A program made the translations under genes and the position numbers. Of a stretch of 41,069 bases of DNA, positions 1 to 41,069 are shown piece by piece. Position 1 is the first letter of the stretch, and each line of letters begins with the position of its first letter. Below the pieces are notes generated by a model, which did no database searches, was not told the DNA's origin, and saw only the letters and a program-made list of their open reading frames with translations. The DNA is from Natrialba aegyptia DSM 13077 (lineage in GTDB: Archaea; Halobacteriota; Halobacteria; Halobacteriales; Natrialbaceae): the NCBI RefSeq assembly GCF_000337535.1, contig NZ_AOIP01000054.1:1-41069 (forward strand), given 5' to 3'.

Positions 1-2
1 AG

Positions 3-1610
3 TTGGCGAGACTAATGCCCGATACCGCCGAACGAATCACCGACGACGGTAATACCGAAGACGTCCCCGTGGACGAACTCTCCGAGGGCGACCTGGTGCT
101 CGTCCGGCCGGGCGCGAGCGTCCCCGCCGACGGCGTCGTCGAGAAGGGCGATTCGGACGTCGAGGAATCGATGATAACGGGTGAGTCGAAACCGGTTTCG
201 AAAGAACCTGGCGACGAGGTCATCGGCGGTACCATCAACGGCGACGGCAGTCTCCGCGTGCGCGTCGGTGCGACCGGCGAGGAGACCACGCTCGCGGGCA
301 TCATGCGACTGGTCGAGGAAGCCCAGCAGAGCAAATCCAAGACTCAGGTGTTGGCTGACAGAGCGGCGGGGTGGCTGTTTTACGTCGCGCTCGGGACGGC
401 TGTCGTGACGGCACTCGCGTGGACAGTCGCAGTCTCGTTCGATGCGACCGTGATCGAACGTGTCGTCACGGTACTCGTCATCGCCTGCCCACACGCCCTC
501 GGACTCGCCATCCCGTTGGTCGTCGCGATCAATACGTCACTCGCGGCTCGCAACGGGATGCTCGTCCGTGATCGGATCGCGATGGAGGACGCTCGGAATC
601 TGGACGCCATCATCTTTGACAAGACCGGGACGCTCACCGAGGGCGAGCACGGCGTCGTCGATATGGCGACCGGCGATGGCGTCGACGAGGACGACGCACT
701 CGCCTTGGCGGCAGCCGTCGAGAGTGACTCCGAGCATATGATCGCGCGAGCCATCCGCGAGGCAGCCGACGAGCGTGGTCTTAGCGCATCTGACGCGAGT
801 GACTTCGAGGCGATTAAAGGCAAGGGTGTCCGCGCGAGCGTCGGCGGAAACGAGGTGTACGTCGGCGGGCCGAACCTGTTAACCCAACTCGATAGCGAGA
901 TTCCAGACAACTTTCAACAATTCGCTGACGAGGCCGGCGAGGACGCCCAGACCGTGGTGTATCTCATTCGCGACGGAGAGTTGATCGCCGCGTTCGCGAT
1001 GGCCGACGTGATCCGCGAGGAGAGTTTCCGCGTCGTCGACGCCCTCAAAGATCTAGGCATCGAGGTGGCGATGCTGACCGGTGACTCCCAGGACGTCGCC
1101 GAAGCTGTTGCTGACGAACTAGGCATCGATACCGTGTTCGCGGAGGTCCTCCCCGAAGACAAAGACAAGAAAGTCCAGGAACTCCAAGACCAGGGGAAGC
1201 TCGTGGGAATGGTCGGTGACGGCGTCAACGACGCACCGGCGCTGACGCGGGCCGATATCGGCATCGCTATTGGTAGCGGCACGGACGTTGCCGTCCAGTC
1301 GGCGGACGTCATCCTCGTCCAGAACAACCCGATGGACGTGGTCCGGCTCGTGAAACTCAGTAAGGCGAGCTACCGGAAGATGCAGGAGAACATCGTGTGG
1401 GCCGCCGGATACAACGTCTTCGCACTCCCGCTTGCAGCGGGTATCCTTGCGCCGGTCGGGATCCTCTTGTCGCCTGCCGTTGGTGCACTCCTGATGTCGC
1501 TGAGTACGGTGATTGTCGCGATCAACGCACAATTGCTTCGGCGTGTCGACCTTTCGATTCCGGATCTCTCTGGAGTCTCATCATCCGATATCGCTCAGGC
1601 TGCAGACTGA
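3..1610 (+). CDS. Heavy-metal (copper-type) P1B ATPase, 5'-truncated by window edge
   Basis: Membrane pump that couples ATP hydrolysis to metal-ion export. The visible 535 residues show the actuator TGES (59-62), the membrane CPH metal motif (162-164, typical of CopB-type pumps rather than the CPC of CopA), the phosphorylation site DKTGT (206-210), TGDS (359-362) and the hinge GDGVND (405-410). Membrane pairs lie near 118-175 and 460-510. The frame is open at the window edge, so the N-terminal metal-binding region and first helices lie outside; the TTG at base 3 is not a real start. The nucleotide-domain HP motif reads SEHM (243-246) instead of SEHP. Family assignment is certain; the metal (Cu+, Cu2+ or other) is inferred from CPH. 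Confidence 0.95.
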
Positions 1611-1620
1611 GCATATCTGC

Positions 1621-1888
1621 CTTTCAGTTGAGGGTGTAGAACTGTTCGAAAACCCGGAGTTCCGTAATTCCGTCGAGCACGGCGACGTCGATGTGACGGT
1701 GAGGGTCGGCATTTCGGACACGGGTACTGGTCCTCGGGTCCTTCGCAGTCGCGGCTCCGCTCGTGCTCGTCTTTACTCGGTTTTGGTCGCTGCCACTGCT
1801 CGTCGCGCTCTTCCTCACTGGATTTGCGGTCCAGCTGACGTTCGGCCTGTCCTTTACATACATCCGCGAGGCATACGTTCTAGTTTAA
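1621..1888 (+). pseudogene. Frameshifted small membrane-protein gene
   Basis: A protein-like reading runs in one frame to about base 1700 (acidic, containing VELFENPEF and EHGDVDVTV). It continues after a one-base shift near 1702 as two hydrophobic segments (FAVAAPLVLVF and LPLLVALFLTGFAVQL) ending IREAYVLV before TAA at 1886-1888. Removing one base around 1702 restores roughly 88 codons. I do not recognise the family. It lies just downstream of the metal ATPase, so a metal-related role is possible but unsupported. The frameshift could be a sequencing error. Confidence 0.4.
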
Positions 1889-2044
1889 GAGGTCGGATCG
1901 ACACGGTGGCCACTCAGAGAGTCCCAATCTGCGTTCGATGGGCTACTGTGACGAGTAAGATATAGCTTTCTCAGCAGAACGTGCTGTCCTCCGGAACGGT
2001 TCTCCGACAAACTCCTCTGCTGTCCCCTCAGCGAACGATCTTCG

Positions 2045-3459
2045 ACTCAGCTATCGCTCGCTGCTGTGGACAACCATCGCCGTCGATGAATCAAGCGAGC
2101 TCGCGCACGAACGCGCCGTGTTGTACGTCCTCGATCAGCGAGGGGCGGTGTGGGTTCGGGTCGATGGCCGCCGCAAGCAACAGCTCCAGTAAGTTCTTCT
2201 CCGGCGGGTCGTACCCATGGTACTGCGCGACCCGCTGGAGAATCAAGCCGCCGTACCGACTGAACACGCGAGACCACCGCAGCCGAGGGATACGGGACGG
2301 ATCATCGCCGTCGTCACCCGCTGCGTCTCCGTCGACGATCTCTCGGAGGAGATCGAGCAGCACGCGGCTCACCACCAGCGAAATCAGCGCCACTAAGATC
2401 AGCGCTTCCACCGCAATCGAATTGCTCGTCGGAATCTGGTCGAGGTTGTATGTCGATTTCAGCTCCTTGAACAGCAGTTCGACTTCCCAGCGCGCTCGAT
2501 ATAGTTGGGCGATATCGGACGCACTGTAGTCCGCTACCGGCAGGTTTGTCACGTAGAAGTGGTACTTTTCGGCTTCCTCGTTCCAGACCCCGACGACGCG
2601 GAAGGTACGGATCGCGCCGCTACGTGAGCCGTTGTACGAACGACGGCGGAACGACACCTCAGCACGGACATCGATCACGTCTCGATGAAGATCATCGAGA
2701 ACTGCATGCAGCTTCTCGCCCGTCAGGGAGACCGTGTTCCCGCGCCAGTCTCTGAGTTCCTCAACGATCCGCGGATTCGCGTTCGGCTTGAGCCGTGTGA
2801 CGAACCAGCCCTTGTTGGCATCGATCAGGTCCATCGTCCGATAGTCGAAAAAGCCCTGATCGTACAGCAGGAGCGACCCGGTGAGCCACTGGCCGGTCGA
2901 AAGCCGGGTGCTCTCGTGGGTGCGCGCGTCAGTAATCGAGAACTGCGTCGGCAACCCGGTCGAGACGGACTCAACGACGTGGAGTTTCGCCCCTGCGTGG
3001 TCGTCACCGTAACCGGGAAACGATTCGATTAGCGACTGATACAATGCAACGACGGTCGTATCCGGGATGAGAACGTCGCGGAAGCGGGCGAACCGGCCGT
3101 CGAGGCAGTCAGTGGACTGCGAGAGATCTCCGAGAGCGTGGTCGAGGACCTCACGGAGAAACGCAGTGAGCGATTCCGCGAACCACCCGTGAAACGGGGC
3201 ATACGTCAGGCTGAGTTCACCGCCCACACACTGGAGGTAGCTCTGACGGAATGCCTCTATCGAGCGGTCCCCGCCGACGGCGAAGCCGAGCGTGAGCGCC
3301 CAGAATAGCGCGGCTGCATCGAGCTTCCGCCGTCGCTCGACGAGGCCAGTCGCACGAGCCAGCGCGCGCAACCGCTCGGCGGGAAAGGCTCTCGTGAGCC
3401 GGTGTTCGATCACCGAATCCGGTGGACGGTAGACCATTGTCGTCGGACCGTAGCTGAGT
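2045..3459 (-). mobile_element. IS4-family (ISH8-like) insertion sequence
   Basis: The transposase gene is framed by ACTCAGCTA at 2045-2053 and its inverse TAGCTGAGT at 3451-3459, with weaker matching further inward. The implied length of about 1.4 kb fits ISH8-type elements. No clear direct repeat flanks the two ends (AACGATCTTCG versus AGAATTACGC), so the ends may be imprecise or the locus rearranged after insertion. The right end falls 5 bp from the stop codon of the neighbouring gene at 3464. Confidence 0.7.
2091..3437 (-). CDS. IS4-family transposase (ISH8 group)
   Basis: DDE transposase of 448 residues. Catalytic candidates are D126 (IPDTTVV), D193 (LYDQGFFDY) and E320 inside the IS4 signature Y313-x2-R316-x3-E320-x6-K327 (YRARWEVELLFKELK). 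The start at 3437 (MVYRPPDSVIEH) was chosen because it matches the N-terminus I recall for ISH8-type transposases and lies inside the inverted repeats; the frame is open 18 codons further upstream across the IS end. No disabling mutation is visible, so the element could be active. Confidence 0.92.
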   Translation of the reverse strand: MVYRPPDSVIEHRLTRAFPAERLRALARATGLVERRRKLDAAALFWALTLGFAVGGDRSIEAFRQSYLQCVGGELSLTYAPFHGWFAESLTAFLREVLDHALGDLSQSTDCLDGRFARFRDVLIPDTTVVALYQSLIESFPGYGDDHAGAKLHVVESVSTGLPTQFSITDARTHESTRLSTGQWLTGSLLLYDQGFFDYRTMDLIDANKGWFVTRLKPNANPRIVEELRDWRGNTVSLTGEKLHAVLDDLHRDVIDVRAEVSFRRRSYNGSRSGAIRTFRVVGVWNEEAEKYHFYVTNLPVADYSASDIAQLYRARWEVELLFKELKSTYNLDQIPTSNSIAVEALILVALISLVVSRVLLDLLREIVDGDAAGDDGDDPSRIPRLRWSRVFSRYGGLILQRVAQYHGYDPPEKNLLELLLAAAIDPNPHRPSLIEDVQHGAFVRELA

Positions 3460-3463
3460 AGAA

Positions 3464-4021
3464 TTACGCTCGCCAGTCGTCGTGGAGCCACTGCTCGGTC
3501 TGCCGTCTGCTCATATCGTCATTCCATATGATGTCGCGCTCGAACGTGATGACTTCGTTCTCTGGACCGATGATCACCCACGCATACGTTCCCGTGGGAT
3601 CGCGGCATTTCACCTTCATCCCACTGATGACTACCTCGTGGCCGTCAGTCGTGATCGTCTCGTCGTGTGGTTCGATCCATAGGACATCGAGCGTCCCGTC
3701 GAGGTCAGGCGCAGCCTCTGCGATGAACTCATCGGCGACATCTCGTGCGGTCCCTCTATCCGGAAGATCGCCGCCGGCAAGCCGCGCCTGCATTCGCGTC
3801 ACGCCCAAGAGGCGCGATGTCTCCGCATCGGCGACGAAACTGACGTGTTCGCCACCGAAACCGATGTTGTGACCGTCTGCCCGCTCGTGTCGAAAGACCC
3901 AGACGGGACGCTCATCCTGCGTCACCCGGCTGGCGTCTACGAGGGAGTAGTCCGTCGGCACCGAGACGAAGGTGGTTGCTACTTCGAGTGCTTCGGTATC
4001 GTACGATGGTTGCTGTGTCAT
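3464..4021 (-). CDS. Conserved-looking hypothetical protein (185 aa)
   Basis: Soluble acidic protein starting MTQQPSYDTEAL at 4021. The frame is open further upstream but there it overlaps the end of the MFS gene, so the internal ATG 38 nt after the MFS stop is preferred. It has alternating beta-strand-like segments (GHEVVISGMKVKCRD, GTYAWVIIGPENEVITF) and no signal peptide or membrane helix. Gene order suggests an operon with the upstream MFS exporter. Its stop codon lies 5 bp from the IS4 element end, so its last residues may have been altered by the insertion. I do not recognise the family. Confidence 0.7.
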   Translation of the reverse strand: MTQQPSYDTEALEVATTFVSVPTDYSLVDASRVTQDERPVWVFRHERADGHNIGFGGEHVSFVADAETSRLLGVTRMQARLAGGDLPDRGTARDVADEFIAEAAPDLDGTLDVLWIEPHDETITTDGHEVVISGMKVKCRDPTGTYAWVIIGPENEVITFERDIIWNDDMSRRQTEQWLHDDWRA

Positions 4022-4058
4022 TATGTTCGATATTGTTCTGTGTCTGTATTCGTGTCCA

Positions 4059-5267
4059 CTATGCGTTCCGTGGTGTGGGGTCGTCCGCCAGCTGTGGTGC
4101 GGTTCCGTTGCGACCGAGCGCGAGTACGCCCGCGGCGAATAACAGAACGACCGCAAGCACGCCACAGAGACCAACGAACCCTATCGGTTGCAGATACGTT
4201 GCGACGAGCGGCCCGAGACTCGCTCCGATGAACAGAATGCACATGTACAGTGCAACTGCTGCGCCACGGGCCGACGCTGCCGTTTCACCGACGAAGCTGA
4301 TGAGCGAAGGCACCGCCGCTGCGATCCCCGTGACGAAGACGACGCTTCCGATGACGAGCATTGTCAGCGATCCCGCGACGGCTTCAAGCCCGAGACCACC
4401 AGCGGCGAGAATGAGTCCGCTGATGACGACGCGAGCGCTTCCATAACGGGCGACCAGTCGCCCTGCGAGTGGTGAGAGTACCATTCCGGGAATACCGGCC
4501 ACACGCACGAGCAGGAGTTGCTCCGGTCCGATGCCAAAGGTCGTCTGAAGGTAGGGTGCGAGGCCACTGTACATCCCGACGAATGTGAATAGCAGGGTGA
4601 ACGCGGCGAAGTAGGCCGCGAGGAGGACGCGATTCTGCAACAACCGGCCCATCCGTGCATACACCGTCCGGAGACTGGTGGCCGACTCGCCAGCCGCGCC
4701 CGCGCTTTGCGGGAGTACGTAGAGGAGCACGACGAACGCTCCATAGACCGCGGCGAGTCCCCAGAATACCCATTCCCATCCGACTGCCAGCGTCACAGCG
4801 TCGGCGTAGACCTGTCCGACGATCCCGGCGACGAGAAAGCCCGTCGTCACCACGGCGATCCCGGTGGCGCGACTCGATGCCGGAAGAACTTCGCCGAGAT
4901 ATGCGAGGGCAGCAGGGGCGAAGGTCGCAGCGGCGATTCCCTGTACAATGCGAAGCCCAACGAGAACCTCATATGAGGGACTGAATCCGACCGCGAGCGT
5001 CGAGAGCGCGAGCGCGAACAGGCCGGGTACCATGATCGTCTTCCGGCCATATCGGTCGGAGAGCGGTCCAAAGACGAGGAAGCCACCGGCGTAGGCGAGA
5101 CCGAAGGCGGTTCCGAGCCACGATGCTTGAGTCTGTGAAACGCCGAAGAGGCGTTGCATCGTAGGGACCAGCGGAATCGAGACGTACAGCTCCGAGACCA
5201 CCACGAGTCCGGTCAAAGCGAGAATCGCAACCGTCGCCGCCGCGCCGAGTCGGTTCCGTACGCTCAT
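4059..5267 (-). CDS. MFS transporter, drug-efflux type
   Basis: Proton-coupled exporter of the major facilitator superfamily, 402 residues with about 12 hydrophobic helices. The loop 2-3 signature GPLSDRYGRKTIM lies near residues 67-79, and a second-half counterpart GRLVARYGSARVV is visible. The N-terminus SELYVSIPLVPTMQRLFGVS resembles YnfM-like multidrug or metabolite exporters. It is divergent from the HxlR regulator at 5581, and the 313-bp spacer carries two GTGCGA palindromes, so repression by that regulator is likely. The substrate cannot be read from sequence. Confidence 0.9.
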   Translation of the reverse strand: MSVRNRLGAAATVAILALTGLVVVSELYVSIPLVPTMQRLFGVSQTQASWLGTAFGLAYAGGFLVFGPLSDRYGRKTIMVPGLFALALSTLAVGFSPSYEVLVGLRIVQGIAAATFAPAALAYLGEVLPASSRATGIAVVTTGFLVAGIVGQVYADAVTLAVGWEWVFWGLAAVYGAFVVLLYVLPQSAGAAGESATSLRTVYARMGRLLQNRVLLAAYFAAFTLLFTFVGMYSGLAPYLQTTFGIGPEQLLLVRVAGIPGMVLSPLAGRLVARYGSARVVISGLILAAGGLGLEAVAGSLTMLVIGSVVFVTGIAAAVPSLISFVGETAASARGAAVALYMCILFIGASLGPLVATYLQPIGFVGLCGVLAVVLLFAAGVLALGRNGTAPQLADDPTPRNA

Positions 5268-5440
5268 CGGTGTTCTCCCGTCATCCGATGGTGATTCAGG
5301 AAATCGTTCAATACTGGCCGTATCAGCGGCCAGCGTCGGTTGTCCATGCGTTTGCGTCGAGGTTCGATGGAGTCTGACATCGGCAAATCCGGCTACGATG
5401 CTCGTGGGTATAAGCAGTCAAGTTCGTGACATAGTACCGA

Positions 5441-5456
5441 GTGCGAGCGCTCGCAC
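5441..5456. promoter_or_regulatory. 16-bp perfect palindrome, putative HxlR operator 1
   Basis: GTGCGAGCGCTCGCAC is a perfect palindrome between the divergent MFS and HxlR genes. It shares both half-sites GTGCGA/TCGCAC with the site at 5564-5578. A TATA-like TTATACC on the minus strand (about 5407-5413) lies 30 bp away and could serve the MFS gene. I infer binding by the adjacent HxlR protein. Confidence 0.6.
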
Positions 5457-5563
5457 CGGGTGCTGGTGTTCGCATTCATTCACACTTGAGCACAGCCAGT
5501 ACTCGAAAACCGGCTACAACCCAACAGGCCATAATCTTCCTCCTCCCACCGCTACGCTTTTAG

Positions 5564-5578
5564 GTGCGAGAATCGCAC
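5564..5578. promoter_or_regulatory. Palindrome GTGCGA-GAA-TCGCAC, putative HxlR operator 2
   Basis: A perfect 6-bp inverted repeat with a 3-bp spacer, ending 2 nt before the HxlR ATG. A TATA-like CTTTTAG (5557-5563) sits directly upstream, about 27 nt from the second in-frame ATG at 5587. A protein bound here would cover the transcription start, which fits autorepression. Confidence 0.65.
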
Positions 5579-5580
5579 TA

Positions 5581-5961
5581 ATGGGTATGACGGACAGTAT
5601 CCACAATGCTGAAAAAACAGAAGCAAGCACTCTCGTCGACTCAGCAGAAGACAAGTACCTCGGTGTGGGGGAGAAGCGAGAGTTGTTCAATCTCCTCGGG
5701 AGGGCTCACACGATGGAGATCATCCATGTGTTCGTCCACGATCCCGGTCCGTGGCGGTTCAACGAACTACGTGAAGTCTTAGACGTTTCGCAGAACACGC
5801 TATCAGCACGGCTGAGTGAACTTCTCGAAGCGAATCTGCTCACACGTCAGTCATACGACGAAATCCCGCCGCGAGTCGAATATCGAGCGACGGAAAAGCT
5901 CACAGACCTCCGACCGATGTTTCAGCACCTCTCGGAGTGGGCGGAGCAGTATAATCACTAG
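5581..5961 (+). CDS. HxlR/winged-helix transcriptional regulator
   Basis: DNA-binding protein of 126 residues. The winged helix covers LLGRAHTMEIIHVF, RFNELREVLDVSQNTLSARL (recognition helix) and the wing QSYDEIPPRVEYRATEKL. It is closely similar to the regulator at 12350-12685, with which it shares YDEIPPRVEY, so the two are paralogues. The start is 5581 or the in-frame ATG at 5587; upstream codons cross the palindrome and promoter and are unlikely to be translated. It probably controls itself and the divergent MFS exporter through the GTGCGA palindromes. The ligand is unknown; no cysteine is evident in this short protein. Confidence 0.88.
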   Translation: MGMTDSIHNAEKTEASTLVDSAEDKYLGVGEKRELFNLLGRAHTMEIIHVFVHDPGPWRFNELREVLDVSQNTLSARLSELLEANLLTRQSYDEIPPRVEYRATEKLTDLRPMFQHLSEWAEQYNH

Positions 5962-6075
5962 AGAGATCTGCGCTCTTGTGAGAATTTCTTAGACCACAGT
6001 CCATCATAGATAACAGAACGATTCGTCTCTATCTGTTGGGCAACAGTCTCCGCTCCTGACAGACTTAAACTAGAA

Positions 6076-6285
6076 CCCATGATCCGCGAGGTGGTTGATT
6101 CGCGGGTCGCCGCGACAGCGGTCGCGTTCCAGACGAGTATTGGGTTGGCAGGCGCGTTCCTTGCCCCGATTGCAGGCGGTATTGTTGTTGACCAAGCCGG
6201 ATTCGATACTGCCTTCTTACTCGCTGGAATCCTCGCTATCTTCGGGATTGCAGTCGCATGGGTCGCACCAGAACCGAGATCGTAG
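6076..6285 (+). pseudogene. C-terminal remnant of an MFS transporter
   Basis: About 68 residues corresponding to the last two helices of an MFS carrier (QTSIGLAGAFLAPIAGGIVVD, then FLLAGILAIFGIAVAWVAPE). No N-terminal part is present upstream and there is no plausible promoter. It is a leftover of a deleted gene, perhaps after replacement by the region to its left. Confidence 0.75.
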
Positions 6286-6354
6286 CTAGATGTGTCCTCT
6301 ACCGATAGTTTGTCGAGGCTGCTAAGATTCCTGATCTGATGACTGAGCCGTCCC

Positions 6355-6510
6355 TCATCCCGTCGTAATTTTGTCCCCGATCCAGAGGAGTACCAGGAAG
6401 GGGAGAAGAGGGAGGAGCAAGATAACCAACGGAGCAGCGACTAGATACCCAATCATACTCATTTCAGTGTTCGAGCTGTCTGTCCGAGTCCGACTCACTG
6501 ATCTGGTCAT
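6355..6510 (-). CDS. Possible small single-span membrane protein (51 aa)
   Basis: A short frame with a polar N-terminus (MTRSVSRTRTDSSNTEM) and one hydrophobic stretch, VAAPLVILLLPLLPFLVLLW, then a charged tail. A second start at ATG 17 would leave only the membrane segment. Such miniproteins are common in haloarchaea. Support is limited to composition and the clean helix, with no recognised family. Confidence 0.4.
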   Translation of the reverse strand: MTRSVSRTRTDSSNTEMSMIGYLVAAPLVILLLPLLPFLVLLWIGDKITTG

Positions 6511-6847
6511 ACACGATACTACGCGCCCCTACACCAAAAATTGACTGATTGATTAGCCCCTAATACTGGTTTTCAGAGCCAGAAATCCATATTTTGCTCT
6601 TAGGATTCAGATATAACTGATTAACCAGTTAGCACCTTTTTATCGCAACGTGAGGGAATTCCCCCGCGTTCGCGGGGAGGAGGTCAAGTGGTAGTATCGA
6701 GATGTCACAGAACACGCCACATATGTTAGCGCGTCGAGTTTCGAATTGCTCGATACAGGTCGTGTAGTGACTATATGTGAGGGGCTTGTGGATCTGGGGA
6801 ACATCGTCTCGGAGCACTCAAGAGACTCGTTCTCGTAGGACGAGTAA
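6511..6847. other. Intergenic region before the TRIC gene
   Basis: AT-rich from 6540 to 6650, then it contains the IS605-type right-end hairpin (listed separately). A 5-bp inverted repeat CTCGT/ACGAG near 6827-6845 sits just before the next start codon. No further gene is supported. Confidence 0.5.
6650..6689 (+). mobile_element. Solo right end of an IS200/IS605-type element (TnpB/omega-RNA 3' end)
   Basis: A strong hairpin CCCCGCG-TT-CGCGGGG (6662-6677) is preceded by GGGAATTC and followed by AGGAGGTCAA. From memory, haloarchaeal IS200/IS605 and IS1341-type elements end in a GC-rich hairpin plus GGAGGATGTCAA or a close variant, which is also the 3' end of the TnpB guide RNA. No tnpB or tnpA frame lies upstream; that stretch is AT-rich and non-coding. 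It is therefore read as a solo end or decayed element. Confidence 0.55.
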
Positions 6848-7492
6848 ATGGATCAGGACCTTCTCGCAGTCTTGTTTGGTGATCCATTTGCGGTGATGAA
6901 CACGATCGGTTTGATCGCGTTCGCGTTCGTCGGTTCATCGAAGGCGATCCGTGAAGAATTCGACGTGCTCGGGATTACCATCGTTGGGTTGGCAATGGCA
7001 TTTGCTGGTGGAGTGACACGCGATCTTCTCGTGACACGGGTTCCATTAGCACTTCAGTCCCCAATCGAAATCAGTCTCGGACTGCTTGGCGTTGGGTTAG
7101 CAATCGTACTGAGTGTCGTCCTCACAGCTCCAGAGACGCACCCAATCGCTCTTGTCGCTGATGCGATCGGACTCGCTGCCTTTGCGACAACTGGTGCTAT
7201 CGTCGCAACTGAGACCGGTGTATCAGAATTCGGTATTATTGCTGTTGCGACAATCAACGCCGTCGGTGGTGGTGCGGTCGCAGATATTCTTCTCGACCGA
7301 TCCCCGTTCATTCTCTTCGAAGACTTCTATGCTAGCTGTGCAGTCCTGGGTGGGAGTGCATACTGGATAGTGGGAGCTCTAGGGGCAGCTGGGGGTACGG
7401 CTGCTGCGGTGTGTGCGATCGTGACCGTTGTGACTCGGTTAGCTGCGGTTACGTACGACTGGCATCTCCCGACGGTACAGAATTTAGGATAA
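6848..7492 (+). CDS. TRIC-family (UPF0126) cation channel
   Basis: Membrane protein of 214 residues with seven hydrophobic segments in two repeats, as in the prokaryotic trimeric intracellular cation (TRIC) channel family. Repeat 1 carries AGGVTRD (53-59) and repeat 2 GGGAVAD (140-146), the glycine-rich kinked-helix motifs of the family. It probably conducts K+ or similar monovalent cations across the cytoplasmic membrane. It stands alone, with unrelated neighbours. Start ATG at 6848. Confidence 0.88.
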   Translation: MDQDLLAVLFGDPFAVMNTIGLIAFAFVGSSKAIREEFDVLGITIVGLAMAFAGGVTRDLLVTRVPLALQSPIEISLGLLGVGLAIVLSVVLTAPETHPIALVADAIGLAAFATTGAIVATETGVSEFGIIAVATINAVGGGAVADILLDRSPFILFEDFYASCAVLGGSAYWIVGALGAAGGTAAAVCAIVTVVTRLAAVTYDWHLPTVQNLG

Positions 7493-7643
7493 CTAAGAGA
7501 TCGATTCTGGATAGACCTCATGTTTTCCCGGCATGATTGGCGTTTTCGTGAGAGTCCGCTGGTTCTTCAGTTCGACAGTGAAAAATATCCAGTTGTCTCC
7601 TCTCCTTGCAGGTGTTCGATATCTACCGTATTCAGCACGCGAG

Positions 7644-7937
7644 TCATCCCCTGATGGAGTACCCGTTTTCTTCGAGGAGTTCTCGGACGCGCTCCTCGTG
7701 GTCGCCCTGGAGTTCGATGTGTCCTTCTTTGACGGTGCCTCCAGTTCCGAGTGCAGATTTCAGCTCCGAAGCGAGCGACTCGCGATCGGTGTCACCTTCG
7801 AATCCTTCGATGATGACCATTGTCTTGCCATACCGACGCTCTTCACTTCGGACGGTCAGCTGTTCTGTCGCACGGTCGAGGTCAGCGAGCGGATCCTCGG
7901 GCACATCGAGATCGTCGAGCGGATCGTCGTCTGGCAC
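7644..7937 (-). CDS. SUI1/eIF1-like translation factor
   Basis: Small protein of about 97 residues related to eIF1/SUI1 (YciH). The signatures RRYGKTMVIIEGF, LGTGGTVKEGHIELQGD and the ending VRELLEENGYSI match the family, which acts in start-codon selection on the small ribosomal subunit. A GTG at 7937, shortly after the stop of the HxlR gene upstream (7954) and preceded by GGTGAG, is the preferred start. An ATG at 8012 would overlap the HxlR gene by 59 bp. It is probably co-transcribed with that regulator, which is unusual company for a translation factor. The standard eIF1 of the organism is probably elsewhere. Confidence 0.8.
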   Translation of the reverse strand: MPDDDPLDDLDVPEDPLADLDRATEQLTVRSEERRYGKTMVIIEGFEGDTDRESLASELKSALGTGGTVKEGHIELQGDHEERVRELLEENGYSIRG

Positions 7938-7953
7938 GAGTGGCTCACCGAAT

Positions 7954-8307
7954 TTACAGCCAGTCCTCTCCCCAGTCGTCGAGTGCGTCGAACACTGGAC
8001 AGAGGGCATCACCCTTCTCAGTCAGCGTGTAATAACTCGCGACCGGGGATTCGAACTCTTTGTGATTGTCGACGAATCCCTCCGCTTCCAAGTCGTCGAG
8101 CACACGCGAGAGTGTGTACGAACTGGCCCCGGTTGAGCGCTTGAGTTCGTTGAACCGCTTTTCACCGTCTCGCAGGTCGTTGAGGACGATGAGCTTCCAC
8201 TTCGCCCCCATCTCCTCGACAGCCCCGACGACGTTGCAGACATCTGCATTCCGCTGTTCGACGTCGGATTCGTGGTCGGAGTCGGCCGATTGGGGTTGGG
8301 TCGCCAT
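7954..8307 (-). CDS. HxlR-family redox-type regulator (copy 1, intact)
   Basis: Winged-helix repressor of 117 residues. The HxlR core is visible as C24NVVGAVEEMGAKWKLIVL, then RFNELKRSTGASSYTLSRVLDDL and the wing SYYTLTEKGDAL. The single N-terminal cysteine just before the first helix corresponds in position to the redox cysteine of Bacillus YodB and CatR, and a second Cys lies near the C-terminus (LCPVF). It is divergent from an SDR gene, sharing one central TATA element. I infer that it senses electrophiles such as quinones or aldehydes and represses the adjacent detoxification genes. Confidence 0.9.
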   Translation of the reverse strand: MATQPQSADSDHESDVEQRNADVCNVVGAVEEMGAKWKLIVLNDLRDGEKRFNELKRSTGASSYTLSRVLDDLEAEGFVDNHKEFESPVASYYTLTEKGDALCPVFDALDDWGEDWL

Positions 8308-8308
8308 T

Positions 8309-8363
8309 ACCTAGTTACACATTTATTGCCTGAGCTATAAATAGGTTTGGAGTCAAACTAGGT
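8309..8363. promoter_or_regulatory. Symmetric divergent promoter, copy 1
   Basis: CTATAAATAGG (8335-8345) is a near-symmetric TATA element about 30 nt from both flanking start codons (8307 minus, 8370 plus). It is flanked by inverted half-sites ACCTAGTT (8309-8316) and AACTAGGT (8356-8363). A dimeric regulator could silence both directions. Nearly the same block recurs at 9806-9860. Confidence 0.7.
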
Positions 8364-8369
8364 ATTGTA

Positions 8370-8492
8370 ATGGAACTACAAAACCCGACGGTACTCGTAA
8401 CTGGAGCTACCGCCAACATTGGCCCGTACGTGACCGACCTGCCCGTTAAGCAGAAGGCTGATGTCGTCGGCCTCGCGGCTGATTCCGAATGA
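8370..8492 (+). pseudogene. N-terminal fragment of an SDR gene (duplicate of 9867 gene)
   Basis: Forty codons beginning MELQNPTVLVTGAT, almost the same start as the intact SDR at 9867, and ending in TGA that overlaps the ATG of the next SDR (ATGA at 8489-8492). The fragment keeps the promoter and start but lacks the catalytic part. It may now act only as a translated leader for the following gene. Confidence 0.7.
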
Positions 8493-9247
8493 ACGGTATA
8501 GATGGCGGTGTCGCGTTGGTTTCGGGCGCAGCCTCGGGCATTGGACGCGCGACTGCACAGCGGTTCGCGGAAGAGGGCGCGAGCGTCGTCGCCGCCGATA
8601 TCGACGTGGAGGGTGGCGAGGAAACCGTCTCTCAGATCGAGTCCGAGGGCGGCGAGGCGACGTTTGTCGAGACAGACGTAACCAATGAAAGCGACCTCGC
8701 CGCAGGGGTCGAAGCGGCCGTCGATACGTACGGCAGCCTCGATTTTGCGTTCAACAACGCCGGCATCGAAGGTGACAAGGTCAGTTTTTCTGACCAGGAC
8801 AACGCGAACTGGAACCGGGTCCTCGATATCAACCTCAACGGCGTGTTCTTCGCGATGCGCGAGGAAATTCCGGCCATGCTGGAAAGCGGCGGTGGAGCCA
8901 TCGTGAACACGTCCTCGATCGCCGGTATTCTCGGATTCCCCAACCTGAGTCCGTACGTCGCCAGCAAACACGGCGTCGTCGGGTTGACGAAGACGGCGGC
9001 CGTCGAATTCAGTAGCGATGGCCTCCGGGTGAACGCGGTGCTTCCAGGGGTCATCGAGACCCCCATGGTCGCCCGTTCGGGCGAACAGGACCCGGAAGCG
9101 ACGGAGCAAACGATCGCCGGAATCCCCGCTAGCCGACTCGGTCAGCCAGAGGAGATCGCCTCCGCGGTAGTCTGGCTCTGTTCCGAGGACGCGTCGTACG
9201 TGACCGGGCAGCCACTCCCCGTCGACGGTGGATACTCGATCCAGTAA
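8489..9247 (+). CDS. Short-chain dehydrogenase/reductase (SDR), 252 aa
   Basis: Classical cytosolic SDR with Rossmann motif SGAASGIG (12-19), NNAG (89-92), catalytic S142/S143, Y156 and K160, and the ending YVTGQPLPVDGGYS. The residues ADID after strand 2 (D37) favour NAD+ over NADP+. Length and motifs fit the glucose/3-oxoacyl reductase-like group; the substrate is unknown. It is translationally coupled (ATGA) to the truncated SDR leader and would be driven by the divergent HxlR promoter, so it appears to have replaced the original SDR in this copy of the duplicated unit. Confidence 0.92.
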   Translation: MNGIDGGVALVSGAASGIGRATAQRFAEEGASVVAADIDVEGGEETVSQIESEGGEATFVETDVTNESDLAAGVEAAVDTYGSLDFAFNNAGIEGDKVSFSDQDNANWNRVLDINLNGVFFAMREEIPAMLESGGGAIVNTSSIAGILGFPNLSPYVASKHGVVGLTKTAAVEFSSDGLRVNAVLPGVIETPMVARSGEQDPEATEQTIAGIPASRLGQPEEIASAVVWLCSEDASYVTGQPLPVDGGYSIQ

Positions 9248-9289
9248 CTCCGAGTGGGGGGTTCCCAGGACTCCAGACACGGCCGAGAT

Positions 9290-9440
9290 AGGGGTAACGC
9301 CACTTGGCATGGCCAGCAGTCCACCTGATCGATGCTGTGGGGCTGCCCGTGTCCGAAAGTGCTGGAAGTCCGATGAGTAAACTGCAAACCTGAAACTCCC
9401 ACCGCTCGGGATCCCTGCGGCTTCAGGCCTAGGAGGACAA
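9290..9440 (+). mobile_element. Possible degenerate IS605/TnpB 3' end
   Basis: The segment ends in CCCACCGCTCGGGATCCC, an imperfect hairpin, then AGGAGGACAA. This is similar in layout to the right end proposed at 6650-6689 (GGGAATTCC, hairpin, AGGAGGTCAA). The hairpin arms are partly unpaired and no tnpB frame remains. It lies between the two copies of the duplicated HxlR/SDR unit, so it may mark the rearrangement junction. Confidence 0.35.
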
Positions 9441-9450
9441 TTCTCTCAGT

Positions 9451-9804
9451 TCAGAGCCAGTCCTCTCCCCACACATCGAGCGACTCGAACACCGGACAAA
9501 GGGCGTCTCCCTTCTCAGTCAGCGTGTAATAACTCGCGACCGGCGATTCGAACTCCTTCCGGTTCTCGATGAACGCCGAATTTTCCAAGTTGTCGAGCAC
9601 CCGTGAGAGCGCTTAGGAACTCGCGCCCGTCGACCGCTTGAGTTCGTTGAACCGCTTCTCGCCGTCTCGCAGGTCGTTGAGGACGATGAGCTTCCACTTC
9701 GATCCGATCTCTTCGACTGATCCCACGGGGTTACATACATCGGTATTTTTCTGTTCAACCGCAGTGTCTTCGTGAATTTCGGCCGATGGTGGTTGGGTTG
9801 CCAT
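9451..9804 (-). pseudogene. HxlR-family regulator copy 2, nonsense mutant
   Basis: Same length (354 bp) and strongly similar to the HxlR gene at 7954-8307, starting MATQPPSAE and keeping VCNPVGSVEEIGSKWKL and RFNELKRSTGASS. The next codon, TAC (Tyr) in copy 1, is TAA here (minus strand, 9613-9615), cutting the protein to 63 residues inside the recognition region. The downstream frame is otherwise intact through LDVWGEDWL. If not a sequencing error, the neighbouring SDR-DoxX-CatE operon has lost its local repressor and depends on copy 1 or is constitutive. Confidence 0.85.
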
Positions 9805-9805
9805 T

Positions 9806-9860
9806 ACTTGGTCACACAGTTATTGCCTGAGCTATAAATAGGTTTGAGAACAAACTAGGT
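9806..9860. promoter_or_regulatory. Symmetric divergent promoter, copy 2
   Basis: Nearly identical to the block at 8309-8363: TATA CTATAAATAGG at 9832-9842 and half-site AACTAGGT at 9853-9860. The regulator-side half-site is degraded (ACTTGGTC at 9806-9813 instead of ACCTAGTT). The SDR ATG at 9867 is about 30 nt from the TATA centre, so the transcript is probably leaderless. Confidence 0.7.
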
Positions 9861-9866
9861 ATTGTA

Positions 9867-10568
9867 ATGGAACTACAAAATTCGACGGTGCTCGTGACCG
9901 GAGCCACCGGCAATATGGGACCGTACGTGACGGATGCACTCGTTGACAGCGGCGCCGACGTGGTCGGCACCTACGTCACCGAAACCGAGAAAGAAGCTGT
10001 CGAGGAGAGCGCTGAGTACGCTGACGCGGTGTCGTACCACCAGGTCGATCTGACTGATCAGGCGGCAGCCGAAGCCTTCGCTGAGACTGTCGCCGACGAA
10101 CACGGGTCGGTCGATCATATCGTCGGCCTCGCCGGCGGGTTCTCGATGGGCAGCGTCAGCGATACCGACGGTGAAGCATTCCAGGCTGCACTGAATCTCC
10201 ACGCAACGACCGCGTTCCTGACTGTCAAGGCCTTCGCGGATTACCTCAGTGAGCAGAGCGGTGTCGTCTTGTTCAGCTCCGACCGCGCAATCGACCCCAT
10301 TGGTGGCACGCTCGCGTACGACGTCGGTAAGGGCGCGGTCCGGACGCTGACCGAGTCACTCGATGTTGACCTCGATGCCCGTGTCAACGCCGTCGCTCCA
10401 TTCCTCATCGACGTACCGGGGAACCGCGAGGCGATGCCCGACGCCGACTTCTCGGAGTGGACGGCCCCCGAAGCTATCGTCGACGAAGTACTCCACCTGC
10501 TCTCGAACCAGGGTGTGAGGGGGCAGATCGTCCAGATGACCGGTGGCCAACCGGAGATGGCAGACTAA
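9867..10568 (+). CDS. SDR-family oxidoreductase, 233 aa, first gene of SDR-DoxX-CatE operon
   Basis: Rossmann-fold reductase with TGATGNMG (11-18), LAGG (88-91, replacing NNAG), S137/S138, Y151 and K155. Position 37 after strand 2 is not acidic (GTYVTET), so NADPH is possible. The stop codon overlaps the ATG of the next gene (TAATG), a sign of tight coupling. The substrate is not known; by context it may reduce electrophilic carbonyls or quinones. It is divergent from the broken HxlR copy 2 and its start matches the fragment at 8370. Confidence 0.9.
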   Translation: MELQNSTVLVTGATGNMGPYVTDALVDSGADVVGTYVTETEKEAVEESAEYADAVSYHQVDLTDQAAAEAFAETVADEHGSVDHIVGLAGGFSMGSVSDTDGEAFQAALNLHATTAFLTVKAFADYLSEQSGVVLFSSDRAIDPIGGTLAYDVGKGAVRTLTESLDVDLDARVNAVAPFLIDVPGNREAMPDADFSEWTAPEAIVDEVLHLLSNQGVRGQIVQMTGGQPEMAD

Positions 10569-10987
10569 TGGCGCTGGAAACTGCAGCTGGTGGTCTCGCC
10601 TTTCTGGTCGGCCGCCTCGTCTTCGGTATCCTGCTCGGGTTCATGGGCCTGAGTCACTTCACGGGGCTCGATGGGATGAGTGGCTACGCCCACGCCAAGG
10701 GCGTGCCCGCCCCACGACTGGCCGTCATCGTGTCCGGCCTCATGCTCATCGTGGGCGGACTTGCCATCGCGCTCGGCGTCTACCCGCTCCTCGGCGCAAT
10801 AGCGATTACGCTGTTCTTCCTCGTGGTGACGCCGGTGATGCACGACTTCTGGACGGTCGACGATCCCGAACAGCGTCAGTCAGAGATGACGGACTTCCTG
10901 AAGAACGCGACGCTCTTCGGTGCTGCGCTCGTCGTCGCTGCAATCAGTGGCACCGCATGGCCGTACGCTCTCAACATCGGCCTTTAG
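10568..10987 (+). CDS. DoxX-family membrane protein (CatD-like)
   Basis: Four-helix membrane protein of 139 residues. DoxX features include the first helix with RLVFGILLGFMGLSHF, the GLDGMSGYAHAKGVPAP loop, and HDFW before a short acidic segment. In Bacillus, DoxX-like CatD and MhqP are co-expressed with dioxygenases CatE and MhqO for quinone and catechol resistance. Here the next gene is a CatE-like dioxygenase, 10 nt away. ATG 10568 overlaps the SDR stop; an upstream ATG in frame lies inside the SDR gene and is rejected. Confidence 0.9.
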   Translation: MALETAAGGLAFLVGRLVFGILLGFMGLSHFTGLDGMSGYAHAKGVPAPRLAVIVSGLMLIVGGLAIALGVYPLLGAIAITLFFLVVTPVMHDFWTVDDPEQRQSEMTDFLKNATLFGAALVVAAISGTAWPYALNIGL

Positions 10988-10997
10988 ACACAGAAGA

Positions 10998-11852
10998 ATG
11001 ACCACGCAATCGACGCCAACAAATTCAGACACGCTTCCGCAGGGGACACGTATCGGCCGGACCGCGCTTCGCGTCGGTGACCTCGAGGAGATGACCGGGT
11101 TCTACCGGGACGTCGTTGGCCTCAGTGTACTCCAAACAACCGATACGACCTCGATTCTCGGGGTTGACGACACACCACTCCTCGTTCTGGAGGGAACTGA
11201 AGATACCCTCCAGCGTCACCGATCAGCGGCCGGGCTGTATCACAACGCGTTCAGAGTACCTTCGCGTGCGGCTCTCGGTGACGCACTGGCTCGGATACGG
11301 GACCAGTGGCAACTCGGTGGTGCCTCCGATCACTGGGTCAGCGAGGCGCTGTATCTCACTGACCCGGAAGGGAACGGTATTGAGATCTACCGGGACTACC
11401 CCCGTGAGGACTGGCCAATCGCCGACGACGGTCGTGTTCGGATCAGCACCGAGCCGCTCGACCTCGCCAGTATCGAAGCTGCTGCCACAGGTGGTAGTCA
11501 GGCCCCGTCGGGAACGGACGTCGGGCACGTCCACCTCGAGGTCTCTTCGCTCGACGCGTTCAGGGACTTCTACGTGGATACGCTCGGATTCGAGGTGCAG
11601 ACGACCGTGCCCGCCGCATCCTTCGTCTCGGCGGGTGGATATCACCACCACATCGGAGCGAATACGTGGAATCACCGATCAAAGCCAGTCGGCGGCAGAG
11701 GACTGTCCTGGTTCGAGGTCGTCCTTCCAGGAACAGAGGTACTCAACGTGATCCGAGAGCGAATCTCCGACAGTCAGTATACGATCACTGCGAGGGATGA
11801 AGGAATAGCTGTTACTGGGCCAGATGAGATCGAAGTTCGACTCCGAGGGTGA
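10998..11852 (+). CDS. CatE-like extradiol (catechol 2,3-) dioxygenase, VOC superfamily
   Basis: Protein of 284 residues with two glyoxalase/VOC domains (about 17-135 and 174-280). The first has VSEALYLTDPEGNGIEIY; the second has GHVHLEVSSLDAF (H177/H179), FVSAGGYHHHIGANTW (H216-218) and WFEVVLPG (E240), giving candidate Fe(II) ligands. Length and these motifs match Bacillus CatE closely by memory. The expected reaction is ring opening of catechol-type compounds. Third gene of the SDR-DoxX operon; start ATG 10998, 10 nt after the DoxX stop. Confidence 0.9.
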   Translation: MTTQSTPTNSDTLPQGTRIGRTALRVGDLEEMTGFYRDVVGLSVLQTTDTTSILGVDDTPLLVLEGTEDTLQRHRSAAGLYHNAFRVPSRAALGDALARIRDQWQLGGASDHWVSEALYLTDPEGNGIEIYRDYPREDWPIADDGRVRISTEPLDLASIEAAATGGSQAPSGTDVGHVHLEVSSLDAFRDFYVDTLGFEVQTTVPAASFVSAGGYHHHIGANTWNHRSKPVGGRGLSWFEVVLPGTEVLNVIRERISDSQYTITARDEGIAVTGPDEIEVRLRG

Positions 11853-11890
11853 AACCCTCACACCACTACCCAAGCTGTGTGAGTACACCT

Positions 11891-11955
11891 CAACACTTCC
11901 ATATCTGGTAGTTCCTACCGCACTTCTAACGTGGTAGCTTTTCACTTTCTGTCCC
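11891..11955 (+). promoter_or_regulatory. Shared promoter block, copy A
   Basis: Order of elements: ACTTCCATATCTGGTAG, palindrome GGTAG-TTC-CTACC (11907-11919), CTTCTAACGTGGTAGC, then TTTTCACTT and CCGTAGT. Copies B (12773-12836) and C (14444-14508) keep the same order and spacing. Copy A lies 50 nt upstream of the HalOD1 gene at 12005. Confidence 0.75.
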
Positions 11956-12004
11956 GTAGTAATGGATTCCCGGTGAAAGACAGAACAAACACCTCCAATA
12001 CGCA

Positions 12005-12304
12005 ATGACTGACCATCCCCCCGACGAGAACGGGAACGACATCTCCGGACCGCCACATAATGATGCTTACGTCTACGAAATCCGGGCGGATGAATCACAC
12101 AGCCAGGCTGTCGTCCGGGCTGTCGCCTCCGTTACAAACACGTCCGGAACGAACCTTGAACTGCTATACGAGGCCATTGATCCAGAACACCTTGATGGCC
12201 TGTTCGATGAGAACATCTTACCCGAGAGTACAGTTGTATTTCACTATAACGGCTGCCAGGTGAGCGTGACCCCAGATACAGTTCTCGTTTCCGAACGAAA
12301 TTAA
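12005..12304 (+). CDS. HalOD1 output-domain protein (99 aa)
   Basis: Small acidic protein with the haloarchaeal HalOD1 pattern: SQAVVRAVASVTN, LELLYEAIDPEHLDGLF and VVFHYNGCQVSVTPDTVLV. HalOD1 domains are found alone or behind sensor domains in haloarchaea and are thought to be signalling outputs; the biochemical role is unknown. The gene sits downstream of shared promoter block A, so it may be a member of the same regulon as the pirin and EF-1alpha genes. It converges with the regulator at 12350. Confidence 0.8.
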   Translation: MTDHPPDENGNDISGPPHNDAYVYEIRADESHSQAVVRAVASVTNTSGTNLELLYEAIDPEHLDGLFDENILPESTVVFHYNGCQVSVTPDTVLVSERN

Positions 12305-12349
12305 ATCGGATTCAGCGAGCGACACAACCTCGGACTCAAGATACTCACT

Positions 12350-12685
12350 TTAGTCTGAGCAGTAGCGATCCATCCACTCATCCAGTTCTCGGAACATCGG
12401 TTCGAGGTCGTTTAACATCTGTGTCATCTCGTATTCCACGCGGGGAGGGATCTCGTCGTATTGTGTGCGTTCCAAGAATCCGGCCTCGACAAGTTCATCA
12501 AGCCGCCGAGACAGCGTATTCGGGGAGATATCGAGCTCATCTTCGAGTTCGCCAAACCGAATCGGTTCATCGTCGTCCAAGACGAATTCCTTGAGGATCG
12601 CCAGCGTATGAGCCTTCCCAAGCAAGGAAAAAACCGTACTCATCCTATGGTTATGTTGCGTTTCCGCCCGGTCAGATTTGCTCAT
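12350..12685 (-). CDS. HxlR/winged-helix regulator, paralogue of the 5581 gene
   Basis: 111-residue DNA-binding protein. Winged helix: FSLLGKAHTLAILKEF, RFGELEDELDISPNTLSRRL (recognition helix), then the wing RTQYDEIPPRVEYEMTQML; C-terminal helix FRELDEWMDRY. An 8-bp inverted repeat abuts its start codon and is probably an autoregulatory operator. It lies between two copies of the shared promoter block (A and B), so it is the best local candidate for the regulator of that block; this is inference from position and GTAGT/ACTAC half-site resemblance. Confidence 0.88.
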   Translation of the reverse strand: MSKSDRAETQHNHRMSTVFSLLGKAHTLAILKEFVLDDDEPIRFGELEDELDISPNTLSRRLDELVEAGFLERTQYDEIPPRVEYEMTQMLNDLEPMFRELDEWMDRYCSD

Positions 12686-12688
12686 AGC

Positions 12689-12711
12689 ATTACTACGATT
12701 TCAGTAGTAAT
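12689..12711. promoter_or_regulatory. Perfect inverted repeat at regulator start, putative operator
   Basis: ATTACTAC (12689-12696), 7-bp spacer, GTAGTAAT (12704-12711), only 3 bp before the ATG of the minus-strand HxlR-like gene. The GTAGT/ACTAC half-sites resemble the GGTAG/CTACC half-sites of the shared promoter blocks, although the spacing differs. Confidence 0.6.
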
Positions 12712-12772
12712 GTATGTTGTGAGAAATCGAGTCTACATTCCCATACCCAAACAGTGCGAGTATGCTCCAATA

Positions 12773-12836
12773 CTTCCATATTTGGTAGTTTCTACCGTAC
12801 TTCTAACTTGGTAGCTTTCAACTTCCAAAGCCGTAT
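12773..12836 (+). promoter_or_regulatory. Shared promoter block, copy B
   Basis: Contains ACTTCCATATTTGGTAG, palindrome GGTAG-TTT-CTACC (12784-12796), CTTCTAACTTGGTAGC and TTTCAACTT. It ends about 15 nt before the pirin-family start codon at 12851. Confidence 0.75.
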
Positions 12837-12850
12837 TATAGGATGAAAAC

Positions 12851-13603
12851 ATGCAAGTAAGCAATGATACCGCGCTCTACAAGGCTCCTCGCACAGATCT
12901 CGGGCAGAATCAGGGGATGTTCAGAATGCATACCAACTACCCTGGTCGACTCCTCCCGGACCACGACGACCACGGCTACGGACCGCTCGCTCGCGTTGAC
13001 GAGGCAATCTTGGATCCGGACACGTTCGTTGGTATGCACCCGCACCAAAACGACGAAATTGTCTCGTACGTCCCGACCGGCGTGATGCGTCACCGAGACC
13101 GGGCAGGCAACGAGTTAGTCATGGACTCTGAACACCTGATGGTGATGAACGCCGGGCGGGAGTTCTGGCACGAGGAGCAGACGCTCGCGGATGACCCGCA
13201 ACTGCGGCTTCTCCAGATATTTGTCCGACCGCACACGACTGATCTCGAACCGAACATCCAGCAGGGACCAGTTCCGGATTCGGTCACCAATGAGTGGCGA
13301 CACCTCTTCGGTCCGGAAGAGTCCGACGCACCGTTCTACGTGCGCAACGACGTCAACTTCTACGACGTCCACCTCGACGAGGGAACGAGTGTCGAACTGC
13401 CCTCGATAACGGGATGGGATACGTACTTCTACGTGTTCGAAGGCGCAGTCGAGGCCAACGAGACGACCTTCGGCCGGACAGAACAGGGGTTACTCGTCGG
13501 CGCGGAGGAACTGACAGTCACCGCCCAAGAAGAAACGTTGCTCGTTGCTTTCCTCATCAACCCCGACGCACCGCTTACGTACCAGGGGACCATCGGCCGG
13601 TAA
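12851..13603 (+). CDS. Pirin-family cupin protein (250 aa)
   Basis: Bicupin of the pirin/YhaK-YhhW type. The metal motif G-M-H63-P-H65-x3-E69 lies in cupin 1, followed by LMVMNAGREFWHEEQ, where the last ligand histidine is expected. Cupin 2 spans about 155-250. Bacterial relatives include quercetin 2,3-dioxygenases and stress-sensing proteins; pirins are often induced by oxidative or electrophile stress. It is preceded by promoter block B and followed after 49 nt by a broken MhqO-like gene, with which it probably formed an operon. Confidence 0.9.
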   Translation: MQVSNDTALYKAPRTDLGQNQGMFRMHTNYPGRLLPDHDDHGYGPLARVDEAILDPDTFVGMHPHQNDEIVSYVPTGVMRHRDRAGNELVMDSEHLMVMNAGREFWHEEQTLADDPQLRLLQIFVRPHTTDLEPNIQQGPVPDSVTNEWRHLFGPEESDAPFYVRNDVNFYDVHLDEGTSVELPSITGWDTYFYVFEGAVEANETTFGRTEQGLLVGAEELTVTAQEETLLVAFLINPDAPLTYQGTIGR

Positions 13604-13652
13604 ATAGCTGCCATCGGTGACACCACGCAACACAAACGCAAAACAACAATCA

Positions 13653-14226
13653 ATGGTAACAGACACGCCCGGGATCCATCATATCACGGGCATCGTTCGG
13701 GATGCCCAGCGAAATCTCGACTTCTACACGGGAGTCCTCGGACTACGCCTCGTGAAACAGACGGTGAACTTCAATGAGATATTTATGCGCCATCTCTTCT
13801 ATGGCGACGAAACCGGCACGCCTGGCACGAGTTTGACGTTCTTCCTGTATCCCGCAGAAGAAGACGGACGCATCGGGCAACCACATATCACTACCGCTGC
13901 GCTCGTCGTTCCTCCCGGGTCTCTCGAGTACTGGACTGACCGACTCACCGCTCACGACGTTGAGTTCGTCGGCCCGTTCGAGCGATTCGACGAGACCGTC
14001 CTCCGATTCACCGACCCGGACGGGACGCAGCTCGAGCTCGTCACCGGCGATTCGCCCGTCAAACCGTGGCAGGACGGACCGATTCCGTCCCAGGACGCGG
14101 TTCGAGGAATTCACGTGTGACGCTCCGTTCGGTGAGCACCTTCGTCACCGCAAGTGTTCTCGACACGCTGGGCTTCGAGCTGGTAGACCAGGAAGGGGAT
14201 CGAGTTCGGCATCAGGCACTCCTTTA
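13653..14226 (+). pseudogene. Frameshifted, truncated MhqO-like ring-cleaving dioxygenase
   Basis: The first VOC domain is intact ([43 protein letters not shown]) and typical of MhqO/ring-cleaving glyoxalase proteins, which are about 310 residues long. After GIHV a TGA appears at 14118-14120. A one-base deletion there accounts for it, because the +1 frame continues with [10 protein letters not shown] and [18 protein letters not shown] until TAG near 14226. The rest of the second domain is missing, and the sequence joins an SDR tail. Confidence 0.85.
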
Positions 14227-14343
14227 GGTCGTAAGGCACAACCGGAGGAAATTGCCAGCTCGGTTACATACCTCCTCTCCGAGGACGCGAGCTATGTGAA
14301 TGGCCATTCGTTGCTTGTGGACGGTGGATATACTGCGGTATAA
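14223..14343 (+). pseudogene. C-terminal fragment of an SDR gene
   Basis: About 38 codons ending an [23 protein letters not shown], then [18 protein letters not shown] and TAA. The Rossmann fold and active site are absent. The breakpoint with the MhqO-like remnant is at about 14215-14230. It is similar to, but not the same as, the tails of the SDR genes at 8489 and 20150. Confidence 0.8.
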
Positions 14344-14443
14344 AACACGCACCGACAACACTATTCCTTATCTAGTCGGGTTCTCTCCTCCGAGAAATAC
14401 AGTCGATGATACGAAATACATCCAGTGGTAAACCTTCGCAGTC

Positions 14444-14508
14444 ACTTCCACACCCGGTAGTTACTACTTCACTTCTAACGTGGTAGCTTTTAACTTCTAA
14501 AAGCGTAG
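14444..14508 (+). promoter_or_regulatory. Shared promoter block, copy C
   Basis: Contains ACTTCCACACCCGGTAG, palindrome-like GGTAG-TTA-CTACT (14456-14468), CTTCTAACGTGGTAGC, TTTTAACTT and GCGTAGT. It ends 12 nt before the GTG start of the EF-1alpha-like gene. The arrangement is the same as in copies A and B. Confidence 0.75.
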
Positions 14509-14519
14509 TTAGCGGTACA

Positions 14520-15791
14520 GTGAGTACTGACATACCCCACCAGAACCTGGCTATCATCGGCCACGTTGACCACGGCAAGAGCACACTCGTGGGGAGACTT
14601 CTCTATGAGACGGGGAGCGTTCCCGAGCACGTCATCGAACAACACCGCGAGGAAGCTGAGGAAAAAGGCAAGGGCGGCTTCGAGTTCGCCTACGTCATGG
14701 ATAATCTTGCCGAGGAGCGTGAGCGAGGTGTCACGATAGACATCGCCCACCAGGAGTTCTCGACGGAGGCGTACGACTTTACTATCGTCGATACACCGGG
14801 ACACCGAGACTTTGTCAAGAATATGATCACGGGCGCGTCCCAGGCTGATCACGCTGTTCTCGTCGTCGCTGCTGACGATGGCGTCGCGCCCCAGACCCAG
14901 GAACACGTCTTCTTGGCCCGTACCCTGGGAATTGACGAACTTATTGTCGCTGTCAACAAGATGGACCTCGTCGACTACGAGGAAGCGAAGTACAAGGAGG
15001 TCGTCGAGGAGGTAACCCAGTTGCTACAGCAAGTTCAGTTCGACACCGACGATGCCTCGTTCATCCCCGTATCCGCCTTCGAGGGTGACAACGTTGCCGA
15101 TACCTCCGAAAACACGAACTGGTACGGCGGTGAGACGCTGCTGGAGGCGCTGAACGACTTACCTGAACCGGAACCGCCGTCGGATGCGCCCTTTCGACTG
15201 CCGATCCAGGATGTCTACACAATCGACGGCATCGGTACGGTCCCGGTCGGCCGCGTCGAGACGGGCGTCCTCAACATCGGCGACAATGTCTCGTTCCAGC
15301 CATCGGATGTCAGTGGCGAAGTGAAGACCATCGAGATGCACCACGAAGAAGTTCCGAAGGCCGATCCCGGTGACAACGTCGGGTTCAACGTTCGCGGTAT
15401 CGGCAAGGACGACATCCGCCGAGGCGACGTCGTCGGTCCTGCTGACGACCCGCCAACGGTCGCCGAGACCTTCCAGGCACAGATCGTCGTTATGCAGCAC
15501 CCAAGCGTGATTACTGCCGGATACACGCCGGTTCTCCACGCACACACGGCGCAGGTCGCCGGCACCATCGAATCCATCGACCAGAAGATCGATCCCTCCT
15601 CCGGCGAAGTTGCCGAAGAGGAACCTGACTTTATCAAATCCGGCGATGCTGCAGTCGTCACGATCCGACCACAGAAGCCCCTCAGCATCGAACCATCGAG
15701 CGAAATCTCCGAGCTAGGCAGCTTCGCTATCCGCGATATGGGCCAGACAATTGCAGCCGGCAAGGTTCTTGGAGTCATCGAGCGAGACTAA
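14520..15791 (+). CDS. Elongation factor 1-alpha paralogue (aEF1A-like GTPase)
   Basis: Full-length translational GTPase of 423 residues that should deliver aminoacyl-tRNA to the ribosome. Motifs: G1 GHVDHGKS (14-21), switch I region [10 protein letters not shown]3 DTPGH (91-95), G4 NKMD (146-149), followed by domains 2 and 3 with [20 protein letters not shown] and [23 protein letters not shown]. It is close to standard haloarchaeal EF-1alpha but has DTPGH where I recall DCPGH. The gene is separated from any ribosomal or translation operon and starts with GTG right after promoter block C. I infer an inducible second copy; the housekeeping gene is expected elsewhere. Confidence 0.93.
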
Positions 15792-15807
15792 ATCATCGGT
15801 GACGGAC

Positions 15808-15828
15808 GCCATCATTGTTTGTGATGGC
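15808..15828 (+). terminator. Stem-loop after the EF-1alpha paralogue
   Basis: GCCATCA and TGATGGC pair perfectly (7 bp) around the loop TTGTTTG, 17 nt after the stop codon. There is no strong T-run, so this is only a candidate transcript end or RNA-stabilising hairpin. Confidence 0.35.
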
Positions 15829-15938
15829 CTTGTCGGCCCGAGTGCCGTGCTGTTTCCCACAAAACAGTCTCGATACCGTCGTCCTTGACTCCCTTTTATG
15901 CTCTCAGTAGTCCTTCTAACCAACGAGAGTGAGTAATT

Positions 15939-16898
15939 GTGAGTGACCCTGAACAGGAAGATTCGGAGTCCGAGTTCCGTGAATCAATGGATCACGCCCC
16001 ATCGGGAGCACCTGCAGTTGGGTGGGCGATCGGCGACCGCTTCTCAACGGAGGAAATCTTCGTTCGCGTGCTCGCAAGTGCTGAAGAAGAGATCGACACC
16101 CGCAAACAACAGCTATTTTTCAGCGGATTGACGGCCGGATTTGCCATCGTCCTGACGTTCCTCGGCCATGCAGTCGGTGTGGCAGCATTCCCTGAGAACT
16201 CCCTTCTGAGTGCGATTCTGTACCCGGTTGGCTTCATCTACATAATTATAGGCGGCTATCAACTGTACACTGAGAACACGCTGCCGCCTGTCGCGCTGGT
16301 CCTTTCTCGTATCGCCAGTTTCCCGATGTTGCTCCGCGTCTGGAGTATCGTGCTACTCGGCAACGTGGTCGGTGCCGCGCTCGGGGCATACGTCCTTGCA
16401 AACGGACAGGTGCTCTCGCCTGACGCAGTTCAGGCTGGTCTCGCATTTACCAGTGAAGGACTTGAGAAGGACTGGTGGGCGGTCTTTAATCGGTCGATTT
16501 TCGCGGGGTGGCTAGTCGCTGGCGTCGTCTGGCTCAACCATGCGGCGCGCGATACGATCTCTCGTTTCATTATTATCTATTTCATCTTCTATCTGATCGC
16601 TGCTGCCGAACTCTATCACGTCATTACTGCAGCGTGTGAAGTGCTCTTCTTTCTGTTCGTCACTGGATCAGCATCGGGTACTGTCGTGTCCGAATTCTGG
16701 CTTCCGATTCTTCTCGGAAACACGATCGGCGGCGTGTTACTATTTACCTTAGTGAACTACGCACAGACCGAGCAGCGCCGCTTCCCTACCATCCGAGAAC
16801 TAAATATGCGCGAACTGTTGTTCGGTTGGCACGGTGGCACCAAGCAGCGGTCTGATTCCCTTGAACCGGCTTATCAATACTTTGAGAAAGAAGACTGA
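15939..16898 (+). CDS. Formate/nitrite transporter (FNT) family channel
   Basis: Integral membrane protein of 319 residues with a soluble acidic N-terminus (about 55 residues) and six hydrophobic helices. FNT features include LFFSGLTAGFAIVLTFLGH, the central GNVVGAALGAY and NRSIFAGWLVAGVVWLN, and a late GNTIGGVLLFTLVNYAQ. It resembles YfdC-like members with an extended N-terminus. The family passes formate, nitrite, hydrosulfide or lactate; the substrate is unknown here. The GTG at 15939 is the first start in frame after a TTTTATG-like TATA at about 15894. Confidence 0.85.
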   Translation: MSDPEQEDSESEFRESMDHAPSGAPAVGWAIGDRFSTEEIFVRVLASAEEEIDTRKQQLFFSGLTAGFAIVLTFLGHAVGVAAFPENSLLSAILYPVGFIYIIIGGYQLYTENTLPPVALVLSRIASFPMLLRVWSIVLLGNVVGAALGAYVLANGQVLSPDAVQAGLAFTSEGLEKDWWAVFNRSIFAGWLVAGVVWLNHAARDTISRFIIIYFIFYLIAAAELYHVITAACEVLFFLFVTGSASGTVVSEFWLPILLGNTIGGVLLFTLVNYAQTEQRRFPTIRELNMRELLFGWHGGTKQRSDSLEPAYQYFEKED

Positions 16899-17032
16899 CC
16901 GCTTCGTCTCGGCGTCGAATACCCGCCCCAAATTTCCGTGCTCTCGGATGGTCCGGTAAAGGTGTGAACTTTACGGTGGATTGATCTGGAAATCATAATA
17001 CCTCTACCTTTGTCCTGAGAGATATCTCAGTT

Positions 17033-18055
17033 CTACGTGAGTCCGATGCCCTCGGCTATCAGTTCGTGCGACCGGAGTGCGTCGTCGTGGGTTGCATGGA
17101 TGTGCTGAATCATCATTTCATCGACGCCGACACGGTCTGCAAGTTGTTCGAGAAGCGACGCGAGCGTCTCCGGACTGCCGGAAATCGCTCGTGGCCATTC
17201 ACCAGTATCGAGTGTTGCGGGGGTCGGTTCGGGAACGCGACCGAGTTCGTCGATGGCTTCATCGATGGAGGGTCTCGTTCCGACGACGCCGCGTTGCATC
17301 CGCTTGTACGACGCCTCGGCGACGGCCCGGAGCCGTGCTGCCTCGTCGTCAGTCTCGGCACAGACCGCATTCACCGCAATCATCCCCGCTGGTTCGTCGA
17401 CGCCACCCGCCAGTGCAGACGGCTGGAACTGTTGGCGGTACGCCTCGAATGATTGAGTGGCGAGCTGTGGTCGGATGAACGCTGCGAAGCAGAACGGGAG
17501 CCCGAGTTTAGCAGCGATCGCCGCGCTCGAGGGACTGGACCCGAGCACCCATGGATCCGGAGTTCCCGCCTCGGAACGTGGGATCTGCAGGTCACTGTAT
17601 GGGTGTTCGTCGGGATAGTCGTCGTAAAGATGGTTGACGACGGCTTCGATCTTCTCTGAGTGGTCCTTATCGGGGTTCTGTACGCGCCGGTCCGTTCCGA
17701 GGGCGCGGTCGGCGGCAGGTGACCCGTTCGCGCGTCCGAGGCCCGCATCGATACGGCCCGGAGCGAGCGCGTCCAGCACGCCAAACTGTTCGGCGACCTT
17801 GAACGGGCTGTAGTGGTTGAGCAGCACCGCTCCCGACCCCAGCCGAATCGATTCCGTTTCGGCGGCGAGGTGCCCGAGCAGCACTTCGGGCGTCGTCCCG
17901 GCGATAGAGTTCGCCATACCGTGGTGTTCGGCTACCCAGAATCGAGAATAGCCAAGCCGTTCGGCCTGCTGGGCAGCCTCGACGGTGTTCGCATACGCAT
18001 CACGAGCGGTGCCGTCGTCGGGAACGGGGGACAGATCGACGACAGAGAGATCCAT
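17033..18055 (-). CDS. LLM-class flavin-dependent oxidoreductase (luciferase-like)
   Basis: TIM-barrel flavoprotein of 340 residues. Features: MDLSVVDLSPVPDDGTA start, RFWVAEHHGMANSIAG (substrate/flavin loop typical of the LLM group with the MsnO8-like signature), VLLNHYSPFKVAEQF, GRIDAGLGRANG, WVLGSSPSSAAIAAKLGL. Members use reduced FMN (or F420 in archaea and actinobacteria) to oxidise or reduce organic substrates. A TTAACGG element about 27 nt upstream may be its TATA box. It stands alone on this strand between the FNT and TrxR-like genes, in keeping with the detoxification theme. Confidence 0.9.
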   Translation of the reverse strand: MDLSVVDLSPVPDDGTARDAYANTVEAAQQAERLGYSRFWVAEHHGMANSIAGTTPEVLLGHLAAETESIRLGSGAVLLNHYSPFKVAEQFGVLDALAPGRIDAGLGRANGSPAADRALGTDRRVQNPDKDHSEKIEAVVNHLYDDYPDEHPYSDLQIPRSEAGTPDPWVLGSSPSSAAIAAKLGLPFCFAAFIRPQLATQSFEAYRQQFQPSALAGGVDEPAGMIAVNAVCAETDDEAARLRAVAEASYKRMQRGVVGTRPSIDEAIDELGRVPEPTPATLDTGEWPRAISGSPETLASLLEQLADRVGVDEMMIQHIHATHDDALRSHELIAEGIGLT

Positions 18056-18200
18056 GTACGGACTCGGAGACTGCGAGAGTTAACGGTTTGGTTAGCCACT
18101 GTTCATCCATGAGAGTGATTCCTAGAAACCAGGATAGAGATGGATGGTTGCATTCTGCCGGTATTGGCGTTAGCCAGTATGAGCCCGGATGGGATGAGAA

Positions 18201-18229
18201 GGCTTTTCGCACTAACTAACGAATTAGTT
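18201..18229 (+). promoter_or_regulatory. TATA-like element plus TetR-type operator of the TrxR-like gene
   Basis: CTTTTCG at 18203-18209 is followed by AACTAA-CGAA-TTAGTT (18214-18229, perfect 6-bp arms) directly before the ATG at 18233. The same CTTTT-then-TAACTA layout occurs before the TetR genes at 23503-23527 and 23581-23601. Confidence 0.6.
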
Positions 18230-18232
18230 TGT

Positions 18233-18820
18233 ATGGCGGATGTACTTATCATCGGGGGCGGTCCCGCTGGACTCAGCACTGCATTGTTCACTGCGAAGAA
18301 CGGGCTCGAAACAGCCGTCTTCGACACCGACGACACGTGGATGCACAAGGCCCACCTGTTCAACTACCCTGGCATCGGTTCGATCGACGGGTCGAACTAC
18401 ATAGCTACGCTTCGCGAACAGGTCGACGATTTCGGCGTCAATCGGCACCAAGAGACCGAGGTGTCTGCAGTTACCACCGACGACGAGGGGTTTGTCGTCG
18501 AGACGGCAGACGAGGAGTACACCGCGGACTACGTCGTGCTCGCGACGGGCGCGAATCGAGAACTCGCCGACGACCTCGGCTGTACGTTCACTGACGAAGA
18601 TGTCGTTGACGTGGACGTGACGATGGAGACGTCAGTCGACAACGTCTATGCGACGGGTGCGATGGTGCGGGCAGAGGAGTGGCAGGCAGTCATCTCTGCG
18701 GGCGATGGCGCCGCCGCCGCGCTCAACATTCTCTCCAAGGAGATGGGTGAACACTATCACGACTTCGACGTGCCGGCCGATGCCGAAGAGGTGTTCGGAT
18801 CGCTCGTAGCCTCTGACTGA
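18233..18820 (+). CDS. Short TrxR-like FAD oxidoreductase without CxxC
   Basis: Protein of 195 residues with a single FAD Rossmann domain: GGGPAGLS (8-15), ADYVVLATGANREL and the second FAD motif VYATGAM. The NADPH domain and the redox-active CxxC of real thioredoxin reductases (over 300 residues) are absent. Short proteins of this kind are seen in haloarchaea; the reaction is unknown. ATG 18233 follows the TATA/operator at a leaderless distance, so the longer upstream frame is rejected. A PQQ-repeat lipoprotein gene follows 3 nt after the stop. Confidence 0.85.
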   Translation: MADVLIIGGGPAGLSTALFTAKNGLETAVFDTDDTWMHKAHLFNYPGIGSIDGSNYIATLREQVDDFGVNRHQETEVSAVTTDDEGFVVETADEEYTADYVVLATGANRELADDLGCTFTDEDVVDVDVTMETSVDNVYATGAMVRAEEWQAVISAGDGAAAALNILSKEMGEHYHDFDVPADAEEVFGSLVASD

Positions 18821-18823
18821 ACG

Positions 18824-20002
18824 ATGCCGTCTTTCTCTCGTCGTGTCGCTCTTACTGGAATCGGGAGTGGACTTGTGGTGGTTTGTGCTGGATGTCTTTC
18901 GACCACCTGTCAGACTCGTCAGCCGGAGACCGGTGACTGGACCCAAATCGGTAACGACCCGCAACACACCGGCGCAGACACCTCGATCACCGGCGTTACA
19001 GAAGGAGACACCCACTGGGAGAGAACATATAATCCCGCGTTTGATCCCGCCGGTTTCGCCGTCCTGGACGATCGAATCATTATTGGAGGGCGACACCAGA
19101 CGGAGAGCGGATTCTTGCGCCTGCGGTCGCTCGCTGATGGCGAACTGTTGGAGACCGTCGAAATATCCACTCCGGTGACTGCCCGGCCCGTCCTGAGCAA
19201 GGATTCGATCGTTGCAACATGTCGAACCGACGACCGTCAGGGCAGCTATCGTGTCTACGATCATCGGGGGGAAGAACAGTGGACATACGAACTGGACGGG
19301 TCATTCCCCGCACCACCAACGATCAGTCAGTCTACTATCTACGGTGGAGATCCGGAAGGGACGGTCTTTGCGTTGAGGGAGGCCGATGGCGAAATCCTCT
19401 GGGAGCGATCGTTTGGAGATGAACAGGAGGGAGGATCTGTATCCGCCCCAGTCACAGTAGATGAAACCAGTGTCTACGTCCCTGTCTGGTCGTCTGCGGA
19501 GCGGGGGATCTACGCTCTCTCCCGAGAAAATGGAAGTACACGGTGGAAGATCGAAGGTCCACGTATCCAATCAGTGATGGTTCGCATGGGAGACCTACTG
19601 TTAGTGAGCTACCCTTCATACGATCTCGCGGCGTTTGATGTTGACTCCGGAGAGCGACGTTGGTCACAATCGCTTGACGAACGACGAATCTCCCCACCTG
19701 CTGTTGGCCACGGCACCGTTGTTATCTCGGACGAAGCGACACTCTATGGCTGTGATATAGCCACAGGAGAACGTCAATGGTCGCTTGGGTGTAATCCAGA
19801 CCCGAATAGCCAGCCGGTTATCGCCGGTGATGTTGTAGTTGTTCAGTGTGAAAGCGGCCTCGTCGGGTGCTCAGTGTCAGGAGGAGAGCGACTCTGGTCC
19901 CTTGACCACGGCTCAAATGCACCTGTTGTTCCCGTCCAAAACGGTTTCGTCTATCACCCAGAGACTACCAAATTTTCCGCGTTCACAATCTGTCAAAGGT
20001 GA
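18824..20002 (+). CDS. Tat-exported lipoprotein with PQQ-like beta-propeller repeats
   Basis: 392 residues. N-terminus: twin-arginine motif SRRVALTG (R6, R7), hydrophobic segment GIGSGLVVV and lipobox CAGC, with lipidation at C24. Then a series of PQQ-type blades, each with A/P-x-DxxTGexxW-like elements (for example GTVFALREADGEILWERSF, LAAFDVDSGERRWSQSL, YGCDIATGERQWSL). It should be anchored outside the cell as a scaffold or assembly factor; PQQ itself need not bind. It is co-transcribed with the TrxR-like gene. The codon and residue pattern is less acidic than its neighbours. Confidence 0.88.
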   Translation: MPSFSRRVALTGIGSGLVVVCAGCLSTTCQTRQPETGDWTQIGNDPQHTGADTSITGVTEGDTHWERTYNPAFDPAGFAVLDDRIIIGGRHQTESGFLRLRSLADGELLETVEISTPVTARPVLSKDSIVATCRTDDRQGSYRVYDHRGEEQWTYELDGSFPAPPTISQSTIYGGDPEGTVFALREADGEILWERSFGDEQEGGSVSAPVTVDETSVYVPVWSSAERGIYALSRENGSTRWKIEGPRIQSVMVRMGDLLLVSYPSYDLAAFDVDSGERRWSQSLDERRISPPAVGHGTVVISDEATLYGCDIATGERQWSLGCNPDPNSQPVIAGDVVVVQCESGLVGCSVSGGERLWSLDHGSNAPVVPVQNGFVYHPETTKFSAFTICQR

Positions 20003-20149
20003 TTAATCGCATTTTCCGTTCCCCTTAAAGCAATAATCGTCACCGACGTGTTGGAATTTCGAACGTCGCTTACCGTACTCAGTACAGCAGGGTGAGCTGG
20101 AGGTTAGATCTCCGGGAGACTATATCAATCCGAGATAGTAGCGAGCGGA

Positions 20150-20926
20150 CTACCCAGTATTGATCATCCCACCATCGACGACGAGACTCTCACCGTTAAC
20201 GTAGGAGGCGAGGTCACTGGCGAGATAGAGTGCAGCGTTCGCGACGTCCTCGGGCTGGCCGAGCCGGCGCAGCGGGATCGTCTGGCGGTATCCCTCTTCA
20301 GCTTCTGTCCCGACGATCGGAACGTCGTCTTTGAGCATCGCCGTCTCGATTGTTCCGGGGTGGATCGCGTTCACGCGGATGTTCTGAGGTCCGAGTTCGT
20401 CGGCAAGCGCGTACGTCATCAGGCGAACCGCGCCTTTCGTCGTGGAGTACGTGACGAAGCCGGCATTACCTTCGAGACCAGCCGCACTCGACATATTGAT
20501 GATGCTACCGCCACCGTTCTCGACCATCTTCTTCGCGGCGTACTGTGAGGCGAAGAAGACGCCCTTGACGTTGATGTCCATCATCTGGTCGAAGGCGTCT
20601 TCTTCGACGTCGGTGAACGTCTCCTCGCGGAAGATTCCTGCGTTATTCACCATCACATCGATCCCGCCCAGGTCGTCCGCCGCGTCGACGGCCGCTTCGA
20701 GGTCATCGAGGCTCGTCACGTCGGTCTCGACGTACACGGCATCAACGCCGTACTCCTCCTGGACGAGTTCGTGGGTTGGCGTTCCACCCTCGCGAGGGTC
20801 CGACTGGATGTCGGCGACGACGACGTTCGCGCCCTCCTCGGCAAACGCTGTTGCGATTGAGCGTCCATTCCCACTCGCACCGCCGGTGATGACTACCGTT
20901 TGGTCGTCAAGTAGTGGTCCTGCCAT
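20150..20926 (-). CDS. SDR-family oxidoreductase (258 aa)
   Basis: Classical SDR with TGGASGNGR (14-22, GNG in place of the usual GIG), ADI after strand 2, NNAG (94-97), S146/S147, Y160 and K164, and the ending YVNGESLVVDGGMINTG. NAD(H) preference is inferred from the acidic residue D39. The substrate is unknown. It has its own promoter: a minus-strand TATA (GGTATATG, about 20952-20959) roughly 30 nt before the ATG. It converges with the lipoprotein gene. Confidence 0.92.
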   Translation of the reverse strand: MAGPLLDDQTVVITGGASGNGRSIATAFAEEGANVVVADIQSDPREGGTPTHELVQEEYGVDAVYVETDVTSLDDLEAAVDAADDLGGIDVMVNNAGIFREETFTDVEEDAFDQMMDINVKGVFFASQYAAKKMVENGGGSIINMSSAAGLEGNAGFVTYSTTKGAVRLMTYALADELGPQNIRVNAIHPGTIETAMLKDDVPIVGTEAEEGYRQTIPLRRLGQPEDVANAALYLASDLASYVNGESLVVDGGMINTG

Positions 20927-21332
20927 TGCACGTTGAGATACGTGGAGCGCACATATACCGATTCCCTAACACTAGAATAACTCGGTTATCCTGGTATGAC
21001 TACAGGAGACTATCGACTATCACGAATAGTCGCTTGCTATCGGTTTTCGAAGAATACTGTGGAGAAATATTTCGCCACTCTCAAGGGCCATATCACTGAT
21101 TTACTCTCAATTTAACCTCATTTCCTATAGTTAACGTTCTTGGACCTGATGCTCAAGGGGATTATACATGCTCCAGATCTTCTGGCGTTACGCGCATTCG
21201 ACGTAGGTTGGAGGTGGCTTATGGTGTTTCCGACGGTGATCTGCAGCGCTACTTCACTGGTTTTCGAGGGGTGCGTCGGCAGCGGGAGGACACGTCACAT
21301 ACGCCGACAAGAGCCTCTGAAGCGACTACGGT
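20927..21332. other. Intergenic region with two small inverted repeats
   Basis: It holds the SDR promoter and two perfect inverted repeats: ATAAC-TCG-GTTAT (20977-20989, just upstream of the SDR TATA, a possible operator) and CGACTAT-CACGA-ATAGTCG (21014-21032). From about 21100 to 21330 one plus-strand frame is open with charged helix-like codons (TRIRRRLEVAYGVSDGDL), possibly a gene relic, but it lacks a start and runs into the antisense of the permease. No gene is called. Confidence 0.4.
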
Positions 21333-22688
21333 TCACGTCGTGTGCTCAACGGTCGGCCCGTCACCGAGCGTGTATTGGAGTACGTAGCCTGCAAGCAGCG
21401 CGGAGACGGCGAGGAGCGCCGCGATAGGGTAATCGACGGAGAGGCCCACGGCGAGGAGAGCGAGAAATCCGACCGCGATGGCGGCAGTGACGAGGCCGCC
21501 GGGGGCACGGAATGGCGCCGAGATATCACCTCGGTAGACGCGCAGGCCAACGAATGATGCGATGTTGATGGCGTACGGGAGCACCGTTCCGACGAGTGCT
21601 GCAAGGACGATGCCCCCGATGACCTGTTTGCCGACGACGACGGCGGCGGCAGCGACGGCGACGGCACAGAGTGCGACGTACGGAGCGTTCGTCTGGTCGC
21701 TGGTGGCAGCGAATGCACTCGGGAAGAGGTTGCGCTCGGCGAGGGCTGCGAGGACGCGTGAGGCGCTGGTCATCCCGACGAGCATTGTGGTGAAGATGGC
21801 GACGAGTGCGGCGACTGGGAGCAGATAGTTCGCGAACAACGGGAGGCCAGCGTCGACGACGACGGCGGAGAGGGGCGCGACCATCACGAGATTGTCGCGC
21901 TGAAAGGCGCTCGGAGCGACTGTGAGGTGGAGCGCGAGGACGATGACGGTGTAGAAGGCCGTCGTCAGGAGGAGGCTGCCGACGATGGCGCGCGGGATCG
22001 TCCAGTTCGGGTTCTTCACCTCGCCTGCGGCGGCCGGGACGACCGTCCATGCGCCGTAGCCCGTGATAGCGATGCCGACAGCGGCGAAGAACTGTGTCTC
22101 GCGTCCCGTGATGAACGGGGTGGCGGTCGACGGGTCGCCGTTCGCCAGGCCGACGCCGGCGACGACGGTGAGGACGGCGAGGATGAACGCCGTTAGGAAG
22201 AGATTCGTCCGTTTGGTGACATCGATGCCGGCGAGCGTGATGGCAAGGCTCGCGAGAATCGCGAGCAGTCCGAATGCGACCGTGTAGCTCCGGATGCCCG
22301 CGAGTTCCGGAATCGCTCCGAGATAGTTCGCCACGTACCACGCCGAGACGGCGACTCCAAACGCCCATCCCAGCGCGTAGGACGTCCCCTCCAAGTACGC
22401 GGCGAATCGACGAACTGCCGCGTTTGGCCCGAGGGTCTTCGCGGGAAAGACAGCTGGGCCGCCCGACTGGGGAAAGGCCGTTGCGAGCTCCGTGTAGCAA
22501 AGCGCGATACTAATCATCCCGAGACCTGCGACCAGCCACGCGAGAATCGCTGCAGGACCGATCCATTGGCCGGTGAACGCGGGAAAGAAGAATATCGACG
22601 AGCCCATCATGCCGTCGACACTCAACAAGAGGAGATCGCGGAACCCGACCGTACGGGGAGGACTGTCGTCTCCTGTAGTAGCTGTCAC
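21333..22688 (-). CDS. APC-superfamily amino acid permease
   Basis: Membrane carrier of 451 residues with 12 predicted helices. The first helix carries the family pattern LLLLSVDGMMGSSIFFFP (unwound GxG-type region), followed by ALCYTELATAFPQSGG, the usual E-x-x-x-x-P-xSGG motif of APC permeases. Likely substrates are amino acids or polyamines. It lies downstream of the minus-strand TetR gene (gap 159 bp) and could be controlled by it; a separate promoter in the AT-rich gap (22700-22740) is also possible. Start ATG 22688. Confidence 0.9.
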   Translation of the reverse strand: MTATTGDDSPPRTVGFRDLLLLSVDGMMGSSIFFFPAFTGQWIGPAAILAWLVAGLGMISIALCYTELATAFPQSGGPAVFPAKTLGPNAAVRRFAAYLEGTSYALGWAFGVAVSAWYVANYLGAIPELAGIRSYTVAFGLLAILASLAITLAGIDVTKRTNLFLTAFILAVLTVVAGVGLANGDPSTATPFITGRETQFFAAVGIAITGYGAWTVVPAAAGEVKNPNWTIPRAIVGSLLLTTAFYTVIVLALHLTVAPSAFQRDNLVMVAPLSAVVVDAGLPLFANYLLPVAALVAIFTTMLVGMTSASRVLAALAERNLFPSAFAATSDQTNAPYVALCAVAVAAAAVVVGKQVIGGIVLAALVGTVLPYAINIASFVGLRVYRGDISAPFRAPGGLVTAAIAVGFLALLAVGLSVDYPIAALLAVSALLAGYVLQYTLGDGPTVEHTT

Positions 22689-22847
22689 ATCTGCTGATTA
22701 GCGGATTTTTTCGTTAACTGTTGTGATTTTGGGGGAGTACATTGGTTTCGAATCAGCGGACAGTTCGAACGGACGCTTCGAGAATCCCGTGACTGAGATT
22801 GCGTCAGATTCGTCTGCAAGAGTCCGTTCTTACTAGTTTCTGTGACG

Positions 22848-23438
22848 TCACCGTAACATCGCATCGACGTACTCACTTGCCGTCCGCCGTGCCGTTTCGA
22901 GTTCTTCGAGATTATCCAGCACCACTGCACGAGTTCGGCCCCCATCGACGATGGTCATCAGTGAGCGAGTAATGTGGTTGGCGTCGACATCGTTGAAGAC
23001 ACCTTCGTCGATACCGTGGTTGACGACTGCTTTGAGCATATACCGAATGTACTCGTCGTTCTGTTGGAAGCGTTCACTGAACGCCTCTTTGTATGGGGCC
23101 TGACTCCGCATTTCCAACAACGCGATCGAGAGATCGGGGTTCTCTTGGGGTTTGACGAGAAGTTCGTCGAGCAGCAATTCCAGGCGTTCCTCCGGGTCAG
23201 TCGTCTCGACGCCGTGTATCGAATCGACGAACTGTTCCAACAGATAATCGAGGAAGGCTGCAAGAAGTTCGTCCTTCGTATCGTAGTAGTAGTGCACTGC
23301 AGCTGTGGATTTTCCGTATTCGTTCGCAATCCGTTTGATCGTGAGGTCAGCGTACCCGTGTTCTCGAAGGGCCCGGTAGGTTGCCTCCATGATCGCCTGG
23401 TCAGTTTCCGAAAAAGTCCGTTCCGGTGGGTCTGCCAT
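22848..23438 (-). CDS. TetR-family regulator 1 (196 aa)
   Basis: N-terminal helix-turn-helix: IMEATYRALREHGYADLTIKRIANEYGKSTAAVHYYYDTKDEL (positions about 14-55), then a C-terminal ligand/dimer domain. It is a clear paralogue of the divergent TetR at 23622 (shared HGYADLT and HYYYD). The ATG at 23438 overlaps the stop of a 19-codon leader frame. A TAACTA-rich operator lies between its TATA box and the leader start, so it is probably autoregulated or cross-regulated. Likely targets are the permease below and the MATE exporter. Confidence 0.92.
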   Translation of the reverse strand: MADPPERTFSETDQAIMEATYRALREHGYADLTIKRIANEYGKSTAAVHYYYDTKDELLAAFLDYLLEQFVDSIHGVETTDPEERLELLLDELLVKPQENPDLSIALLEMRSQAPYKEAFSERFQQNDEYIRYMLKAVVNHGIDEGVFNDVDANHITRSLMTIVDGGRTRAVVLDNLEELETARRTASEYVDAMLR

Positions 23439-23497
23439 TAGAGATTGATTTTACCTATGGGTGGATAACGGTTGTGACCCGCGCGACGAGTTTTCAT
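23438..23497 (-). CDS. Putative 19-aa leader peptide coupled to TetR 1
   Basis: A short frame, MKTRRAGHNRYPPIGKINL, starts at 23497 and stops with TAA overlapping the TetR ATG (TAATG at 23436-23440). The TATA box CTATAAAC (minus, 23520-23527) is about 27 nt before its ATG, the spacing of a leaderless transcript, whereas the TetR ATG would need a leader of about 60 nt. I infer that ribosomes start here and reinitiate on TetR. It could also be a fortuitous frame. Confidence 0.4.
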   Translation of the reverse strand: MKTRRAGHNRYPPIGKINL

Positions 23498-23502
23498 AGA
23501 GC

Positions 23503-23527
23503 TACTAGTTAGTTAGTTTGTTTATAG
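23503..23527 (-). promoter_or_regulatory. TetR 1 promoter: TATA plus TAACTA operator
   Basis: Minus strand: CTATAAAC followed by AAACTAACTAACTAGTA. It shares the CAAACTAA core and the position just after TATA with the TrxR-like promoter operator at 18214-18229. Confidence 0.6.
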
Positions 23528-23580
23528 CCGTTTAATACCTCAATAGACCTTATTCAGCAGTTCACCGGTGCTACCGATGG

Positions 23581-23601
23581 CTTTTTGACTAACTAGTTAG
23601 T
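23581..23601 (+). promoter_or_regulatory. TetR 2/MATE promoter: CTTTTT element plus 14-bp palindrome
   Basis: CTTTTTG (23581-23587) is followed at once by ACTAACTAGTTAGT (23588-23601), a perfect palindrome. The TetR 2 start codon is 20 nt further on. Occupation would block transcription of the TetR-MATE operon. Confidence 0.65.
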
Positions 23602-23621
23602 AAGTTACGGTAGTCACCGAA

Positions 23622-24221
23622 ATGGACGATGATACAGCTACTGAAATTCTAGAGGCAACGTATCAAGCTCTCTGCCAGCACGGGTACGCTGACCTCACTC
23701 TCGAAGACATCGCTACCGAGGCAGACCGGAGCAAAGCATCCATTCACTACTACTACGACAGCAAAGAGAATCTCTTCATCGAGTTTCTCGACTTCCTGTA
23801 CGAACGATACACCGCGCAGCTTCCCTCAGTCGACGGTGGTGCCCCGCGTGAGCAACTCTTTACACTCCTCGAGACGGTCCTCATTGACGAGGAAGCCGCG
23901 CCCGGCCAGGAGTTCCGAACCGCACTGCTCGAAGTGACAGCGCAAGCGCCATACAACGACGCCATCCAGACGCGACTCGCTAACTTCGATTCGGTGCTCT
24001 TCGAACGGGTGCGGGATATCATCGTCGTTGGCGTAGAGATAGGCGAGTTCAACGCAACGGTTGAGCCGGCCGTCGCTGCCGAGTCACTTGTGACAATCAT
24101 CACAGGTGCCCATACGCGGCGTGTAGCCGTGGATCGTTCATCCGAGCATCTCTACAAGACGATTATTCGGTACGCTGAGAGCCAGCTTCTCGTAGACGAG
24201 CTATCGGAGACGACCCACTAA
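23622..24221 (+). CDS. TetR-family regulator 2, operon with MATE exporter
   Basis: 199 residues. The helix-turn-helix is EILEATYQALCQHGYADLTLEDIATEADRSKASIHYYYDSKENL (about 6-50), followed by an alpha-helical ligand domain of the type seen in efflux regulators. The stop overlaps the ATG of the MATE gene (TAATG at 24219-24223). It is divergent from its paralogue TetR 1 across a 183-bp spacer holding two similar operators, so the two proteins may bind each other's sites. The inducer is unknown, presumably a MATE substrate. Confidence 0.92.
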   Translation: MDDDTATEILEATYQALCQHGYADLTLEDIATEADRSKASIHYYYDSKENLFIEFLDFLYERYTAQLPSVDGGAPREQLFTLLETVLIDEEAAPGQEFRTALLEVTAQAPYNDAIQTRLANFDSVLFERVRDIIVVGVEIGEFNATVEPAVAAESLVTIITGAHTRRVAVDRSSEHLYKTIIRYAESQLLVDELSETTH

Positions 24222-25690
24222 TGGGAGTTCGTAGTCGGATGCGCTCCCTGTTCAAAGGGCCCGAGGAGTTTGACCTGACGTCGGGCAGCATCGGGAAGCC
24301 ACTATTCTTCCTCTCGATGCCAATCGTCGTCACAAATCTCTTCCAGACGGCGTACAACCTCGCAGACACGTTCTGGCTCGGCCAATACAGCACGGACGCC
24401 TTGGCGGCGATCAGCTTCGCGTTCCCGATGGTCTTCCTACTCATCTCGCTTGGGATGGGTATATCTGTCGCCGGCAGCGTCCTCGTCGCCCAATTTACCG
24501 GTGCAGACGAGGAACGTGAAGCCGAGTACGCCGCCTCGCAGACGGTCACGTTTGCCGTCATCGTGTCGGTCGTCCTCGGCGTCGTGGGCTACTTCGGTGT
24601 CGAGACGTTCCTCAGCCTATTGGGCGCGTCGCAGGACGTCCTGCCGATGGCGACCAGCTACATGGAGGTCATCTCGCTGGGCCTGTTGTTCATGTTCGGC
24701 TTCTTCGTGTTCGTTGCGCTCATGCGTGGATACGGTGACACGATCACGCCGATGCTCGTCATGTTCGGATCGGTCGTGATCAACATCATCATCGATCCGT
24801 TCCTCATCTTCGGATGGACGGTCGTCGAGAACGCGCCGCTTGTCGGGACGCTCGCCTTCCCCGAACTCGGAATCCAGGGCGCTGCCATCGCGACCGTGTT
24901 CTCGCGTGGACTTGCCCTGGTCGTCGGGCTGGCGATCATGTTCCGCGGGAACCGGGGGGTCCAGATTCACCTCCGGGATATGGTACCGGATCTCTCGTAC
25001 CTCCGGCGGCTCGTTCGCATTGGCCTGCCGGCATCGATCGAGGGCACGGGCCGGGCGCTCTCGATGAACCTGCTGTTGGTCATCGTTGCGCTCTTCCCGG
25101 ACACAGTGATCGCTGCCTACGGAATCGGAACGCGCGTGTTCTCGGTTATCTTCCTGCCGGCCATCGCCGTCGCCCGCGGAGTGGAGACGATGACCGGCCA
25201 GAACATGGGGGCCAACAAACCGGACCGAGCGGAACAAGCGGCAGGGCTCGCAGCGAAGGTGCTCTTTGGCGTGCTCACTGCCGCGGGCATCCTCGTCTGG
25301 GTGACTGCAGCACCGATCGCCGATCTGTTCACGACGAACCCAGAGGTCGTCGAGATCACCACTCAGTTCATCCGGTACGTCGCGCTAACCTTCGGGTTTA
25401 TCGGAATCATGCGAGCCTACACGGGCAGCTTCCGGGGTGCTGGAAAGACGCTCACTGCCGCAGTCATCTCCGTGCTGATGCTCGGTGTCATCCGCTTCCC
25501 GATTGCGTGGGTCGCTGCCGGACCGCTCGGAGAACCCGGCATCTGGCTGTCGTTCGCCATCTCGAACGTCGCGGGGGCAATCATCGCCTTCGCATGGTAT
25601 CGACGCGGGACGTGGCGTGAGACGACTCTCACGGACTCTCGAGTTGACCTCAACAAGGTCACCACTGAGGCCCCAGCAGACGGAGATTGA
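24221..25690 (+). CDS. MATE-family multidrug efflux transporter
   Basis: Cation-coupled exporter of 489 residues with 12 hydrophobic helices. Family landmarks: IGKPLFFLSMPIVVTNLFQTAYNLADTFWLG at helix 1 (about 22-52), the second-half repeat FPDTVIAAYGIGTRVFSVIFLPAIAVARGVETMTGQNMGA, and GSFRGAGKT near the C-terminus. It belongs to the NorM/DinF-like prokaryotic group. It overlaps its TetR regulator and is probably induced when that repressor binds a toxic compound. Confidence 0.95.
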   Translation: MGVRSRMRSLFKGPEEFDLTSGSIGKPLFFLSMPIVVTNLFQTAYNLADTFWLGQYSTDALAAISFAFPMVFLLISLGMGISVAGSVLVAQFTGADEEREAEYAASQTVTFAVIVSVVLGVVGYFGVETFLSLLGASQDVLPMATSYMEVISLGLLFMFGFFVFVALMRGYGDTITPMLVMFGSVVINIIIDPFLIFGWTVVENAPLVGTLAFPELGIQGAAIATVFSRGLALVVGLAIMFRGNRGVQIHLRDMVPDLSYLRRLVRIGLPASIEGTGRALSMNLLLVIVALFPDTVIAAYGIGTRVFSVIFLPAIAVARGVETMTGQNMGANKPDRAEQAAGLAAKVLFGVLTAAGILVWVTAAPIADLFTTNPEVVEITTQFIRYVALTFGFIGIMRAYTGSFRGAGKTLTAAVISVLMLGVIRFPIAWVAAGPLGEPGIWLSFAISNVAGAIIAFAWYRRGTWRETTLTDSRVDLNKVTTEAPADGD

Positions 25691-26066
25691 GGGGCGTAAC
25701 CATCTAGAGACAGTACATCAGTCGAAGATCGACGCATAATTCAATCGCGTTCTCAGCGACGCGGATGACCGCAGGGGTGCGTCTCGTGAGTGAGCCTCCG
25801 ATGAGGACATTCGGCCGCCGTCGATCACGACGGACAGTGCACGGTCGATTCCCCAGCGACTCTCAGAGGCTGCCGAGATCGACATCGACTATCCGAAACA
25901 CGACTACCTGACCTTGTTGAAACCCTCTTACCGTCTTGCGATTGCATATAGACGCGAGTTCCGGCCGCTTTGCTTGTGAACGGTCAGAAGAACGCCTCTC
26001 CGGATGTCAGTGTAGAAGGGTTTCAACAGAGCCGACTACCTCTCACCACACGGCTGTCGGCGGGGG
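25691..26066. other. Non-coding stretch after MATE
   Basis: No convincing gene. A plus-strand frame with acidic codons (RLSEAAEIDIDYPKHDYL) ends at about 25979, across the left arm of the MITE-like repeat, and may be decayed coding sequence. The inverted-repeat element is listed separately. Confidence 0.4.
25915..26028. repeat. 114-bp MITE-like element with 12-bp perfect inverted ends
   Basis: TGTTGAAACCCT at 25915-25926 and its exact inverse AGGGTTTCAACA at 26017-26028. The right end extends outward as GAGCC, reading GGCTCTGTTGAA on the other strand; the same 12 bases occur at 32860-32871 beside transposase debris. The interior has no gene. It is read as a miniature derivative of an IS with these ends. 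Confidence 0.55.
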
Positions 26067-26251
26067 ATGGGAGAGGTCCTCGTCAGGGCATTTGGGTACA
26101 CTGTGGCTGCCCGATATCTCGACAATTCAGAGGAGATGGACGGGAACAGTATTCGCATATTGAAGCTGGCGAGTTGGTTGATGTCGCTACTGAAGTTCTC
26201 GAAGATGTCGATTCGGTAGAAGCTGGATTGACAACAATCAGCCTGTGCTGA
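26067..26251 (+). pseudogene. Frameshifted unknown small gene
   Basis: One frame starts MGEVLVRAFGYTVAARYLD at 26067. Near 26135 the protein-like reading passes to another frame (HIEAGELVDVATEVLEDV, then DSVEAGLTTISLC) ending TGA at 26249-26251. Both halves have haloarchaeal-like acidic composition. I do not recognise the family. It lies between the MITE and the Fic-like locus. Confidence 0.3.
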
Positions 26252-26298
26252 AGCATTCAACACTAGGTTTATACCGCTCGGCCGGCTTCCTTCCAATA

Positions 26299-26403
26299 TG
26301 AGCCTCGAAGAGACGGTTGACTACCTCGCCGAGGAACTTGACCTCGAGCGAAGTGAACACGTTCGCGAGGTCGGACAGTCGGTCGCCGAGCTTCGCGACT
26401 GAT
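26299..26403 (+). CDS. 34-aa acidic peptide, convergent with the Fic-like gene
   Basis: Small frame MSLEETVDYLAEELDLERSE followed by HVREVGQSVAELRD, ending TGA. A TATA-like TTTATACC (26270-26277) lies about 26 nt before the ATG, fitting a leaderless transcript. The stop overlaps the end of the Fic-like gene on the other strand. The amphipathic acidic helix would be compatible with an antitoxin, but the convergent arrangement is not the usual one and no family is recognised. Confidence 0.5.
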
Positions 26404-27290
26404 TAGAACATCTCTCTGAAGTCCCGTTCGACGAGTCCGTTCTCCAGATACGTGATGAACTCTTGTTTCGTGGGTCCTTGACGGTCGAGCAGATCGTCCT
26501 GATCTGCTCGTTCGAGAACTGCCTGCGCGAAGTCCGTACAGTGGGATTCATGCTGCTCAGCGTACTTCGACAGGGCTTCTCGCCAATGCATATCCAGCTC
26601 GAATTCGACTAATCGGATTTGGATCCCGTCTTTCCGTTCGACGAGGTCGACGTCCAAGTCTTCGAGTTGCTTGAAACGAAGGTTGTTCCGGCGGATCGTG
26701 ATGAGCCGCTTGGAGTCGACGATGTAGGGGTCGACCCACTCCCGCCAGGTATCGTCGTCGACGTGTGTTCGTGGCATCTCAAAGTCCGGGTCCACACTCT
26801 CAATACAGAACTGCAGCATCGCGATGCCAGTTCGGTGATTCGCATTCGGCAGAGAATGTCGGAGAATCAAATTCGACATCACTTCTCCAGCGACGTTCGG
26901 AAGTGGGGCTCCCCAGGACACGTGATCGAGTGCCTGCTGGATTTTTTGCGGTTCGAACTCCTTGTAGAGCCGAAACTCATCCTCATCTCGAACATCGACA
27001 GCAGCTTCAAGCAATTCCACTAACCGGAAGGCGACAACTTGCCCAGCACGGGGGAGGTCACGAATACGGTCGCTCAGCCATTCCTGATCGAAGTCAACAT
27101 CTTGGGCTGATTCGATCTCTGAATCGCCTTCGTAGAGCACATAGACCGGTGTATCAAAGGGGTATCCGATCAGCTTCGTCGACTCGTTGGATCGCTCTTG
27201 CTGAGATCGGAGCTCTGCAACTGATGACGAGCTAAACTTGAGCGAGAAATTTTCGGCCTGGGGGTGATGATAGAAGACGAGCCGAGCCAT
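26403..27290 (-). CDS. Fic/Doc (Fido)-like protein
   Basis: 295 residues. The helix-turn motif H145-SLPNANHR-T (H145, N149, N151, R153) matches the Fic core HxFx(D/E/N)GNxR with L for F and A for G; flanking AGEVMSNLILR and GIAMLQFCI fit the Fido fold. Fic proteins transfer AMP, and Doc phosphate, to target proteins such as EF-Tu. Because of the altered core, activity is uncertain. The minus-strand promoter GGTATAAAAG (about 27330-27340) is strong. The C-terminal third is a helical domain of unknown role. Confidence 0.7.
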   Translation of the reverse strand: MARLVFYHHPQAENFSLKFSSSSVAELRSQQERSNESTKLIGYPFDTPVYVLYEGDSEIESAQDVDFDQEWLSDRIRDLPRAGQVVAFRLVELLEAAVDVRDEDEFRLYKEFEPQKIQQALDHVSWGAPLPNVAGEVMSNLILRHSLPNANHRTGIAMLQFCIESVDPDFEMPRTHVDDDTWREWVDPYIVDSKRLITIRRNNLRFKQLEDLDVDLVERKDGIQIRLVEFELDMHWREALSKYAEQHESHCTDFAQAVLERADQDDLLDRQGPTKQEFITYLENGLVERDFREMF

Positions 27291-27358
27291 CGTAATGCGA
27301 ACTCGTGGGGAGTAGGTAAAGCAGTCCTGCTTTTATACCGGGAGCTACTGACTCGGTT

Positions 27359-27550
27359 CTACGACGTAGGGGATACTTTGATGTCCTCAATATATTGGCT
27401 CTCCCACTCACGCCGCGCCTCGATTTCGCGTCGTCCACGCTGGGTGACCGTATACATATTCGTTCGTTTATCGCGTTCACCCTTCTTGAGGAGTCCTTTG
27501 TCGACGAGATCGTCGAGGTTTGGATAGAGCCGGCCATGGTTGATTTCCTG
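27359..27550 (-). pseudogene. PadR-like regulator, 5' part missing at the IS junction
   Basis: C-terminal 63 codons of a PadR-type winged-helix regulator: QEINHGRLYPNLDDLVDKGL, KRTNMYTVTQRGRREIEARR, ending WESQYIEDIKVSPTS. The part after QEINHG aligns with residues 38-92 of the intact paralogue at 28779. Its frame is broken exactly where the IS inverted repeat begins (27551). The missing N-terminus is not found on the other side of the IS, so a deletion accompanied or followed the insertion. Confidence 0.85.
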
Positions 27551-28622
27551 TGAGGGTGTCATAGAACTCTTCTCACACCGTGATGATCGTGCTTCCCGGA
27601 TTGTCTCCGCGCTCGTAGTTGGTGATAACGACGACGAGACGAAGACACAGAGCGAGGAAGACCTGCGCTCGTGCGTGGACGCGGCCTCAGGCGTGCGTTC
27701 GCCCAGAGGCCGCAGTCCTTCACTGATTCGTTGGTTCGTTCCACTCCAGTGCGGCGATTGTACGTTTCGTCTAGCGTTGATTGCTTCAGCTGAACGCCCT
27801 CGCTATGTTTCGTGGTGCGGTCTTCGACCCTGTACTCGATGTCTTTCGGGTCGTCGGTATTTCGTGCATTGTACGGTGCGACTGGCACGACCCCTGCAGC
27901 CAGCAGGTGGTCGTGCCAGTCAAGCGTGTCGTAGGCACTATCACCGACCATCCAGATCGGCTTGGCGACGGCGAGCGCGTCACGTGTGACGCGCATCGCC
28001 GTCTCTTCTGGCGCTTGTTTGCTCTCGGTGAACTCGGCTGCAATTGGGATCTTTTGTCCGGTCGAAACGATCGTACAGCCGTAGCCGTAGTAGTACTCTT
28101 CGTCGGTTGGATCGTAGCATTTCGACGCATCTTGGTCGGCGGGCATCGCCCTCACGTCGGTTGAATCGATGCAGTAGGTCAAGTCGAGCAGGCCGCGGCG
28201 GCCGGCCTGCTCGACGAGGTGGTCGAAGATGTCGTCGACGACGTGTTCAAGATCGGTAAGGAATCGATCGACCGCGTCTCTCGACGGCGGTCGATCGAAG
28301 CCACAGCTCAGCCAAACAACCGTGTTCCGAAGCTCTCGTTCAACAGGACGAATGCCGTAGATGTCGTGATAGTAGCAGTGGAGGAAGCCACGCATCATCT
28401 CTGGTGGCTCGTGCTCTCGTGTTCGCCCCGTCTCCGCCGGGGCGAACACGTCGAACTCTTCAAGAAATCCAAAGGAGAGATGCTCAAACAACGCTAACGT
28501 CTCGGTCTCCGCGACATTGAAAAACGTCTCCACCGAAGGATCATCTTGCAGGGTCGCTGAACTCATTCCACCTCAGCGTTCACCCTGCTCTTTGGTGTGG
28601 TAACCGTTCTATGACACCCTCA
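27551..28622 (-). mobile_element. 1072-bp insertion sequence with 17-bp perfect inverted repeats
   Basis: TGAGGGTGTCATAGAAC at 27551-27567 and its exact inverse at 28606-28622; similarity continues inward (AAC-n2-TT-n2-CACACC on both sides). It contains one DDE transposase gene. No target duplication is visible (CTG outside the left end, TATA outside the right). It truncates a PadR gene at its left end. Confidence 0.88.
27573..28566 (-). pseudogene. DDE transposase, frameshifted near the C-terminus
   Basis: Starts MSSATLQDDPSVETFF. The DDE core is visible in DLTYCIDSTDVRAM, IWMVGDSAYDTLDWHDHLL and RTGVERTNESVKDCGL. After DCGL the protein-like reading moves by one base (an extra T near 27711) to GRTHA, an in-frame TGA, then GRVHARAQVFLALCLRLVVV and ITNYERGDNPGSTIITV with stop at 27573-27575. 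The two lesions probably inactivate it. It belongs to an IS4/IS5-like haloarchaeal group; I cannot name the element. Confidence 0.8.
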
Positions 28623-28778
28623 TATACTGCTATTGAACTCTCTGAATTTAGAACTGTACTCGTTGGATTGTTTCATAGTACGATGTGTGATTAAAAATGA
28701 CTTGAGTTTCACCCCTATAACTGAATAAAGAAACCGCGCTACTATCTACTGATATGTGAGTGAGCTAATCAGATCTAC

Positions 28779-29057
28779 CTATCCGTTTTCGACATACTGG
28801 CTCTCCCACTCACGGCGGGCCTCGAGTTCTCGAGATCCCCGATCGGTGATCGTGTATGAGTTCGTCCGTTTGTCGAGTGTTCCCTTCTCAACCAGCCCTT
28901 TCTCGACGAGCGTATCGAGATTGGGGTAGAGTCGTCCGTGGTTGATTTCTGCTTCGTAGTAGTTTTGGAGTTCATCTTTTATCGCCAAGCCATGAGGCTC
29001 TTCATGGCCAGCAATGACGTACAGCAAGTCGCGTTGGAAGGCTGTTAGATCATACAT
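28779..29057 (-). CDS. PadR-family winged-helix regulator (92 aa)
   Basis: Haloarchaeal PadR-type regulator: MYDLTAFQRDLLYVIAG, EEPHGLAIKDELQNYYEAEI, NHGRLYPNLDTLVEKGLVEK (recognition helix and wing), ITDRGSRELEARREWE. The start at 29057 is chosen because MYDLT is the usual N-terminus of this group; an ATG 7 codons upstream is less typical. It is a paralogue of the truncated gene at 27359-27550, so the pair arose by duplication. Target unknown. Confidence 0.88.
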   Translation of the reverse strand: MYDLTAFQRDLLYVIAGHEEPHGLAIKDELQNYYEAEINHGRLYPNLDTLVEKGLVEKGTLDKRTNSYTITDRGSRELEARREWESQYVENG

Positions 29058-29360
29058 GAGGTTGAATTTCCCTCTCACAAGAATAAAGCTGCCCGTTTAT
29101 AATCGGCTTCAGCGACAATCTTCCGCGATCAGCGCTGGATCTCGACTGGATCTTTCGCCAGTAGATATGTGTCTGGATTTCCTTCTTCGTGGACACAGAG
29201 CCCCGCTCGAGTAAATGTCACCGCCAATCGTGGTGCATGTCCAGCAGGGGCTGGAATGTGACCGTGTTCAAGGCCGTGAGCTGGAAGAACGAATTTAGGT
29301 TTCATTGGATAGTTTCTTGGGGGGACTACTCCTGGTCAGAGGAGCCTGTAATAAGAATTG
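29058..29360. other. Intergenic region, nothing recognised
   Basis: Mixed AT/GC sequence without a supported frame, hairpin or repeat. It should hold the promoter of the PadR gene at its left side. Confidence 0.4.
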
Positions 29361-29504
29361 TCACGTCTCTTCTGCTGACTCGCCGTCTGAGATCTCGGCG
29401 TAGGTCATGCAGGTGGGACATCCGTGGACGTTATTCTCATCAACGGCAAAGACACGGACGAAGGTTGAGGTAACGTGACTTCCACAGTTGGAACATTCAG
29501 GCAT
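29361..29504 (-). CDS. 47-aa zinc-finger miniprotein (DUF7563-like)
   Basis: MPECSNCGSHVTSTFVRVF, then a CPTC knuckle at about 33-36 and an acidic tail GESAEET. The two CxxC pairs would bind one zinc. It resembles a family of short haloarchaeal zinc-finger proteins (MPECxNCGxxVT type) that I recall as DUF7563. Role unknown, probably regulatory or structural. Confidence 0.7.
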   Translation of the reverse strand: MPECSNCGSHVTSTFVRVFAVDENNVHGCPTCMTYAEISDGESAEET

Positions 29505-29676
29505 ATTGCTTGGTTAGTTTCGATGTTTAGGTTTTAGCATCCTTGAGTGTTACGTAGTTTCCCTACACTGACCACTTCGCTAGTTATCTTCTTGAATATC
29601 TCATCTATAATCACAACCGGTGATAGCGAAGATCCGAAGCTTTACGTTTGATTATCACTATACAGATACCCACACA

Positions 29677-30357
29677 ATGATGGAGCACGTTGACGATATC
29701 GCGGCGAAAATCGTGTTAGCCACGAGCGACGGTGACTCCATCCGCCAAATCGCTCACAAGATCGACGGGACCTACTCGTGGGTGTACACCTGGATCGAAC
29801 GCTTGGAAGAGATCGGTGTCGTCGAGCGAAACGACGGCGTTCATGTGACCGCACCCGCTGTCCGTGAAGGGTACGCTCATACCATGGAAGCAATCAGTCG
29901 GCAGTCTCCGCCAACTACCGCAGAGGCGTACGTGTTGCCACACTTTTCGCAAATGCCGTTCACATATACCAAAATCGACGCTGTCTATGTGTGGACTCAT
30001 GGTGGGTACCAGATTGCACGCGGTTCCGACGCCTATCCTGTATTTATGCGCGTTCATGATACGGACGTTGAACAATGGATATCGTTCTTCGAGCGATATG
30101 GGATTCCGAGCACTGTTGGCGAGCGCGATGACAGTGTTATCAACGACGCCTCAGGAGAGATCTACTACAGCTTGTACCCGACGACCGAACAGTTCGATCA
30201 AGAGTGGGTAGATGGCAACCCAGTGATCACATTAACCGAGGCAGTCGAGTACATGCAGGAGTATCGCTGGAATTTCGAGCCAGCATTACAGATGATCGCA
30301 GACGAATATGAGGTCGACATCGACGTTGACCGGCCCAGCTACATTCCATCGCAATGA
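29677..30357 (+). CDS. Winged-helix partner gene of a nucleotidyltransferase toxin (putative antitoxin)
   Basis: 226 residues. Residues 1-65 form a winged helix (DDIAAKIVLATSDGDSIRQI, TYSWVYTWIERLEEIGVVER), followed by a mixed domain (VYVWTHGGYQIARGSDAYPV, ALQMIADEYEVDIDVD). The stop overlaps the start of the nucleotidyltransferase gene by 4 bp (ATGA). This layout (HTH-containing first gene, NTase second) is that of AbiEi/AbiEii-type type IV toxin-antitoxin operons. Start at ATG 29677 (a second ATG follows at once); the upstream frame lacks support. Confidence 0.8.
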   Translation: MMEHVDDIAAKIVLATSDGDSIRQIAHKIDGTYSWVYTWIERLEEIGVVERNDGVHVTAPAVREGYAHTMEAISRQSPPTTAEAYVLPHFSQMPFTYTKIDAVYVWTHGGYQIARGSDAYPVFMRVHDTDVEQWISFFERYGIPSTVGERDDSVINDASGEIYYSLYPTTEQFDQEWVDGNPVITLTEAVEYMQEYRWNFEPALQMIADEYEVDIDVDRPSYIPSQ

Positions 30358-31040
30358 GTCTCCCCGAACGTGAGAACGAGCTCTTATCGACGCTTCAAGC
30401 AATTATCGATGCTGGTCACCCATACGTTCTCGTCGGTGGATGGGCTGTCACTGCATTCAACCAACGGTTCTCAACCGATGTAGATCTCGTCATCCCCGAG
30501 ATGGCATTGGAAGAGTACGAATCCTTCCTTGCTGAACACGGGTACGAGCAGACTAACGAGTACGATACGAGTGCGCTCTACGAAGGCCGATTTATTCAGT
30601 TTTCGAAAGACGTTGGTAACCCAGTGAGCATCGAGTTGTTGGTGAACGCACTTCGGTGCCGACAGACAGACGCAGAATGGTCGTATCGATACCTCACACA
30701 ACATTCACAGCCAGCGACTGTCGGGCGGACGCTTACAGTTGATGCTCAGATCCCAGAACAAGAGTTGTTGCTGGCAATCAAGCTCCATAGCGGTCGATTA
30801 ACGGACATTCGCGACGTGATCGCGGCTGCAACAGATGCGGACTTTGACCGCGTCGAAACCCATCTCCATCGGGGGAACCCAAGAGTGCTCTCCACCCAAC
30901 TCGAAGGCATTCTCGAGCAAATGGCTGATGAAGGGTTCATCGATGCCTTCAAAGGTGAATTCCAACAGAAAACCATCCCAGAAGACGACATCAAACGGGT
31001 CCGCAGGTTTCTTCGTGATCAGCAGGACCGACTCGAATGA
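30354..31040 (+). CDS. AbiEii/MenT-like nucleotidyltransferase (putative toxin)
   Basis: 228 residues. N-terminal NTase signature: VLVGGWAVTAFNQRFSTDVDLVI with G28-G29 and metal-binding D42-x-D44; a later ELLLAIKLHSGRLTDIRDVI helix is typical of the AbiEii/NTase group. Related toxins add nucleotides to tRNA acceptor ends or otherwise block translation. The 4-bp overlap with the partner gene indicates strict co-expression. The next gene is a TBP paralogue in the same direction. Function as a toxin is inferred. Confidence 0.85.
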   Translation: MSLPERENELLSTLQAIIDAGHPYVLVGGWAVTAFNQRFSTDVDLVIPEMALEEYESFLAEHGYEQTNEYDTSALYEGRFIQFSKDVGNPVSIELLVNALRCRQTDAEWSYRYLTQHSQPATVGRTLTVDAQIPEQELLLAIKLHSGRLTDIRDVIAAATDADFDRVETHLHRGNPRVLSTQLEGILEQMADEGFIDAFKGEFQQKTIPEDDIKRVRRFLRDQQDRLE

Positions 31041-31113
31041 TCGGAACCAGCTGTCTCTTTGGTGAGCAGAAAGTGTTGGTTTGATATCCGTTCAACATAG
31101 ATATGTCTGCTAT

Positions 31114-31674
31114 ATGACTGAGCCAACGGAGACAATTAAAATCGAAAACGTTGTTGCGTCGACGGGTATCGATCAAGAACTCAATCTCGAACAAGTCGGT
31201 GATGATCTTCCTGAGGCCGACTACAATCCCGAGCATTTTCCCGGACTCGTGTATCGGACACAGGAACCGAAAGCTGCTGCACTCATTTTTCGATCGGGAA
31301 AGATTGTCTGTACTGGGGCAAGTAGCGAACCGGCAGTACGAGAATCTCTTAGTACTGTCTTCGAGGTCTTACGTGACCTTGGAATTGACATTTCTGAGTC
31401 ACCCACCATCGAAGTTCAAATTATCGTTGCAAGCGTCGACTTCGGTAGCCAATTCAACCTCAATGCGATCGCCATCGGACTTGGCCTCGAGGACGTCGAG
31501 TACGAACCGGAGCAATTCCCCGGATTGGTGTACCGACTTGACGACCCATCGGCGGTTGCGTTGCTCTTTGGCAGTGGGAAAGCCATTATCACTGGTGCGA
31601 AGACTACCGATGCAGTGACTCATGCAACAAACGCCGTTGAAACAAGACTCACGGATCTGGGCTTGTTCGGGTGA
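31114..31674 (+). CDS. TATA-box-binding protein paralogue
   Basis: 186-residue archaeal TBP with the two expected direct repeats: IKIENVVASTGIDQELNLEQ, FPGLVYRTQEPKAAALIFRS and GKIVCTGA in repeat 1; VQIIVASVDFG, FPGLVYRLDDPSAVALLFGS and GKAIITGA in repeat 2. It recruits TFB and RNA polymerase to promoters. It deviates slightly from standard haloarchaeal Tbp (QIIVASVDFGSQF where I recall QNIVTSADLG). Extra tbp copies are common in haloarchaea and often sit on megaplasmids. ATG 31114 gives the usual N-terminus. Confidence 0.93.
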   Translation: MTEPTETIKIENVVASTGIDQELNLEQVGDDLPEADYNPEHFPGLVYRTQEPKAAALIFRSGKIVCTGASSEPAVRESLSTVFEVLRDLGIDISESPTIEVQIIVASVDFGSQFNLNAIAIGLGLEDVEYEPEQFPGLVYRLDDPSAVALLFGSGKAIITGAKTTDAVTHATNAVETRLTDLGLFG

Positions 31675-31871
31675 TGAGTACGTTGGCATTCCAGGGATGG
31701 GTTTTGACACAATCACAGCCAGTACTGTTCCGATTGGTTGAATCGTCCCATCAGTCCATACGTGAATATTCCGATATTTTCCCGATATGCGGAGTATCAC
31801 TTTCACTCTGGTTACATTACCTATAAACACATCCTCTCCCCTCTATCAGATAGCGGGGTGAAAATCCTCCC

Positions 31872-31896
31872 ACCGGAGTTTGTCACACGCTCCGGT
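31872..31896 (+). terminator. Stem-loop between TBP and zinc-ribbon genes
   Basis: ACCGGAG and CTCCGGT pair perfectly (7 bp) around an 11-nt loop, followed by CCCCTTT. It may end the TBP transcript, or act in the 5' region of the next gene 15 nt downstream. Confidence 0.35.
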
Positions 31897-31911
31897 CCCC
31901 TTTAGTGATCG

Positions 31912-32064
31912 ATGATGAGTGGCCAATACCCCACGCTCGGAGACTGTCCACGCTGTGGAGCCACTATTCCATCATCCCGGCTTCTCATTGAGTATGAGAC
32001 TGATGCTGGTAGTGGAGTATTCGCCGAATGTCCTGCCTGTCAAGAAGTCGTCGCTCCCGAGTGA
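31912..32064 (+). CDS. 50-aa zinc-ribbon miniprotein (DUF7837-like)
   Basis: MMSGQYPTLGDCPRCGATIP, then IEYETDAGSGVFAECPACQE: two CPxC knuckles for one zinc. It matches by pattern a haloarchaeal family I recall as DUF7837. Role unknown. Confidence 0.7.
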   Translation: MMSGQYPTLGDCPRCGATIPSSRLLIEYETDAGSGVFAECPACQEVVAPE

Positions 32065-32078
32065 CTTTCCGATTCTCG

Positions 32079-32234
32079 ATGCCCAGTATCGCACATCATT
32101 TGAAACGTGTTCTTCCATTCCCAGATCAGCCGAATTTGCTGCACGAATGCCGTCGATGTGGGGCTACTGTCGACGAGGATTCAGAGTCGTGTTCTGAGTG
32201 TGGGTCCACGGAAATTGCTGTCTACGATCTGTGA
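32079..32234 (+). CDS. 51-aa zinc-ribbon miniprotein
   Basis: Starts MPSIAHHLKRVLPFPDQ; cysteine pairs CRRCGATVDED and CSECGSTEIAVYDL. A common haloarchaeal zinc-ribbon type whose C-terminal half resembles rubrerythrin/RPC10-like ribbons. It follows the previous zinc protein after 14 nt in another frame and is probably co-transcribed. Confidence 0.65.
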   Translation: MPSIAHHLKRVLPFPDQPNLLHECRRCGATVDEDSESCSECGSTEIAVYDL

Positions 32235-32388
32235 ACGAATAGGGTAGGTTCATTCAGACTTCCCAATAGCATCCCAAACACCGAGTGACGCAGCACACGG
32301 ACAGGTTCATGACGCTCGGCCAGCAGCGGTATCGAACTGACGAGTTCCACATCGCATACACAGAACCCAACTACTATCATTGGAGTGA

Positions 32389-32862
32389 TTAGAATCGATC
32401 TTCGTCAATTTGACGGAAGACTTGCTTCATTTCTTCAGGTAATTCCGATGGATGTGGTCGCTGCTCTTCCCACGTCATTTCTGTATACTTTTGTATTTCG
32501 TCTGGATCATCAACCCACTGGAGGAACTCCTCTTTGCGATCAGTGTATTCCCGTCTTGCATTCACCAACCGTTCGTGACTCTCTGTGAGTCCAAGATGGC
32601 GCATTCGCTGCCTAATGTAATGGCCCAATGCAGTCAGGGTCCACACGCGACGAAGCGTATCATCCCGATACGCCTGGTCTGGTACAATCAGTCCAAGGTG
32701 GACCGCTTCGTCTCTCCGATCGTTGAGATAGCCACGACTCACATCCAATAAATCGTCAATCTCGTCAAACCGATACCCCTCAGCATCAAGGAGAGAGATC
32801 AATTCAACTGCTCCTTTTCGATCAAAGAACTCTGATAGCTCGGTGTAATCAATTTCATCGGC
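32389..32862 (-). CDS. Winged-helix regulator-like protein with lost native start
   Basis: About 158 codons of intact protein: a helical HTH domain (GAVELISLLDAEGYRFDEID, DLLDVSRGYLNDRRDEAVHL, RRVWTLTALGHYIRQRM) and a coiled C-terminus (ARREYTDRKEEFLQWVDD). The frame stays open upstream into IS debris: the IS-like end GGCTCTGTTGAA (32860-32871) sits where the native start should be. If expressed, it must use a start inside the IS remnant (ATG at 32931), giving a chimeric N-terminus. I do not recognise the exact family. Confidence 0.6.
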   Translation of the reverse strand, partial: ADEIDYTELSEFFDRKGAVELISLLDAEGYRFDEIDDLLDVSRGYLNDRRDEAVHLGLIVPDQAYRDDTLRRVWTLTALGHYIRQRMRHLGLTESHERLVNARREYTDRKEEFLQWVDDPDEIQKYTEMTWEEQRPHPSELPEEMKQVFRQIDEDRF

Positions 32863-32891
32863 TCTGTTGAATCGCTGTAAGGCGGTGGATT

Positions 32892-33080
32892 TCACTGTTT
32901 GATGGCACGCTTGATGTTGTAGACGACACACATCAGGGCGATTTCACGGAACTCTCGATACCAGGTTTGCGCTCGCACGGCTCGTGGCACGGCGAGCACC
33001 GGCCACTGGATCACGATCCACAACTGCTCTAACAGGAAGCCGACGCCTACGTAGAACAGCCCGTGATGGTCCTCGGGCGG
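32892..33080 (-). pseudogene. Transposase C-terminal debris, apparently two elements fused
   Basis: A 62-codon frame: EDHHGLFYVGVGFLLEQLWI, VIQWPVLAVPRAV, then RAQTWYREFREIALMCVVYN and IKRAIKQ before TGA. The first half and the second half each resemble C-terminal parts of different haloarchaeal transposase families as I remember them, joined at PRAVRAQ. There is no upstream catalytic part. The IS-like end GGCTCTGTTGAA follows at 32860-32871. Confidence 0.55.
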
Positions 33081-33153
33081 TCACATGAGCCTCAATTGGG
33101 CCGTCTGCGGTCGGTCCCGTGAGTAACTACGCCCGAACCTGCCGCGGAGCTGC

Positions 33154-33753
33154 TCAGAGCGGGGGAACGAGCATCGCGAACTCGTAGTCGTAGATGTGGT
33201 TGAGCATGAAGTAGGTGACCACACCCAGCACGAGGCTCAGGATCCAGCTCCCCGCGGCGATGCGGCCGACGCGTGCGTGGGCAGTCTCTCGTAGCTCGGC
33301 GGGCGTATGGGTGAGCCCGAGGATCAGCGCGTACAACACGACCGGGACAGCAACGATCGAGAGCACGATGTGGATCGCGAGCATCGCGAGGTAGAGCTCG
33401 TATACCGGGGAGACGGCGACAAACTCCTTCGTCCCGCCGCCGCCGACCCGGATCAGGTAGACAACCAGAAACAGGATGATCGTGATGAATGCGCCCGTCA
33501 TCGCCGCGCGGTGTTTGTCGACCTCATCCGCTCGGATCCAGTACCAGCCGGCGACGAGCAGTGCGGTCGTCACGGAGTTGATTACCGCGATCGCGTGGGT
33601 GAACAGGTTGACCTGCGCGTTCGTCAGATCGGGATAGATCGGAACGTCCGCGACGAAAGTTCCGATGACGAGTCCGTAGCCGACGATCGTCAACAGGATC
33701 GTTACGCCTACCGGCCGCTCTCGGAGTCGCTCTTTCGCGTCGGCAGTTGCCAT
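33154..33753 (-). CDS. DUF420 membrane protein
   Basis: 199 residues with five to six helices. DUF420/YozB features: FTHAIAVINSVTTALLVAGWYWIRA with a conserved H, KHRAAMTGAF, ELYLAMLAIHIVLSIVAVPVVLYAL and HARVGRIAAGSWILSLVLGVVTYFML. Several membrane histidines suggest heme or copper contact; the family is often linked to cytochrome oxidase assembly. In keeping with this, heme O synthase and uroporphyrinogen-III synthase genes lie within 4 kb. Confidence 0.88.
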   Translation of the reverse strand: MATADAKERLRERPVGVTILLTIVGYGLVIGTFVADVPIYPDLTNAQVNLFTHAIAVINSVTTALLVAGWYWIRADEVDKHRAAMTGAFITIILFLVVYLIRVGGGGTKEFVAVSPVYELYLAMLAIHIVLSIVAVPVVLYALILGLTHTPAELRETAHARVGRIAAGSWILSLVLGVVTYFMLNHIYDYEFAMLVPPL

Positions 33754-33808
33754 CGGTCGACGTTAGGACAAGCCCCGTATCTGTCTTGCCGTTTCGAACC
33801 TTGATCCG

Positions 33809-34361
33809 TTAGGAGAGCTCTAGCGTGATCCCGTTGTCGCCGTCGACCGCGACGCAGACGCCGTTGACGCACTGGGCGTACTCGCTGGAGTGTCTACCCG
33901 ACTAGCGGATCCGAGCCGCTCTTCGGGCAAGCCGCATCCTTGAGCAGCTCGTGCTTTCGGTACATCGTCGAGAGAGGACTGTCGCAGCGCTCGGAAAGCT
34001 CCGACGCGGTGACGATATTCGGGCGGTAGCTCTCGATTTCCTCGAGAACGGCCTGTCGGCCCTCGTCGTCGACGTCGAACAACACCAGCGCGTCGTTGAG
34101 GTGGGCCGCAATCGCATCAAACTCAGTCGACGTGATACCCATCCCCTCGTGGGCCGTCTCCATCTCCCCACCTGAGTACCCGACTGGTCCTCCTGTTACG
34201 GAGCTGATGAACTGCGCCTGGTGGATCCGCACTCTCTGCATGTCGATGTCCTCGAAGTAGTACGCGACTCGCTCGTCTTCGAGCACTCGGATATAGAACT
34301 CGTCGACGATAGCACCGATCGCGTCCTGACCACCGAGTCAGTTGTACAGTACCTCTGTCAT
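33809..34361 (-). pseudogene. Truncated-hemoglobin/HTH chimera, multiply broken
   Basis: It starts MTEVLYN at 34361, then an in-frame TGA at codon 8 (34338-34340). It continues LGGQDAIGAIVDEFYIRVLE, YYFEDIDMQRVRIHQAQFIS, HEGMGITSTEFDAIAAHL: a group I-type truncated globin. After EEIESYRPNI the reading turns into a winged-helix tail (LSERCDSPLSTMYRKHELL), stops at 33894, and continues in another frame as GRHSSEYAQCVNGVCVAVDG, DNGITLELS to TAA at 33809. Native globins and such HTH proteins are separate, so this is a fusion with at least three lesions. Confidence 0.75.
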
Positions 34362-34430
34362 TCCGCATAGTTTGTGACTTCGACCGGATGAATTCTCTCC
34401 TGATACTGTCTGGTTGAGTCAGTTTGAGAA

Positions 34431-34480
34431 CTGAGCAGGTCGTGATGTTGAATTGAATTGATGCCCACAGACCTGCTCAG
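34431..34480. repeat. 10-bp inverted repeat, possible IS end remnant
   Basis: CTGAGCAGGT (34431-34440) and ACCTGCTCAG (34471-34480) are exact inverses around 30 bp. An 17-codon frame starting MPTDLLSESYETELEES begins inside (34461) and stops at 34514; it may be the N-terminal stub of a transposase. Confidence 0.35.
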
Positions 34481-34537
34481 CGAGAGCTATGAGACGGAGT
34501 TAGAAGAATCTTGAGCTGGGACTCCGCTTTTCATCGC

Positions 34538-35950
34538 CTAAATCACTATTGCGTCAACCACAATTGCAAGCAGGACAGCCCCGAGGTAGGCATTGGAGGC
34601 GTGGAAGGCACGGAATGCGGCTTGTTTGGTCTGCTCGTGGTGAAGACGGATCGTCGCCCACAGAAAGATGATCCCGACAAAGGCAGTCGTGACAGCGACA
34701 AGCCAGCTTAGTTGCGTGAACCAGATCAGCACCGTTGTAGCGGCGAGCGTCGTTCCGAGCCAAAGTACGATGTGTTTGCGTGTCGTTGTTTCGCCACGAA
34801 CCACCGACATCATCGGGAAGCCACCTCGGGCATAGTCTTCCTTGTATGCTAATGCAAGATTATAGAAATGAGCAGGTGTCCAGACGAAGATCACTGCGGC
34901 GAGAGCAATACCAGTGATGCCAATTCGGCCGGTGACGGCGGCCCAGCCGATCAACGCCGGGAGTGCCCCCGCGGCACCACCAATGACAGTATTCTGGACT
35001 GTGTTGGGCTTGAGAACAAGTGTGTAGATGACGCTGTAGAACAGGATTGCGATCAACCCAAGTGCAGCTGTGAGTGAGTTCAACTGTAGGAAGATGATCG
35101 TTGAAAGTACGGTAAGTGCGATTCCAAAGAGGATGGCATTCCGTTTGGGTAGCTGGTGAGTGACCAACGGTCGGTCGTTTGTTCGTGACATCTTCCGGTC
35201 TACATCGCGTTCAAAGACGTGATTGAACGTGCCACTTGCACCGATAGCAAGTACGCCACCGCCGATCGTGAGCAGAATCTCACGGGTTTCTAGGGCAGAA
35301 CCAGCAGCAAGCGCCATCGCAGCAACGGCGACGAGACAAAGCAGCCACATCAGCCGAGGCTTCATCAACTGGAAGTATGCGAACATACGACCCTTCAGCC
35401 GAGTCCCGAGTGGCTGTTCTGAAAGGATGGTTGCTACGGAAGATAATTCAGAGTTGGCACATTCCATATCCTCCGAGTGAAGTGGTTCGTCCGCACTGCC
35501 GGTCTCGTATTCCAGTTGCCACGCAAGGGCAAGCACCAATGTTCCGAAGATAGTGAGTCCAAAGCCTAAATGGAGCCAAGGAATAGGGGGTGAACCAGCA
35601 GTTATTGACAGCAATGCGCCATGAGCCATCTGTAGTGGATAGAGCACAAGTGCTACAGCGATTGGTGCAGTCACGCGGCCGGAGGTGTCACCGTATACGA
35701 TGGCATAGGTCGTGGCGAGTAAGAGAACCCCTGTCAGGAACGCAAGCAAGCGGTGTCCGGTTGCGACTGCCATCGTGAGATCGTTCGTTGCGCCGGAACA
35801 GATCGGCCAGGTCGTACAGGCTGCTGCTGCGTCCCCAAGCGAGGCTGTTGCCCCGATCACGACCAATAGGTAAACCGCCACGGTCGTAGTTCCTAACGCC
35901 GTTATAGGATTATCGATAAACGCCGCATATATCTGTGTTGGTCTTTTCAT
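34538..35950 (-). CDS. ctaB: Heme O synthase (protoheme IX farnesyltransferase), haloarchaeal two-part form
   Basis: Membrane prenyltransferase that attaches a farnesyl group to heme B for terminal oxidases. 470 residues from ATG 35950. Residues 1-145 form an extra four-helix domain resembling part of CtaA/Cox15 (TGHRLLAFLTGVLL, LQMAHGALLS with conserved His). The UbiA domain follows from about 188: YFQLMKPRLMWLLCL, FNHVFERDVDRKMSRTNDRP (prenyl-PP/Mg site, N243, D249, D251) and YKEDYARGGFPMMSVV (second site). The longer frame upstream lacks the typical start and is rejected. Confidence 0.92.
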   Translation of the reverse strand: MKRPTQIYAAFIDNPITALGTTTVAVYLLVVIGATASLGDAAAACTTWPICSGATNDLTMAVATGHRLLAFLTGVLLLATTYAIVYGDTSGRVTAPIAVALVLYPLQMAHGALLSITAGSPPIPWLHLGFGLTIFGTLVLALAWQLEYETGSADEPLHSEDMECANSELSSVATILSEQPLGTRLKGRMFAYFQLMKPRLMWLLCLVAVAAMALAAGSALETREILLTIGGGVLAIGASGTFNHVFERDVDRKMSRTNDRPLVTHQLPKRNAILFGIALTVLSTIIFLQLNSLTAALGLIAILFYSVIYTLVLKPNTVQNTVIGGAAGALPALIGWAAVTGRIGITGIALAAVIFVWTPAHFYNLALAYKEDYARGGFPMMSVVRGETTTRKHIVLWLGTTLAATTVLIWFTQLSWLVAVTTAFVGIIFLWATIRLHHEQTKQAAFRAFHASNAYLGAVLLAIVVDAIVI

Positions 35951-36163
35951 TATTTTGATCTTCGTTCCTACTCTCAGTACCTTCAATAGCTGATGGTACC
36001 TTTTGTGTGAGTAAATACCTTGGCTTGATTCAGAATGAATATCAGTTGGTGATCTGTCAAAAAACATCGGCAGAAAGAATGAGAGGTGTCATAACCGTTT
36101 GAGGTGACGGATTACCGTAAACTCACCGTATTATCACCGATCAAATCACAGAAGTAGTGTCAA

Positions 36164-36361
36164 TCAGTCTGTCGAATTAAACTCCAGAAGTAATACTATA
36201 GGTTCTGATGAATCGCCATACAGCGTCGGTTTCTTGTGTTCCGATGGCGTTGTGAGAGCATCTACCCGCTTCATCACTCCCGGAACCCTCGACGTCACAG
36301 TCACATCCGTCCCAGTGTGACGCCTCAAGCGTCGTGCGTTTTCACCGAAGGTCGCCGCCAT
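36164..36361 (-). CDS. Doubtful 65-aa frame after the DHS remnant
   Basis: MAATFGENARRLRRHTGTDV, VTSRVPGVMKRVDALTTPSE, ending EPIVLLLEFNSTD. The ATG follows the TAG of the deoxyhypusine synthase remnant directly. Composition is less acidic than in real genes nearby. It may be a piece of another broken gene; no family recognised. Confidence 0.25.
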   Translation of the reverse strand: MAATFGENARRLRRHTGTDVTVTSRVPGVMKRVDALTTPSEHKKPTLYGDSSEPIVLLLEFNSTD

Positions 36362-36830
36362 CTAGCGATTCACCAGAGCCTCCTCTAGCCAAATGTACCG
36401 GTCAGAGGGGACGAAGAGGTTCCCCAGGCGGTTGATTTCTTGTTCTCGGAGATCGGCTTCGTCCGCTTCCCGTTCCTCCATTTTGAACGGCTTCGCCGTC
36501 TTAATGACGTCCTCTGCCAGCGATCCAGCGGTCGTGATCAGTACGTCAACGTACCCTTCGCAAACGAGGTAGGCGACGACTTCACGCAGGCCCAACGAGA
36601 TCATATTCGACGTACACGTGAGATAGATCGTTGCATCAGCGTCTCGCATCTTCTGTGATGTCGATGGCCTCTGCAAGTTGCATCGCCTGAAAGCCCGTCG
36701 TTGCATAGGCATCCAGCAGTTCCTGAAAATCGAGTTCTCCGCGGAAGTCGTAGCCTTGTACATCTGATGTGGACAGGCCTTCATCACTTCCTGACAATGT
36801 ATTTGTGAGAGTTGTCGTCCATACCACCAA
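36362..36830 (-). pseudogene. Deoxyhypusine synthase remnant, frameshifted and truncated
   Basis: N-terminal part in one frame (SDVQGYDFRGELDFQELLDA, YATTGFQAMQLAEAIDIT), then, after a shift near 36648 (two bases missing in ACA-GAA-G-ATG), RDADATIYLTCTSNMISLGL, REVVAYLVCEGYVDVLITTA, GSLAEDVIKTAKPF and NRLGNLFVPSDRYIWLEEAL. These are hallmark blocks of deoxyhypusine synthase, the enzyme that modifies aIF5A. It stops at about one third to half of the usual 310-350 residues, without the active-site lysine region. An intact copy must exist elsewhere if aIF5A is modified by this route. Confidence 0.85.
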
Positions 36831-36913
36831 TTAGAAAGATGTTAGTTTGAAACGTTCGAGATCGGTCGGCGAGTCTCGACACACACAAGTCCAGCATCGA
36901 CTAACTGTCTGGC

Positions 36914-37651
36914 ATGTCCCGGCCAACGGTGGCTGTGCTCCGACCCGACGACAACCGGATCGTCGAGGCGGTCGAGTATCTCCAGTCACTCGGTGTATCT
37001 CCGATCTCAGACCCGATGCTGACAGTCGATCCGACCGGTCAGAGCCCACAGCACGCGGACTACTGTGTCTTTACGAGCGAGACTGGCGTCGACCTGACTG
37101 CCACAGCGGGGTGGGAACAACGGGACACCACCGTTTGTGCCGTTGGGGATCAGACTGCGACCGCGTTACGTAACCACGAATACTCGGTCGACGTTGTTCC
37201 GTCGACGTTCACGTCCGCAGGTCTTGTCAACGAGTTATCCGCCGGTGTTGACGGACAAACGGTTGAACTTGCTCGGAGTGCACACGGCAGCGACGTACTG
37301 GTTGAGGGGCTAAAAGCAGCGGGTGCAACCGTCCACGATACGCACCTGTATCGCTTGCAACGACCAGGGACTGCTGGACAGTCAGTTTCACTTGCCGTAG
37401 ACGGTGAACTGGACGGGATACTGTTCACATCGCCGAAGACCGTCGAGCACTTCTTCGGGATCGCGATTGAACGCGACGCTGTCGCTACACTACAACGCGG
37501 GCTAAAGGAGACAGTTGTCAGTGCGATTGGGGCACCGACAGAGCGTGCTGTCCACAATAACGGTGCCGCTGTCGATGTCATGCCTGATACAGTAGATTTC
37601 ACCCGGCTTGCTGAGGTCACCGTAAACCAAATTCAGAGGATTCAACGGTGA
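36914..37651 (+). CDS. hemD: Uroporphyrinogen-III synthase
   Basis: Cytosolic enzyme that closes and isomerises hydroxymethylbilane to uroporphyrinogen III in heme and cobamide synthesis. 245 residues in the two-domain HemD fold: VAVLRPDDNRIVEAVEYLQS, DYCVFTSETGVDL, VCAVGDQTATALR, then LFTSPKTVEHFF and VSAIGAPTERAVHNNG, the typical second-domain block. In many haloarchaea hemD sits with other hem genes; here it is isolated. Proximity to ctaB and DUF420 gives a heme/respiration theme. Start ATG 36914. Confidence 0.9.
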   Translation: MSRPTVAVLRPDDNRIVEAVEYLQSLGVSPISDPMLTVDPTGQSPQHADYCVFTSETGVDLTATAGWEQRDTTVCAVGDQTATALRNHEYSVDVVPSTFTSAGLVNELSAGVDGQTVELARSAHGSDVLVEGLKAAGATVHDTHLYRLQRPGTAGQSVSLAVDGELDGILFTSPKTVEHFFGIAIERDAVATLQRGLKETVVSAIGAPTERAVHNNGAAVDVMPDTVDFTRLAEVTVNQIQRIQR

Positions 37652-37692
37652 ATTCGCTCCATTTCCAATCAATCAGGCCGTCACGAAAGGTA

Positions 37693-38859
37693 TTACGAGC
37701 GTCTAATTATGAACCAAGTTGCGCCGATAATGAATGCGCCGGACCCCGAAATCAACAGCGTTCGTCGGTAGCCGAATACCGCTGCAGCCCCGACGCTGAG
37801 CGGCGGGCCAATGGTCGTCCCGAGTCTGAGGACGCTCGTCCGAATACTCATGATGCTCCCACGAAATTCGTCTGGTGCTCGTTCGTTGAGAGCAGTATCC
37901 GTAATCGGTTCTGCGAGACCTTGGCCGAGGCCGAACAGTAAGAGTGCGCCAGTGACCACGTAGATGGAGTCCGCAATAGCTACGACGGCGAGTCCGATCC
38001 CGTAACTCACAAACCCGAGTGCGATCGATTGGAAACTCGTGAAAACGTGGAGCACGTGATCTCCTTGCATTGCGGTCATTCCCATCGTGACCGCAGGTAA
38101 CCCCAAGAGAAGGCCGATCCCTGCCGACGAGAGCTGATATTCGTTGGCGAGCAGGAACGGAACAGCAGTGAGCTGCGCGCCGTAGAGGATGACAAATATC
38201 CCGAAGATCGCGAGGTAAAGAATAGCGAAGGGAGTCATCGCAGTCGGTCCAGTAAGGAATTCGCGAATACTTGAATTCGAATTGGTTCCGGCCCGATTGG
38301 GCTCTTCCAGCAGAGTTATCCCGGGGACGGCGACGAGTACGGCGAGAAGGAAACATGCGAATGGAGCCGACCATGCAAGCGTTGCAAGCGCCCCTCCGAG
38401 CAGCGGATAGCCGGCGGCACCGGCCGCAAGAATCGCCGCGTTGGTACCAATCAACACTCGTCGCTGTTCACCAGTGAAGAGGTCGCCAAGGAGTGTGACC
38501 GTGAGCATTACGATCGCACTACTTGCCGCACCTTGGATTGCTCCCAGTACGAGAATTAGGGTGAAATCGGAGATGATGATAATACTGCCCCCACTGATCC
38601 CGAATATAATGAGCGCTGGGATCAGAATAGGTTTCCGACCGATTCGGTCAGCCAGCAGTCCGATGGGGAGTGTGAGAAATATCCCAGGAAGCGTGAATGC
38701 GGACAGCAAGAGACTGGCCTCTGACTCCGAAATATCCCACGCCTCCTGCACCGCTGGGAGTGCAGGACTGATGAGTGAAACCCCCATGACAGCGACAAGA
38801 GTACTTGCGAAGATTACCGCTGCTGCCGGCGAGTCCCGGAGTGTCTGTTTCCATTCCAT
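37693..38859 (-). CDS. MFS transporter, multidrug-efflux type
   Basis: 388 residues, 12 helices. Signature: LPIGLLADRIGRKPILIPAL in loop 2-3 (about 59-78), FASTLVAVMGVSLISPALPA in helix 1, QGAASSAIVMLTVTLLGDLF in helix 4 with the antiporter-type motif region. It resembles bacterial Bcr/EmrD-like drug exporters. No regulator is adjacent. It converges with hemD. Confidence 0.9.
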   Translation of the reverse strand: MEWKQTLRDSPAAAVIFASTLVAVMGVSLISPALPAVQEAWDISESEASLLLSAFTLPGIFLTLPIGLLADRIGRKPILIPALIIFGISGGSIIIISDFTLILVLGAIQGAASSAIVMLTVTLLGDLFTGEQRRVLIGTNAAILAAGAAGYPLLGGALATLAWSAPFACFLLAVLVAVPGITLLEEPNRAGTNSNSSIREFLTGPTAMTPFAILYLAIFGIFVILYGAQLTAVPFLLANEYQLSSAGIGLLLGLPAVTMGMTAMQGDHVLHVFTSFQSIALGFVSYGIGLAVVAIADSIYVVTGALLLFGLGQGLAEPITDTALNERAPDEFRGSIMSIRTSVLRLGTTIGPPLSVGAAAVFGYRRTLLISGSGAFIIGATWFIIRRS

Positions 38860-39002
38860 TCGTTCAGTTCATCTCTTCACAATAGGGCCCCGTAAACTGC
38901 CCGTTACTGCGATCAAGTCTGACTCGAAGGGGGAAGAACGATTGCTGAACTCGTAGGCGGCTGTTCGCAGTATATCATCTTCGTTCCAGAAAAATATAGA
39001 AC

Positions 39003-40244
39003 TCATGGGACAACTTTCTCACCCCGTTCTTGGTTTCTGATGATTAAATGCCCTGCTAGAATAAGCCCAATTACCGGAAATATAGCGAGAGTCGTGAATA
39101 GCAAACTCGTTCCACCATACGTGAGCACAATGCCCGCAATTGAGGCACCGGCAGCACCGAGCCCAAAGACACCGAGATACGTATATCCGAACGAGAGACC
39201 ATGGATATCTGCTGCTGTGTACTTGCCAATCAGTGCCTGATGGATCGGCGCTTCCATGAATACGAAAAAGCCGAGCGCGGCGCAGATCACCAACGTCGCG
39301 ACGAGACCAGCGTCGGCGAAGAACGGAAACAGTAACGAGATGAGTATCAGCGTCGTGAACACGCCGGATATCGCCCATTCGGGGGATCGATAATCGCTCA
39401 ACTTCCCGCCTACGTACTGTCCGAGTCCGCCGATCAAGAGCAATCCAGCATAGACGTACTGGCTCGATTCGATAGGCTCACCTGCAATCTCGACGGATCC
39501 GAACACGGGCAAATCTGCGAGAATCTCCGGGAGAAACGTGAATACCCCTCGATAATACGTGCCTGCGAGCATTGCAATCGCGAATGCAACGATGAACCCA
39601 CCGACGAGCAACATCTTTGACCGTTCGAGAAATTTCCTCAGTCCCGAAGGTTGATTTGCGACTGCGTTGTCTTTCTTAGACGAAATTTCCCTTCGCTCAT
39701 CGAACGTCAATCGAGAGGCGATAAGTACACCGATGAGTGCTGGGACGATAAGTAGACCTGCGACGAATCGCCAGTCGAGAACGGTGAACAAGAGCACGGC
39801 CGCAAGTGGGCCGATTGCAGTGCCGACATTCCCAGCCACGCCGTGGTATGCCAATGCCGTCCCTTGTTGATTCGTCCCTCGAGTGATCAAGGAGAGACCT
39901 GCTGGATGATATAGACTAGCGGCAGCGCCCCAGAGAACGAGAGCCACGCTGAGGACCCAGATTGTGGGCGCTACACTGATGAGAGCGAAGCCACCAGCCA
40001 TCCCGCCCATCGAGAGGACAACAAGTCGTTTCGACCCGTATCGGTCAGCCAGTGAGCCACTCGGAAGGGCACCTACACCGATCATCCCGTATCCGACGGC
40101 GACAACAGCCCCTAGCACAGCTGCGGAGATGTCGAATTCGTTGAGCCAGATTACAACGAAGAGCGGAATCACCATCTCATATAAGTGAAACGTCGCGTGA
40201 CCGACCATCGTGAAGAGCGTAATGGTCCGGTCGTTCTCTTTCAT
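39003..40244 (-). CDS. MFS transporter (FSR/fosmidomycin-resistance-like)
   Basis: 413 residues from MKENDRTITLFTMVGHATFH, the N-terminus typical of this haloarchaeal group; an upstream in-frame ATG at 40307 adds 21 untypical residues. Loop 2-3 reads PSGSLADRYGSKRLVVLSMG; helix 4-5 region LYHPAGLSLITRGTNQQGTALAYHG is characteristic of Fsr-like exporters. It may export a small organic compound. Same strand as the previous MFS gene, with a 143-bp gap. Confidence 0.88.
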   Translation of the reverse strand: MKENDRTITLFTMVGHATFHLYEMVIPLFVVIWLNEFDISAAVLGAVVAVGYGMIGVGALPSGSLADRYGSKRLVVLSMGGMAGGFALISVAPTIWVLSVALVLWGAAASLYHPAGLSLITRGTNQQGTALAYHGVAGNVGTAIGPLAAVLLFTVLDWRFVAGLLIVPALIGVLIASRLTFDERREISSKKDNAVANQPSGLRKFLERSKMLLVGGFIVAFAIAMLAGTYYRGVFTFLPEILADLPVFGSVEIAGEPIESSQYVYAGLLLIGGLGQYVGGKLSDYRSPEWAISGVFTTLILISLLFPFFADAGLVATLVICAALGFFVFMEAPIHQALIGKYTAADIHGLSFGYTYLGVFGLGAAGASIAGIVLTYGGTSLLFTTLAIFPVIGLILAGHLIIRNQERGEKVVP

Positions 40245-40529
40245 GATCGAGAGAAGTTTGCCGAGGATAAAATGAGTGTGGGTCCAATGCGAGAGCGCAT
40301 TCATCACCGTTTATTGTCGAAGAAGCACAGCTGGTGGGCGATTTGTCTGGTCGCCTCGCGAAACCAATGAAGGAGTTTTCGGCTTTCATAGCGCGGTTTC
40401 ACTGTCCTATACCTTCGCAATGCGAAGTAACCACCGTCTCCTGATGTATGGACCCGCTGCAGTACCACTGATGGCAGACAGGATACCAACGCTATAGACG
40501 AACCTGATAGGTCGTCTCGGTGGATGACG

Positions 40530-40894
40530 ATGGATCCGATCCAGATTCAAGGGGAGTCCAACGAACGCGACACTGTCCACATCCTGATCCATAGCGGCGA
40601 GAGGTCAGGACACACGTTCGTTTACCGCGATGATAGTGGCACTGAGTGTGAAGAAAGTCTCAGAGATGGGTCCGTGGAGACAATCATGAACTACGAACTG
40701 GTCTTCGTCTACGAAGATGACGCATCAACACGGAGACTGGACTCGGCACCTTCGACCTGCTTAAGCGTGACGAAGCTTTCGATCGGGCTACCTCAGTCGG
40801 ACTCAAGGACCAGCCTTGCCATAGTGATACGTTGACGCCCGAAATCGTCGACATGCAGGTTATCGAGCGAAAGACTGTCGTCCGGAGTGAGTGA
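40530..40894 (+). pseudogene. Unknown small gene, probably frameshifted
   Basis: The first part reads MDPIQIQGESNERDTVHILI, HSGERSGHTFVYRDDSGTEC, ETIMNYELVFVYEDDAST. Near 40735 the coding-like reading moves frame to GLGTFDLLKRDEAFDRATSV, HSDTLTPEIVDMQVIERKTV and stops TGA at 40892-40894. The uncorrected frame would run on to 40835. Family not recognised. Confidence 0.3.
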
Positions 40895-41069
40895 TGTCTG
40901 CGTTTCTGTCGCGTTCAAAGTGACCACTCGGAATTCGAGCGAACTCGAACCGCGGGCCACAATCTGCAGCCCATGATCAACTCGTAAGGCTCAAACCTCG
41001 AACATCGTGGCGCAGAACTCGAACGAAAGCGACTCGAGTCCTATGCCTTACTCAAGTTCGAAGCGATCG
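40895..41069. other. Window end, nothing recognised
   Basis: Repetitive GAACTCGAACGAAAGC-like words (TTCGAGCGAACTCGAAC, CAGAACTCGAACG, AAGTTCGAAGCG) but no supported gene. Confidence 0.3.

Follow-up and report, generated by a model that had tools for sequence, protein, structure and literature searches.

Among the closest described relatives of the locus analyzed here is the catDE operon of Bacillus subtilis with its regulators CatR/YodB (PMC6212828), in which an HxlR/DUF24 repressor with an N-terminal cysteine position governs an operon whose last gene is VOC dioxygenase-like. Both traits recur in the haloarchaeal units of this work. However, these units differ from catDE in their divergent 62-bp archaeal promoter, in a first gene that is either a short-chain dehydrogenase (SDR) or a short candidate relay ORF, in a DoxX gene at the second position, and in a VOC product that falls below the catechol dioxygenase cut-offs. 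With respect to translation, haloarchaeal ribosomes load mainly on leaderless starts; in the overlapping gene pairs tested in Haloferax volcanii, the downstream gene was strictly dependent on translation of its upstream neighbor, and internal SD motifs supported no de novo initiation (PMC6728339). Since leaderless loading is dominant and an internal SD is insufficient de novo, the first ORF of such an operon would not be simply deletable. The published pairs share ATGA or TGATG overlaps and the use of an SD for reinitiation with the units described below, but they consist of ordinary genes, whereas here the upstream ORF is a stub without a conserved peptide. For mycobacteria, short ORFs that merely deliver ribosomes have been proposed (PMC12548453). 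These leaderless short ORFs likewise come first at the mRNA start, overlap the next gene at -1 or -4 and encode an apparently irrelevant peptide; in contrast, the putative relays of this work are haloarchaeal, tied to one repressor family and partly derived from an enzyme gene eroded in frame.

The window, a stretch of 41,069 nucleotides from a Natrialba aegyptia DSM 13077 contig, contains two HxlR genes, each divergent from an SDR start (Table 1). The sequence-only reading had reported two regulators of identical length, one of them with a TAA codon at 9613-9615, SDR starts MELQNP and MELQNS and a distance of about 1.5 kb between the units. All of these were confirmed, with MELQNP at 8370, MELQNS at 9867 and an offset of 1497 bp between two units of the same orientation. 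The explanation that we favor, and hold to be fairly probable as a whole, combines a recombination mosaic, a relay ORF and HxlR1 acting on both promoters.

Table 1. Features of the window and two tandem loci used for comparison (positions refer to the window unless a locus is named)
Feature	Position	Strand	Description
HxlR1	7954..8307	-	Intact winged-helix repressor, 117 aa, 354 bp; PF01638 E 3.9e-20
P1	8308..8369	.	62-bp divergent operator/promoter between HxlR1 and the 40-codon ORF
40-codon ORF, probable relay	8370..8492	+	34 codons of SDR N-terminus, then unrelated codons
SDRa	8489..9247	+	Putatively captured short-chain dehydrogenase, 'glucose 1-dehydrogenase' subfamily NF005559
IS200/IS605 TnpB right-end remnant	9265..9437	+	omegaRNA-like, sot0042; no adjoining tnpB
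HxlR2	9451..9804	-	354 bp; full-length ORF except TAA at codon 64 (9613-9615)
P2	9805..9866	.	62-bp divergent promoter between HxlR2 and SDRb
SDRb	9867..10568	+	Full-length SDR, 233 aa, first ORF of unit 2; PF13561/PF00106
DoxX-family membrane protein	10568..10987	+	PF07681 E 4.2e-11; 96% to Halopenitus
Two-domain VOC protein	10998..11852	+	Glyoxalase/extradiol dioxygenase-like; PF00903 E 3.4e-16
Tandem HxlR units, G152	L137 4122-7573		Downstream regulator broken, candidate relay stub before DoxX
Tandem HxlR units, Halogranum amylolyticum	L040 3588-7497		Downstream regulator broken, candidate relay stub before DoxX

Homology of the two units, one of them with an inactivated regulator, was supported. 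HxlR1 belongs to the HxlR family by its PF01638 score (71.9 bits vs a curated cut-off of 20.8), and HxlR2 matches the same model only in two separate halves (28.2 and 31.2 bits). At the DNA level, the two genes are 79.4% identical over 354 bp, the repeat covers 300 nt at 81%, and the units match each other at E 1e-109 in a search within the genome, which is far beyond chance; a third relative (71%) sits on another contig of the genome. The 73 nucleotide differences between HxlR1 and HxlR2 are distributed as 15/11/47 over codon positions 1/2/3, and this accumulation at third positions indicates that both evolved as functional genes until recently. Together with dN/dS values of 0.09-0.19, within the range of the family, it rules out a long-standing decay of HxlR2.

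On the minus strand, codon 64 reads TAA in HxlR2 and TAC in HxlR1; the predicted product of HxlR2 has 63 aa and lacks the recognition helix, wing and C-terminal helix. A sequencing error at this codon, which would leave both regulators working, is compatible with a draft assembly and with a gene that is otherwise open and retains its third-position bias and a family-like dN/dS, but we give it little credence. The adjoining codon carries T65A, at a position occupied by T in all 26 other homologues compared, V26P hits a further conserved position, and the downstream regulator is broken independently in two other tandems. Because codon 65, invariant elsewhere, is altered as well, the site looks truly decayed and the nonsense codon is probably genuine rather than one miscalled base.

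The shared orientation, the identical 62-bp spacing, the 1497-bp offset and the complementary losses (SDR in copy 1, regulator in copy 2) would all be expected from a local tandem duplication of the HxlR/SDR unit followed by reciprocal loss, as originally proposed. Comparison with Halopenitus malekzadehii makes this scenario improbable. There, a single collinear unit is found (glycine transporter-SUI1-HxlR-SDR-DoxX-VOC-HxlR3), and the window contains about 1.5 kb more than this layout. Protein identities to H. malekzadehii are 98% for the glycine transporter, 89% for SUI1, 98% for HxlR1, 89% for SDRb, 96% for DoxX, 93% for VOC and 98% for HxlR3; overall, HxlR1 and its flank are 92-98% Halopenitus-like. 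In the tree, the sister of HxlR1 is the Halopenitus regulator (99/99) rather than HxlR2, which falls elsewhere among plasmid and chromosome homologues with an unsupported placement. Similarly, dS equals 0.79 between HxlR1 and HxlR2 vs 0.08 between HxlR1 and its Halopenitus counterpart. The two copies are not mutual closest relatives, as local tandem duplicates would be; in addition, the two halves of unit 2 differ in ancestry, and the copies are separated by SDRa and a transposon remnant.

The positions of Halopenitus-private bases delimit the replaced segment. Copy 1 shares 15 of 17 such bases up to 8365 and none of five from 8420; copy 2 shares 8 of 41 over 9450-10,474, compared with 18/130, 6/118 and 1/116 in control sequences, and 53 of 72 from 10,579. 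As these sites drop out and then return, the resident SDR appears to have been replaced by a block of other ancestry, and the segment of ~8400-10,540 is by this measure foreign, with an ancestry different from that of its flanks. Sites shared between 10,005 and 10,509 make its right-hand breakpoint imprecise. SDRb, whose stop overlaps the following start (TAATG), is mostly of foreign ancestry. For the 40-codon ORF, too, the pattern suggests a foreign allele and not a resident one in decay, because its first 23 codons differ from Halopenitus mainly at synonymous positions. On these comparisons, the locus is a product of recombination between diverged units, which replaces the duplication-and-decay account.

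Specifically, an HxlR-controlled detoxification operon (HxlR | SDR-DoxX-VOC) would have become a mosaic when recombination close to the start and close to the end of the SDR put a foreign block in place of the resident gene. The block would comprise the captured SDRa, the TnpB-element remnant and the HxlR2-promoter-SDR portion of another unit, and the outcome would be two promoters with one intact repressor, HxlR1. Units of the HxlR/SDR type are common on haloarchaeal plasmids, and some genomes carry two to four; homologous recombination between such units would offer an easy route, the exact course being our reconstruction. Alternatively, the pair may be old, and Halopenitus may have collapsed to a single unit by direct-repeat recombination. 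A collapse at the promoter would indeed leave HxlR1 beside a complete SDR and an unchanged set of downstream genes, the arrangement of H. malekzadehii (L035), but the SDR there should then match SDRb as closely as DoxX and VOC match their counterparts (93-96%); it reaches 89% and shares few private sites, and the same two-unit pair was found in no other genome searched, so that we regard the collapse as quite unlikely. Vertical inheritance within the genus was rejected, as the pair is absent from all six congeneric genomes, one of which carries an HxlR/VOC version (76%) whose leader has 24 codons. A viral origin was likewise rejected, since neither SDRa nor HxlR1 had a relative in IMG/VR.

Within the putative foreign block, SDRa scores 257.5 bits on NF005559 (cut-off 215), which assigns it to this subfamily, and has 91% DNA identity to a plasmid gene of Halomicrobium urmianum over 8486-9248 only. 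The adjacent segment 9265-9437 resembles the omegaRNA of IS200/IS605 TnpB elements (sot0042, RF02656; sotRNA is omegaRNA, PMC12558985) in sequence and position class. Unlike such loci, it has no tnpB and scores 23.2 bits (E 0.0023) on RF02656, below the gathering threshold of 88; homologous repeats score 46.3 and 37.9 bits. In other haloarchaea it is a dispersed multicopy repeat at ~80%, no further copy was found within this genome, and the segment is probably a relic. The idea that the TnpB element had mobilized SDRa as a single unit was rejected: no left end or tnpB was recognized, SDRa homology ends at the ends of the gene, and the repeat occurs elsewhere without SDRa. For these reasons, we claim no mechanism for the arrival of SDRa. 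Two transposase-like ORFs, both on the minus strand (2091-3491 and 27559-28566), would suit a region of mobile or plasmid-like character. A 1.6-kb segment with a pirin-like gene (12845-14442) breaks the otherwise collinear arrangement with the H. malekzadehii locus.

P1 has inverted arms ACCTAGTT (8309-8316) and AACTAGGT (8356-8363) and a TATA element at 8335-8343, centered 31 bp from the ATG at 8370. This spacing is compatible with a transcript beginning at the start codon of the 40-codon ORF, and the P1 mRNA is predicted from it to be nearly leaderless. P1 and P2 are identical at 54 of 62 positions, including the TATA element (9832-9840 in P2) and the SDR-side arm (9853-9860). The HxlR-side arm of P2 differs from that of P1, although it lies within the family range and represents the commoner family form; promoter length and core are kept across 25 units. 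Of the two nearly identical, symmetric promoters described previously, near identity holds for both and symmetry for copy 1, whereas copy 2 retains a single intact arm, that on the SDR side.

Of the SDR features, the 40-codon ORF keeps only TGATANIG; it has no Pfam match and lacks a complete Rossmann fold with a Ser-Tyr-Lys site. It ends in ATGA on the SDRa start at 8489 (overlap -4), and no separate initiation site is evident for SDRa. The length of the ORF and its ATGA fusion to SDRa stand as first described, whereas its treatment as a mere fragment does not, since it agrees with a class of short coupled ORFs that is widespread at this site. By analogy with that class, the ORF is probably a leaderless translational relay. 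We infer from the sequence a succession of leaderless transcription, relay translation and reinitiation: the first 34 SDR codons of copy 1 would persist within the relay ORF, the mRNA is predicted to begin at its ATG, where ribosomes would load, and these would terminate at the ATGA and then reinitiate on SDRa. The ORF fits the relay slot by its position, predicted leaderless start and ATGA. It has no SD motif, and no other genome searched contains its junction with SDRa; the ATGA and analogy are thus what supports coupling in the window.

The same two properties are also expected if the ORF is inert debris, SDRa being expressed from its own signals or untranslated and the ATGA having arisen by luck; moreover, the SDRa start itself reads ATGA, so that a random frame yields the overlap in one case of three. 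We consider debris unlikely, although it deserves some weight, given that 56 of 62 comparable units have a coupled short ORF at the same position, against zero in control frames, and that SDR erosion is in frame in at least five separate cases.

Of 391 Halobacteria genomes, 87 contain the operator-plus-start pattern, whereas the reversed control gave no occurrence; 112 distinct units were collected. The 233-aa SDR comes first in 21 of them and a short ORF in most others. In 62 haloarchaeal units, the operator is followed by a short first ORF and the gene behind it was identified; the candidate start nearest the leader end was taken if several existed, and units within one genus are not independent. 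In 56 of these units, the first ORF ends within -7 to +2 nt of the next start (44 at -1 and 10 at -4), compared with no such endings in either other frame. The first ORF therefore stops on the next start in a fixed frame. An SD core of at least 7 nt is present in 30 of the 56 coupled leaders (0.3% expected from shuffling), and in most the core GGAGGTGA lies at the leader end. The encoded peptides, in contrast, appear nearly unconstrained: in 19 distinct 22-codon leaders the differences are distributed as 919/988/1044 over the three codon positions, and dN/dS equals 0.59 for these leaders vs 0.08 for the coupled DoxX. Leader-peptide attenuation was ruled out for the 22-codon class, as the peptide is not conserved.

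A subset of leaders derives from the SDR, shrunk in frame with both ends kept, to 54 codons in G052, 33 in both units of G032 and 72 in G008. Halogranum (54 codons) and G152 (37 codons) have further in-frame remnants, as does G371 (65 codons) on weaker evidence. About seven codons pass straight into a DoxX-type ORF in three genomes. In SDR-derived leaders the SD core comes from the C-terminal codons PEV(E/A) of the SDR, which may be why this end is kept. A sister group has the operator GGTTCG..CGAAC, the start ATGAAACCA and leaders of typically 22-30 codons with unrelated sequence. In Salinigranum salinum (L044 3649-4050), a 45-codon MELANQS ORF occupies the operator start and the real SDR (MKLANQ) follows 352 nt further along, which resembles a copied or displaced start region. 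We lean slightly toward a general view in which the HxlR and DoxX/VOC regulon class opens with a hypervariable leaderless mini-ORF whose sole task would be the loading and transfer of ribosomes. One branch would have the slot filled by an SDR repeatedly eroded in frame to a mini-ORF, and in the window the slot would have been put to new use in the capture of an unrelated dehydrogenase, leaving two promoters under one surviving repressor. No description of these leaders was found in openly accessible papers, which cover the literature incompletely.

The suggestion that one regulator may control both units gained plausibility from the TATA element and SDR-side arm shared by P1 and P2 and from the recognition-helix stretch FNELKRSTGASSYTLSR, which is identical in HxlR1 and almost the entire family. 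A further line of support is the recurrent loss of the downstream regulator in tandem units. In all three independent tandems (the window, G152 and Halogranum) the upstream regulator is kept and the downstream one is lost, being truncated or wrecked in G152 and H. amylolyticum; a broken regulator thus occurs in 3/3 tandems vs 3/42 other units (Fisher P 0.0014), a comparison that rests on the three known tandems. Given these shared sites, the common recognition segment and the recurrent loss, control of both units by HxlR1 is the natural reading, and HxlR1 would plausibly act on the adjoining P1 and in trans on P2.

HxlR1 resembles HypR, YodB and RrpB in sequence, with matches to the RrpB/RrpA NCBIfam models only below cut-off. 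Its Cys24 aligns with the redox cysteine Cys14 of HypR (4a5m alignment) and is present in every HxlR homologue covering that position. The VOC gene, likely starting at ATG 10998, encodes a product with weak similarity to catechol 2,3-dioxygenase, below cut-off, and a search by sequence found no solved relative. By analogy with catDE, we infer a role of the operon in electrophile, quinone or catechol detoxification. If read as proposed, the units are natural cases of an enzyme gene reduced to the minimal piece needed for translation and offer a test bed for termination-reinitiation. They also warn that annotation may overlook relay stubs or take them for the debris of pseudogenes, and suggest that regulator loss recurs once units turn tandem.

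The 65-kb contig that contains the window (G000:C53) carries five of the eight HxlR-family genes found in the genome, as well as a SUI1-like gene (7644-7940) and an EF-1alpha-like ORF (14520-15791). A promoter-like element, ACTTCCAyAy.TGGTAGTT.CTAC...ACTTCTAAC.TGGTAGCTTT, is present in three copies (11887-11949, 12760-12820 and 14443-14500), located upstream of genes starting at 12005, 12851 (pirin-like) and 14520 (EF-1alpha-like). It possibly marks another small regulon, that of HxlR3 (12350-12685).
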